Assembly: GCA_022708105.1 (NCBI GenBank)
Contig: JAKIZI010000002.1
Span: forward strand, 1-64,000
Length of the DNA stretch: 64,000 nucleotides
Origin: Bacteroidota bacterium
GTDB lineage: Bacteria > Bacteroidota > Bacteroidia > Bacteroidales > WCHB1-69
Direction: 5' to 3'
Shown: positions 1 through 64,000 of the stretch, one piece after another
Position numbering within the stretch: position 1 is the first letter of the stretch
Layout: every line of letters begins with the position of its first letter
Notes under the pieces: generated by a model
Database searches by the model: none
What the model was told of the DNA's origin: nothing
Seen by the model: the letters and a program-made list of their open reading frames with translations, nothing else
Translations under genes and position numbers: made by a program

Positions 1-24
1 TTATATAGAAAAGGTGTTTGAATT

Positions 25-1104
25 ATGAAAGAGAAAGTGCTGATGGCCATGAGTGGCGGTATTGACAGCAGTGTGGCAGCGTTGTTGTTGCTGGAGCAAG
101 GTTATGAACTTGTAGGAGTTACGTTTAGGACGTATGATTCGATTTCTACGGCCTGCATGGAAAAGGAAAAAGGATGCTGTAATGTGGATGCGCTTTTTGA
201 GGCCAAGCGTTTGGCGGAACAGTTGGGATTTGAACATCATATACTTGATGTTCGCAAAGAGTTTGAGGATAAGGTGATTGATGATTTTGTGGCAGAATAT
301 TTGGAGGGGAGGACGCCCAATCCTTGTGTGCGTTGTAATTCTTACATTAAGTGGGGATTGTTGCTCGATATGGCGCGTGAATATGGTTGTCAGAAGATTG
401 CTACCGGTCATTATGCGCAAGTTATAAATCATAAAGATCGTTATTTCCTTCGTAAAGGAACAGATACAGGAAAAGATCAAACCTATTTTTTATGGACATT
501 GACGCAGGAGAATTTAGCGGCAACGTTGTTCCCGTTGGGGAAGATGACCAAGCAGGAAGTTCGCGATTTTGCGGCTGCCCACGGATATGTCTCTTTGTCG
601 AAAAAGAGAGAAAGTCAGGAGATTTGTTTTATTCCCGATAATGATTATCGTCAATTTCTCGAGGAACGTGTGGAGGATTATAAAACCCGTTTTCCGGCCG
701 GAGATTTTGTGGACAGGGAAGGTCGCGTATTGGGCAAACATAGCGGTTATCCAAATTATACCATCGGCCAACGGAAAGGGTTGGGAATTGCGTTGGGGTA
801 TCCGGCCTATGTGCTCGAAGTACAGCCCACCTTGAATCGCGTGGTTTTGGGACATAAAGAGGATTTGAACCAAATGAGTTGTTATATTGACCAAGTGAAT
901 ATGATGAAATATGCACAAATTCCGGAAGATCTGCTTTTGACTGTACGGGTGCGTTACCGCAGTCAGGGGGCTGCCGCGCGATTGTCCCACACGGACGAAG
1001 GATTGTTGTGTACTTTTCTGGCTCCGGTCGATGCCATTACCCCCGGACAAAGTGCTGTTTTTTATGAAGGAGATGATTTGGTCGGCGGTGGCATTATTCG
1101 ATAG
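25..1104 (+). CDS. mnmA: tRNA 2-thiouridine(34) synthase MnmA
   Basis: Cytoplasmic ATP-dependent thiolase that puts sulfur on U34 of Lys/Glu/Gln tRNAs, taking sulfur from a relay of persulfide carriers. The PP-loop SGGIDS lies at residues 10-15. The catalytic cysteine pair expected for the family is Cys101 (in NPCVRCN) and Cys201 (in ESQEICF). The ATP/tRNA motif ATGHYA (residues 126-131) and a GQRKGLG segment are also present. At 359 aa it has normal family length. A Cys-rich insertion after the PP-loop domain (ACMEKEKGCC) departs from the E. coli enzyme; my recollection is that some Bacteroidota paralogues have it. First gene of a + strand series, with 39 bp to the ABC transporter genes. Confidence 0.95.
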   Translation: MKEKVLMAMSGGIDSSVAALLLLEQGYELVGVTFRTYDSISTACMEKEKGCCNVDALFEAKRLAEQLGFEHHILDVRKEFEDKVIDDFVAEYLEGRTPNPCVRCNSYIKWGLLLDMAREYGCQKIATGHYAQVINHKDRYFLRKGTDTGKDQTYFLWTLTQENLAATLFPLGKMTKQEVRDFAAAHGYVSLSKKRESQEICFIPDNDYRQFLEERVEDYKTRFPAGDFVDREGRVLGKHSGYPNYTIGQRKGLGIALGYPAYVLEVQPTLNRVVLGHKEDLNQMSCYIDQVNMMKYAQIPEDLLLTVRVRYRSQGAAARLSHTDEGLLCTFLAPVDAITPGQSAVFYEGDDLVGGGIIR

Positions 1105-1143
1105 CCCGAGTTAGAATATTTTTGAATACCAAATATTGAACAG

Positions 1144-2028
1144 ATGGACATAATACAAATTCACGAATTGACCAAGGATTATGGTGACCATAAAGGGATT
1201 TTCGATGTCTCTTTTTCCATAAAAGAGGGGGAGAGTTTTGGTTTTTTAGGACCCAACGGAGCCGGCAAAACCACCACCATTCGGCACCTGATGGGTTTTA
1301 TCAATGCCGATAAAGGAAGATGCACGATTAAAGGCATGGATTGTAAACAAGAGGTACAACGTATTCAACAATTTTTAGGTTATGTCCCCGGTGAGATTTC
1401 GCTTCCCGAAGATATGACCGGCATGGAGTTTATCGAATTTATGGCGGCTTATCGCGGGCTTAAAGAGTTGACCCTTGCGCACCGCCTTATAGAACGCTTT
1501 GAGTTGAATCCGAAAGGAAAAATTAAAAAAATGTCCAAAGGGATGAAACAGAAAGTAGGCATTGTTACGGCTTTTATGCACAATCCGGAAGTGCTTATTT
1601 TAGATGAACCTACCGGCGGACTTGACCCGCTGATGCAGAATCGTTTTATTGATTTGATTACGGAGGAAAAGCAACAAGGGAAAACGATACTGATGTCGTC
1701 GCATCTTTTTGAGGAGGTGGAACGAACTTGCGACCGCGTAGGTATGATCAAACAAGGAGAATTGAAAGCTATTGATACGATTGAACAACTGAAAGCAAGC
1801 CAAAAGAGAACTTATATTGTTGTATTTGAGGATGAAGCGCAGGCAGTGGCCTTTGCAGCCGAACCATTACAGATTGTTGCCCATGAAGGAAATCGGGTGA
1901 TCGTTTCCGTACAACAAGATATGAATCTGTTTATAGCTTCACTGCATCGTTTTTCGATAAAAGATTTAAAAGCCAAAGAACAGACTTTAGAGGAGGTTTT
2001 TCTTCATTATTATTCAGATATTCAATAA
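1144..2028 (+). CDS. ABC transporter ATP-binding protein (ABC-2 exporter type)
   Basis: Nucleotide-binding subunit of an ABC exporter. Walker A GPNGAGKTT is at residues 36-44 and Walker B LILDEPT at about 151-157. The signature motif is the variant MSKGMKQ (about 130-136) instead of LSGGQ, which is common in the CcmA/NatA-like subfamily. A switch-region His (SSHLFEE) follows. The 80-residue C-terminal tail is typical of this subfamily. The permease gene starts 41 bp downstream, so the two probably form one exporter. The substrate cannot be told from sequence. Confidence 0.93.
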   Translation: MDIIQIHELTKDYGDHKGIFDVSFSIKEGESFGFLGPNGAGKTTTIRHLMGFINADKGRCTIKGMDCKQEVQRIQQFLGYVPGEISLPEDMTGMEFIEFMAAYRGLKELTLAHRLIERFELNPKGKIKKMSKGMKQKVGIVTAFMHNPEVLILDEPTGGLDPLMQNRFIDLITEEKQQGKTILMSSHLFEEVERTCDRVGMIKQGELKAIDTIEQLKASQKRTYIVVFEDEAQAVAFAAEPLQIVAHEGNRVIVSVQQDMNLFIASLHRFSIKDLKAKEQTLEEVFLHYYSDIQ

Positions 2029-2069
2029 AATAGATTCTGTACATAATTTATAAAATACGAAGTCAAGCT

Positions 2070-2870
2070 ATGATCAATATTGCATTATTAAAAAGAGAAA
2101 TAAAAGGGAGTTATATCCTGTGGCTCATTTTTGCAGGGATTCTATTGATGTATATATCCATTATTGTTACCATGTTTGACCCGGCGTTGGGAGAGGTCTT
2201 AAAACAATTTTCAGTAGCGATGCCCCAAATGATGGCGATGTTCGGGATGAGTGTTGTGGGGGCGACCTTAATTGAGTTTATGGCCAACTATCTATACGGA
2301 TTTTTGATGCTCATTTTTCCGATGGTTTTTGTTGTCATTTTGGCGAATAAGTTGGTTGCGAAGCACGTGGATAGCGGTTCCATGGCCTATTTGCTGGCAG
2401 CACCCAATAGTCGTAAAAAGTTAATCAGAACGCAAATAACGGTATTGATGGGGGAACTGGTTTTGCTGATACTTTTCTGCACTATTGTCGGCATTGTTGC
2501 ATCGAATTCCTTTTTTCCGGGGAAATTGGATGTCTCTGCTTTTATTAGATTAAATATTGGGGTGTTGGGATTACATTTGGCGATTGCCGGGTTTTGTTTT
2601 TTTGCTTCCTGTATCAGCAACGATACTAAATTGTCCTTGGGATTGGGTGCCGGTGTGCCGACTTTTTTCTATCTGATTCTAATGTTAGGAAATATGGGCG
2701 GGAAGTTGGAACCATTAAAAAATGCAACCATCTTTTCATTGTTTGATTCATACCAATTGATGGATAATGTTGCTGCCGGATGGTGGAAAGTTGGTGTGGC
2801 TGCGGCCATCGGGATTCTGTTTTTTGTCATCGGCAGCCGAATATTTCAAAAGCGAGATTTGCCCTTATAG
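2070..2870 (+). CDS. ABC-2 type transporter permease
   Basis: Inner-membrane protein of 266 aa with about six hydrophobic segments (near residues 15-35, 70-95, 125-150, 165-185, 195-215 and 240-258). This matches the ABC-2 permease fold that pairs with the ATPase encoded just upstream. A cytoplasmic linker with RKKLIRTQ follows the second membrane pair, as in Bacillus/Bacteroidota drug or antimicrobial-peptide exporters. The substrate is unknown. The 76 bp before the next gene contains no clear terminator, so co-transcription with the sulfatase gene is possible. Confidence 0.85.
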   Translation: MINIALLKREIKGSYILWLIFAGILLMYISIIVTMFDPALGEVLKQFSVAMPQMMAMFGMSVVGATLIEFMANYLYGFLMLIFPMVFVVILANKLVAKHVDSGSMAYLLAAPNSRKKLIRTQITVLMGELVLLILFCTIVGIVASNSFFPGKLDVSAFIRLNIGVLGLHLAIAGFCFFASCISNDTKLSLGLGAGVPTFFYLILMLGNMGGKLEPLKNATIFSLFDSYQLMDNVAAGWWKVGVAAAIGILFFVIGSRIFQKRDLPL

Positions 2871-2946
2871 GAACATAATGATTAGTTCCGGTGTGATTAT
2901 GAGAATTATCTAATTTGTTTATTTATTTAAATTTGAGAATATCGAG

Positions 2947-5397
2947 GTGAAATGGAATAAAATATTATGGAAAGAGGGACTTAAATCTTATGCACTATTG
3001 GTGGGATTGTTGTTGCTTTTTGTTTTAATATTGAAAGTAGGGGAGACGATTCGGCTGTTGATGACGATAGAAGTTGATTTTTTCCCGGTTATTGCGAATT
3101 CCTTTTTACAGGCACTGTGGTCGGTTATGTTGCCGGCACTTTCTTTATTTCCCGTTTTTATTTTAGGAAGGCGGTTTTCGGAGCGTGCAACCTACTTTTT
3201 ATTTGCTTTTTTGTGCGAATTATATCTCTTATTTGAAATATCATTGACCATCTATGCAATCAGAAGTGGTTTTTTGATGGGAAGTGAATTGATGGTACGC
3301 CCTTTTCATGAGAGTTGGATGACGATAGTTAGTGTGGTGCCCGGATGGTTGGTGTTCCTTTTTGCCGGAGTATCTGTTTTTGGGTTTTTAGCGACAGCGG
3401 CTTTCCTGCGGAAGAAACAGATAGGAAAAATTCTTTTAAGCGTGTTGGTGGGGGTCTCTGTTCTATCCCCTTTATTATTTGTATTGCGTCATTATACTGA
3501 ACAAAAGTATCAATTAAATCCGGCTGTGTATGCTTATATTTCGGGGAAATCATATCATTGTCTCTCTTCATGGGGTGAATACATGATGAAACCTGAGTTT
3601 GTGGTAAAGCAAGACAAAGAGTTGTTAATGCAATTTTTGGAAGAAAATCCAGGGTGGGCGGTGTCGGATATAGAATATCCTTTTGAACGAAAGGTGACGT
3701 CGGGGAGTGTCCTTGCTCCTTATTTTCGTGCTTCGGAGGAACGACCGAATGTGGTATTGGTCATTGTGGAGTCTTGGGGCGACAGTTGGTTCAGAGCCGG
3801 TTCCAATGGAGTGAGTTTTACCCCTTTTTTGGATTCGTTGTCGCGGCATTCACTGTATTGGAAGAATTGTTTGACTACGACTCCGCGTAGTTTTGGAGCA
3901 GTGCCTTCGATTACCGGATCTCTGCCGCACGGAGTTCAAGGTTTTCAGTTCGGAGAGATGCCCGATCACAATAGTTTAATCAAGATCTTGAAAAATAATG
4001 ATTATCGGATTAATGCCTTTTATGCCGGAGATTTTACTTTTGATGGAATTTATGAATATTTGGAGGCGCAAAAGACAGATTATTTCTCTCCCTTTTTTCA
4101 GGAAGCATGGAAAGATTTCAGTCCGGGGCGGGAGACGACTTATTGGGGCTATCAGGATGAGCCGTTTATTCGCAAAACACTTTCCGTATTGGAACAAGAA
4201 AAAACGGAACAACCTGTTTGTAATTTAGTGATAACTATTAGTGCACATGAAAATTTGTCATTGGTGAATAAACAAAAAGAGCAATTTTATAAAGCCAAAG
4301 CGCGACAATTGATTGAAAAGTTACCGATTGCAGCGCAGGCGACGGCAATGAAGAATTTGGATAAAATTGCATCCATTGTATATACGGATGATTGTTTGCG
4401 TTTGTTTATGAATCGTTATAGAGAAATCAGCGGTTATGAGCAGACTATTTTTGTATTTACGGGAGATCATGGTGGGGCTATTGAGGAGTCGAATAGTCTT
4501 GGTTATTTCCATGTTCCTTTGCTAATCTGGTCTCCTTTGCTGGAGCGTCCCAAAACATTTCCCGCGGTGGTTAGTCATTTGGATATTGCACCTTCAATTA
4601 CAGCATTGCTTGCGGAGAAGTATGGGCTTTTGCTGCCGGAGCAGGTGCATTTTGTGGGACAAGAACTTGATACGGCCCACCTGTTCCGCTCGCAGCAACG
4701 ACTTCTTTTTCTGCTCTATGCACGTCAAATTACCGATATGGTATATCAGAATTATTATGTAACAGATCAAAACCTTTATCGGATCAATGAAAATATGGAG
4801 ATGGAAAAACTCAATTCGAAAAATCTTCAACAAAAGATTCGTGAGATGAGAGATTTATATATTTATATGCATCAATATGTATATTTAAATGATAAATTGA
4901 CCAAAAATCCCCTTTACCCGAAAGCGTATTATCATTCGGTTTTGAATTATAAACCGCATGAGATTTTTACTTTTCAAAACCCACCGAACCCACCGAAAAA
5001 TATGAATGATGCGGTTCAATTTTATATTGTTGCGCCAACGTCGCTGCCAACTTCTCAAAATAAAAAAATTGAGAAAGTCCGAATTTCGGTTTCGGCAGAA
5101 GTGATGTATGAAGGTCGTGTTTTTCAGGATCAGTTCATGAGTTTGGTGTTGGAATGTCATGGGGAGAAGATGACTACTCCTACACAATATAAGGATAAAC
5201 TATCCAAGTTCTTTTTAAAAAACCGTTATACAGTTCATGAATGGGTGAAAATGAAAGTTGTAAAGGAGTTTGCTCTTGAGGGCAGTGAAAATACCACCTT
5301 TTCGGTTTCGTTACTGAGTACAGAAAAACAAGAGTTATGGGTAAAGGATCACAAAGTCTTTTTAAGGAATGTGTGCGTAGAAGTCACAGTTCTTTAG
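2947..5397 (+). CDS. LTA synthase-family membrane sulfatase/phosphoglycerol transferase
   Basis: Membrane-anchored alkaline-phosphatase-superfamily enzyme. About five N-terminal transmembrane segments fill residues 1-190, followed by an extracytoplasmic sulfatase domain from about residue 265. Metal and active-site elements are visible: NVVLVIVES with Glu275, the TTTPRS segment (residues 310-315) that should supply the nucleophilic Thr/Ser, and TGDHGG with Asp507/His508. Relatives (LtaS, MdoB/OpgB) transfer or hydrolyse glycerophosphate on glycolipids or glucans; the exact substrate is inferred only. The start is a GTG, chosen because it keeps the first membrane helix. About 200 residues at the C-terminus lie outside the catalytic domain. 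A paralogue lies tail-to-tail on the other strand. Confidence 0.85.
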   Translation: MKWNKILWKEGLKSYALLVGLLLLFVLILKVGETIRLLMTIEVDFFPVIANSFLQALWSVMLPALSLFPVFILGRRFSERATYFLFAFLCELYLLFEISLTIYAIRSGFLMGSELMVRPFHESWMTIVSVVPGWLVFLFAGVSVFGFLATAAFLRKKQIGKILLSVLVGVSVLSPLLFVLRHYTEQKYQLNPAVYAYISGKSYHCLSSWGEYMMKPEFVVKQDKELLMQFLEENPGWAVSDIEYPFERKVTSGSVLAPYFRASEERPNVVLVIVESWGDSWFRAGSNGVSFTPFLDSLSRHSLYWKNCLTTTPRSFGAVPSITGSLPHGVQGFQFGEMPDHNSLIKILKNNDYRINAFYAGDFTFDGIYEYLEAQKTDYFSPFFQEAWKDFSPGRETTYWGYQDEPFIRKTLSVLEQEKTEQPVCNLVITISAHENLSLVNKQKEQFYKAKARQLIEKLPIAAQATAMKNLDKIASIVYTDDCLRLFMNRYREISGYEQTIFVFTGDHGGAIEESNSLGYFHVPLLIWSPLLERPKTFPAVVSHLDIAPSITALLAEKYGLLLPEQVHFVGQELDTAHLFRSQQRLLFLLYARQITDMVYQNYYVTDQNLYRINENMEMEKLNSKNLQQKIREMRDLYIYMHQYVYLNDKLTKNPLYPKAYYHSVLNYKPHEIFTFQNPPNPPKNMNDAVQFYIVAPTSLPTSQNKKIEKVRISVSAEVMYEGRVFQDQFMSLVLECHGEKMTTPTQYKDKLSKFFLKNRYTVHEWVKMKVVKEFALEGSENTTFSVSLLSTEKQELWVKDHKVFLRNVCVEVTVL

Positions 5398-7835
5398 TAA
5401 ACTGCCTCTAATTTTACTTGTAAGTCGGCAATATAAAATGGTCGTTCCTCGGGATTATAGAGATAAATTTTAAGTTTATCCCCTTTTTGATAGTTATAAT
5501 TACTCTTTTTGAAAATATTTTTAAACGTAAAATATTCCCATTGATTATATTTGCCGTACCACATAGTGTTCAGCTCGTCAACCGAATAGTATGTTTGTTT
5601 CCCGTTTTTATTGACAATTTGCGTAACTATGCTGATTGGGGTTCTTCCATTATTTGTTTCAATAGAAGGAATAAAAAGATTGAATTGATAATGGGCAATA
5701 ATTGTAGGATCTTCATGGAGCGTGAATTCGAAAATAGACATCGGAAATTTATGTTTTTCAAAAAAGGAGGTCTCCTTTTTTCCATGAAAAGTTCCATTTT
5801 TCTGATTCGAGAGAGAACTATATTTGGTAATGGCTTCAGTAACACTATGGATAGTTAATAGTTCTGTGACCAAACGCACGTCGGAATTGAGCGGATTCTC
5901 AATCAAAACATCATTTTCTGCAACATATACATCCAAAATTTTATAAAGATTAAAGAGATTTGCAGCTTTCGGGTAGGATGTTTCTTGAAGCGAAAGATCT
6001 CCCTGATGTGAGCTTATTTTATACGTTTTATCTTGGTCAATAAAAAAGTCCTGATAGATACAATTTGCCATATTTTGCCCCACATCCATTTGAGGGCAGA
6101 ATGCCTGACTTCGAAAATGAGAAGAAGTATCTAATCCGTGACTGAGCCATGCTACTTTTTTGGGAGACTCGATATTATATTTATTTTTCATTAATGCGAG
6201 AAAAGTCGGAGTAATATCGCGATGAGAGACAATGGCAGGGAATTGGCGGGATTCTTTGAGCATAGGAGACCATATAATCAAAGGCACTTGATAGATCTCA
6301 AAAATGTTGGATTCCATATTAAAATTATGATCTCCGGTGATAATAAAAACCGTATTTTCAAATCCCGGCTTTTGTCGATAATCGTTTATTAATTGTCTTA
6401 AACTTTCATCTAAATAAAGAAAAGAGGCATAATATCGGTGAAATTTCGGTTCCATTTCTTTGGCTTTTCCGCATTTGATGAGTTGTTGTCTGTATCTTTC
6501 TGTGAGTTTTTCCGCATTTGGATATTGGAATGGATCGTGTGTAGAGAGAGTCAGGTAAATATCCAGTCGGGGTTTGGATTGGTTAAATTTTATATTCCGG
6601 ATGGCTTCGCGGAACAGGACGTGATCATACAATCCCCAGGAAGTGCGTTCAGAACTATTTTCATATTCTTTTTCATTCAAATAATGGTAGATATAATTGC
6701 GTTCTATGAAGTAAGACATGTTATCAAACCCGAGCCATCCTCCATGAAAGAAAGAGGCATCGTAGCCATTGTCAATTAAAATTTTGATGAGGGAGTGAAA
6801 TTCGGGAATATTGTTTTTATAATTCATGATTCCCCCTTTCCCGAAAGGTAATGCCCCAAAGATAGCAGGCAAAACACCAATGGTTCTATGCGAAACTGAA
6901 AAACAATGATTCCAGGAAAGTCCTGTTGAAGCTAATGAATCCAAGAAGGGCGTTGCGGAAGGTAGTCGGCTCCCGGATCCGCTGAATTCACGCCCGAGTC
7001 CTTCTACAATGATGAAAACAAAATTTGGCTTGCTTTTCTTTAAATCAAAATAGGTAGATAAGCGGTCTTCGGTTTCATCTTCGTGCAAAAAGGGATATCG
7101 AGGATCTGTAAATTTGATTTCCGGGAAAAATTTTTGAAATTCCATCGCTTTTTCTTCCATCTGGATTGGTTTGAATTGTTTCAATGAAATTCCCTTACGA
7201 ATACTGTTGAATAGGTACACATTCTTATTGACAACGGTAAAGTAAGTCTTTCGGGTTTCAAAGCGAGAGGAGGTTGCAGAGCCCACGAAAAAAGAAATAA
7301 TAAAAATTGCAGCACTAATAAATATGATTGATTTAGGAAAACGAATCTGTCGAGAGCTAAGAAAAATCAACGCGCCGGGAAAAAGGACAAAACCGCTATA
7401 CGCCCACCAAGGAGAAGGTTGAGAAGAGGAGACCGTTACTAAAAGTTCTTTGAAAGAATAGGCAAGGAAAATATTATCAAGCGGTACTCCGCTGACAGAA
7501 TAGTAGAGCATGGAAGCCAGGGAAACCCATATCATAAAAGTGCACCAAATCCATATAAAAAGATTTGCTCCTTTGTTTGAAAAATGAAAAATGAAGGCGT
7601 AAATTGGAAACAAGAGGAGACTAAAGCGAGAAAAATAGACGATATCAAATAAAAGTCCTATTCCATTGTTTCTTAGATGAACGGAAAATGAGCTCCCCAA
7701 TTCGTGTGTAAGCAACAAACTCTCAAAAAATCTTATGAGAATGGCAATACAAAGAAAGCAAAAGCAGAAATTTAGATAATTTAATAGAGAAGATTTAAGT
7801 TCTAGAAAATGAAGTTTAAAACGGCTGATTTTCAT
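5394..7835 (-). CDS. LTA synthase-family membrane sulfatase, second paralogue
   Basis: Same architecture as its convergent neighbour: about five membrane helices in the first 190 residues, then a periplasmic sulfatase domain. Glu278 (IIVEGLG) and Asp502/His503 (TGDHNF) mark the metal site, and the nucleophile probably lies in the SVSHRTIG segment. An ATG at 7835 is preferred to an in-frame TTG at 7853. With the ATG the protein is 813 aa and starts 10 nt after the upstream gene's stop. Last gene of a compact three-gene operon with a GH16-like and a GDPD-like lipoprotein, which suggests a phosphoglycerol-modified glycan as substrate (inference). Confidence 0.85.
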   Translation of the reverse strand: MKISRFKLHFLELKSSLLNYLNFCFCFLCIAILIRFFESLLLTHELGSSFSVHLRNNGIGLLFDIVYFSRFSLLLFPIYAFIFHFSNKGANLFIWIWCTFMIWVSLASMLYYSVSGVPLDNIFLAYSFKELLVTVSSSQPSPWWAYSGFVLFPGALIFLSSRQIRFPKSIIFISAAIFIISFFVGSATSSRFETRKTYFTVVNKNVYLFNSIRKGISLKQFKPIQMEEKAMEFQKFFPEIKFTDPRYPFLHEDETEDRLSTYFDLKKSKPNFVFIIVEGLGREFSGSGSRLPSATPFLDSLASTGLSWNHCFSVSHRTIGVLPAIFGALPFGKGGIMNYKNNIPEFHSLIKILIDNGYDASFFHGGWLGFDNMSYFIERNYIYHYLNEKEYENSSERTSWGLYDHVLFREAIRNIKFNQSKPRLDIYLTLSTHDPFQYPNAEKLTERYRQQLIKCGKAKEMEPKFHRYYASFLYLDESLRQLINDYRQKPGFENTVFIITGDHNFNMESNIFEIYQVPLIIWSPMLKESRQFPAIVSHRDITPTFLALMKNKYNIESPKKVAWLSHGLDTSSHFRSQAFCPQMDVGQNMANCIYQDFFIDQDKTYKISSHQGDLSLQETSYPKAANLFNLYKILDVYVAENDVLIENPLNSDVRLVTELLTIHSVTEAITKYSSLSNQKNGTFHGKKETSFFEKHKFPMSIFEFTLHEDPTIIAHYQFNLFIPSIETNNGRTPISIVTQIVNKNGKQTYYSVDELNTMWYGKYNQWEYFTFKNIFKKSNYNYQKGDKLKIYLYNPEERPFYIADLQVKLEAVY

Positions 7836-7845
7836 TTTGTACAGA

Positions 7846-9810
7846 TTATTCAATCACAATTTCATACACATGACCTTCAATATCCGTTTTGTTATAAGGA
7901 ATAAGTCCTTGTTCAAAAACAATAGGAGGCCACCATTCCGAGTAATGGTATTCTTGGGTAATGATACAAAGCATTTGGTTATTGGGAATAGAGGTATATT
8001 TATCGTTCATATATCCCACAACTTTCATTTGATTCGGAGTGGGCCCCAACCGCCAAATAATTTCATTGGGTTTCCACTCAATTTCGTAATAGTAGAACTC
8101 TTCTTTAAAAATATCGTTCGAAAATGGTGTTTTGATTGTCAGGGCTTTATAATATTCATACCATCGCATTGCATCATAGGTGGTCGTTTTATTATATGGA
8201 ATTTTATTAATACCTGCTGCGAATTTTTGTGGGTCATGAGAGGCCAAATCCCAATTGGTACAGCAATACATTACTTCATTATTCTTCTTTTCATCTCGAT
8301 ATTTGGGTTTTGGATTTTCTTCTCCCCAATAATACATTTCAGGCCAATAAGGGGAAGTTTTTACGATTTCTATATCGATTTCTGAATAGTAATTATAGGG
8401 ATGTAACTTCGGGTTCTGAGATTCATCATCTTTGGCTACATATCCTTTTGGAGAATAACGACGGTTGTTCCACGGGTGACTGTCTTGATAAATCAACCAA
8501 AAAGCGTATGTTAATCCATTCCAAATATTCTCCTCATTGAGCATCACGGGAAATTTGATTTTTCCTCTATATTTTCCGTATGTAAAACCCACCCGAGTTC
8601 TGATGCCGGTGGATTCTTTTTTAAGATTTTGGAGATTATCATTACCGGGATTGATAAGACTTATATAATCTTTATTAGGAGATACTTGAACCGTTTTGCA
8701 CGGACAATCTGAAACAACTGGATAATCATATTTTAATTGTGTAGAGTCAAAAAGGGTTGCATTGTGCAGATATTCTTCTAAAGTATAAGGATTAATATCG
8801 CTAACTACATCTCGAATGACAGGAATATTACGTAATGAATATTGTTTACTTACGGAGCTCAAAAATTGCTGAAAGAGTGCGTTTTGATATAACGTAGTGT
8901 CAACACCGCAAAATTCGGAAGGGGAAATTTCGTATTGATTGGTTTTCAATGTAAGTTCATCAACAAAAACCCCTTGTTGGGGAGTGATAACAGCTCTTGT
9001 TTTTAGAATACGCTTACTTATAACGGAATATATGCCTTTCTGTTTGTTTTCGGAGAACCATTGGTAGGGATTTACAAACTTTTTTTCGGAATTTTTTAAT
9101 CCAATATATTGGATGTAGTCAGGAATTTTCTTCAGGGCTTCTTCTTCGCAAATCACTAATAAAAAAGAGTAACAGCCGGCACGGGGATTTCGTTTCCAAC
9201 GATGATTATAAGAACCTTCATTTTTTCGTTCTTTAAGAATCCAAGTTGCATCTAAATAGATCAATTTCTGAAGAGAAACATTTCGCTTTTGCGATTTTTC
9301 TATTAAAAAATTATACCAATCAGGACTATTTTTAATTTCTTGGATAATTGCATCTATGTTTTCTTGGGTAAATATGGAACAGGAGAGATCTGCACCATAA
9401 TATATTTTTTCATCTCTCGGATTGCCGACAATTCGAAAAGAATCAATATTGAGGCCGCGAAGGGGAACGGGTTTAAATCCAATCTCTGCCTCTTCCCAAC
9501 TTCCGTAAAAATTTTCGTAGGAAAGGGAATCTTTTTCGTCAAATTTGTAACTTTCATTTTGATAGTAAATCTTATAGAAATATTTTTTTTCCGAATCTCC
9601 CAAGAAATCAAATGAAAATTTAAACATTCCGGAAGGGGTTTGACGAAATGATGGAATGACAATGCCGTCTGTAACCACTTGTTCTAAATCCATATCCAAA
9701 AAAACAGTGTCTCCTTCAGGAAAGTTGCTCATCGGATCAAAAGTTACTTTGTGGCATGATGAAAATAGAGTCAAAATAATGATACTTAAACCAAAAAGAT
9801 AATATTTCAT
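7846..9810 (-). CDS. Lipoprotein with C-terminal GH16-like (laminarinase-type) domain
   Basis: Surface or periplasmic lipoprotein of 654 aa when started at the ATG at 9810; a TTG 12 bp upstream is less likely. The signal peptide ends in LFSSC with Cys at about residue 19. The N-terminal two thirds is not recognised. The C-terminal third resembles family 16 glycoside hydrolases: EIDIE (Glu477, Asp479, Glu481) fits the catalytic ExDxE pattern, and a YYYEIEWKPNEIIWRLG strand pair follows, as in beta-glucanases. Activity on a beta-glucan or related polymer is an inference. It starts 1 nt after the GDPD-like gene, so translation is probably coupled. Confidence 0.7.
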   Translation of the reverse strand: MKYYLFGLSIIILTLFSSCHKVTFDPMSNFPEGDTVFLDMDLEQVVTDGIVIPSFRQTPSGMFKFSFDFLGDSEKKYFYKIYYQNESYKFDEKDSLSYENFYGSWEEAEIGFKPVPLRGLNIDSFRIVGNPRDEKIYYGADLSCSIFTQENIDAIIQEIKNSPDWYNFLIEKSQKRNVSLQKLIYLDATWILKERKNEGSYNHRWKRNPRAGCYSFLLVICEEEALKKIPDYIQYIGLKNSEKKFVNPYQWFSENKQKGIYSVISKRILKTRAVITPQQGVFVDELTLKTNQYEISPSEFCGVDTTLYQNALFQQFLSSVSKQYSLRNIPVIRDVVSDINPYTLEEYLHNATLFDSTQLKYDYPVVSDCPCKTVQVSPNKDYISLINPGNDNLQNLKKESTGIRTRVGFTYGKYRGKIKFPVMLNEENIWNGLTYAFWLIYQDSHPWNNRRYSPKGYVAKDDESQNPKLHPYNYYSEIDIEIVKTSPYWPEMYYWGEENPKPKYRDEKKNNEVMYCCTNWDLASHDPQKFAAGINKIPYNKTTTYDAMRWYEYYKALTIKTPFSNDIFKEEFYYYEIEWKPNEIIWRLGPTPNQMKVVGYMNDKYTSIPNNQMLCIITQEYHYSEWWPPIVFEQGLIPYNKTDIEGHVYEIVIE

Positions 9811-9811
9811 A

Positions 9812-10564
9812 CTAATATTCAATAAGATTGCTATAATCTACCAACACGGCTTGTACGGATTTTTCTCTGCACAATTTTTGGGTAAAGGCAACGTTTTCGG
9901 GGGTAAAATCAGCAGGAGTATGCCAGAAAAAAATATGTTGATCCGAAAAATAATCGGTTAAGACAGGGTACATTCGGTATTCACAACTCAATCCGTCTGG
10001 CTTCAGCTTATCAACCAAGTTTTTTGTATTTTGATACCATGAAGTAGTATCCATTTGTGGATTGTAATAAAAATTATCCACCCATAAGAGTACTTGAAAA
10101 TCATACTCTTTAACAATTTTGAGGGCATCAGCAGACGGATTTTCCACCCATAATCGATCTTTAATATGATATTTTCGTGCAATATATTTCAATCGATGTG
10201 CAAGTTGAGTAGCATTATCTACAGATAAATTCTTTATGTCTAACCAATAATAGGTGTCTTTTCGTTGTGCTTTTGATAGTTTTTTCAACCAATCAGAGAA
10301 AAGAACATTTTTGGTAGTATCAGGGGTGTCATGTCCTACAAATAATCGATCTTGGTATTCTGAAAAGATTAAATCGACTTCCAATCCCATAAATTTCGAC
10401 TGTTTTTCTGCAACTTCCTCAAGATTATTCACACGATGAGCCCAGACTTTCGGAAATTGATGGCGCTTATCCTGATTCAATTCATCTTTTGGAGTACAAT
10501 TCTGAAAAATTATAATAGAGAAAATAAATATTAATCGAAAAATAATATTTTTACTTTTGGGCAT
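9812..10564 (-). CDS. GDPD-like phosphodiesterase lipoprotein
   Basis: Probable lipoprotein (hydrophobic leader ending FQNC, Cys23) with a PLC-like phosphodiesterase TIM-barrel pattern. The family triad is recognisable: His43-Arg44 in WAHRVNN, Glu62/Asp64 in GLEVDL, and His78-Asp79 in VGHD. Glycerophosphodiester phosphodiesterases cleave glycerol phosphate from diesters. The HRVN variant of the usual HRG also occurs in menorin/FAM151-like relatives, so the substrate may differ. First gene of the operon with the GH16-like and LtaS-like genes. A TATTTTTG promoter element lies 25 bp upstream. Confidence 0.65.
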   Translation of the reverse strand: MPKSKNIIFRLIFIFSIIIFQNCTPKDELNQDKRHQFPKVWAHRVNNLEEVAEKQSKFMGLEVDLIFSEYQDRLFVGHDTPDTTKNVLFSDWLKKLSKAQRKDTYYWLDIKNLSVDNATQLAHRLKYIARKYHIKDRLWVENPSADALKIVKEYDFQVLLWVDNFYYNPQMDTTSWYQNTKNLVDKLKPDGLSCEYRMYPVLTDYFSDQHIFFWHTPADFTPENVAFTQKLCREKSVQAVLVDYSNLIEY

Positions 10565-10588
10565 AGCTATTTTATATATTTAAGTTGA

Positions 10589-10596
10589 CAAAAATA
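10589..10596 (-). promoter_or_regulatory. Bacteroidota -7 promoter element (TATTTTTG)
   Basis: Reads TATTTTTG on the minus strand, matching TAnnTTTG, 25 bp before the GDPD-like start codon. No good -33 TTTG is visible at the ideal spacing, so the call is moderate. Confidence 0.5.
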
Positions 10597-10631
10597 CAAA
10601 AATATTACTCAATTTTTAAAAATGGGATATA

Positions 10632-11246
10632 TTAAAATTGATAATAGAGGCTGAAAGCAATGGAAGAGTTGAATTGTTTTCGTTCGATTCTATATTGTGA
10701 ATGTTCTCCGTCGGGAACCCGAACAGGCAAAATAGAGTTGGAATAGCGTAAATTGACTCCGTAATGCTCTTTAATAAAAAAAGAGATGCCACCGACTCCG
10801 GCCAATTCAAATATCCTGAAGGGTTGTCTACCGGGCAGTTTTCCGTTAGAGTCTTTTTCTGCTGAATAAAATAAAAAGTTAATTGAAGGTCCCAATTCCA
10901 ACTCGAACCATTTGGCCGGTGCGTATTTTACCAAAAAAGGAGTTTCGGTGTATAACATAGTCAGAATGTACTGATTGGAAACCACATTTTCTTTATTGGC
11001 CACTAAAAATTTACTACTGCCTTTCATCATAAAATTAATCTCCGCTTGGATCTTCCAATGTTGATCCTTAGATATCGGAAAATTGGTGAAAACACCTGTA
11101 TATGCCCCGAATTTATTGAATCCCGAGAGTGCATCTCCTGAAATTTGGGAGCCCGTAAATCCTACTCGAACTCCACCCTTAAAGGCTTGTCCATGGCAGA
11201 TTAAGAAAATGAAAATAAAAAAAAGTGTGGTTGTGATTCTTTTCAT
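10632..11246 (-). CDS. PorT-like outer-membrane beta-barrel protein
   Basis: Secreted 204-aa protein with a signal peptide (cleavage near CHGQA, residues 17-21). It has alternating hydrophobic/aromatic strands typical of small 8-strand outer-membrane barrels, and its C-terminus ends in the aromatic strand FSLYYQF. It fits the 'outer membrane protein beta-barrel / PorT family' that is widespread in Bacteroidota. The specific role is unknown. It has its own promoter-like element 26 bp upstream and is separated from the GDPD operon by 67 bp. Confidence 0.7.
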   Translation of the reverse strand: MKRITTTLFFIFIFLICHGQAFKGGVRVGFTGSQISGDALSGFNKFGAYTGVFTNFPISKDQHWKIQAEINFMMKGSSKFLVANKENVVSNQYILTMLYTETPFLVKYAPAKWFELELGPSINFLFYSAEKDSNGKLPGRQPFRIFELAGVGGISFFIKEHYGVNLRYSNSILPVRVPDGEHSQYRIERKQFNSSIAFSLYYQF

Positions 11247-11272
11247 GGCTACATCTTATTGATTTGATGTTG

Positions 11273-11280
11273 CAAACTTA
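11273..11280 (-). promoter_or_regulatory. Bacteroidota -7 promoter element (TAAGTTTG)
   Basis: Minus-strand TAAGTTTG matches TAnnTTTG and lies 26 bp before the beta-barrel gene's ATG, a usual leader length for this phylum. Confidence 0.5.
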
Positions 11281-11331
11281 CATAAAAATAATACACCACA
11301 CTTCTTTGAAAAGTGAAAATGACGGTTTTGA

Positions 11332-11766
11332 TTAGTCGTCGTATTTTACAAAATTATATTTATAATCAAAGATTAATTCAATTTTGTTTTTTAATTTAAC
11401 TTCGTAGTTACGTCTGTCTTTTTCAATCTTTATGATAGTTAGATCCTTATGATAGGTCTTTACATAATTCAGAATCTCTGAAGGAATAGCGCTATCGGGA
11501 ACATTTCCGTATTTGCAGTCGATGTTGGTCCATTCCCCGTTGGAATTGAATTCAATTTTATCCCCATTGACGAAAATAACATCATAGTTTTTGTCCGTGA
11601 GGTCCATATCCTGTTTAGCGATAGAAATCTGGAGATTGGAAAAATGTTGTTTGATAAATTGTTGCGCTTTTTGAGGCAACTGTTCAAAGGTGACAGGCCG
11701 ATCATTGGATGCGTTTAAAGACATGCTTATCGCGAAGATAACTGTCATGAATAATACTTTTTTCAT
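11332..11766 (-). CDS. PepSY-like (DUF2874-type) secreted protein
   Basis: Secreted 144-aa protein with a signal peptide (cleavage near LNAS, about residue 19) and two PepSY-like repeats. Each repeat runs from an LPxKAxxFIxxHF helix to a paired beta-hairpin containing VxFxxGxxIEFNxxGEW. The protein below (11797-12240) is a clear paralogue with the same repeat order. This family is periplasmic in Bacteroidota; its ligand is not established. The pair sits downstream of a two-component system, where such proteins are often found, but a regulatory link here is inference. Confidence 0.75.
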   Translation of the reverse strand: MKKVLFMTVIFAISMSLNASNDRPVTFEQLPQKAQQFIKQHFSNLQISIAKQDMDLTDKNYDVIFVNGDKIEFNSNGEWTNIDCKYGNVPDSAIPSEILNYVKTYHKDLTIIKIEKDRRNYEVKLKNKIELIFDYKYNFVKYDD

Positions 11767-11796
11767 AATTCAATTATTTTATTGTTTTTAATTTGA

Positions 11797-12240
11797 TTAA
11801 TTATCATATCCGATAATCCTAAAATCACTTCCAAATGTGATTTCCAATTGATTATCTAATTTAATGTCGTAATGTTTGCGTTCATGTTCAATTTTAATAA
11901 CATATTGACCCGGATGTTGTCGGGTTACGTGATCGTTAATTTCTTGCGGGATGAGTGCGAGGGGGACGGCATTTGTTTTACAATCAATTTCTTCCCACTC
12001 ACCTTTTTTGGAAAATTTCAACTCTGTTCCATTGCTAAATACAACTTCATAAGAGGTACAGCATAAAAAACCTTCTTGAAGAACATAAGATATTTCCAGG
12101 TCTGAAAAATGAAGATTTACAGTTTCTTTGGCTTTTTCGGGAAGTTCTGAAAAATTAACAAGTTTATCTTCAAACTCTTTTTGACAGCTTTGCAGACTGA
12201 AACTAAACAAAACTAATGTGATGATGGCGATTTTTTTCAT
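11797..12240 (-). CDS. PepSY-like (DUF2874-type) lipoprotein
   Basis: Lipoprotein of 147 aa with lipobox LQSC (Cys19) followed by two PepSY-like repeats (LPEKAKETVNLHF...; IPQEINDHVTRQHP...). It differs from its downstream paralogue by having a lipid anchor rather than a cleaved signal, and a CC pair near residue 60. The genes are 30 bp apart and presumably co-transcribed from the promoter element at 12286-12293. Function unknown; binding of a small ligand or peptide is only suggested by the PepSY fold. Confidence 0.75.
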   Translation of the reverse strand: MKKIAIITLVLFSFSLQSCQKEFEDKLVNFSELPEKAKETVNLHFSDLEISYVLQEGFLCCTSYEVVFSNGTELKFSKKGEWEEIDCKTNAVPLALIPQEINDHVTRQHPGQYVIKIEHERKHYDIKLDNQLEITFGSDFRIIGYDN

Positions 12241-12285
12241 GTTGCTTTAATTTTAATTATAAATAATTATACTCTTTTTTTAAAG

Positions 12286-12293
12286 CAAAAATA
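12286..12293 (-). promoter_or_regulatory. Bacteroidota -7 promoter element (TATTTTTG)
   Basis: TATTTTTG on the minus strand, 45 bp before the PepSY lipoprotein start. It separates the PepSY pair transcriptionally from the histidine kinase gene upstream. Confidence 0.5.
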
Positions 12294-12358
12294 AAATGTA
12301 AATCTGAAAAGAAAATGAAATGCGAAATAAAAGAGAATGATCCGATTAGAACTAAAAT

Positions 12359-13645
12359 CTATTTTATAGAAGATGTCGAAAAATGTAATTCAAAACAGTG
12401 TTTCTCATTACGAAACTCATATTGATGTTGGATATGATACATTCTGCAAATGGCATCTACAACGGCAAGCCCAAGTCCTGTACTTCCTTCTTTTTTACCT
12501 CCCTGATAAAAACGTTCAAAAATTTTATCCGGATCAAGAGATTCATTATTTCCGTTATTTTTAATGGTAAGAGAATTTGCATCAATCCGGATCTCAATTT
12601 TTCCGGAAGGAATGTTATGCACGAACGCATTTTTAAGAAGATTATTGATTAACGTCAGTGCCAAGTCCGGGTTCATTTCAGTAAAAAGCTTTGCTGATTC
12701 TTGAATATCAATCTCAATATTGAGATAGGAATATGCGGATGAGAAATCTTCTAATTGTTTTTTAATTAATGAATTAAAATCAATACGACTTACTTCCGGA
12801 AATTGTTCATTATCAATTTTGGAGATAAAGAGCAAGGCTTTGTTGAGTTTGACAATATGGGAGAGTGTTTGTTGCGTTTTTACAATCTCGGCCATTTGAG
12901 CTTCGGTTAGCGTAGGATCGTTCAAAAGGAGTTCAAGCCGATTAATACAAATTGCGAGAGGGGTTTGGATTTCGTGTGATGCGTTCCCGATAAACTGTTT
13001 TTGATGTTCGAAAGCATACTCGGCGCGTTCGGCATAGCGTACGGCTGCTTCGTTAATTTTTTTAAATTCGGTAATATTCGTTTGATTATCCAATGGTTTA
13101 TTTTTTCCCCCGATGCGATAATGATCCAACCATCGAAGCAGGACGTGAAGCGGTTTCAAACTTCGATAGTAAATTAAAATATTGACCAGTAAAATGGTAG
13201 CCAACAATATTGCATACAAAATGACAATCCAAATCAGAATAGATTCTCTTAGGTCCGCTTTTTCAATAGTTGGAGTAAAAACATCCAGTTTGTAATAGTC
13301 TTCATTTTCATCTTTAAAAATAGTTTGTAAAAAACGGGCCGGTTCCATCTCATTTTTTTCTTCAATGAAGATCATGGTATCTGCATAATGGATATGGCTA
13401 AAAAGGTGTTCTGTTTGTTCTAATTTTACAATGGAATAGAAATTATTGCTGCCGTCATTTTCAGTAGGAAGAGGTTCTCCGGCAAGCGTTTTGATGATTA
13501 GTTGTTCTGCATAGAGTTCAAGGGCATCGTCAACTTCATCATTAATTTCATCAATAATGGCATAATAAAAGAAAAGTGCCCATGCAGTAAAAACAACCAA
13601 TAATATGGTCGAGAGTTGCAAGGAAATTTTAGATATCAGTTTCAT
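12359..13645 (-). CDS. Two-component sensor histidine kinase
   Basis: Inner-membrane kinase of 428 aa. Two membrane helices (about 10-30 and 136-160) bracket a periplasmic sensor of about 105 residues. A short linker leads to the HisKA domain with phosphoacceptor His224 in GNASHEIQTP. The ATPase domain has an N-box (NNLLKNAF) and G-box (GLGLAVVD). The sensor domain is not recognised. It follows its response regulator by 12 bp. The downstream PepSY proteins may act in the same periplasmic pathway (inference). Confidence 0.9.
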   Translation of the reverse strand: MKLISKISLQLSTILLVVFTAWALFFYYAIIDEINDEVDDALELYAEQLIIKTLAGEPLPTENDGSNNFYSIVKLEQTEHLFSHIHYADTMIFIEEKNEMEPARFLQTIFKDENEDYYKLDVFTPTIEKADLRESILIWIVILYAILLATILLVNILIYYRSLKPLHVLLRWLDHYRIGGKNKPLDNQTNITEFKKINEAAVRYAERAEYAFEHQKQFIGNASHEIQTPLAICINRLELLLNDPTLTEAQMAEIVKTQQTLSHIVKLNKALLFISKIDNEQFPEVSRIDFNSLIKKQLEDFSSAYSYLNIEIDIQESAKLFTEMNPDLALTLINNLLKNAFVHNIPSGKIEIRIDANSLTIKNNGNNESLDPDKIFERFYQGGKKEGSTGLGLAVVDAICRMYHIQHQYEFRNEKHCFELHFSTSSIK

Positions 13646-13657
13646 AGCAAAAATTGA

Positions 13658-14335
13658 TTATTCTTGAACCATTTTATATCCAAAACCGTAAATCGCTTTT
13701 ATTTCAGCGGTTGCGTTTGCTTCTTTTAATTTTTTTCTTAAATTCTTAATTTGTGCATAGATAAAATCAAAATTATCGGTTTGGTCAATATGATCGCCCC
13801 AAACAGCTTCTGCAAGAGCTTCTTTGCCGATAAGATAGTCAGGCCTGGATATAAAAAAGAAAAGAATGTCATACTCTTTTCGACTCAATTCGAGGGGAAT
13901 ATTATCCACGAACACTTGATTTTGCTCCGGAATAATTTTGACATTGCCGTATTCCATAGCCATTGCACCGAAATGTTGATTTCTCCGGATAACACTTTTA
14001 ATACGGGCGGACAATTCTGCCAAATGGAATGGTTTTGCCAAATAGTCATCCGCTCCCAATTCCAATCCGAGAACTTTATCATCAATAGAATCTTTTGCAG
14101 AGATAATAATGACACTATCTTTTTTCTGTTGTTCTTTGAGAAACTTCAAAAGAGCGAGTCCGGTTCCGTCAGGCAGCATAATATCCAATAAAATACAATC
14201 ATAATCGTATATAGAAATTTTTTGCATGGCATTGCGAAAATTCTCAGCAACCTCTACCACATACCTTTCTTTTTCGAGTGTGCGCTGCATTAATTCCCTT
14301 AAAGAGGGCTCATCTTCAATGATTAATATTTTCAT
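13658..14335 (-). CDS. OmpR/PhoB-type response regulator
   Basis: DNA-binding regulator of 225 aa. The receiver domain (1-120) has the acidic pair Glu7/Asp8, phosphoacceptor Asp51 (LLDIMLPDG) and the DYLAKPF switch lysine. A winged-helix Trans_Reg_C domain follows (about 128-223) with LSRKEYDIL and the YGFGYKM hairpin. It overlaps the stop of the upstream TerB-DnaJ gene by 4 bp and is followed by the cognate kinase, so the three are translationally linked. Confidence 0.93.
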   Translation of the reverse strand: MKILIIEDEPSLRELMQRTLEKERYVVEVAENFRNAMQKISIYDYDCILLDIMLPDGTGLALLKFLKEQQKKDSVIIISAKDSIDDKVLGLELGADDYLAKPFHLAELSARIKSVIRRNQHFGAMAMEYGNVKIIPEQNQVFVDNIPLELSRKEYDILFFFISRPDYLIGKEALAEAVWGDHIDQTDNFDFIYAQIKNLRKKLKEANATAEIKAIYGFGYKMVQE

Positions 14336-15090
14336 GCCATTCCTCTTGATTTTCTAATTCTTTCGTATGCTTGATTTAAGCGAGTAAATTTTTCTTCAGC
14401 CGCTTTTCTCATCTCTTCTCCCAAATGATTTACTTTATCGGGGTGATGTTTTTTAGCCATGTTTCTGTAAGCTTTTTTTACTTCTTCATCAGTAGCGGTA
14501 TTGGGAATTTCCAATACTTTGTAGTCGAGATCTAGATTTTGATAAGAAGTGGTGTATGGAGAAGATGATGAACTGCGGTAGTTTCCCATGTACATTGATT
14601 TTAACGACTGGTAGTCTATGTCGCTAATGCCACACCACGAAGCAATTTGATCGATTTTATGAATTTCTTCGGGACTAAATTCCCCGTCGGAGGCGGCCAA
14701 ACCAAACAGAAACTGAATCAACAACAGCCGCTCATGAATGGAAGAACGGAGTTTAAATTGGCGGCAGATTTCTTGCACGTCGTGTTCTTCTTGGAGTATC
14801 TCTTTTAACTCCATTAATGCCATATTGGCCCGAGTACTTCCAAAATTTTGGACGAAAAAATTCTTGATATAATAAAGTTCTGATTTTAGTAATTTATCAT
14901 CAGCTTTCATTACTTCTGCAGTAAGAATAAGTAGTGTACGCGTAAAATCATGGGAAGTAGTTCTTTGATGCGTGGCAGTTACTTTAATTCGAGAAAAAGA
15001 GTCAATGATGTGACCTACAAATACGCCGATGAGTGCTCCCCAAAATCCCCCGTTAATCAGTCCGATGATGCCCCCAATTAATTTAAACAT
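14332..15090 (-). CDS. TerB-DnaJ domain protein (DjlA-like)
   Basis: Membrane-anchored co-chaperone of 252 aa. A Gly-rich N-terminal hydrophobic segment (residues 4-28) resembles the DjlA anchor. A TerB-like helical domain (about 45-170) follows, then a C-terminal J domain (about 185-250) with the DnaK-stimulating HPD tripeptide in KKHHPDKV. The order anchor-TerB-J is that of DjlA. It lies between rimO and the response regulator, 6 bp after rimO. The client is unknown. Confidence 0.85.
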   Translation of the reverse strand: MFKLIGGIIGLINGGFWGALIGVFVGHIIDSFSRIKVTATHQRTTSHDFTRTLLILTAEVMKADDKLLKSELYYIKNFFVQNFGSTRANMALMELKEILQEEHDVQEICRQFKLRSSIHERLLLIQFLFGLAASDGEFSPEEIHKIDQIASWCGISDIDYQSLKSMYMGNYRSSSSSPYTTSYQNLDLDYKVLEIPNTATDEEVKKAYRNMAKKHHPDKVNHLGEEMRKAAEEKFTRLNQAYERIRKSRGMA

Positions 15091-15096
15091 AGTTTT

Positions 15097-16380
15097 TTAA
15101 ACAATTTTTCCAAATAAGTCAAACGTATCTGCTTCCGTAATCAATGTCGTATAAAAGTTGCCAATGGCAAGAGGATTTTCTTTACGAATAAGGATTGAAT
15201 TATCTACTTCCGGGGAATCGAATTCACTTCTCCCGTAATAAAAACTATCATCTTCTTCATCAATAATTATTGGGAATTGAGTTCCAATTTTAGCTTCATT
15301 CAGTTGTTTTGAAATCTCTTGTTGCAGTGTCATCAATTCATCAAGGCGTCTTTTTTTCTCAGATTTTTTTACAGGATTTCCGAGCGGGTAGGCGGGAGTT
15401 CCTTCTTCACGAGAGTATGAAAATATGCCCAATCTTTCAAATCGAACTTCTTCAATAAAACGGAGCAGTTCCTTATGATGTTCAAGCGTTTCTGTTGGGA
15501 ATCCGGAAATAAGAGTCGTTCTCAATGCAATACCAGGAACTTTTGTACGGATGGTTTCAATAAGTTTGTAGGTCTGCAATGAATTATTTCCTCTATTCAT
15601 ACTTTTCAGGACCGAATCACTAATATGTTGTAATGGAATATCCAAATACCGACAAATATTTTTATATTCATTCATCACGTCTAAAATCTCATACGGAAAT
15701 GATGCAGGATAGGCATAATGCATACGAATCCATTTAATCCCGTCAACTTGAGCCAACTTTTCGAGCAATTTATCTAAAGAACGCTTATGATATATGTCAA
15801 TCCCATAGTAGGTGAGGTCTTGGGCAATCAACATTAATTCTTTTACCCCTTGTGCAGCAAGAGATTTTGCTTCGGTAATCAACAACTCGATAGGTTTAGA
15901 AACATGCTTTCCTCTAATAGAAGGAATGGCACAAAAGGCACATTTTCGGTCGCACCCTTCTGAGATTTTTAAATAGGCATAATGAGGCGGTGTTGACAAT
16001 AGACGATTGCTATTTTGCAGTAAATCAAAAGAGGGCTGATGTATAATTTGAGAGAGAGTTGCAAATCCATAAAATCCATCTACTTCAGGAATTGCATCTT
16101 CTAATTCTTGTTTGTATCGTTCCACCAAACATCCGATTACATATAATTTCTCAATCGAACCGGATCTTTTCTTTTCGGCATACTCCAAAATAGTTTCAAT
16201 AGATTGCTCTTTGGCATCTAAAATAAAACTACAAGTATTGATAAGAACAATATTATGGTCTTGAGGTGATTCAAAAAAGACATCATAACCGGCATTTTTA
16301 AATTCCGATGCCAACACTTCCGAGTCAACTTGGTTTTTTGAGCAGCCGAGTGTTACAAGATTAATACTTTTTTTTTTCAT
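15097..16380 (-). CDS. rimO: Ribosomal protein S12 methylthiotransferase RimO
   Basis: Radical-SAM enzyme that methylthiolates an aspartate of ribosomal protein S12. N-terminal UPF0004 domain cysteines Cys13, Cys50 and Cys84 bind one Fe-S cluster. The radical-SAM motif CDRKCAFC (Cys143, 147, 150) binds the other. A TRAM domain closes the protein (about 360-427). The N-terminal sequence VTLGCSKNQVDSE is RimO-like rather than MiaB-like. Length 427 aa is normal. The gene is 18 bp downstream of a TPR gene in the long minus-strand operon. Confidence 0.93.
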   Translation of the reverse strand: MKKKSINLVTLGCSKNQVDSEVLASEFKNAGYDVFFESPQDHNIVLINTCSFILDAKEQSIETILEYAEKKRSGSIEKLYVIGCLVERYKQELEDAIPEVDGFYGFATLSQIIHQPSFDLLQNSNRLLSTPPHYAYLKISEGCDRKCAFCAIPSIRGKHVSKPIELLITEAKSLAAQGVKELMLIAQDLTYYGIDIYHKRSLDKLLEKLAQVDGIKWIRMHYAYPASFPYEILDVMNEYKNICRYLDIPLQHISDSVLKSMNRGNNSLQTYKLIETIRTKVPGIALRTTLISGFPTETLEHHKELLRFIEEVRFERLGIFSYSREEGTPAYPLGNPVKKSEKKRRLDELMTLQQEISKQLNEAKIGTQFPIIIDEEDDSFYYGRSEFDSPEVDNSILIRKENPLAIGNFYTTLITEADTFDLFGKIV

Positions 16381-16398
16381 TATTTTAAATAGAAAATA

Positions 16399-17595
16399 TT
16401 ACTCTTGTTTGTATGAATCAACTTTATCTTTCAGTTCTTGAGGTACTTCTTTGATAAGTTTAACTTTTAATTGTTGGAGCATGATATTATTTTCACGGTC
16501 GTTGTTGTTAATTATATATGCTTTTTCCACCCAAGTATGTGCTTTTTCAAGTACGATTTTTTCTGTTTCTTTTAATTCTCTCAGTTTATCCCAATTTCTG
16601 TCTTCTGTAGCTTTATCCATTAGATTTTGATAGGTAATTGCTTCAAAGAAATAACGATATCCCATTTGTTGATTAAGTTCGAAATTGGTTGAATCAACTG
16701 CAAGTCCTTTTTCGAGATAAGATTCTGCTTTTTGGAATTGATCACTATTGGTCATATACAAAGCTAATTTTGCTAAAAATGCAGCACTGTCGGCATACTC
16801 AATAGCTAATTTATCAGTAGCGGCATTTAGCTTTTCCAAATCTCCGGTCATTACATAATATTCCAGTTCCAATTCTTGAATCATAATAACTCTTTCTGCG
16901 GGAACATTCTTTTTTGCAGTTGCAATGATCTCTCCGCATCGGATAGTGTCATTTTCAGATTTATATAAATCATAAAGTAAGAGATAAATTTCCGGAACCG
17001 GAGTTTTAACTTTTGTAGCTTCTAAGAGCATTGCTTTATAATTTTCAGGCTGATTTAACTGAGTTGCAATTTGGGATAAGTCGAAATAGAGATATCCTAA
17101 ATCTTGCGCAATATTAGTATTCTCTTTATCTAATTTTAAACTTTTTGCAGCAGCATTTAAGTATTTATAAGCTTTTTCCCATTGTTTATTCTTTTTAGCT
17201 TCTTGTCCTATAATGTAAAAGGGACGAGCACAAAGAATTTGACCTGTTAAAGCATCTAACAATCCTGGTTTAGGTTCTACATTAGGATTTAATTCTACTG
17301 CTTTAAAAAAACTCTCATTGGCAATCCAAATGGCATCCGTATCTTTGATTATATATTTGGGGTTTGTTTTTTGTCTTTCCAATTCATCTTCATATCGTTG
17401 AAGATAAACATTTCCTCGCATGAGCCACAATTCAGCATTTTGTTCATTTCCGGGCATACACTCTTCAAGAAGCTTTTTTGCTTTTCCAACTTGCTTATTT
17501 TGGAGACACATCCAAACGTCAGTCATACATGATTGTGCGATGCTTGTTCCTGCCATTAGTAGGCTTATGACAGTTAATACTAATAATTTTTTCAT
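16399..17595 (-). CDS. Secreted TPR-repeat protein
   Basis: Exported 398-aa protein with a signal peptide (cleavage near SIAQS, about 20) and helical tetratricopeptide-like repeats through most of its length, for example AELWLMRGNVYL and KAYKYLNAAAKSL. It is probably a periplasmic scaffold, but no enzymatic motif is visible and its partner is unknown. A second, related TPR protein is encoded 22 bp upstream; similar length and architecture suggest an old duplication. Both follow gyrA in the same direction. Confidence 0.8.
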   Translation of the reverse strand: MKKLLVLTVISLLMAGTSIAQSCMTDVWMCLQNKQVGKAKKLLEECMPGNEQNAELWLMRGNVYLQRYEDELERQKTNPKYIIKDTDAIWIANESFFKAVELNPNVEPKPGLLDALTGQILCARPFYIIGQEAKKNKQWEKAYKYLNAAAKSLKLDKENTNIAQDLGYLYFDLSQIATQLNQPENYKAMLLEATKVKTPVPEIYLLLYDLYKSENDTIRCGEIIATAKKNVPAERVIMIQELELEYYVMTGDLEKLNAATDKLAIEYADSAAFLAKLALYMTNSDQFQKAESYLEKGLAVDSTNFELNQQMGYRYFFEAITYQNLMDKATEDRNWDKLRELKETEKIVLEKAHTWVEKAYIINNNDRENNIMLQQLKVKLIKEVPQELKDKVDSYKQE

Positions 17596-17617
17596 AACTT
17601 GATATTTTATAGGATAA

Positions 17618-18808
17618 TTATTCGGTTGCTTTAATGTTCTCTATTTTTTTTATAATTTCGTCATATTTAGGAGAGTCTAATCTTGCATAAATTGCTTTTA
17701 ATATATTTAGTACAGATAAATCTTCGGGTTGAAAGTTTAATGCTTTTTCGAAAAAGTCTCTGGCTTCCAACAGATAAGTGTCTGACTTCTCTTTCAATGG
17801 TTGGGCATCTGCTTTACGTCCTTTTACATCCAATTCATTTGCTGTTAAAAAATAATCTTGAGAAATGTAGTAACAGCACACCCCTAAATTATATAAAATT
17901 ACGAAATTATCGGGATTAAGGCGATAGGATTTTCTGAGTAATTTTTCAGCTTCTAGATAGTTTGAGTCAAGGATGTAAAGGTTTGCAATATTGACAATGG
18001 TATTAATATCATTAAATGATTCAACGGGGAGACTGCTGAGAATACGATTTCCGGTTGCCTTGTCATTGTTTCGGAAGTAATAGTCTGCCTCCGCAACAAT
18101 TAAGTCAGGATTTCCCGGCATTATATTTTTACCCATTTGAATTATTTCCAGGATTTTTCCCGGTTGATTTTCATTTTTATAATTCTCAATCAGGCGAAGA
18201 TATACATTTACATTATTAGAACTATCTTTAATAGCTTTCTCATAATTCACTCTTGCCTTATCAAGTTCGCCTTTCATTTCAAGGGTATAGGCGTAATAAT
18301 AATAAATTTCTCCGTGTAAAGAATAGGGGGGAGGAGACTTCATCTCATAGCAGGCAATCCCTTTTTCGAGAATATTACTTGCTGCGTCGTAGCGTTCTGC
18401 AATTATTTCATCAACACCATATATAAAAAGAAGCGTGTACAACTGTGGAAGACCTTCATCAGGACTCATCATATCAGTTGCCACTACATTTTTATTTAAT
18501 TCTTTAGCCTTTATATAAGCATCGAAAGCTTCAAGTGGAGAATTGGGAAAACTAATTTGATAAGCCTCATTTTTCTGACGTTCTCCATATTCTTGATTAG
18601 CAAGTAAATGGTAAATATTGGCTTTGTAAATCCATGTTGTTGCTTTATTTTGCAACTTTTCATCATCAAAACAGAGGTCAATCGCTTCTTTTGCTTTTAC
18701 AAAATCTCTGTCGTAATAATAATTATAGGCTCTTGATAATGATGGCTTTTGAGCGAAAGATGTTAACATAAGCGCCATCATGAAAAAAGTTATTCCAACA
18801 TGTTTCAT
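17618..18808 (-). CDS. Secreted TPR-repeat protein, upstream paralogue
   Basis: 396-aa exported protein: signal peptide ending near TSFAQ (residue 19), then tetratricopeptide-type repeats (EIYYYYAYTLEMKGELDKAR; NFVILYNLGVCCYY). Arrangement and length parallel the next gene downstream. It lies 60 bp after gyrA. A role in assembly of envelope complexes is possible from the repeat type alone, and nothing more specific can be supported. Confidence 0.8.
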   Translation of the reverse strand: MKHVGITFFMMALMLTSFAQKPSLSRAYNYYYDRDFVKAKEAIDLCFDDEKLQNKATTWIYKANIYHLLANQEYGERQKNEAYQISFPNSPLEAFDAYIKAKELNKNVVATDMMSPDEGLPQLYTLLFIYGVDEIIAERYDAASNILEKGIACYEMKSPPPYSLHGEIYYYYAYTLEMKGELDKARVNYEKAIKDSSNNVNVYLRLIENYKNENQPGKILEIIQMGKNIMPGNPDLIVAEADYYFRNNDKATGNRILSSLPVESFNDINTIVNIANLYILDSNYLEAEKLLRKSYRLNPDNFVILYNLGVCCYYISQDYFLTANELDVKGRKADAQPLKEKSDTYLLEARDFFEKALNFQPEDLSVLNILKAIYARLDSPKYDEIIKKIENIKATE

Positions 18809-18868
18809 AGTAATTTTATATTATGAATACTTCCAACCTTTTTGTGGGTTGGAAGTCGATTTTAGGAT

Positions 18869-21394
18869 TTATTTATTTTCGTCGCCGGTAACAGTATTAT
18901 CATTTTCTAATGAGATCTCCTCATCTTGTCCATTGATAGGGTCCTCTTCATCTTCTTCTTTCGGAACCCGGGTAACGGCGGCAATCATATCTTCTGATTT
19001 GAGGTCTATGAGTTTTACTCCTTGGGTAGCACGTCCCATCACACGTAGCGTTTCGACATGAAGACGGATGGCAAGTCCGGAGCGATTAATAATCATAAGG
19101 TCATCATTGTCAGTTACATTTTTAATAGCAATGAGACCTCCTGTTTTTTCGGTAATACTTATAGTTTTTACCCCTTTACCTCCTCTATTGGTTACGCGAT
19201 AGTCATCTAATAAAGATCTTTTTCCGAAACCATTTTCTGATACGACCAATACGTTGTAGTCCGGACTGTCAACACAAATCATTCCCACAACGAAGTCTTG
19301 TTCATTTGCAAGGGTAATTCCTTTAACTCCGGAGGCATTTCTACCCATGGGTCGAACACTTTTTTCATTAAAACGAACTGCTTTTCCGGAATTAAGCGCC
19401 ATCATTATTTCACTTTCTCCATTGGTAAGATGAGCTTCCAATAAGTGGTCGTTTTCACGGATGGTGATGGCATTAATTCCATTAACACGTGGACGGGAAT
19501 AAGCTTCTAAAGAGGTCTTTTTAATAATTCCTTTTTCCGTACAAAGAATAATAAAGTTGTTATTGATATAATCTTGATCTGTAATATCTTTAACATTAAT
19601 TACCGCTTTAATCTTATCATCATTTTCGATATTGATCAGATTTTGGATGGCGCGACCTTTAGATGTTTTGTTCCCTTCCGGAATTTCATAAACGCGAAGC
19701 CAGAAACATTTTCCTTTTTCGGTAAAGAACAACAAATAGTTGTGGTTGGTTGCCATGTATAGATTTTCGATAAAATCTTCTTCTCTTGAGTTGCCCCCTT
19801 TAGATCCTTTACCTCCTCTATTTTGGACTTTATATTCGGAAAGAGAAGTCCTTTTTACATAGCCCAAATGGGAGATGGTAATTACCACTTCGGTATCGGG
19901 GATTGTGTCTTCGATTCTAAAGTCTGAAGCAGCGAATTCGATTTTGGAACGTCTTTCATCGCCGTATTTTTCTTTAACTTCAGCCAATTCTTCTTTAATA
20001 ATTTGCATTCTTAAGCTTTCTTCGGCCAAGATTCTTTGCAAGTATTCAATTTGCTTCATTAAATCATCATATTCGGTTTGAAGTTTGTTTCTTTCCAATC
20101 CTGTGAGTTGTCTTAATCTCATTTCGCAAATAGCACGGGCCTGAATATCGCTGAACTGCCATTTTTCCATAAGTCCGATACGAGCATCATCCGGAGTTGC
20201 CGAAGCACGAATCAAGTTAATGATTTCGTCAATGATGTCTAACGCTTTGATTAATCCTTCCAGAATGTGTGCTCTCTCTTCGGCTTTACGTAAGTCATAT
20301 CTGGCTCTTCGTAACACCACTTCGTGACGATGATTCACATATTGTTGAATAATGCTTTTCAAGTTTAAAGTCACAGGGCGTCCGTTAACCAGCGCTACAT
20401 TATTGATGCTGAATGAAGATTGAAGGGAGGTGTATTGATATAATTTATTGAGTACAACATTGGGAACGGCATCTCGTTTGAGTTCATAAACAATACGGGT
20501 GCCATTTCTACGGTTGGAAAGATCTTCAATATTAGAAATTCCATCCATTTTTCCTTCTTTCACTAACTCAACCGTTCTTTTAATCATTTCGGAAGGGTTG
20601 GTCATGTATGGAATAGAAGAGACAATAATTTGAGATTTTCCGTTATTTTCTTCAATGACGGCATCTCCTCTAAGAACAACACGACCTCTGCCGGTTTCAA
20701 AAGCTTCTCGCACACCGTCATACCCATAAATCGTACATCCTGTTGGAAAATCAGGGGCTTTAATGTATTGCATTAACTCTTCAATCGTAATCTCAGGATT
20801 GTCAATATAGGCAATAATTCCGTCACAACATTCGGAAAGGTTGTGGGGAGCCATATTGGTTGCCATGCCGACAGCAATACCGGAAGCGCCATTGATAAGT
20901 AATCCCGGAATTTTCCCAGGAAGTACAATAGGTTCTTCCAAAGAGTCGTCGAAATTTAATCTAAAATCGACCGTCTCTTTTTTAATATCTTCAAGCATCT
21001 CTTCGGCAATTTTGCGCATTCTCGCTTCGGTATAACGCATGGCGGCAGGACTATCCCCGTCAATAGAGCCAAAGTTGCCTTGTCCGTCAATAAAAGGGTA
21101 TCTTAAAGACCAGTCTTGTGCCATTCTCACCATGGAGTCATAAACGGCAGTATCTCCATGTGGATGATATTTCCCGAGTACCTCTCCGACAATTCTTGCT
21201 GATTTCTTATATGGTTTTGATGAAATGATTCCCATGTCGTACATGGCAAACAAAATTCTTCTATGTACGGGTTTTAATCCGTCTCGTGCATCCGGTAACG
21301 CGCGTGCCATGATTACCGACATAGAATAGTCGATATAAGCTTTTTTCATCTGAGATTCGATGTTAACCGGAATAATTCTTTCTTCTTCCATCAT
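18869..21394 (-). CDS. gyrA: DNA gyrase subunit A
   Basis: Cleavage/religation subunit of gyrase, 841 aa. The active-site Tyr is Tyr121 (AAMRYTEAR). The quinolone-determining loop reads [10 protein letters not shown]: Thr82 and Asp86 correspond to E. coli Ser83 and Asp87. Thr at the first site is natural in many species, so it is not evidence of resistance by itself. The C-terminal beta-pinwheel has a GyrA-box variant QNRGGKG and a second TNRGGKG, which distinguishes it from the topoisomerase IV subunit encoded at 44-46.7 kb. The acidic tail ([14 protein letters not shown]) is typical. Likely first gene of the operon running to the histidine kinase. Confidence 0.96.
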
Positions 21395-21515
21395 TTTTTT
21401 TTAGATTTTGTAAACAGTTAAAATGCTGTTATTTAGTTATTTGCAATTTTTTGAAATAAAATACGAAAATACAAAAAAAAACGATATGATTTTGCTTAAA
21501 CGTATCTTTTTTTGT

Positions 21516-22709
21516 TTAAAACCCTAAAAAGAATCCTAAGAGACCGATTATAAGTCCCACAAGCATATTGACACCTTTCATAAGGAAAAAGTTACGTCGT
21601 GATGCTGCTAATAATGGAATAGCTCCATGCCCGTCTTGTACAATAGAACTGACCAATAAAATACTGAAAGGAATGGAGCCTCCTATATACAAAACAACAA
21701 AAATAAGGTGCGGACCTGACTCGGGGATGACCCCTATGATGATGGCCATAAGCAAGAGCAGAAGGGTAGTCCATCGATGTTGCTCAATGATGGCATTAAC
21801 ATCAACAAATAAGTATAATGCTTTTAGAACCAACAAGACTCCGAATGTCCATAATAAAACCGATAGAAAATGTTTTTTTATGACGTGTTCCCATAAGTGT
21901 GAGCGTAAGAAATGTTCGGAGGAAAGCGCCACAATAATCATAGTAAAAAGTGCCAAACAAAGAAAGATTATATTTTCCCAGGAAAAGGCACTATGATGTT
22001 CATGAGCATGTGAATGAGAATGAGAATGGGTATCCTCGCAAGAAACCGCTGAGGTGGAATGTGCACAATGTTCGTCATTATCATGTGCTATAGTCGTTTG
22101 AATTTCGGAATGTCCCATATCAGGCATTCCGCCATGTTCATGTGAAAATGTTCCTGTTAAAATGGCAATAATATAGATGAGTAGACCTGTGATCAATATA
22201 AATCGCGGCAATGAATGATTTTTAAGGTTTGCTATATTGAGATTTGCCGATTGATGATGATGGTGTGTTTCCGTATCATGTATTTCAAATGAGTGGTTTT
22301 CGTGTTTCAGTATCTTATTTTTAAAAAAGAAGTTTGTGATTATTCCTGCAACAATTCCAATTACTAAAAGAGAAACGGAGAGAAGGAGAGTTAACTTGGG
22401 ACTGTATGCAAAAATAACAAAGGCTTCATCTCCGAAAGTGCTGATCATTCCGGCCACCAAAGCGCCAAAAGAGAGTAAACGATGTGTGAAGAGGGAAACA
22501 ATAGTAAATCCTCCCAAACAACCCGGAATTAGTCCGAGAAAAGCAGCAATAACGATTTGAAGAATTGGTTTGTTTTGTAATTTAACCATCACTTTTCCGG
22601 AAGAGCTTACATTAACAAATTCAATGAGTAGCAGCATTACCATAACCAAACAAGTGATGGTCAAGGTGCTTGTAATCACTTCTGTAAATGCGGGAAAAAG
22701 TGCTGTCAT
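21516..22709 (-). CDS. Putative manganese/heavy-metal exporter (ArsP_2-like, 10 TM)
   Basis: Polytopic membrane protein of 397 aa with about ten hydrophobic segments and two His-rich cytoplasmic/periplasmic loops. One loop (residues about 145-155) contains THHHHQS. The other (about 215-240) has HSHSHSHAHEHH. This pattern belongs to the 'putative manganese transporter / 10TM heavy-metal exporter' family (PF11449). Divalent metal binding by the His loops is likely; the actual ion is not known. It starts 3 bp after recR and may be co-transcribed with it. Confidence 0.75.
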   Translation of the reverse strand: MTALFPAFTEVITSTLTITCLVMVMLLLIEFVNVSSSGKVMVKLQNKPILQIVIAAFLGLIPGCLGGFTIVSLFTHRLLSFGALVAGMISTFGDEAFVIFAYSPKLTLLLSVSLLVIGIVAGIITNFFFKNKILKHENHSFEIHDTETHHHHQSANLNIANLKNHSLPRFILITGLLIYIIAILTGTFSHEHGGMPDMGHSEIQTTIAHDNDEHCAHSTSAVSCEDTHSHSHSHAHEHHSAFSWENIIFLCLALFTMIIVALSSEHFLRSHLWEHVIKKHFLSVLLWTFGVLLVLKALYLFVDVNAIIEQHRWTTLLLLLMAIIIGVIPESGPHLIFVVLYIGGSIPFSILLVSSIVQDGHGAIPLLAASRRNFFLMKGVNMLVGLIIGLLGFFLGF

Positions 22710-22712
22710 AGT

Positions 22713-23339
22713 TTATGAGTTTTTGGAGTATGCCGTTTCAAAATCGGTTCTTGCAATGAATGAACGTCCGAGGGTAACCTCATCGGTAAATTCAAGTTCT
22801 TCCCCAATTCCGATACCCCTCGCAATTGTTGTTATTCTTTTTACGTTATCACGGATATTTTTATAAATGTAAAAATTGGTAGTATCTCCTTCAATGGTTG
22901 CCGGAAGCGCTAAAATAACTTCTTCTGGTGGCGTGGCAGCAATTCTGTCGAAGAGGTTTTGTAAGGTGAGTTGTCCGGGGCCGATGCCGTCCATAGGAGA
23001 AATTACGCCCCCCAAGACATGATAAACGCCCGAAAATTGATGGGTGGCTTCAATCGCAATCACATCTCTTATATCTTGTACCACGCAAATCAGTTTCGGA
23101 TTTCGTTTATTATTGTTGCAAATATTACAAATACGATTATCAGAGAGGTTATGGCAAATTTCACAACTATGGAGCTCCGTTTTTAAGTTTTTTATAGCAC
23201 TAAGTAATTGCTCCACTTCTTCTGAAGGCAATCGGTTAATATGGAGTGCGAGACGCAAGGCTGTTCTTTTACCGATTCCCGGTAATTTGGCAATTTCGTT
23301 GATGGCAGTATCTAATATTTTTGAGAAAATGTGAGTCAT
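22713..23339 (-). CDS. recR: Recombination mediator protein RecR
   Basis: 208-aa partner of RecO/RecF in gap repair. It has an N-terminal helix-hairpin-helix (LPGIGKRTA), a C4 zinc finger (Cys59, 62, 71, 74) and a Toprim domain starting at LICVVQD, with the family's GGVISPMDGIGP segment and a C-terminal Walker B-like patch. Length and order are as in other RecR proteins. A TAATTTTG promoter-like element (23353-23360) lies just upstream. Confidence 0.95.
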   Translation of the reverse strand: MTHIFSKILDTAINEIAKLPGIGKRTALRLALHINRLPSEEVEQLLSAIKNLKTELHSCEICHNLSDNRICNICNNNKRNPKLICVVQDIRDVIAIEATHQFSGVYHVLGGVISPMDGIGPGQLTLQNLFDRIAATPPEEVILALPATIEGDTTNFYIYKNIRDNVKRITTIARGIGIGEELEFTDEVTLGRSFIARTDFETAYSKNS

Positions 23340-23590
23340 CTGAATTTTTTTACAAAATTAATAGTTTTTTTCCAATTTATGCTTTAATCTTGAAAAAAAA
23401 CAAGGCAAAAGCATTAAAAAAGTGGCATATTAATCAAATTTGCTCATAAAATTAGATTAAATTAGTTTAATTAATTGAGAGATAAATAGTTGTTAATAAT
23501 TTACATAAACTATTAACAATCAGATGGTTATATTATTTTATATTGAAAAAATCGTATATTTTCTTATTAATCAATTATATAAAGCAAATT

Positions 23591-23999
23591 ATGGATTTAA
23601 ATTTTTTTAAGTTTTTTCAATGCAATTGAAGATCATCGTATTGATAGAAAGACACTTCATCCACTAATCAATATTATTTCCATTGCTACTGGTGATGTGA
23701 TTTGTAAAGCAGAATCATGGGAAGATATCCATCAGTTTGGATTGGCAAAAAAAGAATGACTTAAGAAGTTTTTAGATCTTAAAAATGGAATCTCTTGTAG
23801 TGATACATTTAGGCGGTTTTTCACTGCTCTTGATTCCATTAATTTTGAAGAATGTTTTCTTAAATGGACGCATTCGTTCGTAGAAAAAATTGAAAATGAA
23901 ACGATTAACATTGATGGTAAATCAATTAGAAGAGCTAATAGAATGAATGAAAATAATCCTATTCATATTGTTAGTGCATGGGCAAGTGACAATTTCGGG
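23591..23999 (+). pseudogene. ISAs1-family transposase, 5' part, inactivated
   Basis: Relic of an ISAs1 (H-repeat) transposase. Reading the frame from about 23617 gives AIEDHRIDRKTLHPLI..., a TGA at 23757-23759 where Trp is expected, then SFVEKIENETINIDGKSIRR, which includes the first catalytic Asp of the DDE triad (NIDGKS). The likely ATG at 23591 is out of frame with this by a small indel in the T-rich stretch after it. The gene breaks off after SAWASDNFG; the rest of the transposase is missing. It cannot be functional. The upstream 23340-23590 is AT-rich and without recognisable genes. Confidence 0.8.
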
Positions 24000-24107
24000 T
24001 CTTAATTCTAAACCGATTCTTTCAAAAATATAGAGCAACTTTGTATATGCTCCTTGGCCACCGAGAAAATCCCAAAATTCAGCTGCAACTTTTAATGAAA
24101 TTAAAAA
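23989..24107 (-). pseudogene. C-terminal remnant of a possible TdeIII-like restriction endonuclease
   Basis: On the minus strand an open stretch of about 35 codons, preceded by a stop at 24108-24110, reads LKVAAEFWDFLGGQGAYT followed by KLLYIFERIGLELRPEI. From memory this resembles the C-terminus of TdeIII-type type II restriction enzymes. It has no start and runs directly into the ISAs1 relic, so it looks like the surviving tail of a deleted gene. The family assignment is tentative; that it is a coding remnant is more secure. Confidence 0.35.
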
Positions 24108-24209
24108 TCATGATCATATAAAACTTATCAACAGTTAACTATTTTTTTTAGTCGAATTTAATGCAAATCTTTATCTTGATGTTGGGTTTCATTTTTTATA
24201 AAAAAATTG

Positions 24210-24217
24210 TACTTTTG
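24210..24217 (+). promoter_or_regulatory. Bacteroidota -7 promoter element (TACTTTTG)
   Basis: TACTTTTG matches TAnnTTTG and lies 27 bp before the first thioredoxin-like gene, which also has a strong AAGGAGG ribosome-binding site directly upstream of its ATG. Confidence 0.55.
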
Positions 24218-24244
24218 CAGCACTATTAAAGTATAAGGAGGAGT

Positions 24245-25552
24245 ATGACATTGCGCAAATTTTTCATTGTAACGATTCTTTTAACTCTTTTTTTACCGGG
24301 TTTTTCGCAAAAAAACGGCTATAAAATTCAAATTACGATTTCAGAGGTTCCCGATGAGATACTTTATCTTGTGGGAACTTACGGAGATAAGCAATTTATT
24401 GCGGACAGTGCCACCGTGAATGGAAAGTCTACGGCCATTTTTAAAGGAGAAAAAGCGCTTCCGTCCGGAATTTATATGGTTGAAAATAAAGCACAACAAC
24501 GTTATCTGGATTTGATTATCGATCAAAGTCGCCATTTTTCCATTGCTACTTCAACGGATAAGTTGTTGAAAGAGCGGGTTATTAAAAAATCTCCCGAAAA
24601 TCAACTCTTTTTTGAAGTGGAAAAAGCTGCTTTTTTGTCTTTTTTCTTTCCTACGGAAACCTCTGTTATAGATCAATATGCGGATCTTTCGCCCCAAACG
24701 CTTTTGTCTAAGTTTTTAAAAGCCGTGCAACCCGTGAAAGTTCCTTCATCCCCGGAACTTGATTCTATTCAAATACATCAATACCAAATGTCGCATTTTT
24801 TTGATGGAATAGATGTGAATGATGCACGACTATTGCGGGTGCCCATGATTCCCGAAAAGGTGTTTTCCTATTTTACGGAACTGCTTCCCCAACAATCGGA
24901 TACGTTGATTGAAAGAATATCGGCGTTTTTGGATGGGATTCAAACCAAAGAGGTTTTTGATTATTATCTTGAAAAATTATTTCAGGAATATGCCGGCTAT
25001 CATACCGATTATGACCTCGATGCGGTTGCGGTTTATTTGTATGATCGTTACTGTGCCAAAGGGTTGTGCTCTTTTATAACGCCTGATTATGAAAGAATTA
25101 CGTGGAAAAAAATGGAGCGTAAACGAAAACTTTTGCCCGGACAACAAGTGCCTTTTTTGGAAGCTTATGATCGGGAAGGGAAGGTGATCAGAACGCAGGA
25201 TTTGAAATCCGCTTATATTTTGCTTTGGTTTTGGGAACCCGATTGTGAAACTTGTATGGAGTTAACGCCTGCGCTTTTAGATTTTTATTCCCAATTTAAA
25301 CATAGCCTCGATTTTGAAGTCTATGCGGTTGCCCTGACCGAAGATGAGCAAGCATGGACGGATTTTATCAACCGGTATCATTTGGATTGGATCAATGTCA
25401 GTTTCGAGAAAGGGTTTCCCAATTATGATGTGATTGATTATTTTGATATTATGACGACCCCTAATTTGGTTCTGATGGACCGGAATCATACAATTTTGAC
25501 ACGGCAAATATCGTTTGAACATATTCGATGTTTAATGGAACAACATAAATAA
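24245..25552 (+). CDS. Secreted DUF4369/DUF5106 thioredoxin-like protein
   Basis: Exported 435-aa protein. It has a signal peptide (cleavage near GFSQ, about 21), an N-terminal DUF4369-like beta domain (22-115), a DUF5106-like helical region and a C-terminal thioredoxin fold (about 290-435) with redox motif CETC in EPDCETCMEL. The cis-Pro segment is TTPNLVLM. It is probably a periplasmic thiol-disulfide reductase or oxidoreductase. A paralogue follows after 26 bp. The AAGGAGG before the ATG is unusually good for this phylum. Confidence 0.8.
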   Translation: MTLRKFFIVTILLTLFLPGFSQKNGYKIQITISEVPDEILYLVGTYGDKQFIADSATVNGKSTAIFKGEKALPSGIYMVENKAQQRYLDLIIDQSRHFSIATSTDKLLKERVIKKSPENQLFFEVEKAAFLSFFFPTETSVIDQYADLSPQTLLSKFLKAVQPVKVPSSPELDSIQIHQYQMSHFFDGIDVNDARLLRVPMIPEKVFSYFTELLPQQSDTLIERISAFLDGIQTKEVFDYYLEKLFQEYAGYHTDYDLDAVAVYLYDRYCAKGLCSFITPDYERITWKKMERKRKLLPGQQVPFLEAYDREGKVIRTQDLKSAYILLWFWEPDCETCMELTPALLDFYSQFKHSLDFEVYAVALTEDEQAWTDFINRYHLDWINVSFEKGFPNYDVIDYFDIMTTPNLVLMDRNHTILTRQISFEHIRCLMEQHK

Positions 25553-25578
25553 GTAATTTATAAATAAAATAAGGAAAA

Positions 25579-27075
25579 ATGAAAAAGAGTATTGTAGTTT
25601 TATTAATGATTTTGTTGGGAATGGGAGGCGGATTACTCCATGCTCAAAAAGGGAAGAAAGGGAATGACACGCCCAAAACGGAATTACGTTTTTTGGTGAA
25701 AGATGCTTCGGACAGTATTGTCTATCTGGCGGTTCATTTTCGCGATAAGCTGATTTTGAAAGATTCGGTGGCTCCTGCGGCTCCCGGAAAGTATGTTTTT
25801 GCCCCCGCAACGCCTTATCAAGAAGGTTTGTATATGTTAGTAGGACAAAATAAGAGACCTTATTTGAATTTTATTATCGAAAAGAATCAAAACTTTTCTA
25901 TTACCTGCGATACGTCAGGAGATGTGAGAAATGTGATTATTGTTAATTCTCCCGAAAATGTGGAAGTACTTAAATTTCAACAAAAAAGTGTGGAAAGTCA
26001 GAAAAAAGCAATAGAACTTCGAAATAACAGGGCCGAAGCAAAGAAAAAGGGGAATGAAGAGCTTGCTGCAACTTATGCGAAGCAAATGGACGATTTGAAT
26101 AAGGAGATGGAAACTTTTATAGAAGCATTGATTGCGGCCAACCCGGACTATCTTTTTTCGAAAATGCAACGTGCCTATAAAGCTATTCATGTTCCGGATC
26201 CTCCTAAAAAAGAAGATGGTACCATCGATTCCAATTTTCAGGCAATTTACTACAGAACTCACTATTGGGATTATGTAGAGTTGGGCGATGGTCGTTTGCT
26301 CTATACGCCGGTACTTGAGCCAAAGATTAATGATTATTTCACCAAAGTGCTCTACTACCAAGAAGCGGATACCATTGCTAAATATGTGGATATGGTGCTT
26401 GATCGTTCAGCCAAAGATTCAGTGTCTTATCGTTTTTTCCTCGAATGGCTCTCCTATAAATTTGAGTCGAGTAAGGTAATCGGTCATGATGCGGTTTTTG
26501 TGCATATTGTAAAAAACAACCAAATGCAAAATAAATGCAAGTGGATGGATGAGGATTTGGTGAGAAAATATGAGAAACGTGTCAAAAATCTGGAGCCCAT
26601 TTTGATTGGGAAAACGGCTGTGGAAATGATTATTCCCGATACGGCGCAAAGTGATGATTTTAATCGCTGGTACTCTTCCTACAGTCTTACAAAACCATAC
26701 GTCATTATTTGGTTTTATGATCCCGATTGTCCTACGTGTAACAAAGAATCCGCGAAGTTGAAGATATTATACGATTCTCTGGAAACTGCCGGGGTGCGTA
26801 ATTTTGATGTCTATGCCATCGCGGCAGATAAAGATCTTGATCGTTGGAAAAAATATTTAAAAGAAAAAAAATTCCCATGGATCAATGTCGGTGGCATGAA
26901 AGCAAATGTAGATTATATGTCTGCGTATAATATTTATGAAACCGGAACTCCTTCTATGTTTATTATGGAAAACAAAACCAAAAAGATTATTCTGAATAAA
27001 CGAATTGATATGAATAATATTCCACAATTTTTGCAGCAATACGAACGAATGCAAAAACTGAAAAAGAAGCTTTAG
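25579..27075 (+). CDS. Secreted DUF5106 thioredoxin-like protein, paralogue
   Basis: 498-aa exported paralogue of the preceding gene: signal peptide ending near LLHAQ (residue 22), DUF4369-like domain, a Lys/Glu-rich helical stretch (about 130-175), then a thioredoxin domain with CPTC in DPDCPTCNKE and cis-Pro segment GTPSMFIM. It shares order and spacing of domains with its neighbour, including the SPEN motif at about residue 116. Both are likely envelope redox proteins. Transcription ends at the strong hairpin at 27101-27133. Confidence 0.8.
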   Translation: MKKSIVVLLMILLGMGGGLLHAQKGKKGNDTPKTELRFLVKDASDSIVYLAVHFRDKLILKDSVAPAAPGKYVFAPATPYQEGLYMLVGQNKRPYLNFIIEKNQNFSITCDTSGDVRNVIIVNSPENVEVLKFQQKSVESQKKAIELRNNRAEAKKKGNEELAATYAKQMDDLNKEMETFIEALIAANPDYLFSKMQRAYKAIHVPDPPKKEDGTIDSNFQAIYYRTHYWDYVELGDGRLLYTPVLEPKINDYFTKVLYYQEADTIAKYVDMVLDRSAKDSVSYRFFLEWLSYKFESSKVIGHDAVFVHIVKNNQMQNKCKWMDEDLVRKYEKRVKNLEPILIGKTAVEMIIPDTAQSDDFNRWYSSYSLTKPYVIIWFYDPDCPTCNKESAKLKILYDSLETAGVRNFDVYAIAADKDLDRWKKYLKEKKFPWINVGGMKANVDYMSAYNIYETGTPSMFIMENKTKKIILNKRIDMNNIPQFLQQYERMQKLKKKL

Positions 27076-27100
27076 GTAAGTTTTTTCAATTTATGCATAA

Positions 27101-27133
27101 AAAAAAGGGAACTCTTTAGGAGTTCCCTTTTTT
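27101..27133. terminator. Bidirectional rho-independent terminator
   Basis: Perfect 14-bp stem AAAAAAGGGAACTC / GAGTTCCCTTTTTT around a 5-nt loop. It has T runs on both strands, between the convergent thioredoxin-like and ferritin genes. Confidence 0.9.
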
Positions 27134-27152
27134 ATGTTTTAAAGATTCCTTT

Positions 27153-27662
27153 TTATTGCGTAATTGTTTGATCAACAAAAGTTCTACCGATAAATTCACG
27201 GTCATATTGGCGGAGTGCTCCGGGATGATTTTCAATATCTTTCAAGTTTAAGAAAATCTCTTCCGCAGCTGCTTCTTCTTCCACCTGTTCATCAATAAAC
27301 CAATTCAAAAAGCTGATGGTCGCATAATCTTTAATTTCCAATGCCGTATGCATAAGATTGTTGATACGTGACGTAACAATCTTTTCATGTTCTAAAGTGC
27401 TTTTGAAAGCTTCGGAGGGAGATTTCCATTCAGAGGGAACTCCTTCGATCGGTTGTAGTTTTACGCTTCCTCCACGGTCTTGAATGTAACGCAACATTTT
27501 CATGCCGTGAGAGACCTCTTCCTGATACTGGACATACATCCAATTCGCAAAGCCTGTTAATCTTTTTTCGGTAAACCATGATGACATACTTAAGTATAAG
27601 TACGCTGACCAGAATTCCGCATTTATCTGATCATTAATCTCTTTTTGCATTTTTTCATTCAT
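27153..27662 (-). CDS. ftnA: Bacterial non-haem ferritin
   Basis: Iron-storage ferritin of 169 aa forming 24-mers in the cytoplasm. Ferroxidase ligands are in place: Glu16, Tyr23, Glu49 and His52 (EEVSHGMKM), with Glu and Gln in the later helices (DEQVEEEAAAEE). The length matches FtnA. The first ATG is used; a second at residue 5 is possible. It stands alone, with its promoter presumably near 27704-27711, where a 7/8 match to TAnnTTTG occurs. Confidence 0.95.
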   Translation of the reverse strand: MNEKMQKEINDQINAEFWSAYLYLSMSSWFTEKRLTGFANWMYVQYQEEVSHGMKMLRYIQDRGGSVKLQPIEGVPSEWKSPSEAFKSTLEHEKIVTSRINNLMHTALEIKDYATISFLNWFIDEQVEEEAAAEEIFLNLKDIENHPGALRQYDREFIGRTFVDQTITQ

Positions 27663-27866
27663 CTTAATCTAATTATTTATGAAGTTATAAAATATATTTT
27701 CTGCAATAGTAACAAGAATAATGTGAATTAGTTCAACCTTGGCATGATTTTTTAGAATGAAAATTAGATGCCCATGTAAATAATTTTGCTTAATATTGCA
27801 GTTTTTAAAAAAATAACTGTTTCAAATTTGTATTAAAATAAGCTATTAATTAAAATTAAGATCATT

Positions 27867-28796
27867 ATGAAAAAAATTGCAACGGCCATACTTTTGGGAC
27901 TCTCTCTATTGGCAGTTCCTGTTTCTTATTCTTATTTCGGACCTGCTCTAAATCCTTTTACCGGGGAAGTACTAGAAATCCTTTTGTATATCATGGGATT
28001 TTCAGCTTTATATTGTTTTGTGGTGGGCGAATTGACGCTCAATAATAGTCAGGTGGATAAGTTATGGAGTATTTTGCCTATAATTTATGTTTGGATTGTT
28101 GCTTATTATGGAGATTTTGCACCGCGCTTGATTTTGATGGCATTGTTGGTTACCTTTTGGGGCGTTCGGCTCACCGCAAATTTTGCCCTTAAAGGAGCGT
28201 ATCAATGGCGTTTCTGGACAGGGGAAGAAGATTACAGATGGCAAGTACTGCGGGCAAAAGATGAATTTAAACCCCGTTGGAAATGGATGTTTTTTAATTT
28301 ACTTTTTATTAGTCTGTACCAAAATTTCCTGATTTTATTGTTTACGTTGCCTTCCCTCATTGCACTTCAATTTGTGGATACTTCTTTGGGATGGTTAGAT
28401 ATTGTGGCTGCCGTGTTGGTTTTCGGTTTTATTGTTTTTGAAATGATAGCGGACATTCAACATTGGAGATTTCAAAGCAAAAAATGGTCGCTGATTCGTT
28501 CCGGTCAGGAATTGCCCGAACCTTATAAGAATGGCTTTTTGGATAAAGGGTTATGGTCATGGAGTCGCCACCCGAACTATTTCGCGGAACAAGCTATATG
28601 GGCTTCGTTTTATATTTTCAGTATTTCAGCCGGAGCTCCTGTGTTCAATTGGACCATTGCCGGAGCGATCTTGCTAATTGTCCTTTTTCAAGGCAGTTCT
28701 GCTTTTGGAGAAGAAATCAGCGTTGGCAAATATCCTGCTTATCAGGAATACCAAAAACAGGTTCCCAAGTTTATTCCCTATTTTTGGAAAAAATAA
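27867..28796 (+). CDS. DUF1295 membrane protein (steroid 5-alpha-reductase/ICMT-like)
   Basis: 309-aa integral membrane protein with about seven hydrophobic segments. The C-terminal signature GLWSWSRHPNYFAEQAIW is the methyltransferase/reductase motif shared by DUF1295, ICMT and steroid 5-alpha-reductase families; it binds SAM or NAD(P)H in relatives. YFGEEISVGKYPAY-type residues close the protein (FGEEISVGKYPAY). The reaction in bacteria is not established. It stands alone between divergent ferritin and convergent uvrA. Confidence 0.8.
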   Translation: MKKIATAILLGLSLLAVPVSYSYFGPALNPFTGEVLEILLYIMGFSALYCFVVGELTLNNSQVDKLWSILPIIYVWIVAYYGDFAPRLILMALLVTFWGVRLTANFALKGAYQWRFWTGEEDYRWQVLRAKDEFKPRWKWMFFNLLFISLYQNFLILLFTLPSLIALQFVDTSLGWLDIVAAVLVFGFIVFEMIADIQHWRFQSKKWSLIRSGQELPEPYKNGFLDKGLWSWSRHPNYFAEQAIWASFYIFSISAGAPVFNWTIAGAILLIVLFQGSSAFGEEISVGKYPAYQEYQKQVPKFIPYFWKK

Positions 28797-28820
28797 AAGA
28801 AATTCTTAATGGAATTGATG

Positions 28821-28848
28821 AAAAAGGAGGTCATTTCGACCTCTTTTT
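28821..28848. terminator. Rho-independent terminator
   Basis: Stem AAAAAGGAGGTC / GACCTCTTTTT with loop ATTTC. It lies between the convergent DUF1295 gene and uvrA and can serve both. Confidence 0.8.
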
Positions 28849-28855
28849 GTTATGA

Positions 28856-31681
28856 TTAAAGTTTTTTTGCCAAATACTTGCCGGTGTAGGAATGGGAGCA
28901 GTGAACCAAATCTTCCGGCGTCCCTTCGAACACAATTTTGCCGCCTTTTTCTCCGCCTTCGGGGCCCATATCTATTACCCAATCGGCACACTTAATAATC
29001 TCGGGATTATGTTCAATCACAATGATTGAATGTCCTTTTTCTATGAGTTTATTAAAAGATTGATACAGTTTATTAATATCATGAAAATGAAGTCCTGTAG
29101 TAGGTTCATCGAAAACAAAAAGAGAGCTCTGAAGGTGGTTTCCCTGAGCCAGATAATAGGCCAGTTTTACACGTTGTGCTTCTCCTCCGGAAAGAGTTGA
29201 CGAAGATTGTCCCATTTTGAGATATCCCAATCCGACCTCTTGAAGAGGAATCAATTTATTGATAATATTTTCAATGATTTTTTCTTTTTTAGGAAGCGTA
29301 GAGAAAAATTCAATTGCCTGATTAATGGTCATCTGTAACATATCCGCAATGGTTTGTCCATGGACTTTAATATCCAGAACCTCTTCCTTGAAACGGGTTC
29401 CGTGACATTCATCACAAATCAGGTCCACATCCGCCATAAATTGCATGCCAATATGAATGACGCCTTCGCCTTCACACTCTTCGCATCTGCCTCCGGCAAC
29501 ATTGAAAGAGAAAAATCCTGATTTATAATTTCGTTGTTTCGATAGGGGTTGGCTTGCAAATAATTCGCGAATATCATCATACGCCTTGACGTATGTAACA
29601 GGATTGGAACGCGATGAACGTCCGATGGGATTTTGGTCCACCATAATCACATCGTTAATTTTAGAAAAATCGGCATTAATTTTGGAGAATTTTCCCGGTT
29701 TTTCGTTTTTCTCAGTAATGATTCTTTGCAATGCCGGAACCATAATGTTTTTGATTAAAGAGCTTTTCCCCGAACCGCTCACTCCGGTAATGACCACAAA
29801 AATATCCAATGGGATTTTTACGGTAATATTTTTAAGATTATTCTCTTTGGCTCCCACAATTTCCACATAATTTCTCCATGTGCGTCTTCTTTCGGGAATA
29901 GGAATCGATAAACTGTCTTCATGTTCAGGATGGCTCATTCCACGCAAATAAGAGGCCGTCAGATTATTTTTTTCATTGATCAGAGCATCGTATTTTCCCT
30001 GAAAAATAACTTCTCCACCTAACCGTCCCGCCTTTGGTCCGATATCAATAATATAGTCGGCATGACGAATAATCTCTTCTTCATGCTCTACCACGACAAC
30101 GGTATTGCCGATATCACGGAGCCGTTTTAACACTTTAATCAAATTTTCGGTATCGCGTGCATGTAAACCTATACTTGGTTCATCGAGAATATAAAGTGAG
30201 CCTACCAAACTGCTTCCTAAAGAAGTCGCCAAATTGATACGTTGTGATTCTCCGCCGGACAGACTTCGGCTAAGTCTATTAAGCGTAAGATAACCCAATC
30301 CGACATCATTAAGAAATTGCAATCTGTTTTTGAGTTCCGTAATGATATGATGACCTATAAATTCTTCATTTGAGTTCTTATAGGTAAAGTTTTGAAAGAA
30401 GAGACTGAGATCCTCAATGGGCGTTAACAGCATGTCCGAAATTGATTTGCCTTTAACCTTAACATAGTTGGCATCTTTTCGTAATCTTGTACCCAAACAA
30501 TCAGGGCAAATGGTGCGGCCACGATATCGTGAAATTAAAACCCGATATTGAATTTTATAAATGTTGTTTTCTACATATTTAAAAAATTGCCGAATTCCTT
30601 CGATTCCGTTTTGTTCATCTCCTTCCCAAAGCAATCGATATTCTTCATCTGTCAAATGCTCAATGGCTCGATGGAGGGGGAAATCCTTTTTTACGGCCTT
30701 TTTAATAAAATATTGCTTCCATTCTTGCAGTTTTTCTCCTTTCCAGCAGGCAATGGCATCTTCAAATACAGACAAGGACTTGTCCGGAATGACCAGGTCG
30801 GGATCGATGCCGTCAATGAGTCCCAAACCTCCACAGGTAGGGCATGCCCCATAAGGATTGTTAAAACCGAAAAAATTGACTGATGGTTCTTCAAATGGAA
30901 TACCGTCCATCTCAAATAAATGACTGAAGTGGCGTTGAATCCGTGATCCATTTTCAACTTGAATGGTGCATTTTCCTTTCCCTTCATAAAAGGCAGTCTC
31001 TATGGAGTCGGATAAACGAGTCAGATGCTCTGAAATATTAGCTCTTTTGAATCGGTCAATCAATACATGGATTGATGCATTTTTATTTAGTTTTTTGGCA
31101 ATAAGGATATGGTCAATTTCCGTAATCTCTTTATTAATTAAAATCCTGCTGTACCCTTGTTTTTTGAGAATTTCTAATTGTTCGAAAGGGGTACGGTCGG
31201 AAATGATATGAAAAGGAGCCAATACATAAATTTTCGCCTCATCTGCCTGTTCATTAATAAAAGAGATAACATCAGCAACATTTTCTCTTTTTACCTCTTT
31301 GCCGCTTATGGGCGAGTATGTTTTGCCCATACGAGCGAACAGCAACTTCAAATACTCATAAATTTCGGTTGTTGTGCCAACTGTAGAACGAGGATTTCGA
31401 GAAATAACCCGTTGTTCAATTGCAATTGCCGGAGGAATTCCCTTGATACTTTCTACTTCGGGTTTGGAAATCTTGCCCATAAATTGGCGGGCATAAGAAC
31501 TCAAACTTTCGACATATCGTCTTTGTCCCTCAGCGTATAACGTATCGAAAGCCAAAGAAGATTTTCCGGATCCTGAAAGTCCCGTGATAACTACTAATTG
31601 ATTACGGGGAATATCAACATTTATGTTTTTTAGATTATTCGCCTTCGCTCCCCGTATAGAGATATATTCATCATTCGTCAT
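28856..31681 (-). CDS. uvrA: Excinuclease ABC subunit A
   Basis: Damage-recognition ATPase of nucleotide excision repair, 941 aa. It has two ABC modules: Walker A GLSGSGKSS (34-42) and GVSGSGKSS in the second half. ABC signatures RSLSGGESQR and STLSGGEAQR are present. Two zinc modules are visible: CPTCGGLG (first) and CEECEGEG...CDECHG (second). DEPSIGLH and DEPTTGLH are the Walker B motifs. All features of the canonical protein are intact, with normal length. It lies 30 bp downstream of a large secreted-protein gene. Confidence 0.97.
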   Translation of the reverse strand: MTNDEYISIRGAKANNLKNINVDIPRNQLVVITGLSGSGKSSLAFDTLYAEGQRRYVESLSSYARQFMGKISKPEVESIKGIPPAIAIEQRVISRNPRSTVGTTTEIYEYLKLLFARMGKTYSPISGKEVKRENVADVISFINEQADEAKIYVLAPFHIISDRTPFEQLEILKKQGYSRILINKEITEIDHILIAKKLNKNASIHVLIDRFKRANISEHLTRLSDSIETAFYEGKGKCTIQVENGSRIQRHFSHLFEMDGIPFEEPSVNFFGFNNPYGACPTCGGLGLIDGIDPDLVIPDKSLSVFEDAIACWKGEKLQEWKQYFIKKAVKKDFPLHRAIEHLTDEEYRLLWEGDEQNGIEGIRQFFKYVENNIYKIQYRVLISRYRGRTICPDCLGTRLRKDANYVKVKGKSISDMLLTPIEDLSLFFQNFTYKNSNEEFIGHHIITELKNRLQFLNDVGLGYLTLNRLSRSLSGGESQRINLATSLGSSLVGSLYILDEPSIGLHARDTENLIKVLKRLRDIGNTVVVVEHEEEIIRHADYIIDIGPKAGRLGGEVIFQGKYDALINEKNNLTASYLRGMSHPEHEDSLSIPIPERRRTWRNYVEIVGAKENNLKNITVKIPLDIFVVITGVSGSGKSSLIKNIMVPALQRIITEKNEKPGKFSKINADFSKINDVIMVDQNPIGRSSRSNPVTYVKAYDDIRELFASQPLSKQRNYKSGFFSFNVAGGRCEECEGEGVIHIGMQFMADVDLICDECHGTRFKEEVLDIKVHGQTIADMLQMTINQAIEFFSTLPKKEKIIENIINKLIPLQEVGLGYLKMGQSSSTLSGGEAQRVKLAYYLAQGNHLQSSLFVFDEPTTGLHFHDINKLYQSFNKLIEKGHSIIVIEHNPEIIKCADWVIDMGPEGGEKGGKIVFEGTPEDLVHCSHSYTGKYLAKKL

Positions 31682-31710
31682 GTGTCCGCCCCTGTCTCTT
31701 CTGAATTACT

Positions 31711-34557
31711 TTATCTGATAATCGTAAGCGAACTATGATATTTGGTTACTTTTACATAACTCTCATACATAAAAGTGAAGTAATAAACACCATCGGATAA
31801 TTTTGACGGGTTAAACCCTTCATTTTCATTGTAAATTGTGCCTTCTTTTATGTAAGTCTGATAGTTCTCTTTTTCATAGACCTTCTTTCCCCATCTGTCA
31901 TATACGGATAATATATTGGAGAAGTAAGGATTCATATTTTCAACAGCAAAAACATCATTTTTTCCATCACCATTCGGAGTAAGTACATTCGTAAATTTCA
32001 ACTCAGCTTCTACAATAACGACATAAGTCACAGAACTGGAACAATCATTTTCATTAGTTACGGAAAGAGTAACCTCATAATTTCCCCAGCTTTCATAGGG
32101 ATGTTCTTCAGGATTAGCTTCAGTACTAGTAGTTTCGTCACCAAAATCCCAATGCCATGTAAGGTTATCGGTCGGATCAACATCGGAAGTATTGATAAAT
32201 TCAATTGGAATATCTTCCAATGTGGAAGCAATTATGTTAGGATCGCTTTCTACTTCTACGGGAACAACTAAATTATCAATATAGGTCACAGTAAAGGATG
32301 CATCGGGTTGAGGATAAACCTCAATATAGTTAACCATAGTGGTGTCATCGGAACATCCATCGGCACTTATAATCAAAAGATAAACGGTATAAAAACCTGA
32401 ACGAGTGAGTCTGAATGTGGGGCTTCGTTGGTTGGAAGTGGCAACCGTATCGTTGGCTTCATTGAGAATAATCCATTCATACATATAGGTAAGAGCCGGA
32501 GTAGAAAGATCTGTCAATGTAATGTCTAAAGGTTGGCATCCTGCTAATTTATTGGATGAGAAGTTAGCAACGGGTTGTTCGAAAAAATCGACATTGATGG
32601 TGTCATAACTTACACAATTTAAAGTATGGCCATTATTTGAAGTAGTAACGGTTACATCAAAAGTGCCCGGTTGATCAACACTAATTGTTTCTGTAGTGGC
32701 TCCGGTGTTCCATAAATAACTAGTATTTCCATGGTTGTAATTCGGATTTAAAGTTGTAGAAGTTCCTTCGCATATTCCAACATCATCTCCAAGGTTCAAG
32801 GTTGGTGTTTGAACGACCGTCAGTGTGAATGTGCTATCATAGATACATCCATAATTGTCGATAAGTGTAAAGGTATAGTTGTAATCTCCGGCAACACTTG
32901 CATCAATTTGTGCTTCTGTATCAGATACAGGGATGAGATTATCTCCGGACCATTGAACTTGATCAACCGTTACCGTATAATCCCAAGGTTGTGGCATAAG
33001 AGATGGATCTAAGTTTAATTCCCATTCCCAAATCCAACCGTCATCAATACCCCATTGGTCACAGATTTCAATACTCCATGCTCCGTTAAGAGGACAACCG
33101 ATTAACCCTGAAAAAGAATTTACCGGATGATAGTAATTGGTTCCATTCGCACGATTTGAAGAGTCAATTGCAACACCTTGACTTACAGAGACGGTATTCC
33201 CTTGATATAGGTATCCGTTACTTGGCCCGTATGTAAATCCCTCGGTCGTATTTTGAGAAAAACAGTAATTCCATCCTGTTCCTGCATTGGCAGGATTTCC
33301 GATACACACCTGAGCGCCGCTATCGTTGTCATTGGCATCCCCCAAAAATGTACCTCCGCCGTTTTGGGATTCCATCATTACTGATTGTCCGTTGGGACAA
33401 ATCAATGCAATGGTGATATCTCCAATAAATGTATGTTCCATTGTGAAACATACTGAAATTAAGTCATTAATGGAAGATATAGTTGCTCCTAAGGGAAAAT
33501 CGGTAAAATAAACCGTAGCGTCATAGCAACGGGGAAGTCCGTAATCTTCACAACGCGGACCGTCGGGCAAGTGCAATAAGCTATCAAAAGTCAGGGAAGA
33601 TGTTTGTGTATTTGAAATGGTATCCAACGTAATCATGCTGGTTGAATCGTATCCAACAATAATATTATCAATAGTTTGGCCGGAGCAAACATCATCCAAT
33701 CGGTCAATTTGGCGAATCGGATTGTCTGAAACTCTTACCCGGATGTAGTCGATGGTTGTGGAGGGGCAGTTCTTCCAGTCTTTAATTTCCAATCGAACAT
33801 CTACTCCTCGTCCGGGAGGAAAAGTACTTGAATAAACACTATCGCCGACACCTCCAAAAACAAGATCCCCAATGTGCCAATTAAAAGTAGATGTAGCATG
33901 AGATTGTGCATACATGTGATTGTTGTCGGTATATATGGAATCAGAAGATGCTACCGCAAAAGTTGCAGCGTAATCAGGACATAAATTCATATAATAATAT
34001 CCGTCCGATGGATCCAATATCAGTGGAGGATCGCAATTGATTCGGTCGAGATGGGTCATAATGGGTTGGCAAGCTTCATGACAAGAAGTTTCTACCACCA
34101 ATCCGGTTGATTGAGTGGACCCGTTTGATTTTAAAACAATAGTAACGGCTCCATTGTCGGGATTGAGTGAATTTGCCCGAAAAGACCAACTGTCTAAGAT
34201 AATGTTGTTGGTTGAATTCCACCAGGGAGCATTCAAACTACCCATTAATACCAAATATTGCGGATTGGCAGTTCCGGCGTTATAAATATAAACTGTATCT
34301 GAAGGATCAATATCAGAACCGCTACGCAGTAAGATTTGTACGTAAGGATGAAGCGGATCATTAGAAGTTATGGTAATGGTATCGCGGCTATTGGCTTGGT
34401 AGTTGCCATTTGCACCTCCGTTATCATAAATAATAATTCCACATCCCGATACTGTTCGTTTGCTTTGATAGGGCATGTTATATGCTTGAGCCTGAACTAA
34501 AATAGGGAGACTCATTAGCATCCCAATAATGAAAATGTAGATTTTTTTTATTTTCAT
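31711..34557 (-). CDS. T9SS type B cargo protein with P-domain, PKD and gliding-motility C-terminal domain
   Basis: Large secreted protein (948 aa). Signal peptide (cleavage near VQAQA, residue 25); CUB-like N-terminal region; a proprotein-convertase P-domain-like segment (about 345-525; FIGDITIALICPNGQ); a PKD-like domain with FEQPVANFSSNKLAGCQP (about 660-740); a second PKD with WHWDFGDETTST (about 800-855). The C-terminus has the CHU_C signature LTPNGDGKNDVF and DRWGKKVYEK, used for export and attachment by the type IX system. It is probably displayed at the cell surface or released. No catalytic motif is visible. Confidence 0.88.
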   Translation of the reverse strand: MKIKKIYIFIIGMLMSLPILVQAQAYNMPYQSKRTVSGCGIIIYDNGGANGNYQANSRDTITITSNDPLHPYVQILLRSGSDIDPSDTVYIYNAGTANPQYLVLMGSLNAPWWNSTNNIILDSWSFRANSLNPDNGAVTIVLKSNGSTQSTGLVVETSCHEACQPIMTHLDRINCDPPLILDPSDGYYYMNLCPDYAATFAVASSDSIYTDNNHMYAQSHATSTFNWHIGDLVFGGVGDSVYSSTFPPGRGVDVRLEIKDWKNCPSTTIDYIRVRVSDNPIRQIDRLDDVCSGQTIDNIIVGYDSTSMITLDTISNTQTSSLTFDSLLHLPDGPRCEDYGLPRCYDATVYFTDFPLGATISSINDLISVCFTMEHTFIGDITIALICPNGQSVMMESQNGGGTFLGDANDNDSGAQVCIGNPANAGTGWNYCFSQNTTEGFTYGPSNGYLYQGNTVSVSQGVAIDSSNRANGTNYYHPVNSFSGLIGCPLNGAWSIEICDQWGIDDGWIWEWELNLDPSLMPQPWDYTVTVDQVQWSGDNLIPVSDTEAQIDASVAGDYNYTFTLIDNYGCIYDSTFTLTVVQTPTLNLGDDVGICEGTSTTLNPNYNHGNTSYLWNTGATTETISVDQPGTFDVTVTTSNNGHTLNCVSYDTINVDFFEQPVANFSSNKLAGCQPLDITLTDLSTPALTYMYEWIILNEANDTVATSNQRSPTFRLTRSGFYTVYLLIISADGCSDDTTMVNYIEVYPQPDASFTVTYIDNLVVPVEVESDPNIIASTLEDIPIEFINTSDVDPTDNLTWHWDFGDETTSTEANPEEHPYESWGNYEVTLSVTNENDCSSSVTYVVIVEAELKFTNVLTPNGDGKNDVFAVENMNPYFSNILSVYDRWGKKVYEKENYQTYIKEGTIYNENEGFNPSKLSDGVYYFTFMYESYVKVTKYHSSLTIIR

Positions 34558-34607
34558 AATTTTATTTTCAAAAAATATAATTGGATTTTTTATTTTCTAA
34601 TTTTTTT

Positions 34608-35075
34608 TTATTTGATAATAATCTTATTATCATTCAAATAACGAGATAAATTTTCTTCATAAGTCTTACGGGAATAAACAACAAAATACTTTTTCCCTTC
34701 TTCTATCACATAATAAATAGTTTCATCGTATGGAATATTTAATTCGTATAAATACGGATTAAAAGTTTTGTTTTCAAATACAACAGCCGTTTCCTGAAAT
34801 GTTCCTGTCCCGTCTTTTAAGCGAAGTTCAGAGATAAGTCCTTGGTTTATTCCGTTTTCGGGTTCTGTTTCAGAAATATAGTACATGTTATCCAAGTAGT
34901 AATTATACACAGCAATCTTGAACGAACCGCTTTCTTCCATTTGGGACAATTTTTCATTCCCAATGACTCCGATTAGCCGTTGATCCGGCTTTAATTCCAT
35001 ATTTTGAGCGTATATACTGCCTGCTACAAAGAGCAAAAAAAATAAAACCGCACTTTTTGTAAATTGATGTATCAT
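34608..35075 (-). CDS. Small secreted protein of unknown function
   Basis: 155-aa exported protein: signal peptide MIHQFTKSAVLFFLLFVAG with cleavage near IYAQN. The mature part has PDQRLIGVIGNEKLSQ and a lysine-rich end, but no family is recognised. The ATG at 35075 is chosen over an in-frame ATG at 35144. The longer form would have no signal peptide at its start, and a consensus promoter lies between the two. It is followed by the type B T9SS cargo gene 50 bp away. Confidence 0.7.
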   Translation of the reverse strand: MIHQFTKSAVLFFLLFVAGSIYAQNMELKPDQRLIGVIGNEKLSQMEESGSFKIAVYNYYLDNMYYISETEPENGINQGLISELRLKDGTGTFQETAVVFENKTFNPYLYELNIPYDETIYYVIEEGKKYFVVYSRKTYEENLSRYLNDNKIIIK

Positions 35076-35115
35076 AATGATTTTTTTAAATGTTTTTCCC
35101 TGATTTATTTTGACG

Positions 35116-35147
35116 CAAAAATATAAAAAAAAGTTGCATTTCACAAA
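35116..35147 (-). promoter_or_regulatory. Bacteroidota promoter, TTTG-N20-TATTTTTG
   Basis: On the minus strand a -33 TTTG (35144-35147) and a -7 TATTTTTG (35116-35123) are separated by 20 bp, close to the Bacteroides consensus. It lies inside the last codons of birA and fixes the downstream gene's start at 35075. Confidence 0.7.
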
Positions 35148-35887
35148 AACTTTACCTCTTTTAATCCAAAAGATGAAATATTTCCCTTTTCATCCATTAA
35201 AAGAAGCCGACCGTATAAATCTATTCCTGTGATAATTTTCATGGTTTCTATACCATTTATTAAATATAAATGTTTCTCCTGATATTGATACAAAGCATTT
35301 AAATATTCATTTTTTAAAATTAAATGATTTTGTATGTTTAATAAATGATAATCTTGTTTGAGTATATCAATAAATTTTTCTAAAAGAGATTTTGTGTCAT
35401 AGTTTTTTTCGGTAATCATTTTTAAAGAGATCGGATTCGGAATGGAAGATGAGAACTGAACTTGATTAACATTGATTCCTATGCCGGCAATAGTCCTGCT
35501 AATACAATCTCCTTCGAGAAAATGTTCAATGAGAATTCCTCCAATTTTGTCGGAGCCAACATAAATGTCATTAGGCCATTTGATCTGAACTTTTGGAAGG
35601 TAACGTAATAGTAATTTTCGAATTGCTAATGAAAAATATTGATTAAAAATGAATTGAGATACAGGTGGAAGGGGGGGGGTAAAGTAGATGCTTGCCAAAA
35701 TATTTGCTCCGTGGCTACTCTCCCATGTGTTTGTTCCTTGTCCTCTTCCATGAGTCTGTTCTGCGGTGTATACTGTATAAAATTCGGGTAAATTATTGTT
35801 AGATAAAAGCTTGTCTTCTGCCAATTTTTTAAGAAAATTATTGGTGGAATCAGTAGTGTCAATAAAATGAAATAATTTTTTTTTCAT
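35141..35887 (-). CDS. birA: Biotin-[acetyl-CoA-carboxylase] ligase, short form
   Basis: Attaches biotin to the carboxyl-carrier protein. Catalytic-loop variant GRGQGTNTW, the KWPNDIY motif and GGILIE are present. With the ATG at 35887 the protein is 248 aa and starts MKKKLFHFIDTTDSTN, the expected first strand; an ATG 27 bp upstream would add residues with no counterpart. There is no N-terminal helix-turn-helix, so it cannot act as the E. coli-type BirA repressor. Confidence 0.92.
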   Translation of the reverse strand: MKKKLFHFIDTTDSTNNFLKKLAEDKLLSNNNLPEFYTVYTAEQTHGRGQGTNTWESSHGANILASIYFTPPLPPVSQFIFNQYFSLAIRKLLLRYLPKVQIKWPNDIYVGSDKIGGILIEHFLEGDCISRTIAGIGINVNQVQFSSSIPNPISLKMITEKNYDTKSLLEKFIDILKQDYHLLNIQNHLILKNEYLNALYQYQEKHLYLINGIETMKIITGIDLYGRLLLMDEKGNISSFGLKEVKFL

Positions 35888-35901
35888 TTGACAAAAATAA
35901 C

Positions 35902-35909
35902 TATCTTTG
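35902..35909 (+). promoter_or_regulatory. Bacteroidota -7 promoter element (TATCTTTG)
   Basis: Exact TAnnTTTG match, 20 bp before the DUF4197 start, between the divergent birA and DUF4197 genes. Confidence 0.6.
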
Positions 35910-35929
35910 CCCAATAATTTAGTGAAAAA

Positions 35930-36619
35930 ATGAAAAAAATCAGATTGTTTTTATTTGCAATGCTTGCAGTTGCTTTTTCTTCTTGCTACGACGAAACCAA
36001 TGAGTTCGCTGAAAGTATGTTTACCAATGAAAAAATATCAAATGCATTAAAAAGTTGTTTGAAAATTTCAAAGGATACGGCGGTCAATAAACTCTGTATT
36101 TCTGATGGTTTTTATGAAAATGAAAGTTATTACATTAATTTACCTCAAGGACTTAATCAAATGGCTGATACATTAGCTGAATACGGGGATGAAGATATTA
36201 TTGATTCCTTGGTGTTGAAAATGAATCGTACCGCTGAAACTGTCGGGAATAAAATCTCTCAGCAATTTAATTCTACGATCACGGCAATCTCATTTTCCGA
36301 TCCTAATGAAATTTTGAATGGAAGTAGTATTTCCGCAACTTCTTATTTGAAGTTATACAAAGAAACGGCACTAATATCCTCTCTTAAAACCGAGATTGAA
36401 AATACAATGAATGCCAATGGAGGGAAAGCCTATTGGGAAGATGCGATTTCAACATACTACCAAAGGACCTCTGTTCCGATTTCCTATGATTTATATCGTT
36501 ATATGTCTGAAGAGATAATTTCGGCAATCTTTGCGGAAATGGAAAAAGAAGAGGACAATATTCGCACGCTCCCCGAGCATAGAGTGACTACGGAATTGGA
36601 GGAAGTGTTCGGCAATTAA
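35930..36619 (+). CDS. DUF4197 lipoprotein
   Basis: 229-aa lipoprotein (lipobox FSSC, Cys19). The mature region follows the DUF4197 pattern closely: LKSCLKISKDTAVNKL, a SDGFYENESYYINLP loop, MNRTAETV and SATSYLKLYKETALI. The family is common in periplasm-facing proteins of Gram-negatives, and no biochemical role is established. A two-residue-scale match to the conserved GFL/F-N and NRAAE-like motifs makes the family call firm. It is divergent from birA and 48 bp ahead of phosphofructokinase. Confidence 0.85.
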   Translation: MKKIRLFLFAMLAVAFSSCYDETNEFAESMFTNEKISNALKSCLKISKDTAVNKLCISDGFYENESYYINLPQGLNQMADTLAEYGDEDIIDSLVLKMNRTAETVGNKISQQFNSTITAISFSDPNEILNGSSISATSYLKLYKETALISSLKTEIENTMNANGGKAYWEDAISTYYQRTSVPISYDLYRYMSEEIISAIFAEMEKEEDNIRTLPEHRVTTELEEVFGN

Positions 36620-36667
36620 TTCTTTTGAATTTTTAATTTAATGTTAGACTATAATTAATCTTGATTT

Positions 36668-37900
36668 ATGAGAACGGAAAAACTTTTTTCAGGAAAAACA
36701 TTAGCTATTTTATCCGGTGGCGGTGATACCCCGGCTATTAATTCTAGTATTGAATGTGTACGGAATCGCGCCTCTATGCTTGGTTTCAAAGTGTACGGAA
36801 TTCAACGTGGATGGAAAGGCCTTTTGGGTAATGGCGATGTGGTTGATCTGACAAATATTCCATATAACGGAATTTATGGAGGAACCGCCCTTTTGTCGAG
36901 CAGAACAAATCCTTTTCCGGGAAAGAAAAATACAGAAGACCGTTCTGAACAAATATTAAGAAACATTGAACGATATAAAATTGATGTTTTGGTAACCATA
37001 GGGGGTGATGATACGAATGGGGCTGCCAAAAAATTGTATGAGCAATACGGAATTCCGGTTATCGGTTTCCCTAAAACCATTGATAATGACCTGCGGACAC
37101 ATACATTGCATCATTATGGAGGTCAACAAAATGAAACCGTACTATGTCCCGGTTTCCCTTCTGGAGCATTGGCCATTAAGAAATTAACAGCGAAATTGCA
37201 CACAACCAATGAGTCTCACCAACGAATTATGGTTCTTGAAGTGATGGGAAGAGATGCCGGATGGCTGACAGGAAGTGCCATTTTCGGAGGAGCACAGGTT
37301 GCCCTTATTCCTGAAGTTGAAATGACGAGAGAACGTAAGGATTTCTTTTTCGAATTTGTCAAGGAAAAATATATGAGATCTCCCAAACGAAGTTTGATTA
37401 TTGCAGTTTCGGAAGGCGTTCGTTGGTGGAACGAGGAAAAACAAACGTTGGATATGGTCTATGCCAGTCCTGATTTAGATGAATATGGACATCCTCGCTT
37501 CGGAGGAATCAGTGGGGTAATTGCTTCCGAAATTTCCAAAAGAACCGGTATCGAAGCCCGGGGACAAATTTCAGGATATATTCCCCGTGCCGGAAAATGC
37601 TCGGAATATGATCGCAGATTAACTTCTACGCTCGCCGATAAGGTAGTAGACCTTTTGTTGAGAGCTGACTATGGGAAAATGCCCGTGATGAAAAATATTG
37701 TTCCTTATTCCGAACTCGAAGAGTACCATACCAGTGCTATTGAAATGGGCAATATCGGCAATTTTCCTCTCCCTGAAGATTATTATAACGCAAATGAATT
37801 TTATTTTACCGACCAATATATAGATTTCCTATCCAATATTCTTGGGGCGCCTTATCGCATGGAGTTTGATTATGAATTCCCGTTGGTGATTCCTCATTAA
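36668..37900 (+). CDS. pfkA: 6-phosphofructokinase, pyrophosphate-type active site
   Basis: Phosphorylates fructose-6-phosphate in glycolysis. The N-terminal SGGGDTPAIN nucleotide/PPi loop is present. The GGDDTN motif (112-117) has Asp115 where ATP enzymes have Gly, and PKTIDND (135-141) carries the Lys typical of PPi-dependent enzymes. Together these point to PPi as phosphoryl donor, although some GGDD enzymes use ATP. Length 410 aa agrees with group II/III enzymes. murA follows 30 bp downstream. Confidence 0.88.
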   Translation: MRTEKLFSGKTLAILSGGGDTPAINSSIECVRNRASMLGFKVYGIQRGWKGLLGNGDVVDLTNIPYNGIYGGTALLSSRTNPFPGKKNTEDRSEQILRNIERYKIDVLVTIGGDDTNGAAKKLYEQYGIPVIGFPKTIDNDLRTHTLHHYGGQQNETVLCPGFPSGALAIKKLTAKLHTTNESHQRIMVLEVMGRDAGWLTGSAIFGGAQVALIPEVEMTRERKDFFFEFVKEKYMRSPKRSLIIAVSEGVRWWNEEKQTLDMVYASPDLDEYGHPRFGGISGVIASEISKRTGIEARGQISGYIPRAGKCSEYDRRLTSTLADKVVDLLLRADYGKMPVMKNIVPYSELEEYHTSAIEMGNIGNFPLPEDYYNANEFYFTDQYIDFLSNILGAPYRMEFDYEFPLVIPH

Positions 37901-37930
37901 TATTTATTAATCAGTTAATTAAATTAAATT

Positions 37931-39238
37931 ATGAGTTCATTTATTTTAGAAGGCGGTACTGCATTACACGGGGAAATTACACCCCAAGGAGCTAAAAATG
38001 AGGCATTGCAAGTGCTATGTGCCGTGTTACTGACGAAAGATCCTGTTGTCATTTCAAATGTGCCTGCAATTTTAGATGTACAACGATTGATTTCAATTCT
38101 CGCTTCAATGGGCGTTGAGGTTACGAAAATAGATGAGCATACCTACCGATTTCAAGCGGATAAAATAGATTTTGATTATTTGCAAACTCAAGAGTTTATT
38201 AATACCTCTGCTTCGATTCGGGCTTCTATTATGTTATTGGGTCCATTGTTAGGAAGATTTGGTAAAGCATATACCTCAAAGCCCGGTGGTGATAAGATTG
38301 GCAGACGTCCTCTGACAACCCACTTTGAGGGATTTTCCCAACTTGGGGCGATACTCAAACAACCGAATCACTATATGTTTGAATTGTCCGCTAACCCGCT
38401 TCGGGGAACTTATATTCTTCTGAATGAAGCTTCTGTTACCGGGACCGCAAATATTGTGATGGCGGCCGTGCTCGCAAAGGGAGAAACCACGATCTTTAAT
38501 GCCGCTTGTGAACCATACGTAACTCAATTATGTAAAATGCTCAACAGCATGGGAGCTGATATTTCAGGCATTGGTTCAAATTTGTTGACCATTAAAGGTG
38601 TTGAAGAATTATCGGGCTGTGAGCACAAAATCCTGCCCGATATGATTGAAATTGGTAGTTTTATAGGAATGGCTGCCATTACCCGCTCCGAAATAACAAT
38701 CCGGAATTGCGCTTTTGACCAACTTGGTATTATTCCGTACATCTTTTCTAAATTGGGTGTTCGGTTAGAACGGCAAGGAGACGATATTTATATTCCGAAA
38801 CATGAAATGTATGAAATTGATACCAATATGGATGGTTCCATCCTAACCATTTACGATGCTCCATGGCCGGGATTTACTCCGGACTTAATAAGTATCGCAT
38901 TGGTTACGGCAATTCAAGCCAAAGGAAGTGTTTTGATACATCAAAAAATGTTTGAAAGCCGACTCTTTTTTGTCGATAAACTTCAAGAAATGGGAGCTCA
39001 AATTATTTTATGTGACCCGCATCGAGCAACGGTTATAGGACTTGATCGCAAATATAATTTGAGAGGAACGACCATGGCTTCTCCCGATATCCGTGCAGGA
39101 GTAGCCCTTCTGATCGCAGCACTTTCCGCCGAAGGGGTCAGTAGAATTCAAAATGTGGAACAAATAGACCGCGGTTACGAAAATCTTGTACAACGATTGA
39201 ACCAACTCGGCGCCAACATTGAAAGAGTAGTAGGGTAA
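37931..39238 (+). CDS. murA: UDP-N-acetylglucosamine 1-carboxyvinyltransferase with Asp active site
   Basis: First committed step of peptidoglycan synthesis (enolpyruvyl transfer from PEP). The fold is EPSP-synthase-like throughout, with AKNEALQ near the N-terminus (Lys22-Asn23). The PEP-binding loop reads PGGDKIGRRP: Asp121 replaces the Cys (E. coli Cys115) that fosfomycin alkylates. Asp here is known from mycobacteria and chlamydiae and supports activity with fosfomycin resistance. Length 435 aa is normal. Confidence 0.93.
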   Translation: MSSFILEGGTALHGEITPQGAKNEALQVLCAVLLTKDPVVISNVPAILDVQRLISILASMGVEVTKIDEHTYRFQADKIDFDYLQTQEFINTSASIRASIMLLGPLLGRFGKAYTSKPGGDKIGRRPLTTHFEGFSQLGAILKQPNHYMFELSANPLRGTYILLNEASVTGTANIVMAAVLAKGETTIFNAACEPYVTQLCKMLNSMGADISGIGSNLLTIKGVEELSGCEHKILPDMIEIGSFIGMAAITRSEITIRNCAFDQLGIIPYIFSKLGVRLERQGDDIYIPKHEMYEIDTNMDGSILTIYDAPWPGFTPDLISIALVTAIQAKGSVLIHQKMFESRLFFVDKLQEMGAQIILCDPHRATVIGLDRKYNLRGTTMASPDIRAGVALLIAALSAEGVSRIQNVEQIDRGYENLVQRLNQLGANIERVVG

Positions 39239-39274
39239 GTCTGCAGAATTGGAATTTTTAAAAATGTAAATAGT

Positions 39275-39814
39275 ATGAATATAAAATTGTCAGTGGGGAT
39301 TTTGATTTTAATGAGTTTTATGTTTTATGCTTGTAACTCATCTGAATCAGGAAAAGATGCCGATAAATACTGCGATTCTGTAATTGTTATCCAAAATCGT
39401 GCTATTACACAATTAGACAGTTTTTTCCAGTCTACACGTTATAGAAATTATTCTACAACAGAGTTTTATAAAAAAGCTCAAGACGAAACTATCCGACAAA
39501 TAGAAGCACTTAAAAAATTGGGAAATTTTCATGAAGATAACACTTTACATATAGCATTATTGCATGTTTTAACAGTGACGGATCAGATGCTTAAGGAAGA
39601 AGGAAAAACTATTCTTGAATTAGATGAACAGCTGCTCATAAAATATGATAAACAGAAAGTTGATCAATTGGATAGCATTGAAAATAGTGCAATTTTGAAA
39701 ATTCAAGCCGCCCAGTTGTTTTTCGATTCGGTACAAGTACAGTTTTTAACTCAATACGGATTCGATGTGGTGGCTGACTCAACTCAATATACAGTAAAAC
39801 CTGATTTGGAATGA
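39275..39814 (+). CDS. Hypothetical lipoprotein, helical
   Basis: 179-aa lipoprotein (lipobox FYAC, Cys20). The rest is predicted almost wholly helical, with a long stretch rich in Asp, Gln and Leu (residues 30-160), such as DQLDSIENSAILKIQAAQ. No family is recognised. Its stop overlaps the start of the PHP phosphatase gene by 4 bp (ATGA), implying coupled translation. Confidence 0.65.
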   Translation: MNIKLSVGILILMSFMFYACNSSESGKDADKYCDSVIVIQNRAITQLDSFFQSTRYRNYSTTEFYKKAQDETIRQIEALKKLGNFHEDNTLHIALLHVLTVTDQMLKEEGKTILELDEQLLIKYDKQKVDQLDSIENSAILKIQAAQLFFDSVQVQFLTQYGFDVVADSTQYTVKPDLE

Positions 39815-40650
39815 AATGTAATTATCATACACACTCCACCTATTGTGATGGTAAAGAACCCATGGCTCTATTTGTCAGGAAAGCTACCGAACTTCAATTC
39901 GATCACTTGGGCTTTTCGTCCCATGCCCCTATAGATTTTAGAAATGATTTTGCTATTCGGGAAAACCATATCCCAACTTATATTCAAGAAATTGAAGATC
40001 TTAAATTGCAATTTCCTTCGGTCCAATTGTTTAAAGCACTTGAATGTGATTTTATTCCCGGAATTTCTAAGCCCTTTTCCTACTTTAAAGATAAATATTA
40101 CTTGGATTATATCATCGGAGGAGTTCATTTAGTTGGAAATAATTTAATGGAAGAACTCTGGTTTATAGATGGTTCTAAAAGAGAAATCTATGATTCGGGA
40201 TTGGAAAAATTCTTTAAGGGGGATATTAAAAAAGCAGTAACCGCCTTTTGGGAACAAACTTTTGAAATGATTGAAGTTGAAAAATTCGATATTATTGCTC
40301 ATTTGGATAAAATTAAAATGCATAATCAAAATCGATTTTTTTCAGAAGAGGAATCTTGGTATCGGGATCTCGTTTTTCATGCCCTATCTTTAATTAAGAA
40401 AAATAATATTATTGTTGAAATTAATTCCAGGGGGTTGTATAAAGGGCGTTGTGATTCTTTTTATCCATCCTCATTCGTGATAGAAAAAGCAGTGCAAATG
40501 GAGATTCCCTTTCTTATTAGCAGTGATGCACATCTTTCTTCTGAATTGCCGCTTTATTATGAAGAAGCTGTCGAAGAATTAATCAAATGCGGAGTAAAAT
40601 CTCTTATGGGCTTTCATGATGGAGTGTGGAGCGCTTATGATATATGTTGA
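39811..40650 (+). CDS. PHP-family histidinol-phosphatase-like protein
   Basis: 279-aa metal-dependent phosphoesterase of the PHP superfamily. Metal-binding motifs: the N-terminal HTHSTYCDG, Glu in ALECDF, His in GGVHLV, IIAHLDKIK and the SSDAHL motif. This set is that of HisK/HisJ-type histidinol-phosphatases, but relatives act on other phosphate esters. There are no other histidine genes nearby, so the substrate is uncertain. Confidence 0.8.
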   Translation: MKCNYHTHSTYCDGKEPMALFVRKATELQFDHLGFSSHAPIDFRNDFAIRENHIPTYIQEIEDLKLQFPSVQLFKALECDFIPGISKPFSYFKDKYYLDYIIGGVHLVGNNLMEELWFIDGSKREIYDSGLEKFFKGDIKKAVTAFWEQTFEMIEVEKFDIIAHLDKIKMHNQNRFFSEEESWYRDLVFHALSLIKKNNIIVEINSRGLYKGRCDSFYPSSFVIEKAVQMEIPFLISSDAHLSSELPLYYEEAVEELIKCGVKSLMGFHDGVWSAYDIC

Positions 40651-40678
40651 TTCTTTATTAAAAAAATATATATTTTTG
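40647..40678 (+). promoter_or_regulatory. Bacteroidota promoter, TTG-N21-TATTTTTG
   Basis: A TTG (40647-40649) lies 21 bp before TATTTTTG (40671-40678), 46 bp ahead of the PBP1A start codon. Confidence 0.55.
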
Positions 40679-40724
40679 CAGAAAACGTAATTTTTGATTC
40701 TTTATATTCTTAAAATAATAGAAA

Positions 40725-43040
40725 ATGATGAATAAATACGGAAGCCGTGTTTCAAACAAAAGCAGAGGCAAAACAGAACGCTCTAAATGGATTAAACCTT
40801 TCTGGATCTGTTATTCTGTAATATTTTCGATTCTTTTTTTGATTTTCTTCCTCATTGCACAAGGTTGGTTGGGGTTTATGCCTTCGTTTGAGGATCTCGA
40901 AAATCCGAAAACTAATCTGGCAACGGAAGTATACTCTGAAGATGGAGAATTATTGGGAAAATATTACATTGAAAACAGATCTAACTGCAAATATTCGGAA
41001 TTGTCTCCCAATCTGATTCAAGCACTCATTGCAACCGAAGATGTGCGTTTTTACACACATTCCGGGGTTGATGCACGTGCATTGGTTCGTGTTATGGGTG
41101 GATTGATGACCTTCAGTCATAAAGGAGGCGGAAGTACTATTTCACAACAATTAGCCAAAAATCTCTTTCCCCGTGACCCTAATGCCGGCCTCGGTAAATT
41201 AATTATAACAAAATTAAAAGAATGGGTAGTGGCTATTCGATTGGAACGAAGTTATTCCAAAAATGAAATCCTTGCCATGTATTTTAATACGGTGGATTTT
41301 GGGAGCAACTCACTGGGAATAAAATCTGCAGCAGCAACCTATTTCGACAAAATCCCTGCCAATCTTTCTGTTGAAGAGTCCGCTTTGCTTGTGGGAATGT
41401 TGAAAGCACCGACGAGGTATAACCCCCGCAGGAATCCGGAAAATGCTATTAATCGAAGAAATACGGTTCTGAACCAAATGAAAAAGTACGATTTTATTAC
41501 GGAACCGGTTTATGACTCCATCAAAGCAATGCCCATTGATATTTCTAAATTTTCCACCCAAACTCATATCTCCGGAAAAGCTACTTATTTTAGAGAATAT
41601 CTTAGATTGTATCTGAATAATTGGTGTAAGAACAATCCGAAAGAAGACGGAACATTGTATGATATTTATAAAGATGGATTGAAAATTTATACGACTATTA
41701 ATTCTAAAATGCAAAAATACGCTGAAGAGGCAGTATTTGAACATGTATGCGAGTATTTGCAACCAATGTTTTTTGACCATTGGAAAGGACGTAAAAATGC
41801 ACCTTTCTTCAGAATCTCCGAGGAGGAAACGGAACAGATTTTAGTCTCTGCCATGCGCCGTTCAGACCGTTATGAAATGATGAAAGCGGCCGGCCGTAGC
41901 GAAAAGGAGATCAGACAAGCATTCGACAAACCTGTAAAAATGAAAGTTTTCTCATGGAAAGGAATGAAAGATACCGTGATGACTCCAATGGATTCAATTC
42001 GTTATATGAAGTCTTTTTTGCATTGTGGTCTTATGGCGATGGATGTTAATACAGGCTATGTAAAAGCTTATGTAGGAGGTGTTAATTATAGATATTTTCA
42101 ATTTGATCATGTGAAGCTGTCTAAACGTCAAGTGGGTTCGACATTCAAACCTTATGTCTATACGGTTGCCATGCAAAACGGAGAGTATGATCCATGTACT
42201 TTAGTTCCTAATGTGCCGGTTACATTCTCTCCCGGTGATTGGGGGGTTATTGCTTCTTGGACTCCCCGAAATTCCGGTGATCATAAAGAGGGACAAATGC
42301 TTCCTTTGAAAGAAGCTCTTGCCCACTCACTTAATCAGGTGTCCGCTTTTCTAATGAAACAATACGGACCGCAGTCGGTGATTCAACTGGTACGGGCAAT
42401 GGGGATGACTAGTGAAATTCCCGAAGTGCCGGCAATATGTCTTGGCGCATGCGAACTTACATTATACGAACAAGTGGGTGCCATTAATTGCTTTCCCAAC
42501 CAAGGAGTCTATGTGGAACCTACTTTTATTACTAAAATTTGCGATAAGGAGGGAAATGTGATTAAAAGTTTTACTCCGAAGACAAATGAAGCGATTGATC
42601 AGATTACCGCTTTTAAAACGGTTCGGTTGATGCAAGGAGTAGTGGATTATGGAACCGGATGGAGTTTGCGCGGGAATAAATACCAACTCTCATTTCCGCT
42701 CGGCGGTAAAACCGGAACTACCGATAACCAATCCGATGGTTGGTTTGTGGGATATACTCCGGTGCTGACTTGTGGTGTCTGGGTCGGCTGCGAAGACAGA
42801 GCCGCTCACTTCCGTTCCATTTCATTAGGACAGGGAGCACGTACTGCCCTCCCCGTGTTTGCCCTTTTTATGAAAAAATGCTACAACGATAAAGATTTAC
42901 CGTATAGTAAAATGTTGGAAAATCCCGAAAAGTATCCTGGGATGCATTTTCAGGTTCCCCAGGCATTTACCGGAGACCCTGCTACCGGTTGCGAAAACAA
43001 AGAACAAAAACAGCAACAAAAGAAACCCGATTTTGATTAA
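40725..43040 (+). CDS. mrcA: Penicillin-binding protein 1A (bifunctional)
   Basis: Cell-wall synthase anchored by one N-terminal helix (about 26-45). Glycosyltransferase (GT51) domain: Glu105 in ATEDVRFY and [14 protein letters not shown] (135-148). Transpeptidase domain: active Ser472 in GSTFKP (Ser-x-x-Lys), SLN motif in HSLNQ, and KTGTT with Lys662. It has both activities intact and normal length (771 aa). Basic N-terminal cytoplasmic tail. A glycosyltransferase gene follows 17 bp later. Confidence 0.95.
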
Positions 43041-43057
43041 TCATTTTTTACAATCCC

Positions 43058-43783
43058 ATGAAATTATCTATTGTTATTCCGGTTTATAATGAAGAAAAAA
43101 CGATCCACCTGATTCTTGATAAAATTTTGGCAGTGAAGTTGATTGCAGATTTTAAGAAAGAAATTATTCTAGTGAACGATTGTTCCAAAGATAGCTCCCA
43201 ACAAGCTATTGAACGCTATATCCAAGAACATCCCGAAGTGGAAATGAAGTATTTTGCTCAACCTTATAATATGGGAAAAGGGGCAGCACTCCACCGCGGA
43301 TTTGATGAAGCTTCCGGTGATTATATTATTGTGCAGGATGCCGACCTGGAATATGACCCTCAAGAATATAACCTACTTCTTAAACCCGTTGTGGATGGCT
43401 TCGCTGATGTGGTTTACGGCTCCAGATTTATGGGCGGGAAACCACATAGAATTCTCTTTTTCTGGCACTCCATTGGGAATAGATTTTTAACCAGATTATC
43501 TAATATGTTTACCAACCTGAATCTCTCGGATATGGAAACATGTTACAAACTCTTCCGTGCCGATATTATTAAGTCTATATATTTTATTGAAAACAGATTC
43601 GGCTTCGAACCCGAAGTAACCGCCAAAATTGCCCGTTTTAAAAATATTCGCATCTACGAAGTTGGGATCTCCTATTATGGAAGAACCTACGAAGAAGGAA
43701 AGAAAATAGGATGGAAAGATGGTTTTAGGGCTATTTATTCTATTTTGAAGTATAATATCTTTTCCCGCAGATACTTGAAATAA
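43058..43783 (+). CDS. Family 2 glycosyltransferase (dolichol-phosphate mannosyltransferase-like)
   Basis: 241-aa GT-A fold transferase. It has [13 protein letters not shown] at the N-terminus, the nucleotide-binding NDCSKDSS, the DxD-type DADLEYDP, and YGSRFMGG in the acceptor region. It is closest to DPM1/polyprenyl-phosphate hexosyltransferases. It lacks the membrane helices of many relatives, so it may be peripheral. It is probably co-transcribed with PBP1A; the sugar and lipid acceptor are unknown. Confidence 0.88.
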
Positions 43784-43891
43784 AATATTCTTAATTCAAG
43801 AAGCAGATTTACTTTGTATTATTGTGTATAATTTTTGAAAAAAATAAAGTTTCCCCATATTTACGGGTAATACTTTCAAAACCTTTTTTTG

Positions 43892-43899
43892 TATCTTTG
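43892..43899 (+). promoter_or_regulatory. Bacteroidota -7 promoter element (TATCTTTG)
   Basis: Exact TAnnTTTG, about 73 bp before the topoisomerase start; the -33 region is not clear. Confidence 0.5.
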
Positions 43900-43972
43900 C
43901 AACTTCAAAAAGAGAACCTAATTCCTTATTGTCTAAATTTAATACAGACCTTACCCCAAAATTCCCAAAAAC

Positions 43973-46720
43973 ATGGAAGACGAGAAAGATGTTATGGATG
44001 AAAAGAATCAAATTGAACCCGTAACCGGAGGAGAGCCATCGGAAGAATATAATTTACATAAAATTATCCATGTTCAAAGTATGTTTGAGAAGTGGTTTCT
44101 GGATTATGCTTCTTATGTGATTCTTGACCGTGCGTTGCCTGATGTATTTGACGGACTGAAGCCTGTGCAAAGAAGAATTCTCCATTCGATGGATGAATTG
44201 GAAGATGGTCGCTACAATAAGGTTGCCAATATCGTTGGAAATACTATGAAGTACCATCCCCACGGAGACCGCTCTATCGGGGATGCTATGGTGCAACTCG
44301 GCCAAAAAGGTCTACTGATTGATACGCAGGGAAATTGGGGAAATATTTTTACCGGCGACCCGAGTGCCGCTCCCCGTTACATAGAAGCACGCCTCACTAA
44401 ATTTGCCATCGAAGTTGTCTTTAATCCTAAAGTTACCGATTGGCAATTGTCCTACGACGGCCGAAATAAAGAACCTATTTTATTACCGGTTAAATTTCCG
44501 CTTCTCTTAGCCCAAGGCGTTGAAGGAATTGCAGTGGGATTATCTACCCAAATCTTACCCCACAATTTTTTGGAACTTATTGATGCTTCTATCGCTATTC
44601 TGGAAAAAAAAGATTTTGAACTCTATCCTGATTTTCCGACAGGTGGCGCTATCGACGTGAGTAAATATAACGACGGTGCCCGCGGAGGAAGAATTAGAAA
44701 TCGTGCCAAAATTACAATTCTTGATAAGAAAACTTTGGTGATTACCGAAATTCCTTTCGGCACCAATACTGCGAAGTTAATTAAGGAATCTAAAAAGTCA
44801 ATTACCAATGCCGTAGAAAACGGCAAACTGAAAATTAAGAAAATTGACGACAATACGGCAGAAAGTGTTAAAATTCTTCTTCATTTACAACCCGGTGTTT
44901 CTCCCGACCAAACCATTGATGCCCTTTATGCCTTTACTGACTGTGAACTTTCTTATTCGCCTAATGCTTGCGTTATTCACGACGGAAAACCGGCCTTCCT
45001 TTCAGTCAAAGATATTCTTAAAATTAATACCCGGAATACCGTCAGCATCCTTAAAAGAGAGCTCGAAATACAACTTCGCGAATTGGAAGAACAGTGGCAT
45101 TGGGTATCCTTAGAGAAGATTTTCTTTGAACAACGAATTTATAAAGAATTGGAGAAAGATACCGAAACATGGGAAAATCAAATTGTGAATATTGAAAAAG
45201 CTTTCGACCCGTATCGAAAATTACTCAAAATGGAGATTACTCGCGACATGGTGCTTAAGTTATGTGAAAAACCGGTTCGCAAAATCTCTAAATTCGATAT
45301 CAAAAAAGCGGAAGAACAACTTCTCAGCATCGAAACCGATATAGAAGAGATTCGCAACCACCTTGAACATCTTATTGGTTATACGATTCGCTATTTTACA
45401 GAACTTAAGAAAAAATACGGGAAAGGGAAAGAACGTAAAACGGAAATTAAAAATTTCGATACGATTGATGCTACGGCAGTGGCCGTCGCCAATCAAAAAT
45501 TATATGTCAATAAAAAAGAGGGCTTCGTAGGAACCAACCTGAAACGTGACGATCAAATTGAGTACGTCTGCGATTGCTCCGATATTGACGAAATTATTGT
45601 ATTTGGCGAAAATGGAAAGTTTGTAGTATCGAAAGTATCCGAAAAACAGTTTATTGGCTCCAATATTCTGTATGTTGCTGTCTTTAGAAGAAATGACGAC
45701 AGAACCATTTATAATATGGTTTATTCCGACGGTCCCAATGGAAATGCAATGGTCAAAAGATTTGCGGTTGGCGGCGTGACCCGCGATAAAGAATACGACC
45801 TGACCAAAGGAAAAAGCGGTTCCAAAGTGCTCTATTTTACCTCTAACCCCAACGGAGAGGCCGAAAAAATAAAAGTCTTCCTCAAAGCAAAACCGAAGTT
45901 GAAAAAACTACAATTCGAATTCGATTTCAGCTCTATAGCCATCAAAGGAAGAGCGTCGCAAGGAAATATTCTCTCCCGAAATGCAGTAAGAAAAATAGAA
46001 ATGAGCGAAAAAGGAATCTCGACGCTCAGCGCCATACACGTCTATTTCGATAGCACGGTTATGAAACTTAATGTCGAAGAACGGGGAACCCTGCTTGGCT
46101 CCTTTAAAAATAATGATAAGATTTTATCCGTGTATCAGTCCGGATACTACAGAACAACCGGGTATGATCTCATTACCCATTTTGAGGATAATCTAATCCT
46201 GATTCAAAAATATAACCCTCAAAAAGTTCTGACCGCCATCTATTGGAATAAAAAAGAGGAAAAATACTTTATCAAAAGATTTATCCCCGATTTCTCTGAA
46301 AAGATCATCGATTTTCTTCCCGAAGGGAAAGAATTTCACCTCATTGACGTTTCACTGGATTACCTGCCTCAAATGCAGATTAAATACCAACTGAAAAATC
46401 AGAAAGAGCTCTCCGAAGAAATTATCTCCGTGGCAGATTATGTTGATGTGATGAGTGTGAAAGCCAAAGGAAAACGCATCAATCAACCAGCCATTAAGAA
46501 GGTGAAGTTTGCTGAACCATTGCCTTATGATGAGCCCGAAGAAATTGATGAAGTTGAAGAAATCGAAGATTTAGACCAAGATAATGAAATATCGGCACCC
46601 CAATCTATTGATGAAGAGGTCGCCAAAGAGATTTTTGAAATCATTGAACCTCGTAAAGAAACTAAAAAACAACGCTCCGAGGAGGATGATTCCGGAGAAC
46701 AATTAGCCCTCTTCGACTAA
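43973..46720 (+). CDS. parC: DNA topoisomerase IV subunit A
   Basis: Type IIA topoisomerase cleavage subunit, 915 aa. Catalytic Tyr136 lies in AAPRYIEARL; the helix before it is YHPHGDRSIGDAM, with Arg in place of the Ser/Thr of gyrase. The C-terminal domain has no GyrA box, which separates it from the gyrA gene at 18.9-21.4 kb. The C-terminal 80 residues are strongly acidic. This matches the 'DNA gyrase/topoisomerase IV subunit A' that is widespread in Bacteroidota. No parE is visible in the window. Confidence 0.9.
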   Translation: MEDEKDVMDEKNQIEPVTGGEPSEEYNLHKIIHVQSMFEKWFLDYASYVILDRALPDVFDGLKPVQRRILHSMDELEDGRYNKVANIVGNTMKYHPHGDRSIGDAMVQLGQKGLLIDTQGNWGNIFTGDPSAAPRYIEARLTKFAIEVVFNPKVTDWQLSYDGRNKEPILLPVKFPLLLAQGVEGIAVGLSTQILPHNFLELIDASIAILEKKDFELYPDFPTGGAIDVSKYNDGARGGRIRNRAKITILDKKTLVITEIPFGTNTAKLIKESKKSITNAVENGKLKIKKIDDNTAESVKILLHLQPGVSPDQTIDALYAFTDCELSYSPNACVIHDGKPAFLSVKDILKINTRNTVSILKRELEIQLRELEEQWHWVSLEKIFFEQRIYKELEKDTETWENQIVNIEKAFDPYRKLLKMEITRDMVLKLCEKPVRKISKFDIKKAEEQLLSIETDIEEIRNHLEHLIGYTIRYFTELKKKYGKGKERKTEIKNFDTIDATAVAVANQKLYVNKKEGFVGTNLKRDDQIEYVCDCSDIDEIIVFGENGKFVVSKVSEKQFIGSNILYVAVFRRNDDRTIYNMVYSDGPNGNAMVKRFAVGGVTRDKEYDLTKGKSGSKVLYFTSNPNGEAEKIKVFLKAKPKLKKLQFEFDFSSIAIKGRASQGNILSRNAVRKIEMSEKGISTLSAIHVYFDSTVMKLNVEERGTLLGSFKNNDKILSVYQSGYYRTTGYDLITHFEDNLILIQKYNPQKVLTAIYWNKKEEKYFIKRFIPDFSEKIIDFLPEGKEFHLIDVSLDYLPQMQIKYQLKNQKELSEEIISVADYVDVMSVKAKGKRINQPAIKKVKFAEPLPYDEPEEIDEVEEIEDLDQDNEISAPQSIDEEVAKEIFEIIEPRKETKKQRSEEDDSGEQLALFD

Positions 46721-46766
46721 CCATTATGCTCTTTGATACCTCGTTATGATAGATTCATAATGTGCG

Positions 46767-46795
46767 TTGCTGTGATATTTTTTTTTGTATCTTTG
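46767..46795 (+). promoter_or_regulatory. Bacteroidota promoter, TTG-N18-TATCTTTG
   Basis: TTG at 46767-46769 and TATCTTTG at 46788-46795, ending 14 bp before tRNA-Leu. Good consensus fit for an RNA gene. Confidence 0.7.
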
Positions 46796-46809
46796 CAACC
46801 TCAATTTTA

Positions 46810-46896
46810 GCCCGAATGGCGGAATTGGTAGACGCGCTACATTCAGGGTGTAGTAACCGAACGGTTGTGCAAGTTCGAGTCTTGTTTCGGGCACCA
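46810..46896 (+). tRNA. tRNA-Leu(CAG), CCA encoded
   Basis: Acceptor stem GCCCGAA pairs with TTCGGGC, followed by discriminator A and an encoded CCA. The anticodon stem CTACA/TGTAG holds loop TTCAGGG, giving anticodon CAG (reads CUG Leu). A long variable arm and the T-loop GTTCGAGT confirm a class II leucine tRNA. It lies 32 bp before pgk and is probably transcribed with it. Confidence 0.95.
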
Positions 46897-46928
46897 AGCA
46901 AATGTTAATTTTTTAAATTGAATAAATT

Positions 46929-48125
46929 ATGAAATATATAGATAACGAAAATTTTAAAGGGAAAAAAGTATTAGTTCGCGTCGATTATAATGTTCCGCTC
47001 AATGATCTATTTGAAGTAACTGACGTTACCCGTATCGAAAGAACTAAAAAAACAGTAAGCAAAATTGTCAATGACGGCGGTATTGCCATCTTGATGTCTC
47101 ATCTCGGCCGTCCCAAAGGAGAAGCCAACGAAAAGTTCTCTCTCGAGCATATTATCAAACGCTCTTCCGAAGTGTTGGGCAAAAATGTGATTTTTCTCGG
47201 TGATGTCCTGAACGATGATGTTGAAAAGAAAGTCAATGCTCTGAAACCCGGCGATGTCGGACTGCTCGAAAATCTTAGATTCCACAAAGGTGAAGAAAAA
47301 GGGGACGTGGAGTTTGCCAAAGCAATTGCCCGCCTTGGAGATGTATATGTCAATGACGCTTTCGGTACCGCTCATCGTGAACATGCCTCTACTGCCACCA
47401 TCGTGAAATTTTTCCCCTCCCAAAGTTATGCCGGATATCTTCTCTATGAAGAAGTTACGAATCTCGAAAAAGTGCTGTCTAATGCAAAATCTCCATTTAC
47501 TGCAATTATTGGAGGTTCTAAAGTGTCCACCAAACTGAATATTATATTGAATCTTCTTGATCGCGTAGACAGTCTTATCATCGCAGGTGGAATGAGCTAC
47601 ACTTTCCTCCATTCGTTAGGCGTTAAAATCGGAAATTCGATTTTTGAACCCGATATGGTGGACATGGCGAAAGAGATTGTTTCCAAAGCACACTTGAAAG
47701 GCGTTGACCTCTATTTTCCTATCGATAATATTTGTGCCGACAAGTTCTCTGAAGATGCAAATACATACATTACAACCCAGAATCATATTCCCGACGGATG
47801 GGAAGGTGTTGATATCGGTCCACGAACCATTCAGAAATTTGCCCGAATAATTAAGGATTCTGAAACGATTCTTTGGAATGGCCCCGTAGGTGTGTTCGAA
47901 ATCGATAAATTTGGATTCGGAACTCAATCTATGGCACTTTGCGTTGCCGTTACGACCATGTCCGGTGCCTTTTCATTGATTGGCGGCGGCGACTCCATCG
48001 CAGCAGTGAGCAAATACGGATTGTCGAACTTTATTTCCTACATCAGTACCGGCGGCGGTGCCATGTTGGAATATCTCGAAGGAATTGAACTCCCCGGAAT
48101 CAAAGCCTTAAATGATGTCGAGTAA
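46929..48125 (+). CDS. pgk: Phosphoglycerate kinase
   Basis: Cytoplasmic glycolytic enzyme forming ATP from 1,3-bisphosphoglycerate. Motifs: RVDYNVPL (substrate binding), SHLGRPKG, DVYVNDAFGTAHREHAS, the GGSKVSTK loop, and the C-terminal GGGDSIAAV nucleotide loop. Length 398 aa is normal. The last codons overlap the start of the next gene by 14 bp, so the pair is translationally coupled. Confidence 0.97.
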   Translation: MKYIDNENFKGKKVLVRVDYNVPLNDLFEVTDVTRIERTKKTVSKIVNDGGIAILMSHLGRPKGEANEKFSLEHIIKRSSEVLGKNVIFLGDVLNDDVEKKVNALKPGDVGLLENLRFHKGEEKGDVEFAKAIARLGDVYVNDAFGTAHREHASTATIVKFFPSQSYAGYLLYEEVTNLEKVLSNAKSPFTAIIGGSKVSTKLNIILNLLDRVDSLIIAGGMSYTFLHSLGVKIGNSIFEPDMVDMAKEIVSKAHLKGVDLYFPIDNICADKFSEDANTYITTQNHIPDGWEGVDIGPRTIQKFARIIKDSETILWNGPVGVFEIDKFGFGTQSMALCVAVTTMSGAFSLIGGGDSIAAVSKYGLSNFISYISTGGGAMLEYLEGIELPGIKALNDVE

Positions 48126-48840
48126 GCCAATGACGGGACCTGCACTTTTTTTAATCCCAACGCCACTTGGAGAACAGGATTTTTCAGCCCTTTTTCCTCC
48201 CTTGAATGCAGAATTGTTGTCTTCCATTGAAGTTTTCTTCGTGGAAGATATTCGTACCGCCCGTCGTTTTTTGCTCAAATGCGGCATGAAAACGCCCATC
48301 GACAACCTTGCCTTTTTCTCTTTTAAAGATTATCGTAAAGAGGTCAATCCGTTGGATTTTTTGAGAGAGCATGCGGCAGCGGGAAAAAATATCGGATTAT
48401 TGTCCGATGCGGGAACTCCCTGCGTGGCCGATCCCGGGCATATTGTTGTTGCTGAAGCCCACAGAATCGGCATGCGTGTGGTGCCTCTTATCGGTCCCAA
48501 TTCCGTTATTTTAGCCCTAATGGCCTCCGGATTAAACGGACAAAATTTTTCCTTTAACGGCTATTTGCCGATAGACAAACAGAACCGCGAAAAGCAACTC
48601 CTTTTCCTCGAATCTCTTTTGTTGAAAAGCGGGCAAACACAAATCTTTATTGAAACGCCTTACCGCAACAATCAACTACTGCAATCGATTCTTCATACTT
48701 GTCGCCCCGATACCAAGCTGTGCGTAGCCCTCAACCTCACGACCCCGGAAGAGCAAATAATCTCCGCCACCATCTCCAAATGGAAAAAAATAAAAACGGA
48801 TTTGCACAAACAACCCGCCATCTTCCTCCTAGGGAAATAA
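48112..48840 (+). CDS. RsmI-like tetrapyrrole-methylase-fold SAM methyltransferase
   Basis: 242-aa enzyme of the tetrapyrrole-methylase fold. LIPTPLGE at the N-terminus, LLSDAGTPCVADPG and GPNSVILALMASGLNG are the SAM-binding and catalytic segments seen in RsmI (2'-O-methylation of 16S C1402). The match is to the Bacteroidota 'SAM-dependent methyltransferase' branch, which is more divergent than true RsmI, so the target is uncertain. The start ATG lies within the pgk coding region. Confidence 0.8.
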   Translation: MMSSKPMTGPALFLIPTPLGEQDFSALFPPLNAELLSSIEVFFVEDIRTARRFLLKCGMKTPIDNLAFFSFKDYRKEVNPLDFLREHAAAGKNIGLLSDAGTPCVADPGHIVVAEAHRIGMRVVPLIGPNSVILALMASGLNGQNFSFNGYLPIDKQNREKQLLFLESLLLKSGQTQIFIETPYRNNQLLQSILHTCRPDTKLCVALNLTTPEEQIISATISKWKKIKTDLHKQPAIFLLGK

Positions 48841-48893
48841 TTGCTTCGTAAAAGTTTTTCTTCGCCCGATTTGTTGAATAGAACGAATTATTC

Positions 48894-49095
48894 GATACTA
48901 TCCTAAAAAGTGTGTAAAACTCAAAGTTTAATATTTTTGTAAAGCAAAAACAAACAAACAAACAATGAATTTTACACAATCGCAAAATTACGAAATTTTA
49001 GAGAATATCATCAACCATGGTTCAGGAATTGAAGAAATTCTACGGATGAGTCTTGAAATTCTTAGGAAGGCGGAACGCTAGGAACACAATTATAT
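48894..49095 (+). mobile_element. IS256-family left-end relic, + orientation
   Basis: Outer end GATACTATCCTAAAAAGTGT is followed by a transposase start at 48965 (MNFTQSQNYEILENIINHGS). It reads about 38 codons to an in-frame TAG in GAACGCTAGGAACAC, after which similarity stops near 49095. The same end, start and TAG occur inverted at 55482-55285. It is the start of a Mutator/IS256-type transposase, not functional. The following 49096-49136 has nothing I recognise. Confidence 0.8.
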
Positions 49096-49136
49096 GTTCA
49101 TTGCTTCATAATTATGGTGCAATTGCAAAGAGAGGC

Positions 49137-49259
49137 AACATTCGTAAATATTTTTAAAAAAAAACAAAATTATTTTTTATATTGTTTATTATCATTAAGT
49201 TATCATAAATACAAAATTTTATTTACGAATGTTATAAGATTTGTATTTACGAAAGTGTT
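49137..49259. promoter_or_regulatory. 14-bp inverted repeat with a third half-copy (possible operator)
   Basis: AACATTCGTAAATA (49137-49150) is the exact reverse complement of TATTTACGAATGTT (49220-49233), and TATTTACGAAAGTGTT follows at 49244-49259. The 70 bp between is very AT-rich. Such spaced sites suggest a DNA-binding protein's operator or an integration site; no assignment can be made. It lies upstream of the nuclease gene. Confidence 0.4.
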
Positions 49260-49281
49260 ATATTTGTTGTGTAAATAACCT

Positions 49282-50427
49282 GTTAGCATTTATTTAAAAA
49301 GACAAAACAGACAACTTCTATGTACGGACTGAAAGATTTAAAAACCACAATAAAAACAGACATTAATTCAGTTGAGTGCCCAGTTAAAGGTTGTTCTGTG
49401 AAAGTTGACCGACAAAGAAATTCATTCAAACGAGAGCAGACATACTTATGCCCGACTCACAAGATTTATATATCTCCTTCGACGTTTGAGTACGAAACAG
49501 AGAAAGAAAATTTATTGTGGTTTGACAATTCAGACAACCTACTTTTTGAAGAAATAAAAAAAGTAAAGAGAGAAAGCCGTATCTCAAGGGATAACAGTGA
49601 AGATGCTTTAACTTGGAATGTGTTTAGGTTTCTCGACAAACAAGGACTCCTGCCAGATTTTCTTTCTCAATTATCAAACAAAGAAATTAAAGACACAGAA
49701 TTGATTTTATGGTCATATTCACCAAAAGAAAAATCTGGCTGGACATTATTGAATCAAGCACGTGAGGAATTTGGTGAGAAAATCAAAAGAGGCTCTGAAC
49801 CTGATATTATAATACGGACAAACAAAGTATTATATTTCATAGAAGCAAAGTTAACAGCAAAAAACGAAACTACACCAAGCGAATCGCAAAACAGAAAAAA
49901 ATACGAAACTGGCGGGGATAGATTGTTTCAACAAATCTTCAAATCAGACTATGAAACTGTTGCTGAAAAGGAAAAAAGATATGAATTAATGCGGTTTTGG
50001 TTGATTGGAAGTTGGATGGCAAAAAAACTTAATGTAGACTTTGAATTTTATAGTTTGGTAATGCAATCCAGAGAATTAGACATTGAAGCAACCTTTGGTA
50101 AGCATATAATTGAAACAACAGAAAGGAAATTTTTCCGCTTGACTTGGGAGCAAATCTATGCTTTTATTAAACTGCTCCCAGACAATAAGGAAAAATATAT
50201 AGTGAATAAGTACTTTGAAAACAAGTCTCTTGGGTACAATTCTATTGGTAAAATTATAAAGGCATTTAATGTTAAATTGACGAAGATAAAAAAATAAACA
50301 AATGCTAACAAAGTGTAAATGCCATAAGGGTTTCAGTGGGTATGCGAAGTGTTGTAGACCACTTCAACTTTTCGTGTAACTTGACAGAAAATCGCCCGCA
50401 ATCCCGCACTGCTCATAGCCGGAACCG
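49282..50427 (+). mobile_element. Integron-type gene cassette (nuclease plus attC-like site)
   Basis: Bounded by two direct copies of GTTAGCAT (49282-49289 and 50427-50434), the expected result of site-specific insertion at G/TTAGC. It contains one promoterless-looking gene and, after it, the attC-like palindrome. No integrase gene is in the window, so this would be a lone cassette. Confidence 0.55.
49320..50297 (+). CDS. PD-(D/E)XK nuclease-domain protein with N-terminal zinc ribbon
   Basis: 325-aa protein of unknown target. Residues 20-47 form a likely zinc ribbon (Cys20, Cys25, Cys44, His47). The core has SEPDII (Asp162) followed by YFIEAKLTAK (Glu175, Lys177), the classic PD-(D/E)XK metal and catalytic residues. 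This points to a restriction-like or defence endonuclease. It has no companion methylase. It is the only gene in the putative cassette. Confidence 0.7.
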   Translation: MYGLKDLKTTIKTDINSVECPVKGCSVKVDRQRNSFKREQTYLCPTHKIYISPSTFEYETEKENLLWFDNSDNLLFEEIKKVKRESRISRDNSEDALTWNVFRFLDKQGLLPDFLSQLSNKEIKDTELILWSYSPKEKSGWTLLNQAREEFGEKIKRGSEPDIIIRTNKVLYFIEAKLTAKNETTPSESQNRKKYETGGDRLFQQIFKSDYETVAEKEKRYELMRFWLIGSWMAKKLNVDFEFYSLVMQSRELDIEATFGKHIIETTERKFFRLTWEQIYAFIKLLPDNKEKYIVNKYFENKSLGYNSIGKIIKAFNVKLTKIKK

Positions 50428-50434
50428 TTAGCAT
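50302..50434 (+). repeat. attC-like recombination site (133 bp)
   Basis: Ends are a perfect inverted pair ATGCTAAC / GTTAGCAT. Inside, GCCATAAG faces a partly complementary CTCATAGC. The interior runs of AAGGGTTTCAGTGG and CCCGCACTGC resemble attC-type elements that I recall from Bacteroidota metagenomes. The AAC...GTT ends follow the attC rule, but the GTTRRRY consensus is met only in part. Confidence 0.55.
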
Positions 50435-50493
50435 TCATTGGAAGAAACCCAGACACATAAATGAATATTCACGATTAAAAAAGGAGGTCATAA

Positions 50494-50982
50494 ATGAGAC
50501 ACAAGCGATTAAAATTAAGTGCCATACTCTTGTTAGGACTTGGACTAACAGGACTACAAGCACAAGAAAGCGTTAATTCCACCGGCGGAAATGCTGTTTC
50601 CTCTAGTGGCTCGGTGAGTTATTCCGTCGGACAGGATTCATACCATAGTCCAGTCGGCATCAACGGATCAGTAGCGGAAGGTGTGCAGCAGCCATATGAA
50701 ATTTCGGTAATCACAGAAATCGAAGAAGCGAAGGGCATAACTCTTTCCATTTCGGTATACCCGAACCCTGCAACTAATTATCTTTCATTGGAAATTAAAG
50801 ATATAGAAATTACCGATTTAAGATTTCAATTATTTGATATGCAAGGAAAACTTTTACATAATGAAAAAATAGTTGGGAATCAAACCACTATTGCGATGAA
50901 TAAATATGCTCCGGCAACCTATTTTATAAAAGTTTTTCAGGATAATACAGAAGTAAAAACATTTAAAGTAATAAAAAATTAA
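50494..50982 (+). CDS. Small T9SS type A cargo protein
   Basis: 162-aa secreted protein. Signal peptide ends LQAQE (about 23). A Ser/Gly-rich strand region (VNSTGGNAVSSSGSVSYSVGQ) repeats a theme common in Bacteroidota surface proteins. The C-terminal 75 residues are the type A sorting domain: SVYPNPATNYLSLEI, LFDMQGKLL, YFIKVFQDNTEVKTFKVIKN. A near-perfect AAGGAGGT precedes the ATG. Its last codons are duplicated upstream of the second FISUMP gene. It probably ends on the surface or as a small secreted adhesin-like protein. Confidence 0.8.
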   Translation: MRHKRLKLSAILLLGLGLTGLQAQESVNSTGGNAVSSSGSVSYSVGQDSYHSPVGINGSVAEGVQQPYEISVITEIEEAKGITLSISVYPNPATNYLSLEIKDIEITDLRFQLFDMQGKLLHNEKIVGNQTTIAMNKYAPATYFIKVFQDNTEVKTFKVIKN

Positions 50983-50995
50983 GGAGGATTGTTAC

Positions 50996-52147
50996 ATGAA
51001 AAAAATACTTACCATTTTGTCAGTTGTGTTTTTAACAGCAACACTTTGGGCACAAAGCCCTGAAAAAATGAGTTATCAAGCAGTCATTCGAGATGCAAAT
51101 GGGAATCTTCTGTCCAACCATTCGATTGGGATGCAACTTAGCATCTTACAAGGTAGTCCAAGCGGCACTGCAGTTTACATCGAAAGACAATCTCCAAGCA
51201 CTAATGCCAATGGATTGGTAACTTTAGAAATAGGAAACGGGACAGTGGTGTCGGGCGATTTTACTACCATCGACTGGGCAAACGGCCCTTATTTTCTGAA
51301 ATCCGAAACAGATCTTAACGGCGGGGCAACATACACTATTGCAGGAACAAGTCAGCTATTAAGTGTACCCTATGCTTTACATGCAAAAACGGCGGAAACG
51401 CTTACAGGTGGCATTACCGAAACCGACCCCAGCGTACCCACAGGAACCCAATCTGGACAAATGCAATATTGGAACGGCACAGCATGGGTAACTGTTGCAG
51501 CTACCGCAAACGAAGGAGCAACGCTACAAATGATTGGAGGCGTGCCTACATGGGTAGGCGGAGCACCTCCTCCACAAAATGTTACCAACCCCACCACCGG
51601 TGAAATTTGGATGGACCGTAACCTTGGCGCCTCACAAGTGGCAATAAGTAGCACCGATGCCCTTGCTTATGGCGATTTGTACCAGTGGGGACGTGCAGCA
51701 GACGGTCACGAAAGCCGTACATCGGGTACAACATCTACATTGGCAACAAGCGATACCCCCGGGCATGGCTATTTTATAACCAGTATCAGTTTCCCTGACG
51801 ATTGGCGCAACCCGCAAAACGACAACCTTTGGCAGGGTGTAAGCGGCATCAACAATCCTTGCCCAAGTGGTTACCGCATACCAACCAGAGCCGAATGGGA
51901 AGCCGAGCTTGCAAGTTGGAGTAGCAACAATGCAGCCGGAGCTTTTGCCTCTCCGCTTAAGTTGCCCGTGCCCGGCGGCCGAGACGACAGCAATGGCGTG
52001 CTCAGCAGTGCGGGTACCAACGCCTACTATTGGTCGAGTACGGTAGATGGTACCAGCGTCATACTCCTGTGCTTCAACAGTAGCAATGCCAATATGATCA
52101 GCTACGGCCGTGGATACGGCTTATCTGTCCGCTGCATTAAGGATTAG
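50996..52147 (+). CDS. FISUMP-domain surface protein, copy 1 (candidate DGR target)
   Basis: 383-aa secreted protein. Signal peptide (MKKILTILSVVFLTAT, cleavage near LWAQS); N-terminal conserved region (about 20-180) including SYQAVIRDANGN and SQLLSVPYALHAK; then a Fibrobacter-major-paralogue (FISUMP) C-type-lectin-like domain from GEIWMDRNLG (about 200) to VRCIKD at the end. Repeated blocks NPCPSGYRIPT, WSSNNAAGAFASPLKLP and YYWSSTVDGT are conserved; the residues between vary against copy 2. Codon-level comparison suggests diversification by a retroelement. The ribosome-binding site is AAGGAGG. Confidence 0.85.
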   Translation: MKKILTILSVVFLTATLWAQSPEKMSYQAVIRDANGNLLSNHSIGMQLSILQGSPSGTAVYIERQSPSTNANGLVTLEIGNGTVVSGDFTTIDWANGPYFLKSETDLNGGATYTIAGTSQLLSVPYALHAKTAETLTGGITETDPSVPTGTQSGQMQYWNGTAWVTVAATANEGATLQMIGGVPTWVGGAPPPQNVTNPTTGEIWMDRNLGASQVAISSTDALAYGDLYQWGRAADGHESRTSGTTSTLATSDTPGHGYFITSISFPDDWRNPQNDNLWQGVSGINNPCPSGYRIPTRAEWEAELASWSSNNAAGAFASPLKLPVPGGRDDSNGVLSSAGTNAYYWSSTVDGTSVILLCFNSSNANMISYGRGYGLSVRCIKD

Positions 52148-52191
52148 ACACTTTGAAAAGCGAAACGATTTGACACTTTGACACTTAAACA

Positions 52192-52206
52192 CCCTGTTCC
52201 GCAGGG
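52192..52206. other. Hairpin downstream of FISUMP copy 1
   Basis: CCCTG-TTCCG-CAGGG, a 5-bp perfect stem 45 bp after the stop codon. DGR targets often have a hairpin shortly after the variable region, but this stem is short. No equivalent follows copy 2. Confidence 0.4.
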
Positions 52207-52265
52207 CTATATTACTGCCGCTTTTAAGACCGATAGCGAATGGTCTAAAAAGTAATAGTATTATA

Positions 52266-53461
52266 TACAGAAGTAAAAACATTTAAAGTAATAAAAAATT
52301 AAGGAGGATTGTTCAATGAAAAAAATAATTACCATTTTATCAGTTGTGTTTTTAACAGCAACACTTTGGGCACAAAGCCCCGAACAAATGAGTTATCAAG
52401 CAGTAATTCGAGAAGCAAACGGGAATTTTCTGTCCAATCATTCGATTGGGATGCAACTTAGCATCTTACAAGGTAGTCCAAGCGGCACTGCAGTTTACAT
52501 CGAAAGACAATCTCCAAGTACTAATACCAATGGATTGGTAACTTTAGAAATAGGAAACGGGATAGTGGTGTCGGGCGATTTTACCACCATCGACTGGGCA
52601 AACGGCCCTTATTTCCTGAAATCCGAAACAGATCTTAACGGCGGGGAAACATATACTATTGCAGGAACAAGTCAGCTATTAAGTGTACCGTATGCTTTAC
52701 ATTCAAAAACGGCGGAAACGGTTACAGGTGGCATTACCGAAACCGACCCCAGCGTACCCACAGGAACCCAATCTGGGGAAATGCAATATTGGAACGGCAC
52801 AGCATGGGTAACTGTTGCAGCTACCGCAAACGAAGGAGCAACTCTACAAATGATTGGAGGCGTGCCTACATGGGTAGGCGGAGCACCTCCTCCACAAAAT
52901 GTTACCAACCCCACTACTGGTGAAATTTGGATGGACCGTAACCTTGGCGCCTTACAAGTGGCAACAAGTAGCACCGATGCAAGCTCTTACGGCAACTTGT
53001 ACCAGTGGGGGCGTGCAGCAGACGGTCACGAAAGCCGTACATCGGGTACAACATCTACATTGGCAACAAGCGATACACCCGGACATGGCGATTTTATAAC
53101 CAATAGAAGTAGCCCTTACGATTGGCGCAACCCGCAAAACGACAACCTTTGGCAGGGTGTAAGCGGCATCAACAATCCTTGTCCAAGTGGTTACCGCATA
53201 CCAACCTCAGCCGAATGGGAAGCCGAGCGTACAAGTTGGAGTAGCAACGATGCAGCCGGAGCTTTTGCCTCTCCGCTTAAGTTGCCCATGGCCGGCTGGC
53301 GTAGCCCCATCGATGGCACGATCACTTATGTGGACAGCCGCTATTGGTCGAGTACGGTATATAGTACCCTCGCCGGTAAGCTAATCTTCAACAGTAGCAA
53401 TTCCTTCGTGAGCACCGAAGGCCGTGTAGCTGGCTTTTCTGTTCGTTGCATTAAAGATTAG
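52266..53461 (+). repeat. Second unit of a tandem duplication (1320-bp offset)
   Basis: Positions 52266-52317 repeat 50946-50997, including the last codons of the T9SS gene (EVKTFKVIKN), its stop and the AAGGAGG site. The FISUMP copies then align at a constant 1320-bp offset until about 53280. This shows a tandem duplication whose left junction lies inside the upstream gene. Confidence 0.85.
52316..53461 (+). CDS. FISUMP-domain surface protein, copy 2 (candidate DGR target)
   Basis: 381-aa paralogue of the preceding gene, nearly identical over the first 200 residues. It diverges at scattered positions in the C-terminal FISUMP domain: AFASPLKLPMAGWRSPIDG and YWSSTVYSTLAGKLIF against different residues in copy 1. 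The final VRCIKD is shared. Two codons are lacking near the YYW segment. Its domain should adopt the C-type-lectin-like fold used for ligand binding. Confidence 0.85.
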   Translation: MKKIITILSVVFLTATLWAQSPEQMSYQAVIREANGNFLSNHSIGMQLSILQGSPSGTAVYIERQSPSTNTNGLVTLEIGNGIVVSGDFTTIDWANGPYFLKSETDLNGGETYTIAGTSQLLSVPYALHSKTAETVTGGITETDPSVPTGTQSGEMQYWNGTAWVTVAATANEGATLQMIGGVPTWVGGAPPPQNVTNPTTGEIWMDRNLGALQVATSSTDASSYGNLYQWGRAADGHESRTSGTTSTLATSDTPGHGDFITNRSSPYDWRNPQNDNLWQGVSGINNPCPSGYRIPTSAEWEAERTSWSSNDAAGAFASPLKLPMAGWRSPIDGTITYVDSRYWSSTVYSTLAGKLIFNSSNSFVSTEGRVAGFSVRCIKD

Positions 53462-53557
53462 ACACTTTGACACTTTTTTATAATCCCCCTTTGGCGGACG
53501 AAAAATAGTTTTAAAAAAGCAATAATTGAGAATTTTGAAGAATTTACCATATGTGAG

Positions 53558-53593
53558 AAAACGCTAACAACTATCTGCGCTGGCGTTTTTTTT
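53558..53593 (+). terminator. Rho-independent terminator after FISUMP copy 2
   Basis: AAAACGC (53558-53564) pairs with GCGTTTT (53583-53589), followed by a T run. It contains the sequence GCTAACAA but has no matching GTTAGC nearby. Confidence 0.65.
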
Positions 53594-53643
53594 CGTCCCT
53601 ACACGTGACAATAATTCATAACAACTTTGCCAAAAAATAAACT

Positions 53644-54210
53644 ATGGCAAAGAGCAGCACCCGCAGAGTCTCATTCTATATCAACGGCAAGGAAATCGAA
53701 GCATCGGTCAAACAAGTCCGTGCCGAAATGAACCGCCTTGTCAACGAACAAAACAAAATGGTCATCGGCAGCGACGAATATGTCGCCCACGCCAAGAAAA
53801 TTCGTGAACTCCGATCAATTCTCAAAGAACACACCCAAGAAATAGGTAATGCCAAATCCCAATGGCAAGAACTATACGATAAAGTCATGCAATTCGGCAT
53901 GGGAGTTGGTGGATTTACTCAAATTTTTGAGATGGCTGACAATGCCATTTCAACCCTAAAACAACTGGCTACCGACCTTGCCGAGATGGACGATATCTAT
54001 AGCGACGTAATGAAGACAACGGGCTTCACTCATGAACAAGTCGAAGAACTCAATAAGAGCTTCAAAGCAATGGATACACGCACTTCAAGGGAACAACTGA
54101 ACAACCTTGCTTACATTGCCGGAAAACTCGGGCTAAATACAAAAGAACTAGTTACGCAGTTTGTAGAAGCGGCTGACGTGATCAATGTTTCTATGGGAAA
54201 ATATTTATAG
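53644..54210 (+). pseudogene. Phage tail tape-measure protein, N-terminal fragment
   Basis: 188 codons encode the start of a tail-length tape-measure protein: charged coiled region (residues 15-65) and then TGFTHEQVEELNKSFKAMDT and EQLNNLAYIAGKLGLNTKEL, which are typical of the phage tape-measure core. A stop follows VSMGKYL where intact proteins continue for hundreds of residues. It has a normal start. It is probably a prophage remnant brought in with the island. Confidence 0.75.
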
Positions 54211-54300
54211 GAAATTCACCCATCAGGTCTGATATTATATTGATAAAATAGTTTTGGAAATAGAAACCCAAAAACTTTACGTGGATGTTCTCATTATTTT

Positions 54301-54415
54301 TCGGCAAGTTAGCAGAACATTGCCGACGGAGCACATTCCCCTTTCGCGTGCGGAAGGGGTGGCCTTCGGCGACAAGAATCCTTGTCCATCAGCATAACAG
54401 AAGCGTCGCCGAAGG
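54301..54415. repeat. Stack of inverted repeats
   Basis: Four hairpins lie within 115 bp: TCGGCAA/TTGCCGA (54301-54326), CCCCTT/AAGGGG (54338-54359), GACAAG-AATC-CTTGTC (54371-54386) and CCTTCGGCGAC/GTCGCCGAAGG (54363-54415, 11 bp perfect). It may be a structured intergenic repeat or an RNA. The rest of 54211-54604 shows nothing else. Confidence 0.6.
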
Positions 54416-54604
54416 ACGGGGTAGGTAATAAGATTCTTCATTTTGATTTATTAGCTGAAAATTTTTTATTGTTGTCTGGTAAAAAATAAAAACCATCAAA
54501 AACCAATCAAAAGTCCTTGATAATCAAGTACACGATTTTGTTTTTTAAAAAGGAAGCCCCCTTCCAATTAACATATTCATTGTTAGACTTCGTAGGTAGC
54601 TTTC

Positions 54605-54802
54605 CACGAATTCATGGCAAGCCTGTCACGAATTCATGGCAAGCCTGTCACGAATTCATGGCAAGCCTGTCACGAGTTCATGGCAAGCCTGTCACGAGTT
54701 CATGGCAAGCCTGTCACGAGTTCATGGCAAGCCTGTCACGAGTTCATGACAAGCCTGTCGTGAGTCCGAGACAAGCCTGTCATGAGTTCATGACAGGCCT
54801 CC
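54605..54802. repeat. 22-bp minisatellite, nine units
   Basis: Nine head-to-tail units of CACGAATTCATGGCAAGCCTGT with drift towards the right (GAGTTCATGACAAG). 22 bp is not a multiple of three, so the open frame across it is incidental. Units are contiguous with no spacers. Confidence 0.9.
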
Positions 54803-54828
54803 CATGAGTCCGAAGTTACTCTCGAATA

Positions 54829-54938
54829 AAAACCACGCTTCATTTTGGGCAAAACCAAGCTTCATTCTGAGTAAAACCAAGCTTGGTTTTGAACAAAACC
54901 ACGCTTCATTTTGAGTAAAACCAAGCTTCATTCTGAGC
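54829..54938. repeat. Second 22-bp minisatellite, five units
   Basis: Five units of AAAACCAAGCTTCATTCTGAGT-type sequence, again 22 bp long but unrelated in sequence to the first array 26 bp upstream. Confidence 0.85.
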
Positions 54939-54949
54939 CGAATGAAGTT

Positions 54950-55482
54950 TCACTCGGAACCGTACATAGCTGAATATCGGCCATTTTGAAATGATTCTGA
55001 ACAACTGTCTCTATGCCCGTAAGTCCGTCGCTGACTCACTTGACTGCTGCTGTATGACTTCCCGTAAATCTCTCCGAACAGGTCGCCCACTTCTTCTGTG
55101 GTCAGGCCTGCTCCATACAGTTTGAAGGCTATCGGCCTCGCTTCTTCTTCCTGGTCTCGCAACAGGCCTAATATCATGGATAGAAGTTTCCGTTGCGGGT
55201 TCTCGGAACCTTTAACTCCAAAAGTTTACCCTGTCCGTAAGTATTTCTAAAACGATAGCCGTTGCTGAGATCTCCATTTGAAAAATTGTACTCCTAGCGT
55301 GCCTCCTTCATAGGAATTTCAAGACTCATCCGTAGAATTTCTTCAATTCCTGAACCATGGTTGATGATATTCTCTAAAATTTCGTAATTTTGCGATTGTG
55401 TAAAATTCATTGTTTCTGTTTTTTTATTTGACTTTACAAAAATATTAAACTTTGAGTTTTACACACTTTTTGGGATAGTATC
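54950..55482 (-). pseudogene. IS256-family transposase relic, - orientation, 5' part
   Basis: Reading from the right end (GATACTATCC at 55482) the minus strand gives MNFTQSQNYEILENIINHGS from about 55411. A TAG follows at GCACGCTAGGAGTAC, then NFSNGDLSNGYRF, KVPRTRNGNFYP, and after a shift ILGLLRDQEEEARPIAFKLY and LTTEEVGDLFGEIYGK. All are conserved in the N-terminal half of IS256-type transposases. The DDE catalytic half is missing. Frame changes and the TAG make it inactive. Confidence 0.85.
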
Positions 55483-55522
55483 TGTATGGCAAGGGAATTA
55501 CGTTGTAGAGATAAGTATTTTT

Positions 55523-56392
55523 TTACTGTTGAATAACAAGCTTTTGTTGTGCCGAAATTTCTCCGGATTTGATTTCAATCGTATAAATCCCACTTGATAA
55601 ATCTTCAATTTGAATCGGTTGATCGTTTTTAGTCAGAATTTCAGATTTTACCAAAGCCCCTGAAATGTTGTAGATGTTCAATATACAATTTTCCATGACC
55701 TTGAGGTCGGTTCGGACCATAATTATATTGGCTGCGGGATTGGGATAGATGATTATTGGTGAGTCCGATGATGTGGTTTCGGTAATGGAGGTAATGTAGT
55801 TGTCAAAATTCAAATTATCTACATATAACACAGAATTGCCGAGTGGTATGTCGTTGAACCCATTTGCTGTATAGGCGGCAATAATAATAGTTGCCGAATC
55901 GGCAGATTCGTAATCGGATATCTCTACTTCAAAAGGAGTCCATTCGGATACGGAAGTCGCGGAAGTGAAAGTCCCGGAGGCAATGGAAGATCCGTTTTTG
56001 AAAAGTTGAATGTGAATATACATATTGTCACCTCCATGTGAATCAAATTTGTAATATCCGGTCAGACTTGTAGGGTGGCCGGTAATCGGGAAATCCGGGC
56101 TTGGCGGAGGATATCCGCTTGCAAGGAATCCTCTTGCCCAGTAATTGGGATTTAAGGAGGCGTCGTTTTCGAGTCTTACCGAATAAGAACCGACATTCGC
56201 CGGATAATGGTCTGTAGATTTGGTGATTGCATAAAAAGGGCCTGAAGACGAATAATTCGTAGATCCCCAATAGGTGGGATCTTCATAGTTCCCGAAATTT
56301 GACCATTGTTCAAATCCCTTGTTTGGAATTTGTCCGGAAACGCTACATAGAATTCCAATGAGCAAAACTAATAAAATACTGTGTGTTTTCAT
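55523..56392 (-). CDS. T9SS type A cargo protein with carbohydrate-module-like domain
   Basis: 289-aa secreted protein. Signal peptide (cleavage near SVSGQ, about 21), then a jelly-roll-like region beginning IPNKGFEQWSNFGNYEDPTYW (PCMD-like), then a type A sorting domain: IIIYPNPAANIIMV, YNISGALVKSEIL and SGIYTIEIKSGEI. It is exported and probably surface-attached. The ligand is unknown. Confidence 0.82.
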   Translation of the reverse strand: MKTHSILLVLLIGILCSVSGQIPNKGFEQWSNFGNYEDPTYWGSTNYSSSGPFYAITKSTDHYPANVGSYSVRLENDASLNPNYWARGFLASGYPPPSPDFPITGHPTSLTGYYKFDSHGGDNMYIHIQLFKNGSSIASGTFTSATSVSEWTPFEVEISDYESADSATIIIAAYTANGFNDIPLGNSVLYVDNLNFDNYITSITETTSSDSPIIIYPNPAANIIMVRTDLKVMENCILNIYNISGALVKSEILTKNDQPIQIEDLSSGIYTIEIKSGEISAQQKLVIQQ

Positions 56393-56397
56393 TTTGT

Positions 56398-56643
56398 TTA
56401 CTGTCTGTTTTTATCGTGCTGACACTGCACTTTTAAATTGGTGTATCCTATTGAATTAACCTGATGTTTTAAGGTTTCTTTTTTTATCCAGTTTCCGTGG
56501 AAATCATACGTGTGTAGATAACGAATAACATATGCAATTTGATTATCGGCAGTATAATATTCTTGTTGAGTAATATTCCTATAGTTATCGTAAGTCGTAA
56601 TATACTCTTTATTTTGATATGATGTGATAATTCCTTCTTGGCA
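56398..56643 (-). pseudogene. 5'-truncated gene remnant (YD/Rhs-like C-terminus)
   Basis: An open minus-strand frame of about 81 codons with no start codon, preceded by TAA at 56644-56646. It reads TTYDNYRNITQQEYYTADNQ and YDFHGNWIKKETLKHQ, with the YDxxGNW pattern of YD-repeat and related proteins. It ends 6 bp from the T9SS gene. The 5' part of the gene is gone. Confidence 0.6.
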
Positions 56644-56681
56644 TTACCCAAAATATACTTTAATATTCCACAAAAATAATT

Positions 56682-56727
56682 TTTTTTTCTAAAAACAAAA
56701 GAGTTTTTATATAAAAATATACATTTA
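56682..56727. repeat. Direct repeat A (about 45 bp)
   Basis: TTTTTTTCTAAA...AAAAGAGTTTTTATA...TACATTTA; a copy at 57648-57692 matches at about 40 of 45 positions. Both copies lie beside a TAnnTTTG element on the minus strand. The remainder of 56728-56933 has no recognisable content. Confidence 0.7.
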
Positions 56728-56933
56728 TGAGCTTAATTTGTTAGGCAAGTTTTTTGGTGGTAATTTGCTGGTGGATTTGGGTTGGGTTAATGCTTTCATA
56801 TTGTGAAGAATTACCCCAAAGGAACAAAAGTTCTCGGATTTGTAGCAAATAAAAATACTGGACAATTATTCAAGGTGTAGCAAACTTGATGTTAGTAGTC
56901 GCTCTTTTTTTAAGAAGAATCAAGCTAATCTTT

Positions 56934-57485
56934 CTAATTTCTTGTATTCTCTTCTATGTCAATAATGACTTTTATTGATTCCAATAAAGCTATTAGTAGC
57001 AAAACATTTAATATTGCGCTCAATAAAATTGCTATTGCAAAAATTACTTTCTCGTTAAGAAGATAAAAAATTGAAATACCGACAGCGGTAAATCCCATTA
57101 TATATGCAAAAACTTTTAAAATTACCACTATTGATTGCAATGCAGGATAACGAACTTTTTTCGTTTCATTTTGTTCACCGTCAAGATTATCATTGGATTC
57201 CTCATTTGTAAATCCTCTTTTTAGGTATTCTATCCGTGCAATCTCAACATATTCTAAATGATAATCATTCCAATCTTTTTCAACAATAAGTTTTAGTTCA
57301 TCATCACCCATCTCTGAGACAATTGTAACATAATCTGCATTATATTGAAATTTTTCTCCTCGTTTAATTAATTCATCTTTTATATAATCAATAAAATCCT
57401 CATTGTATGCGGAAATTTGTTTTTCAACAATCTCGAGTAGCTTCTTTGAGCTATATCCCTTTGCAAGTTGTTCATAATTATTCAT
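56934..57485 (-). CDS. Hypothetical protein with two C-terminal membrane helices
   Basis: 183 aa. The first 100 residues are helical and charged (KLLEIVEKQISAYNEDFIDY), with repeated DELIKRG / EYLKRG motifs. Two hydrophobic helices occupy about 118-142 and 148-173. No family is recognised. It is flanked by direct repeats A and B. Confidence 0.65.
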   Translation of the reverse strand: MNNYEQLAKGYSSKKLLEIVEKQISAYNEDFIDYIKDELIKRGEKFQYNADYVTIVSEMGDDELKLIVEKDWNDYHLEYVEIARIEYLKRGFTNEESNDNLDGEQNETKKVRYPALQSIVVILKVFAYIMGFTAVGISIFYLLNEKVIFAIAILLSAILNVLLLIALLESIKVIIDIEENTRN

Positions 57486-57647
57486 TGCAAGTTCATTTAA
57501 ATTATTATTAATCTTATTTTAGTTCTAAATAAATTGCAGATTAAATATTGTCTATACGCAATATGTGTGTATATATCTACCTTAACTGTATTAATAATTT
57601 TGTTTAATTTTTTATTGATTTTTTAAAGATATGCTGCAAATGTAATG

Positions 57648-57692
57648 TTTTTTTCTAAATAGAAAAGAGTTTTTATAAAAAAAATACATTTA
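57648..57692. repeat. Direct repeat B (about 45 bp)
   Basis: Partner of repeat A. A minus-strand TACATTTG element (57637-57644) adjoins it. The region 57486-57853 otherwise shows only AT-rich sequence. Confidence 0.7.
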
Positions 57693-57853
57693 AATCATAA
57701 ATCTAAAAGACTAAGTTCGATATTAAAAAAAGAGTAAAAACAGGTAGCGGAAGAAATATAGTTATACCACAGCATAAAAATGCTAATAAAAGGAGAAAAA
57801 AAATAAGAAAACGAAAATCACAAAGAGATGGTGATTTTTGCAGAATCACGCAC

Positions 57854-58042
57854 TTAGGACTTTTGGGTATCGTTGTTTGTTTTTTTGTTTTTTCGTTTGA
57901 TGATGAGGTAGCCCGCAAGAAAAGCCAATGAGCCGCCAATGATGAGACCGATCATAATGGGGAATTTGTTTTCCACATTGAAGAAAAAAAGTGGGATGAT
58001 GAGGAGTCCCATGAGCAGTGTGTAACGGAATGCAGTTTTCAT
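57854..58042 (-). CDS. Small two-helix membrane protein
   Basis: 62 aa with two hydrophobic helices (about 6-22 and 28-48) and a basic tail (KRKNKKTNNDTQKS). It starts 31 bp after valS ends, so it is probably co-transcribed. No family is recognised. Confidence 0.6.
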   Translation of the reverse strand: MKTAFRYTLLMGLLIIPLFFFNVENKFPIMIGLIIGGSLAFLAGYLIIKRKNKKTNNDTQKS

Positions 58043-58073
58043 ACGTTTTATTTTGATGGTTTCCGTTAGGAAT

Positions 58074-60713
58074 TTATCGGGTTAATTCTTGGAGCTTGGT
58101 CTGAAGCAATGCAATCTTCTCTTCGGCATCGGCCTGTTTTTTTCTTTCTATGGCTACGACACTTTCCGGTGCACCGGCTACAAATTTCTCGTTGGACAAT
58201 TTTTTCAGGGTGCTTTTCAAAAATCCTTCAGTATAGCAAAGTTCTTCTTCAATTTTCCTAATTTCCTCTTCTATGTTGATATGGGAGCCGAAGGGGATGA
58301 AGTGTTCGGTGTTGTACTCGATGAAAGTGAGGGCTCCTTCAACTTTGTCCTGAACGTATGTAATGCCCGAAAGATTGGAGAGTTTCATAACGATGGCATC
58401 CATTTCCGGAAGGGCATCGGCTTCAGGTTTGAGAATGAAAAGTTCCAATTGATTCTTTTGGGCAATATTCTTTTCTGTGCGAATGCGGCGGATGTTTTCG
58501 ATAATCTTTTGGGTTTGTTCGAAGCGGGTGAGCAGTATCGTATCCGTTTTGTCGGGAACAAATTCGGGGAATTTCGCATACATAATGGATTCCTTTTCAG
58601 AGCGATTCCGTAGTTGTTGCCACAGTTCTTCGGTAATAAAAGGCATGAACGGGTGAAGCAGTTGCATCAATTTTTCGAACAGGTCAATGGTTTCTTCGAA
58701 GGACTTGCGGTCGATAGGTTGTTGGTAGGGTGGTTTTACAATTTCGAGGAGCCATGAGCAGAAATCGTCCCAAATGAGTTTGTAGGTGTTCATGAGGGCA
58801 TCTGAGAGGCGATATTTTTCAAAATTGTCCTGAATTTCGTTGATTGTTTCGTTGAGTTTGGAGTGGAACCAGCGGAGGGCAGTAGCGGTATGGAGCGGTT
58901 GGGAGGCATGTTCGTCAATTTCCCAGCCTTTAATCAGTCGGAATGCGTTCCAAATTTTATTGCTGAAGTTACGTCCTTGTTCACAGAGAGATGTTTCGAA
59001 GAGCAGGTCGTTGCCGGCGGGAGAGCTGTGCAGCATGCCAAAGCGTACGCCATCGGCTCCGTAGATATCCATCAGTTCGATGGGGTCGGGAGAGTTGCCG
59101 AGCGATTTGGACATTTTCCGACGTTGGCTGTCGCGAACGGTTCCGGTAAAGTAAACCGATTTGAAGGGGATATCTCCTTTCCATTCCAGTCCGGCCATAA
59201 TCATTCGTGCCACCCAGAAGAAGATGATGTCAGGAGCGGTGATGAGGGTAGCAGTAGGGTAGTAGTAGTTGATGTCGGGATTTTGCGGATTACGGATGCC
59301 GTCGAATACGGAGATGGGCCACAACCATGAAGAGAACCATGTGTCCAATACATCTTCGTCTTGTTGAAGATCTTCGGGGCGGAGGTTCAGTTCCGGATAT
59401 TGACTTTGAGCCATTTGGTATGCCTCTTCGCGTGTTTTGGCGACAATTACCTCTTTGTTAGGCAGATAATATGCCGGAATTCGATGTCCCCACCACAATT
59501 GTCGGCTGATGCACCAATCTTTGACATTCTCCATCCAATGGGCATACGTATTTTTAAATTTATCGGGGTAGAACTTGATAGTATCATTCATGACCACATC
59601 CAATGCCGGTTTTGCCAGCGCTGCCATATCACAGAACCACTGTACCGATAATTTCGGTTCAATGACTTCATTGGTACGTTCGGAATACCCTATTTTATTA
59701 GTGTATTCTTCTACTTTGAGCAACAGACCGGCTTGTTCCAACAACGGAACAACCTCTTTGCGAGCTTCAAATCGATCTTTGCCCACTAAGAATTGTGCAT
59801 CTTGATTCAAGGTGCCGTCATCGTTAAAGATGTTGATGGAGTCGAGTTTGTATTTAAGTCCTAAGTTATAGTCGTTGATATCATGGGCGGGAGTTACTTT
59901 GAGTGCTCCGGTGCCGAATTCGCGATCTACATAGTCGTCGAAGATGAGCGGAACGGGGCGATTAACCAGCGGAACAAGGGCTTTTTTCCCTTTCAGGTGA
60001 CTATAACGCTCATCTTCCGGATGCATACAAACGGCGGTATCGCCGAATAGGGTTTCCGGACGGGTGGTCGCGATGGTAAGAAACTCATCGGAGTTTTCGA
60101 TGGGGTATTTGATATAATAGAGTTTGGATTGTACTTCTTTATAGAGTACCTCTTCGTCAGAAACGGCGGTCAATGCTTTGGGGTCCCAATTGACCATTCG
60201 GACGCCTCTGTATATTTTCCCTTTTCGGTACAAGTCGATGAACACGTCAATTACTGATTCGGAGAGATCTTCGTCCATAGTAAACTTGGTACGGTTCCAG
60301 TCGCAGGATGCTCCCAATTTTTTAAGTTGTTGCAAGATGATGCCTCCATGTTTTTCTTTCCATTCCCACGCATATTTGAGAAAATCTTCTCTGGAGATAT
60401 CTTTTTTATCTATTCCTTTTTCTTTGAGCAGGTTTACCACTTTGGCTTCGGTGGCGATGGAGGCGTGGTCTGTGCCGGGCACCCACAACGCATTAAATCC
60501 CATCATTCGGGCGCGGCGAACGAGAATATCTTGTATGGTATTGTTGAGCATGTGTCCCATGTGCAAAACGCCCGTGACGTTAGGCGGCGGAATCACAATG
60601 GTGAAGGGCTCTCTTTCGTCGGGAGTGGAAGCGAACAATTGTTGCTCCATCCAAAAGTTATACCATTTACGCTCAATCTGTTGAGGCTCATACTTAGTTC
60701 CGATTTCCTTCAT
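58074..60713 (-). CDS. valS: Valyl-tRNA synthetase
   Basis: Class I aminoacyl-tRNA synthetase, 879 aa. The signature HMGH (51-54) within PPPNVTGVL is followed by the ValRS editing domain (about 180-330) and KMSKS at 533-537. The C-terminal coiled coil (about 815-879) typical of ValRS closes the protein. Normal length, all motifs intact. A TAAATTTG promoter lies 25 bp upstream of the start. Confidence 0.97.
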
Positions 60714-60737
60714 GATATTCTTATATTTTTAGGGTGG

Positions 60738-60745
60738 CAAATTTA
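60738..60745 (-). promoter_or_regulatory. Bacteroidota -7 promoter element for valS (TAAATTTG)
   Basis: TAAATTTG on the minus strand, 25 bp before the valS ATG and directly after the upstream gene's terminator. Confidence 0.55.
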
Positions 60746-60746
60746 C

Positions 60747-60783
60747 AAAAAAAAGAGAGAACTTTTAAAAAATTCTCTCTTTT
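60747..60783 (-). terminator. Rho-independent terminator of the upstream T9SS gene
   Basis: Perfect 11-bp stem AAAAGAGAGAA / TTCTCTCTTTT with an A/T-rich loop, followed by a T run on the minus strand. Confidence 0.85.
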
Positions 60784-60804
60784 GCAAGATATAAAAACGA
60801 AATT

Positions 60805-62298
60805 CTATTTTTTGATAAACTTCTTGGTAACAACTGCATCTCCAGTAAGACGGACGAAGTAGATGCCTGCATTCAGGTTAGATACATCAACTTGAGTATG
60901 ATTCCCGGTCATGGTGCTTTTATAAACTACTTGTCCGATAAAGTTTACAATTTCGATTTGGTTGAATCCTTTTGCAGATACATTCAACAGACTGGTTGCT
61001 GGATTCGGAGAAATAGAAATTGTAGTGGGTTGAAAAGTGCTAATGCCAGTAGTCGTAGTGTCAATATTGTATTCAGCGGTAACGATATCGCTTGAGGTAG
61101 CACACTCTTTCATGGCAATAGCTTTAATGGTCATGGTGTCATTTACTTCGATGGCACCGGTATAGAGCGTACTATTTTCATCAGGATCGGTTCCGTCGGT
61201 GGTGTAATAAATAACGGCATCTTCAGTTTCAGTAGCGATTTCAACATTTTGTACGGTGGTATAGTCCCCGCTGGCAATTGAAAATTGTGGATTTTCAACT
61301 AATTCTTGCACTACGGATACATTGATAGTATCGGTAGCCAAGGGAGAGATGGGTAAACTGTCTAAACCTACCAAAGTAACAACCATGCTGTAGTTTCCTT
61401 CCGGTAAAGTGATTTTTCCGATATTGGCCATAGCCATCATCATGGTCATATCACAATAGATAGGACTTTGGAGCCCCGGTATTCCCAAAAAGGGAAGTAC
61501 ATCAGATTCAATTTTGAGGAATCCGTCTCCGGTAGGAGCGGGATAGAATGAAAAGTTTTGAACATCAATGCCGATTTGGATAGAATCGCAAGGGGTAAAC
61601 TCAGCACCGTCTTCGGGAGACAAAACTGCTACATAAGGAATAGGGCGTGCACCGGTAAGTTTGATGTCATCAATACGAACCTGACTGGTGATTCCATTGC
61701 TGATGTAAGTATATCTTAACTGGAGGGCTGCGGTTGCCGGAATCGTGTTGGAGTCAGCTTCGCAAGTGATGTAGTACCAACCGGTGGTTCCGCTTCCTGC
61801 TGGGAAAGTGGAATAAACTCCATCAGTCGTGTCTTTTTGACGAGTCCAATGAGTCATGTTGATGGGTGTCCAAACGGTTCCGTCGGTGGAGTATTCTACT
61901 TTAAATTGATCTAAAGTAGCTGCACTTCCGGTTTTGTGATATCCGAAGCTCAATTCCAATCCTTGATAGCCGGTTGTATTGATGCCGGAAATATCGAAAT
62001 AGGCAGCATCATTATTCATATAAAGCAAGGCACCACCTGATGCGTTCGGATATTGAGGAGCCGTATCTCCCGGATTGGAAGAATTGGTGGCACGGATGGT
62101 TACAACAGTGCTGGATGCAGTATACGCTACCGTGGTTACATCGTAATCGGTGTGTGCATCAACTTGAGTTGTGGTTGTGGTAATTCCAAATGTTTCTGAA
62201 TAGATGGTTTCGTAAACATATTGAGCTTTACTCACATTCGTGAAGCCCATCAATACCAAAACCATGATTAAGGACACAAAAAGGTTAAATTTTTTCAT
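60805..62298 (-). CDS. T9SS type A cargo protein with chitobiase C-terminal-like domain
   Basis: 497-aa exported protein (signal peptide, cleavage near SKAQY, about 26). An N-terminal carbohydrate-module-like beta domain (30-215; YKNAS-free, SFGYHKTGSAATLDQFKVEY) is followed by a middle beta domain. A CHB/HEX C-terminal-like segment follows (about 345-415; YYTTDGTDPDENSTLYTG). A type A sorting tail closes it: ISPNPATSLLNVSAKG, FIGQVVYKS, GIYFVRLTGDAV, KKFIKK. It is likely a surface polysaccharide-binding protein (inference from domains). Confidence 0.85.
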   Translation of the reverse strand: MKKFNLFVSLIMVLVLMGFTNVSKAQYVYETIYSETFGITTTTTQVDAHTDYDVTTVAYTASSTVVTIRATNSSNPGDTAPQYPNASGGALLYMNNDAAYFDISGINTTGYQGLELSFGYHKTGSAATLDQFKVEYSTDGTVWTPINMTHWTRQKDTTDGVYSTFPAGSGTTGWYYITCEADSNTIPATAALQLRYTYISNGITSQVRIDDIKLTGARPIPYVAVLSPEDGAEFTPCDSIQIGIDVQNFSFYPAPTGDGFLKIESDVLPFLGIPGLQSPIYCDMTMMMAMANIGKITLPEGNYSMVVTLVGLDSLPISPLATDTINVSVVQELVENPQFSIASGDYTTVQNVEIATETEDAVIYYTTDGTDPDENSTLYTGAIEVNDTMTIKAIAMKECATSSDIVTAEYNIDTTTTGISTFQPTTISISPNPATSLLNVSAKGFNQIEIVNFIGQVVYKSTMTGNHTQVDVSNLNAGIYFVRLTGDAVVTKKFIKK

Positions 62299-62347
62299 TT
62301 TTTTTGTTTTTAAGGTGATATATAATATATATTATTTTTTTCGTGTG

Positions 62348-62355
62348 CAAAGATA
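62348..62355 (-). promoter_or_regulatory. Bacteroidota -7 promoter element (TATCTTTG)
   Basis: Exact TAnnTTTG on the minus strand, 49 bp before the T9SS gene's ATG. Confidence 0.6.
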
Positions 62356-62479
62356 ATAAAAAAAATTATTGACTCGGTCTCATATTCTTATTTATTTGTT
62401 AATAAATAATCTATCTAATTGATTATTATTGTATTAAAATGAAATATTTTTTTAATTCTTTTTGGAAAGAGAAGAAAAA

Positions 62480-63943
62480 CTAAGGAATATACTCATAAGC
62501 ACCCATATCGGGATTGCGGTCACGGGGATTTCCTGCCAAATCGGGATAGGATTTGAGTCCTCTGATACCGGCATCGATGGCCGGAGAGTTGGCGGTTAAT
62601 TGAAATTTCTGTTGCACCGTGTTCACAAATGCGGGATTTTGATTAAGCAAACATTGGCTAAAACTTTCGTCCGTTGCCGTTGCGCGTATCAGGCAATTTT
62701 GGAAACTTTTGGTAAAGGTCAATGAGGCATCCGGATATTTTTTCATCATCAGTTCGTTCTCAAGGCTCCCGCAAATAATAGAGTTGATGAAAGAGAAGTT
62801 GCCGTCTCCGACAAAAGTGCCGGCGGAGGTGGTATAGCTGTTGCTTAAATAGACGGCCGGATTTTTACGAACGGTTTGCGAAAAATAATTGGCAATGGTC
62901 ACATGGCGGAATTCATAATCTCCGATTTCGAGTTGCAGTCCGCACACACCGTTATTGCTGATTTGGCAGTTGTCCATTGTCAGTTTGCTGGCCCGCGCCA
63001 ACACGCCGGAGCCGGCGGTATTTTGAATAATCGTATGTCGGATGATGTTGGGATTGTAACGCGCCTCCTGAAGTGCCTCGATTTGTATTCCGATATAGGC
63101 GTTGGTGATGATGGCATGTTGGATGACATTCTCGGCAGTGCCTTCGTTAATCCAGATGCGGTCCCATTGGGCATAATCGGTGTTGTACCAACTTTCTAAT
63201 CGGTCTCCGCGGAAAAGTACCGGCTGTTCTTGGGTGCCGTTGACATGGATATTCCCGAACCGATAAACCCAAATGCCGCTACCATTGTGCAAATAGACGC
63301 GTGTGCCGGGCTCAATGATTAATTTTCCTAAGGAGTCTACCGCAGCCCACCCATAAATGACGTATGGTTTGTCGTTTGTCCAAACAGTAGTTTCGCCCGC
63401 TCCGGCCACAATTTTGTAATGAATGTTTCCTACCCAACTGTCGGCCATGATAAAATTAGCATCTTGTCCGAATGCCAATAAATCCACATCCTGTACGTTG
63501 TTGCCGACACGGAAAATAATGGAATCGGTTACTAAAAATGGGGTATTTTGATTTCCGGGATTAAGGGTTACCTTGACATGAACAAACATACTGTCATACG
63601 GGGCAATTTCAACTTCGTCCACCTCACTACCGGGGATGCCGTCCACATTGAGACTATAGTAGGAGTTGCTTCCTCCGCCCAAACGGGTATGTACCGTTAC
63701 CGCAAAAGGATTGCGATTGTAAACCGTTAATCGTTTTGTTATGGAGCCTACGGTAGAAAAGACAGTGTCAAAGGTGATTTCCGAAACCGAAAATTGCAAC
63801 TTCGCATTTTCATCAATTTCAATTTTTTTACACGATGAAAAAGAAAACAGAATAAAAAGTGTGGGAATAAGCATACAGATTATGCTGAGTGTCCACGGGC
63901 AACGTAAACGAAATTTAGAAACTGTATTTTTAAAAAAGACCAT
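62480..63943 (-). CDS. Right-handed beta-helix lipoprotein
   Basis: 487-aa lipoprotein: leader ending FSFSSC (Cys about 38), a beta-sandwich-like domain (50-160), then a parallel beta-helix (about 180-420) with repeats such as AIITNAYIGIQIEALQEA and NIIRHTIIQNTAGSGV. The C-terminus DLAGNPRDRNPDMGAYEY is the 'choice-of-anchor/GAYE' ending of polysaccharide-related beta-helix proteins. No catalytic residues identified. Last gene; 63944-64000 has none. Confidence 0.8.
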   Translation of the reverse strand: MVFFKNTVSKFRLRCPWTLSIICMLIPTLFILFSFSSCKKIEIDENAKLQFSVSEITFDTVFSTVGSITKRLTVYNRNPFAVTVHTRLGGGSNSYYSLNVDGIPGSEVDEVEIAPYDSMFVHVKVTLNPGNQNTPFLVTDSIIFRVGNNVQDVDLLAFGQDANFIMADSWVGNIHYKIVAGAGETTVWTNDKPYVIYGWAAVDSLGKLIIEPGTRVYLHNGSGIWVYRFGNIHVNGTQEQPVLFRGDRLESWYNTDYAQWDRIWINEGTAENVIQHAIITNAYIGIQIEALQEARYNPNIIRHTIIQNTAGSGVLARASKLTMDNCQISNNGVCGLQLEIGDYEFRHVTIANYFSQTVRKNPAVYLSNSYTTSAGTFVGDGNFSFINSIICGSLENELMMKKYPDASLTFTKSFQNCLIRATATDESFSQCLLNQNPAFVNTVQQKFQLTANSPAIDAGIRGLKSYPDLAGNPRDRNPDMGAYEYIP

Positions 63944-64000
63944 TGCGAAGCGGTATTTTTAGCGAATATTATGGATGTTTTTCAAGTCAGATAAAAGGAT

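Follow-up and report, generated by a model that had tools for sequence, protein, structure and literature searches.

A compact operon of GDPD-fold, GH16-type and LtaS-like genes in a Bacteroidales bacterium as a candidate module for phospho-substituted envelope glycans

The window examined here, a stretch of 64,000 nucleotides from a Bacteroidota bacterium of the order Bacteroidales, carries on its minus strand three closely packed genes. They encode, in reading order, a menorin-like GDPD-fold lipoprotein and putative phosphodiesterase (9812..10564, 250 aa), a GH16-type lipoprotein (7846..9810, 654 aa, ATG at 9810) and an LtaS/OpgB-type head-group transferase of the alkaline-phosphatase superfamily (5394..7835, 813 aa, ATG at 7835). 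The gaps of 1 and 10 nt by which the original prediction had joined the three genes are borne out by the ORF coordinates. A second LtaS-like gene (2947..5397, plus strand, 816 aa), identified by Pfam and alignment and absent from that prediction, lies tail to tail with the trio; its 3' end and that of the trio's LtaS-like gene share 4 nt. A genome of the same genus (G001) has the identical gene order, the genes being 2 and 1 nt apart and the proteins 58, 71 and 51% identical; since the order recurs there, the arrangement is more than chance. Among the ORFs of the window, Pfam reveals no recognisable glycosyltransferase or O-acetyltransferase beside the trio. The Bacteroidales-type promoter pattern matches the window once (35116-35147), where chance alone would give 3.36 matches on average. 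A conserved unit of an ABC transporter and the second LtaS-like gene was also considered and is unsupported, because the permease (window_3) has no BLAST match in the compared loci.

The first protein of the trio eludes family models. No GDPD model of Pfam or NCBIfam matches it, PF03009 (which we take to be the GDPD family) being absent even at E <=1, and a Pfam match to DpnII-MboI (E 0.0085, below cut-off) was taken as chance. Single-sequence PDB searches with this protein and with the GH16-type protein returned no match. Of two profile searches, one gave no match and the other only partial stretches of sorting nexin 25 (best E 2.6e-04), an aldolase and a regulator, likewise taken as chance. 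Structure was more informative. A Foldseek search with the AF2 model (pLDDT 79.4) is headed by 12 rows that each belong to a GDPD or to a GDPD-type phosphodiesterase (3no3 ranks first, E 4.2e-08), and VIA-align superposes the model on 2o55 with Z 18.2 and 3.2 A over 200 residues. Sphingomyelinase D-like enzymes also align, with lower Z than GDPDs. At the level of the predicted model, the TIM-barrel fold of the GDPD superfamily is confirmed. The whole expected catalytic set (a His pair, ExD with a further metal acid, and Lys) is present in the family: in an alignment of 44 sequences, where misses include gaps from cut rows, we found H43 in 40, E62 in 41, D64 in 39, H78 in 41, D109 in 44, K111 in 43 and E141 in 44. 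The role of each column is presumed from known GDPDs, without superposition. By eye, both this protein and the GH16-type protein begin with a hydrophobic stretch followed by Cys (IIIFQNC, LTLFSSC), a reading that makes them putative lipoproteins.

The nearest Pfam model to this family is Menorin (PF10223, cut-off 25 bits), which has no match to the window protein itself. Across 324 genomes of the order, only two proteins match it at E <=0.001, in G565 (26.1 bits, above cut-off) and G113 (21.9 bits), and both belong to the GDPD-like family; three further relatives stay below cut-off (L074_13, 22.5; L087_4, 19.4; L086_4, 13.8 bits). According to the part of PMC6965129 available to us, Menorin/FAM151 belongs to the GDPD/PLC-like superfamily. 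That membership is shared with our family, whereas the lack of a PF10223 match in the window protein and of a known substrate for the animal members sets the two apart.

The GH16-type protein comprises an N-terminal region without Pfam match, a repeat of about 50 residues (147-198; 9217..9372, minus strand) and a C-terminal GH16 domain. The repeat, which looks helical from its sequence, was shown by an iterated HMM to be common to AlgX-like proteins of related clusters. The window protein itself scores 12 bits (E 0.15) with PF00722, for which the cut-off is 22 bits; its same-genus orthologue (L071_2, 71% identical) exceeds the cut-off with 27.9 bits, two relatives reach 17.7 (L181_12) and 15.7 bits (L182_5), and those in L101, L102, L103, L104 and L105 have no match. 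The active-site motif SEIDIE (residues 476-481; 8368..8385, minus strand) is of the EXDXE type, which the accessible part of PMC6827312 assigns to GH16 enzymes without the beta-bulge. The pattern [ST]EID[IF]E occurs in all 30 ORFs of GH16-like relatives (29 different genes, window included). Alignment to canonical GH16 by hhalign is weak (37 columns only, probability 55%), and a structure prediction from two input sequences reached pLDDT 30 and was kept out of fold searches.

The LtaS-like protein of the trio has the LtaS/OpgB-type architecture, with membrane helices first (hydropathy peaks at 24-42, 58-76, 89-107 and 170-188) and a PF00884 catalytic domain behind them (residues 270-549, E 4.9e-36). 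Its NCBIfam matches to LtaS, OpgB and YejM are all below cut-off, the equivalog scores falling far short (LtaS 50.6 of 970 bits, OpgB 32.3 of 574 bits), and models of arylsulfatase and choline-sulfatase also match weakly. Among PDB relatives, 3lxq is best (E 1.7e-21), followed by some sulfatase chains; LtaS chains appear at E 6.5e-07 and weaker. A C-terminal extension from about residue 575 to 813 (5397..6113, minus strand) is a trait of a long LtaS-like subfamily. An alignment of 33 LtaS-like proteins places the predicted nucleophile at Thr318 (codon 6882..6884, minus strand), a role presumed by analogy; its surroundings read HRTIGVLPA in the trio enzyme and PRSFGAVPS, with Ser, in the second copy. 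Sulfatases that depend on FGly carry the signature C/S-x-P-x-R, which is missing from both window proteins in this alignment. A sulfatase acting on sulfate esters is disfavoured because the nucleophile position is Thr and this signature is missing. The three enzyme classes and the operon arrangement originally proposed are upheld by folds or family relationships and by gene order. The trio copy is the better-scoring one for the LtaS-like genes of L071 and L074, the second copy for those of L072, L076, L077, L078 and L079; each of the latter five loci also holds a GDPD-like gene.

Wide conservation of the trio, the check put forward with the original prediction, is not supported: among the genomes compared, the window and G001 alone carry it as an operon. 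Three genomes of the order samples have both GH16-like and GDPD-like genes, or four if one weak match is counted; with 35 and 39 positive genomes among 393, about 3.5 would be expected, so that co-occurrence is not above expectation in this set. In the three genomes where both the GDPD-like gene and the long GH16-like gene are clear (G000, G561, G662), the two are no more than 8 kb apart. G545, where the GDPD match is weak (4.6e-4), and G775, where the GH16 match is a fragment at the end of a contig, have the two on separate contigs. An LtaS-like gene occurs in 5 of 29 stretches around GH16-like genes, the window and L071 included.

The link between GDPD-like and LtaS-superfamily genes is broader. 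Half of the GDPD-like loci (22/44) have an LtaS-superfamily neighbour no farther than 5 kb away: it lies on the same strand in 17, on the opposite strand in 4 and is fused in 1 (L087_4). The chance per locus is about 2-3% by a hand estimate, which takes the density of PF00884 as 4 places per 2.02 Mb. In the other 22 loci no LtaS-like gene is that close, and 9 of these sit less than 5 kb from the end of their locus. The 22/44 count excludes eight GDPD-like ORFs with E >1e-20, of which L157_7 alone, a piece next to L157_8, has an LtaS-like gene within that distance, as well as two short pieces (G049:C201, G001:C17) and two cases whose surroundings were not covered (G476, G364). Eight partners of related GDPDs, hand-picked from the 22, were scanned further, and five proved to be CptA-type phosphoethanolamine transferases (L153, L173, L166, L086 and L087), one of the five being fused to the GDPD-like domain.

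The genomic surroundings of relatives point to glycans. Near their long LtaS-like genes we found GT2, PMT-like, GH5-like and DUF2079 genes, and MBOAT or AlgX-like genes occur in 12 of the 29 stretches around GH16-like genes. These labels come from HMMs built from few seeds and checked by Pfam for some members only, PMT_2 and Cellulase scores lying partly below cut-offs (in L076, 17.9 of 26.1 and 22 of 23.5 bits; the GH5-like gene of L149 has 27.6 bits against 23.5 for Cellulase). An MBOAT gene is located at G000:C201, in a stretch without an AlgX-like label. A one-protein search without positive control found no PMT-like enzyme in the bacterium's own genome (76% complete). Several parts are also fused: OafA with LtaS in L162_8 and L163_3 (by Pfam) and in L092_6 and L092_4 (by HMMs of this analysis), and OafA with the GDPD-like domain in L146_6 and L149_3. 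One solved chain, 7ww4, named glucanase, joins a GDPD-like barrel (7-236) to a GH16 domain (245-478); our literature search found no publication on it.

Our preferred reading, to which we assign a probability of roughly 0.57, is that the operon encodes a set of periplasmic or surface enzymes working on a single envelope glycan, a module for attaching phospho-substituents, taking them off and trimming. What we observed is gene order, folds or family relationships, conserved active-site residues and the repeated co-location and fusion of these genes; which reactions take place, in what sequence, on which glycan and with which head group is what we infer. The membrane enzyme would transfer a phospholipid head group to the glycan, the GDPD-fold lipoprotein would hydrolyse the phosphodiester so formed, removing the substituent or setting its density, and the GH16-type lipoprotein would cleave or transglycosylate the backbone, which probably resembles a beta-glucan or a beta-galactan. 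The head group is likely phosphoglycerol from phosphatidylglycerol, and its identity is held at this strength because relatives of the GDPD-fold protein are also found next to phosphoethanolamine transferases of the CptA type. According to the available part of PMC7086022, GlpQ-type GDPDs do not cleave phosphatidylglycerol-derived Gro1P ends, so the proposed GDPD reaction needs a different specificity. Counted against the module are the narrow distribution of the trio, the 22 GDPD-like loci lacking a close LtaS-like gene, the low equivalog scores and the sulfatase matches of the LtaS-like protein, the want of a recognised glycosyltransferase or O-acetyltransferase beside the trio, and the fact that the GH16-type and GDPD-fold proteins of the window both fall below any curated model. 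Of the phosphoglycerol glycan that the trio was originally thought to build and trim, the part concerning envelope-glycan modification gains support from the GT2, PMT-like, GH5-like, OafA-like, MBOAT and AlgX genes of relatives.

The same module might instead work with phosphoethanolamine, an OpgE/CptA/BcsG-type transferase attaching it and the GDPD-fold protein removing or editing it. The five CptA-type enzymes among eight scanned partners, one of them fused, favour this version, as does the GDPD gene adjoining OpgE in Shewanella vesiculosa HM13 (PMC6971210, in the part available). We nevertheless consider it unlikely, since the window enzyme matches no EptA or CptA model (E <=1), only LtaS, OpgB, YejM and sulfatase models, and no EptA or MCR chain is among its PDB matches at E <=0.1. 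A scavenging set, in which GH16 and GDPD enzymes would degrade foreign phospho-substituted glycans (teichoic acid, exopolysaccharide) and the LtaS-like protein would be a phosphodiesterase or sulfatase, appears distinctly improbable. GH16 laminarinases and GDPDs are frequent in catabolism, 7ww4 bears the name glucanase and the LtaS-like protein has weak matches to sulfatase models and chains, but reading of the ORFs and neighbourhood recognised no SusC/SusD-like gene beside the trio, and GDPD-like genes are accompanied by membrane transferases (GT2, PMT-like, MBOAT, OafA-like).

A lipid acceptor, as in phosphoglycerol dihydroceramide synthesis, with the GDPD trimming lipid head groups, is very improbable: it gives no account of the GH16-like gene or of the GT and GH5-like genes found in relatives, even though Porphyromonas gingivalis makes such a lipid, as far as the consulted part of the source goes, and sphingomyelinase D-like enzymes align with the GDPD-like model at lower Z. 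Least credible is a chance neighbourhood, an LtaS/GDPD pair with a GH16 gene inserted and no common function. It draws on the many GH16-like genes that lie elsewhere without the pair (an LtaS-like gene in just 5 of 29 stretches) and on the unremarkable genome-level co-occurrence; it is opposed by the tight order kept in G001, by the proximity of both genes within 8 kb in G561 and G662, and by the single chain of 7ww4.

LtaS of Gram-positive bacteria is a phosphoglycerol polymerase, and together with GlpQ, a glycerophosphodiesterase, it acts on envelope polymers. The trio differs by its Gram-negative setting and its glycosidase, and by the fact that GlpQ spares LTA-type ends (PMC7086022, part available). 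The osmoregulated periplasmic glucan (OPG) system (OpgB, OpgE, OpgC, OpgG/D) combines head-group transferases on a periplasmic glucan with succinyl transfer and a glycoside hydrolase family, as described in the accessible parts of PMC3818809 and PMC10514313. In our case the glycosidase belongs to a GH16-like type (GH5-like in relatives), there is a GDPD-fold protein in addition, and relatives have acyltransferases of MBOAT/AlgX/OafA-like kinds. Phosphoethanolamine cellulose also involves head-group transfer (BcsG) and a glycosidase (BcsZ) on a glucan, the cellulase being needed for secretion according to the portion of PMC11379886 at hand; it differs in glycosidase family, and the trio has no recognised BcsA-type synthase alongside. 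A GDPD beside a head-group transferase is already a published precedent: in the P49 cluster of Shewanella vesiculosa HM13, the GDPD gene HM3345 adjoins OpgE HM3344 (PMC6971210). The available part of that paper names no GH16, and the likeness to the window is drawn from gene content. Among the literature matches listed (titles and abstract starts), we found no description of an LtaS/GDPD/GH16 set in Bacteroidota.

A wider extrapolation, which we regard as a long shot, is that the menorin-like branch of the GDPD fold could be the dedicated editor or eraser of what head-group transferases of the alkaline-phosphatase superfamily put on envelope glycans, phosphoglycerol and phosphoethanolamine alike. 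If so, animal menorin/FAM151 may act on phosphodiester-substituted glycans; GPI phosphoethanolamine transferases, which are related enzymes, make such glycans, and these would be possible substrates. Should the module itself work as proposed, menorin, which is linked to dendrite branching and retinal function, would gain a bacterial relative whose substrate can be sought.

For Bacteroidales-type bacteria, phosphate-linked decoration of an envelope sugar polymer would be unusual surface chemistry. If the module works as proposed, Bacteroidales would own a phospho-substituted envelope glycan parallel to two known from Proteobacteria, the OPGs and phosphoethanolamine cellulose, and one that comes with a built-in enzyme for removing the substituent, and genomes would become a route for finding phospho-substituted glycans.

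The three minus-strand ORFs of the original prediction, a GDPD-like gene (10564..9812, 250 aa), a GH16-like gene (9810..7846, 654 aa) and an LtaS-like gene (5394..7835, read 7835..5394, 813 aa), were found again in the window with the same gaps of 1 nt and 10 nt, as read from the ORFs. A second LtaS-like gene on the plus strand (2947..5397), absent from that description, overlaps the last gene of the trio by 4 nt at its 3' end. LtaS-like paralogues lie tail to tail both here (2947-5397, 5394-7835) and in genome G035 (locus L085, 10344-16075), where only about 240 bases of contig follow the second paralogue. The plus-strand LtaS-like gene of the window is preceded, in the same orientation, by an ABC transporter ATPase (1144-2028) and a permease (2070-2870); a BLAST search of the fetched loci for relatives of the permease came back empty. 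Elsewhere in the window there are a tandem pair of PepSY-like proteins (11332-14335), adjoining what read as a putative histidine kinase and response regulator, and two near-identical tandem secreted proteins of about 380 aa (50996-52147, 52316-53461) differing mostly towards the C-terminal end. A 188-aa ORF (53644-54210) resembles, by reading, the beginning of a tape-measure protein from a phage tail and is perhaps a prophage remnant.

The GDPD-like protein exceeded no Pfam cut-off and matched no NCBIfam model. Its predicted structure (pLDDT 79.4, modelled from four sequences) is a GDPD barrel; Foldseek returned GDPD-type enzymes in all of rows 1-12 (best 3no3, E 4.2e-08), and with VIA-align 200 residues of the model align with 2o55 at Z 18.2. 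An alignment of 44 family members shows D109 and E141 unchanged throughout, and each of H43, E62, D64, H78 and K111 recurs in 39 to 43 of them. Closest to the family among Pfam models is Menorin, which does not match the window protein; at E up to 0.001 it has matches in 2 of 324 genomes of the order, both of them family members, one over the cut-off (26.1 vs 25 bits). Passages in PMC6965129 assign FAM151/menorin, whose substrate they give as unknown, to the superfamily of PLC-like phosphodiesterases. Four named loci hold a GDPD-like relative: three are Bacteroidales MAGs, and the fourth, Clostridium, aligned over 30 residues only. The GDPD-like and GH16-like proteins both start as lipoproteins do, with a hydrophobic stretch and then Cys (IIIFQNC, LTLFSSC, by reading), and are putative lipoproteins.

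By its sequence, the second protein of the trio is GH16-like. The EXDXE motif is present in all 30 GH16-like ORFs (29 genes); the Pfam GH16 score is below cut-off for the window copy and above it for the same-genus orthologue, and several other relatives gave no match to this model. Residues 147-198 (window 9217-9372) make up one copy of a roughly 50-residue repeat that looks helical and approximately follows the pattern EWxxxIxxKAxxxNxSLExxLxxDAxW. We saw it in the window and in L148, L150, L181, L182, L103, L236, L243 and L102, once in GH16-like lipoproteins, one to four times in AlgX-like proteins (C-terminal in those checked) and also in one PMT-like protein (L102_6). Pfam matched nothing over the repeat in the members scanned. 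The repeat may serve for docking within one complex that modifies a glycan.

Conservation of the trio across Bacteroidota did not hold up. Among 148 genomes, including its own (2.0 Mb in 274 contigs, 76% complete), GDPD-like matches occur in 16, GH16-like in 12 (7 with E < 1e-50) and LtaS-like in 114, and the full trio forms a single operon only in the window and in G001 of the same genus (gaps of 2 and 1 nt). In wider samples, 35 of the 393 genomes taken from the order and 8 of the 395 from the phylum have a GDPD-like match. Strong GH16-like matches (E < 1e-100), almost always over the full length, occur in 39 genomes of what is apparently the same set of 393. Both are clear in three genomes (G000, G561, G662), close to the 3.5 that independence predicts; the GH16-like gene is therefore no general companion of the GDPD-like one, but in all three genomes the two lie within 8 kb of each other. 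This count leaves out G545, with a GDPD match of only 4.6e-4, and G775, where a contig end cuts the GH16 match to a fragment; in each the two matches lie on separate contigs.

The pairing of the GDPD-like gene with the LtaS superfamily is wider than the trio. Neighbourhoods were fetched and labelled with HMMs built in this analysis. For 22 of 44 GDPD-like ORFs (E < 1e-20) a gene of the LtaS superfamily stands no more than 5 kb away: 17 share the strand, 4 are on the opposite one and 1 is fused. Nine of the remaining 22 are 5 kb or less from the edge of their locus; in L072, one of these nine, and in L076 such a gene stands 5.5 kb away. On the tree of the 44 ORFs the pair label needs 7 changes, against 14.9 for shuffled labels, and none of 500 shuffles came as low. 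The link is thus clustered, in part through near-copies, and is found in both halves of the tree. Eight scanned partners are of two kinds; five are CptA-type phosphoethanolamine transferases, below curated cut-offs and thus not to be labelled resistance genes. Sulfatase models match the partners in L077, L174 and L150; those in L077 and L174, unlike the one in L150, also match models for LtaS and phosphoglycerol transferase I. In L080 (9426-9518, G049:C201) a GDPD-like piece of 31 residues (61% identity) directly adjoins an LtaS-like gene; it may have been left behind by a partner since lost, or reflect a break in the frame.

Fusions tie together parts that are separate genes in the window. 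In L087_4, a single protein of 767 aa, PF00884 (242-516) is followed by a menorin-like stretch (560-633); OafA-like acyltransferases are fused to LtaS-like domains (L162_8 and L163_3 by Pfam, L092_6 and L092_4 by HMMs built here) and to GDPD-like domains (L146_6, L149_3); and the solved chain 7ww4, named beta-1,3(4)-glucanase, joins a GDPD-like barrel (7-236) to GH16 (245-478). Long LtaS-like genes, those with a C-terminal extension, have varying sets of GT2, PMT-like, DUF2079 and GH5-like lipoprotein neighbours (L072, L076, L082, L091, L094, L149). MBOAT or AlgX-like genes occur in 12 of 29 fetched stretches around GH16-like genes, LtaS-like genes in 5. The G561 cluster runs GDPD, OafA-like, LtaS-like and then, convergently, AlgX-like, MBOAT, GH16-like; in G837 (L154) AlgX-like, MBOAT, GDPD-like, LtaS-like and OafA-like genes are clustered. 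Judged by their predicted products, these neighbours are of the kind expected around periplasmic polysaccharide-modifying enzymes.

OPG biosynthesis and phosphoethanolamine cellulose are among the closest known systems to the trio. The LtaS-like transferase would take a head group, for which phosphoglycerol is a likely candidate, from a phospholipid, as does OpgB (passages in PMC3818809). The GDPD-fold protein would hydrolyse the resulting diester. GlpQ leaves phosphatidylglycerol-derived Gro1P ends uncut (passages in PMC7086022), and the window enzyme would therefore need another specificity. The GH16 protein would cleave the glycan chain, much as BcsZ, a cellulase that secretion requires, cuts phosphoethanolamine cellulose (passages in PMC11379886). 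In Shewanella vesiculosa HM13 a GDPD gene adjoins the OpgE gene (a passage in PMC6971210), so the GDPD/transferase pairing as such has precedent. Among the top-listed open-access papers we found none on an LtaS/GDPD/GH16 set in Bacteroidota.

The LtaS-like protein matches PF00884 (E 4.9e-36). Its best solved relative, VP1736 (3lxq), is followed by sulfatase chains and LtaS chains come after those; NCBIfam models rank LtaS, arylsulfatase, OpgB, YejM and choline-sulfatase in this order, each well short of its cut-off. The nucleophile position holds Thr, and Ser in the second copy; the sulfatase signature C/S-x-P-x-R was not found there in the trio protein. The weak sulfatase matches slightly lower the confidence in the main reading. 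A lipid in place of the glycan as acceptor appears quite improbable. The enzyme classes and the general role proposed originally are supported, conservation of the trio is not, and phosphoglycerol stays a candidate. We put at roughly 0.57 the probability that the trio is a module writing, editing and trimming a phospho-substituted envelope glycan.

Follow-up and report, generated by a model that had tools for sequence, protein, structure and literature searches.

The segment at 49283-50427 of the window (the whole 64-kb stretch of Bacteroidota DNA analysed here) is very probably a nuclease-carrying cassette in an integron remnant, and a member of a family of integron-like systems in which an XerA-type tyrosine recombinase devoid of the I2 domain would recombine attC sites folded from the bottom strand. 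What carries this reading is a family of covarying and strand-biased sites, together with cassette ends, arrays and attI copies, a shuffled cassette order, and neighbouring integrases from which the domain is absent, all of them established at the level of sequence. The features of the window are as follows.

49088-49282 (+): AT-rich, attI-like landing site with the crossover G|TT at its end
49217-49256 (+): two direct repeats in the attI-like site, TTTTATTTACGAATGT at 49217-49232 and TTGTATTTACGAAAGT at 49241-49256
49282-49296 (+): 5' arm of the cassette, GTTAGCATTTATTTA, pairing with 50295-50309
49283-50427 (+): cassette of 1145 bp, beginning with the TT behind the crossover and closing with the attC G; own-end match 14/15
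49320-50297 (+): cassette gene, probable restriction-like nuclease (PF22558), 325 aa
50295-50309 (+): outer arm R'' of attC, reverse complement GTTAGCATTTGTTTA; own-end match
50302-50434 (-), the bottom strand being the folding strand: attC-like recombination site, 133 bp, covariance models R1/R2
50312-50330 (+): left arm of the L stem (alignment A1, columns 108-126)
50403-50421 (+): right arm of the L stem (alignment A1, columns 15-34)
50428-52147 (+): second cassette (probable), with probable start GTTAGCATTCATTGG, by homology to the G097:C48 (L072) unit
50494-50982 (+): T9SS-tail gene, in the probable second cassette
50996-52147 (+): Fib_succ_major gene, in the probable second cassette

The attC-like site and its family

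The initial annotation had described direct repeats bracketing the nuclease gene and a 133-bp element with perfect ATGCTAAC/GTTAGCAT ends and partial inner complementarity, and these observations stand: GTTAGCAT lies on the forward strand at 49282-49289 and 50427-50434, its reverse complement ATGCTAAC at 50302-50309, and 15 of 22 modelled L-stem pairs form in the window copy (12-22 in the other 21 copies). The count of the 8-mer by itself is at chance level (3 observed and 1.49 expected, with 21 of 100 shuffles reaching 3), and motif counting by itself was dropped as uninformative.

A covariance model of the site was built in this analysis. In its R2 version, made from 18 other members with the window left out, the window site scores 99.0 bits (E 8.5e-26), and in the R1 version, whose training set includes the window, 110.1 bits. 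The proposal that this is an attC-like site of an integron is borne out by the leave-out score and also by its surroundings elsewhere, as copies of the site border many further genes in related genomes. A blastn search with the window element gave 29 matches in 10 of the 104 genomes of the window's family, often with two or three copies per contig in the same orientation. The window's own genome, a metagenome-assembled genome that is 76% complete, holds eight matches to the site model, five of them being the attI loci described below; at the other three (L086, L091 and L092) no attI copy was found in the sequence examined.

Alignment A1 comprises 22 copies written as bottom strands, leaving out L004, L007, L016, L017, L019 and L026, which have no clean core, and L009 and L015, removed by hand (alignment A4 additionally omits L001, L021, L023 and pPP2). 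In A1, 88.0% of the 484 stem cells are paired, against 70.5% when shuffled and at most 47.2% when slid; two-sided changes occur in 15 of the 22 pairs, and covariation scores 0.408, a value that none of 500 shuffles reaches, against 0.131. The two arms of the stem thus change together. By eye, the arms of the window copy resemble two different sub-types, and this site may therefore be chimeric or decaying.

A stem without extrahelical bases

In the available text of PMC2727003, all known attC substrates are said to share three features: extrahelical bases, a spacer that stays unpaired and a terminal structure that varies. The I2 domain of the integrase is described as reading the extrahelical bases, and the joint origin of the two as a chicken-and-egg paradox, in the accessible part of PMC4792948; according to the corresponding parts of PMC9668308, PMC2727003 and PMC4792948, IntI's additional domain has co-evolved with the extrahelical bases, and integron recombination requires that domain.

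We surveyed the stems of 147 distinct sites from the plasmid pPP2 and from loci across the phylum (the best 150 of 169 matches), in an alignment fitted by the model. The initial annotation had proposed folding the bottom strand in search of unpaired extrahelical bases: the window copy folds weakly as a single strand (z -1.74 top, -1.82 bottom), and in the 19-bp L stem of the 147 sites no conserved extrahelical base is found, insert columns being filled in at most four rows. The L stem is continuous in 106 of the 147 sites; two of its pairs are G.T in 143 and 108 of them, respectively, and G.T outnumbers A.C overall by 345 to 52, an excess which marks the bottom strand as the one kept foldable. 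In the first set of sites, the bottom strand folds better than the top in 19 of 24. On present comparisons, the I2 domain (see below) and the extrahelical bases are missing together in the Bacteroidota system.

Cassette ends and the pPP2 array

If cassettes are cut at G|TT, the R'' arm must match the start of its own cassette and not that of the next one. In the window, the 15 bases from 49282 agree at 14 positions with the reverse complement of 50295-50309, the sole such match in the 64 kb besides the site itself (next best, 13). The one mismatch falls at position 11, the same position that never matches in the pairs of pPP2 (0/123), where it forms a bottom-strand G.T in 107 of 123.

This plasmid of Persicobacter psychrovividus (NZ_AP025294, 404,592 bp) was the one record matched in a plasmid search with the DNA of the window cassette. 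The site model places 125 sites on it, spread over 303,371-403,533; they share one strand, and the median gap from one to the next is 553 bp. In 70 kb sampled outside the array, the model found none. Of its 124 complete cassettes, 83 fall into 21 clusters of near-identical copies, and both neighbours differ in 405 of 435 near-identical pairs, the trace that cassette shuffling leaves. Immediately upstream of this array lies the integrase gene, which spans the origin of the circular record and stops several hundred bp ahead of the first site; the first cassette start, GTTGTTCC, comes after a hairpin. The integrase of this array is missing from the PLSDB gene table.

Over the five bases after GTT, the pPP2 arms match their own cassette start at 4.83 positions on average and the next start at 2.02 (shuffled 2.04, sd 0.11; 123 of 124 pairs usable, one pair without GTT being dropped). 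Contigs of the window's family give 4.32 for own and 2.03 for next starts (34 of 45 pairs usable, 11 dropped, taking pairs up to 4000 bp apart), and other loci of the phylum 4.40 and 1.84 (43 of 45 usable, two dropped, taking pairs up to 1600 bp apart). The core consensus of canonical attC sites is GTTRRRY; just 6 of 123 own starts in pPP2 have such a core, and the window core, GTTAGCA, does not fit it.

An attI-like landing site and a lost integrase

The left GTTAGCAT copy had been taken for a flanking repeat; it proves to be the end of an attI-like site that has four other copies in the same genome. The approximately 190 bp before the window crossover are 87-93% identical to copies at L090, L089 and L088, and a 98-bp part of the site is present at L087. 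Each of these copies stands beside attC matches, and the likeness ends at or within a base of G|TT, to be followed by different cassettes (at L089 the crossover G reads A, and L087 has GTA, the second T being lost). The repeats TTTTATTTACGAATGT and TTGTATTTACGAAAGT are kept in the aligned copies and are possible binding sites of the integrase.

On the far side of attI, the four sister loci still hold fragments of the N-terminus of one integrase, 22-61 residues long, broken or shifted in frame, divergent and reading away from the cassettes; unlike these, the window attI has kept no such piece beside it. Because the attI copies share the end at the crossover and the sister loci keep decayed integrase starts, we read the window locus as an integron remnant, composed of attI and cassette, whose integrase has been lost. 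The initial annotation had noted a cassette with no integrase, and within the 64-kb window this holds, as tblastn with eight integrase queries found nothing convincing; the system as such does have integrases, though not of the standard IntI type. One other integrase of the window's genome is cut by a contig end and might act in trans.

Positions 48893-49035 of the window match G001:C118 (L083 294-440) at 82%, and a 38-aa open reading frame at 48965-49081 lies inside or across this region; the match may mark what removed the window integrase. A dispersed repeat whose translation carries a signature like KGAKTQRF..CGHTTTGCGLGAGDRRRSRHP occurs at L086, L087, L088, L089, L090 and L092, and stands beside several of the decayed integrase starts. 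Forty relatives were examined for an empty site next to rsmI, their loci having too little flank.

The cassette gene and the genes downstream

The product of the cassette gene scores 26.2 bits against PF22558 (REase-ARP), just below the 27-bit cut-off, and PADLOC gives no more than a weak match for it (E 0.0085). Among 395 genomes, one relative was found, 50% identical, at L228 (G382:C27) 6656-7618, in a genome with a canonical IntI. By eye, this relative lies between a GTTAGGC start and a GCCTAAC arm, ends that fit the canonical core type, and the site model has no match at its locus. The nuclease has likely moved as cassette cargo, and if the prediction of its function is right, it perhaps has a role in phage defence.

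Although it had been regarded as a lone cassette, the window cassette is probably not alone, because the sequence from 50428 onward resembles the start of a second one: a homologous unit, that of G097:C48 (L072), is closed by an attC with GTTAGCATTTCGGTGG as its arm. Within the window, neither the 3' end nor the attC of this probable second cassette was found.

The two Fib_succ_major genes of the window (50996-52147 and 52316-53461) are 90.8% identical over 1212 bp, and their C-terminal ends differ in the way that target regions of diversity-generating retroelements (DGRs) do. Positions 1-4156 of L072 hold a complete DGR, the 5' end of the stretch lying beyond the contig start: a variable Fib_succ_major protein with VR at 1753-1952, bAvd, TR at 2551-2750 and RT at 2804-4009, running directly into attC at 4024-4156. 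Because it ends directly in attC, the DGR of L072 seems to be carried as an integron cassette. The window's own genome yielded no RT resembling the one in L072, at 76% completeness and in a search run without a positive control.

Integrases without the I2 domain

A profile of such integrases yielded 80 named loci (963 kb), in which the site model finds 65 sites (E<=0.01) at 26 loci. Sixty-two of these lie downstream of the integrase and in the same direction, the three exceptions, at L154 and L190, being upstream and divergent; none of 21 integrase loci outside Bacteroidota has a site match. The integrase of L047 aligns with VchIntIA (2a3v) on both sides of chain residues 202-242 and with nothing in between, and that of L147 shows a gap at the same place when aligned with the Rubrivivax IntI, a true IntI by TIGR02249 (461.6 bits). 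In 30 linked integrases (11 integrases left unmeasured), 64-69 residues separate box I from box II, compared with 107 in the Rubrivivax protein. These alignments argue firmly that the integrases adjoining arrays lack the approximately 40-residue, IntI-specific (I2) domain.

The predicted model of the L147 core (pLDDT 85.8, pTM 0.67) has VchIntIA 2a3v as its best PDB match (TM 0.78). NF040815 (XerA) is the best or joint-best NCBIfam match of eight full-length integrases, six of them attC-linked, with 180-244 bits against a cut-off of 220. Often a repeat such as KWSQSLKAWHVPH lengthens the N-terminus. A tree with 82 rows, from which short or interrupted proteins were left out, places 24 of the 29 linked integrases in a single 56-member clade (SH-aLRT 85), and the attC-link label does not cluster beyond chance (23 changes; shuffled mean 24.0). 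That 26 of 80 loci have a site and that the label is unclustered fits an insensitive model and short contigs, but also a looser association. A tblastn search of plasmids with the integrase returned at least 5000 records, of ordinary recombinases, and was set aside.

Proposed mechanism

We propose that a circular nuclease cassette with the 133-bp attC was taken up at the attI-like site at 49088-49282 by recombination at G|TT, and that a divergent integrase gene once stood beside attI, later to be lost at the window and to decay at the four sister sites. In living members, the XerA-type tyrosine recombinase without I2 would join the folded bottom strand of attC to attI or to other attC sites, the folded site being formed by a long R arm and the 19-bp L stem without extrahelical bases. 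The I2-less integrase would itself perform the recombination, through a circular intermediate. The choice of strand is probably marked by the G.T wobbles at fixed positions of the bottom strand, which correspond to C.A mismatches on the top.

Distribution and alternative explanations

With a small number of candidates scored in each genome, the model finds sites at E<=1e-5 in at least 147 of 394 genomes of the phylum and at least 84 of 172 genera. Of 12 named Bacteroidota genomes that encode such an integrase, 11 have sites; of 14 genomes from other phyla, none does.

An alternative is that these are ordinary Bacteroidota integron cassettes moved by a canonical IntI encoded elsewhere, the I2-less integrases doing another job. 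Canonical IntI is indeed common: 105 of the 394 phylum genomes have one that scores above the TIGR02249 cut-off; 35 genomes of other classes than the window's hold both canonical IntI and the sites, one R1 site of 37.5 bits lies beside the IntI of L254, and a 4-site array in G124 has a canonical IntI some 4 kb away, which counts against a clean split of the two kinds. An earlier idea that the sites never co-occur with canonical IntI was given up on account of this array and the 35 genomes. A model-free scan of canonical arrays for the long R arm gave unclear counts, then nothing. We nevertheless consider this alternative unlikely: none of the 104 genomes of the window's family has an IntI above the cut-off; in the window's class, the sole such genome, G156, is not among the 46 that carry sites; and 18 canonical IntI loci (290 kb) hold one site at E<=1e-5 and three at <=0.1, as against the 65 at <=0.01 in the 963 kb of I2-less loci.

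Very unlikely, in our judgement, is a movement of the cassettes by the host XerC/XerD, as for CTX phage and other Xer-using elements; sites without extrahelical bases and the Xer-like character of the linked integrases would suit it, following the available account of CTX in PMC4792948, but a dedicated, co-directional integrase upstream of arrays, the order of the arrays with attI at the integrase end, and a G|TT crossover with own-end matching would not. Conserved hairpin copies scattered across genomes might also suggest a dispersed repeat (MITE or REP-like) or an RNA element merely standing beside genes, an explanation which we regard as highly implausible given one-strand arrays with a repeated gene-site unit (125 sites), the own-end rule acting across the length of a gene, and an Rfam scan of the window that matched nothing except one tRNA. 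To chance direct repeats flanking a nuclease gene we give practically no weight: the 8-mer count by itself would allow them, but the leave-out score, the 14/15 own-end match and the attI copies contradict them. The reading that we retain is accordingly the integron remnant with a nuclease cassette, of the I2-less family.

Comparison with known systems

The Bacteroidota system works like an integron without having two tested defining features of one, the IntI domain and the extrahelical bases; across the phylum it plainly assembles cassette arrays, one of them with 125 sites, and shuffles their order. It is possible, and we suggest it only tentatively, that this integron lineage never had or has dispensed with I2 and extrahelical bases, and is a living intermediate between Xer and integron in which the choice of the bottom strand is set by wobbles. 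Were this so, it would answer the question raised in the available part of PMC4792948, how either of I2 and attC could have been selected ahead of the other. If the integrase proves active, this question of origin becomes testable with existing strains, a large unscanned pool of cassettes opens, and tools that rely on IntI and on standard models of attC have to be given a second one.

Our search of the open-access literature, with most subscription journals and preprints outside its scope, found no paper on integrons with I2-less integrases. In their available texts, PMC8352920 gives attC models for 11 taxa, Bacteroidota not included, and PMC8618304 and PMC9668308 merely list the phylum. IntegronFinder 2.0 (PMC9024848) reports a complete integron in Salinibacter ruber M1 and In0 elements in Bacteroidetes, the same broad group; the Salinibacter integron was found by IntegronFinder, whereas the I2-less family is not described in the accessible portion of that paper.

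Incomplete integrons (CALIN and In0) resemble the window in that it has a site and a cassette and no integrase, but the window also has an attI-like site, and its sister loci keep decayed integrase starts; CALINs have at least two attC sites and no integrase, and there is one site in the window and two at the sister locus L088. With XerA-type recombinases (NF040815) the Bacteroidota integrases share the NCBIfam match, and differ in their linkage to cassette arrays and their often extended N-terminus. The CTX phage/XerCD system, as described in the accessible part of PMC4792948, likewise combines a folded site free of extrahelical bases with a recombinase lacking I2, whereas the Bacteroidota system comes with an integrase of its own, with attI and with ordered arrays.

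The chromosomal integron of Vibrio cholerae (IntIA, VCR) is alike in having an integrase, attI and same-strand cassette arrays, in the hairpin site with GTT/AAC cores that ends each cassette, in the G|TT crossover and the G after AAC, in its repeated and shuffled cassettes, and in that its integrase is the best fold match of the predicted model. In contrast to it, the Bacteroidota integrase lacks about 40 residues at the additional domain of IntI and is mostly upstream and co-directional; and the sites have an L stem without extrahelical bases, an R arm some 14 bp long that is mismatched at position 11 in every one of the 123 pPP2 pairs, and cores that are rarely GTTRRRY.

Follow-up and report, generated by a model that had tools for sequence, protein, structure and literature searches.

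Two adjacent genes in a 64,000-nucleotide stretch of a metagenome-assembled genome of Bacteroidota (hereafter the window) are nearly identical over most of their length and diverge at their 3′ ends. Were these ends written by a diversity-generating retroelement (DGR), in which the reverse-transcribed copy of a template repeat (TR) overwrites the variable region (VR) of a target gene, and if so, does such an element still act on them? The genome comprises 2.02 Mb in 274 contigs and is 75.8% complete.

Both genes lie on the forward strand. Target gene 1 (50996-52147) encodes 383 amino acids with a signal-peptide-like start, a conserved N-terminal part and a C-terminal FISUMP domain (Pfam PF09603, Fib_succ_major; 41.8 bits, above the cut-off of 33.9). 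Target gene 2 (52316-53461; 381 amino acids) has the same architecture; its domain scores 26.9 bits, below that cut-off, and is 76% identical to the domain of copy 1. Self-BLAST placed the genes in the two units (50945-52156 and 52265-53470, forward strand) of a 1.21-kb tandem duplication with 90.8% identity. Upstream of them, on the same strand, a gene at 50494-50982 codes for a small secreted protein that carries a T9SS sorting domain (Por_Secre_tail; PF18962, E 8e-12). In relatives the target operon opens with this conserved gene, and its homologues sit before the target at loci L068, L056, L132 and L105. Judged from sequence, the two products are best explained as secreted proteins of the FISUMP family (C-type-lectin type), with the last ~61 codons of each gene forming the variable region. 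By analogy with the family, the domain may have a ligand-binding role. An AlphaFold model of the domain (47 sequences; pLDDT 46) was too poor to map the variable sites, and a search by sequence for a solved relative in the PDB found none.

Directly 3′ of target gene 2 lies a tape-measure-like fragment of a phage tail protein (53644-54210; 188 amino acids), probably a prophage remnant. We rejected this ORF as a sign of a phage-borne DGR, as it is only a tape-measure-like fragment. Elsewhere in the neighbourhood, an ORF at 49320-50297 weakly matches REase-ARP (PF22558, just under the cut-off) and possibly encodes a restriction-type nuclease, and a short ORF at 54517-54807 consists of repeated units (KPVTNSWQACHEFMASLSRVHG...), forming a tandem repeat.

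An earlier note on the window had read the differences between the copies as the mark of a DGR, and its description of them was accurate. Divergence is 5.2% in codons 1-322 and 31% in codons 323-383. On recount over the stretch that the note had singled out, 40 codons change the amino acid (about 40 in the note), 30 of these keep the third base (about 30) and six differ silently (about eight). The ratio of nonsynonymous to synonymous codons is 24:20 in codons 1-322 and 31:5 in codons 323-383 (Fisher p=0.003). On its own, the third-base count carries little weight: if changes of equal size that alter the amino acid struck at random, 24.1±2.3 of 40 codons would keep the third base, so that 30 of 40 lies only weakly beyond chance (p=0.007), and we set this count aside as proof. 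Third bases differ in 14 of the 59 codons of the variable region, and nine of these codons also change the amino acid.

Homologues of the domain occur in at least 549 stretches of DNA from relatives and bacterial genomes, the best 80 of which are mostly from Bacteroidota. Two of these stretches are complete DGRs, each made up of a target, an accessory gene, a reverse transcriptase (RT) gene, Avd and a TR; their targets share 66-69% identity with the domain in the window. In Bacteroidales T1Sed10_123 (L111), these occupy 39-1040, 1114-1671, 1658-2875, 3239-3589 and 3722-3907, respectively. In Balneolaceae ANBcel3 (L128), the target ends at 2350 and is followed by the accessory gene (~2409-2933), RT (2942-4159), Avd (4117-4488) and TR (4608-4790). 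The Avd of the complete cassettes was named by phrog_3206. Mismatches between TR and VR fall on TR adenines in 21 of 21 cases in L111 and in 24 of 26 in L128; a third TR, from Flavivirga jejuensis, gives 21 of 21. Because the first codons of the L111 and L128 repeats correspond to 51962, and the repeats span exactly the equivalent of 51962 to 52144-52147, the extent of the VR could be fixed without use of the window. On the forward strand, VR 1 thus covers 51962-52147, and VR 2, to the same extent but for two deleted codons, 53282-53461. The window's own family also has a DGR (L068, genome G021), in which the sorting-domain gene and a target with an N-terminal part of the window type are followed directly by Avd, TR and RT; the FISUMP domain of this target is of another subtype than that in the window.

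The accessory protein (FTLYKEGxFYKCYNxDAM...) is conserved beside target and RT not only in L111 and L128 but also in L105 (3125-3649) and L067 (5719-6348), and it outlasts the RT in L105 and L144. Presumably it resembles a MutS-like N-terminal domain. A TlpA-like gene of the thioredoxin family likewise recurs by FISUMP targets or the DGR in several genera (L056, 953-2362; L057, 2084-3490; L128, 4919-6310; L132, 8504-9904).

Mutagenesis of the adenines in AAC or AAT (AAY) codons predicts that bases 1 and 2 vary and base 3 stays, a pattern that selection on the protein sequence does not predict. We compared the window genes with the foreign TRs at the 17 codons that are AAY in all three (L111, L128 and Flavivirga). 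Relative to the L111 TR, copy 1 keeps 4 of 17 amino acids and 17 of 17 third bases, including the distinction between C and T; 4.5 would be expected from the composition of the gene (p ~1e-10). For its own framework codons the figure is 26 of 43, a contrast with p=0.0013. The contrast is also significant against the L128 TR (p=0.012) and not significant against that of Flavivirga (16/17 against 32/43; p=0.15). In copy 2, the third base is retained at 10 of 16 AAY codons. Among 130 relatives, copy 1 has the best third-base fit.

The same signature pervades the family. In the 130 relatives, which are not independent of each other and whose figures are descriptive, amino acid identity to the TR is 12% at AAY codons versus 73% elsewhere, and third-base identity is 65% versus 54%. 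C or T occupies the third position in 87% of cases at TR codons and in 60% at other variable columns, and the residues K, Q, E, M and W, which NNC and NNT do not encode, are depleted at TR codons (5% versus 14%). Mutation of adenines in AAY codons, unlike selection on the protein, predicts these values. The earlier note had named third positions as variable as the others in a wider alignment as evidence against itself; in the 130 paralogues, the third bases of the variable codons are instead the more conserved. Measured against the TRs of relatives, there being no cognate TR, the window genes have a 3′ VR with changes at TR adenines and with third bases kept. From these sequence comparisons we conclude that a DGR very probably made the variable regions of the window.

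The pair does not behave like targets that share an active template. In ANBcel3, with its intact cassette, one target adjoins the DGR and further ones lie on the same contig. Four targets differ by 18-24% upstream and by only 2-9% in the VR framework, and third bases differ at 0-2 of 18 variable codons, as expected when all are rewritten from one template. The window pair shows the reverse: the upstream part of the domain is 7.1% and the VR framework 20.6% divergent, and third bases differ at 7 of 17 variable codons. The step is sharp, at 51968 after 36 identical bases, and third-base divergence is ~24% in the VR versus 7-8% before it. Differences between the copies are enriched at TR-adenine columns (24/47 versus 31/130; p 0.0009), but 30-31 of the 55 aligned VR differences fall on columns where the foreign TRs have a base other than adenine, so that mismatches, with these TRs as reference, are not confined to adenines. 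Nor is all variation confined to the VR, as 9 of the 40 amino acid changes fall 5′ of the TR-covered part. Upstream of any TR, 12 amino acid differences are scattered over 51662-51931 (forward strand) and are not explained by a DGR. Across the family, these columns vary to a moderate degree (entropy at most 3.1 bits, versus 3.0-3.8 at TR codons) and third-base use at the variable ones is ordinary; ordinary selection on the domain would be the simplest reading. The DGR interpretation is supported as to origin, by the homologous complete DGRs and the third-base test, but the view that the copies differ only or mainly in the manner of a DGR is not supported. The ~30 non-adenine differences are expected when a DGR no longer rewrites the copies. 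As a framework divergence of 20.6% exceeds the drift expected since a duplication of 5-7%, a second template or exchange with paralogues may have contributed.

The window contains no RT, Avd or template, as the earlier note had said, and the assembled genome as a whole contains no DGR-type RT, Avd or template; the lack of RT and template throughout the genome was one of the two findings that the note had named as speaking against it. A DGR-type RT was sought with the Pfam RT model and a DGR RT query in the 2.02 Mb assembled (75.8% complete), and none was found. The sole RT detected there (G000:C236, 1072-2613; L001) is not the DGR RT that is being sought, since it is the anti-phage defence RT DRT4 (PADLOC E 6e-182). 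Searches of the assembled genome for bAvd found none, and those for a TR, by DNA and by TR peptide, matched only the two VRs. Within the window, remnants of RT, Avd or the accessory gene gave matches at chance level only (best E 0.09). Of the components by which a functional DGR is recognised, a DGR-type RT, TR and Avd are thus all missing from the assembled genome, and a MutS-like accessory gene is missing from the window. A genome of the same genus that is 96% complete (G001) also yielded no DGR machinery.

The window pair is therefore very probably DGR-derived and probably orphaned; loss is indicated by the absence of RT, Avd and TR, although no remnant of them was found beside the genes. 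Granted the DGR origin, we are fairly confident that the pair is an orphan rather than a live remote target, a confidence limited by the incomplete assembly. In the explanation we favour, and consider likely as a whole, the VRs were written by a cassette of the type target - MutS-like accessory gene - RT - Avd - TR, as it occurs in other Bacteroidota, whose machinery has since been lost from the locus. The DGR would have reverse-transcribed an AAC/AAT-rich template, copying adenines at random, and the copy would have replaced the 3′ end of the target, varying bases 1 and 2 of ~17 codons and leaving base 3 as it was. In the lineage of the window, the target gene would have been duplicated in tandem, after which RT, Avd and TR would have disappeared from the locus. 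Both copies would now drift or come under selection like any other gene, and copy 2 would have gone further in this than copy 1.

The pair could instead be live targets that are still rewritten in trans, with the RT and one or two TRs sitting on a mobile element or in the quarter of the genome that the assembly lacks, and with two different templates behind the framework differences. Such an arrangement is in keeping with a genome that is 75.8% complete in 274 contigs, with the multi-target DGR of ANBcel3, with remote targets known elsewhere (PMC7517822, PMC3521204) and with the third-base fit of copy 1, the best of 130. The empty searches with Pfam RT, DGR RT, bAvd and TR peptide, their equally empty outcome in the 96% complete genome of the same genus and the 10 of 16 third bases kept in copy 2 argue against it, and we consider both parts of this reading unlikely.

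Other alternatives concern the divergence itself. Positive selection on a binding surface together with recombination between divergent paralogues, with no DGR at all, would account for variable positions upstream of the TR-covered part and for the non-adenine changes in the differing block, and other close pairs (L140/L153) do resemble swapped blocks. Selection on amino acids would not, however, preserve AAC-versus-AAT third bases, and in copy 1 it is at the most variable codons that third bases are best conserved (17/17); moreover, homologous targets reside in complete DGRs with adenine-confined mismatches. An origin without a DGR is thus very improbable. Still less probable, in our view, is that the genes are old duplicates in which gene conversion evened the N-terminal halves and left an older divergence in the C-terminal parts made by the DGR. 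The sharp step at 51968 after 36 identical bases and the rise in third-base divergence from 7-8% to ~24% would suit this history, but a DGR boundary explains the step without conversion, since the TRs of L111 and L128 have their 5′ ends at the same place. The question also bears on the age of the copies and not on the DGR origin.

A short conserved element lies 3′ of VR 1. The 3′ flank of VR 1 (52145-52209, forward strand) carries an element, TAGACACTTTGA..GATTTGACACTTTGACACTT, with a small inverted repeat (CCCTG-TTCCG-CAGGG; 52192-52206, forward strand), whereas that of VR 2 (53459-53470, forward strand) is truncated to TAGACACTTTGA, where the duplication ends. The element (TGACACTTTGA.. plus hairpin) recurs after targets in other genera. 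The motif CACTTTG was found within 60 nt after 22 of 99 terminal VRs (0.35 expected from shuffling) and after 1 of 31 internal VRs, in several orders of Bacteroidota. Its association with C or T at third bases, which is weak (p 0.006, or 0.029 once intact DGR loci are left out) and comes from related copies, forms no part of our main evidence. In a subset of DGRs, recognition of the target depends on a hairpin or cruciform 3′ of the VR (PMC3240598, PMC3521204). The flank element of VR 1 may have such a role or may merely be a terminator with its flank.

Sister loci show how a DGR can erode around its targets. In Flavivirga jejuensis KACC 14158 (L132, 3449-9904), the sorting-domain gene and two near-identical targets, as in the window, are followed by a stub of the accessory gene, 16 residues of Avd and an intact TR (8253-8435); there is no RT at this locus and most of Avd is deleted. 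This loss looks recent, because the TR-VR mismatches are still at adenines in 21 of 21 cases. The closest relative (UBA5219, L105; 79%) still has its sorting-domain gene and target, together with a complete accessory gene; its RT, Avd and TR are gone. In L144 and L109, the RT is reduced to about its first 33 and 56 residues, respectively. A locus of Saprospiraceae (L177) has a TR and a partial Avd with no RT nearby, and 11 of 36 TR-VR mismatches are not at adenine, which fits the expectation of the DiGReF survey for an inactivated DGR. Among the 52 loci whose sequence runs on for 3 kb or more past the last target, an RT match of more than 300 residues was present in two, only fragments or other DGR parts in eight and nothing in 42, a count that depends on homology to the queries and on MAG contigs; L111 itself is complete in its gene content.

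FISUMP targets, several targets per DGR, loss of the RT and remote variable proteins are all already described, so that the window pair is a further example of described DGR targets, decayed or remote. DGRs of human-gut bacteria with Fib_succ_major or DUF1566 targets have TR and RT beside the target (PMC4159848). They share with the window the target domain, the C-terminal variable region and the adenine-linked variation, but the assembly of the window genome lacks TR and RT. The DiGReF survey describes several targets per DGR and RT loss, and expects random mutations to accumulate besides A-mutations in an inactivated DGR (PMC3521204). Its inactivated DGRs resemble the window in that the RT is lost, variable genes persist and extra random mutations occur; unlike the window, where TR, Avd and RT are all gone, they still have TR and VR intact and an RT that is broken but can be recognised. 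Cyanobacterial DGRs have remote variable proteins (CLec genes; PMC7517822), which likewise lie away from the DGR, but there a DGR with a matching TR is in the genome and here none was found. Closest are L111 and L128, with a homologous target domain, and L068, with an operon of Por_Secre gene and window-type N-terminal target part; in contrast to the window, all three have kept RT, Avd and TR, and L111 and L128 the accessory gene as well. Our literature search on lost, orphan or degenerate DGR targets found no dedicated study; the precedents come from PMC3521204.

The findings imply that sequence alone can reveal variable proteins made by a DGR even when the element has vanished, if their wobble bases are compared with the templates of other species, and that large surveys in which the RT is the starting point overlook orphaned target genes. 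More tentatively, FISUMP lectins of the window type might constitute a widespread 'post-DGR' repertoire across Bacteroidota, of which the window is one late stage. In this reading, the retroelement would have been lost repeatedly, with the RT deleted and an accessory gene or TR remaining, and the binding proteins would have been kept, duplicated and diversified further by ordinary selection or paralogue exchange. The homologous loci form a graded series, from complete elements through those with the RT deleted and the TR kept to those with the accessory gene only and finally with nothing, which lets one ask whether diversified binding proteins stay useful once diversification ends.
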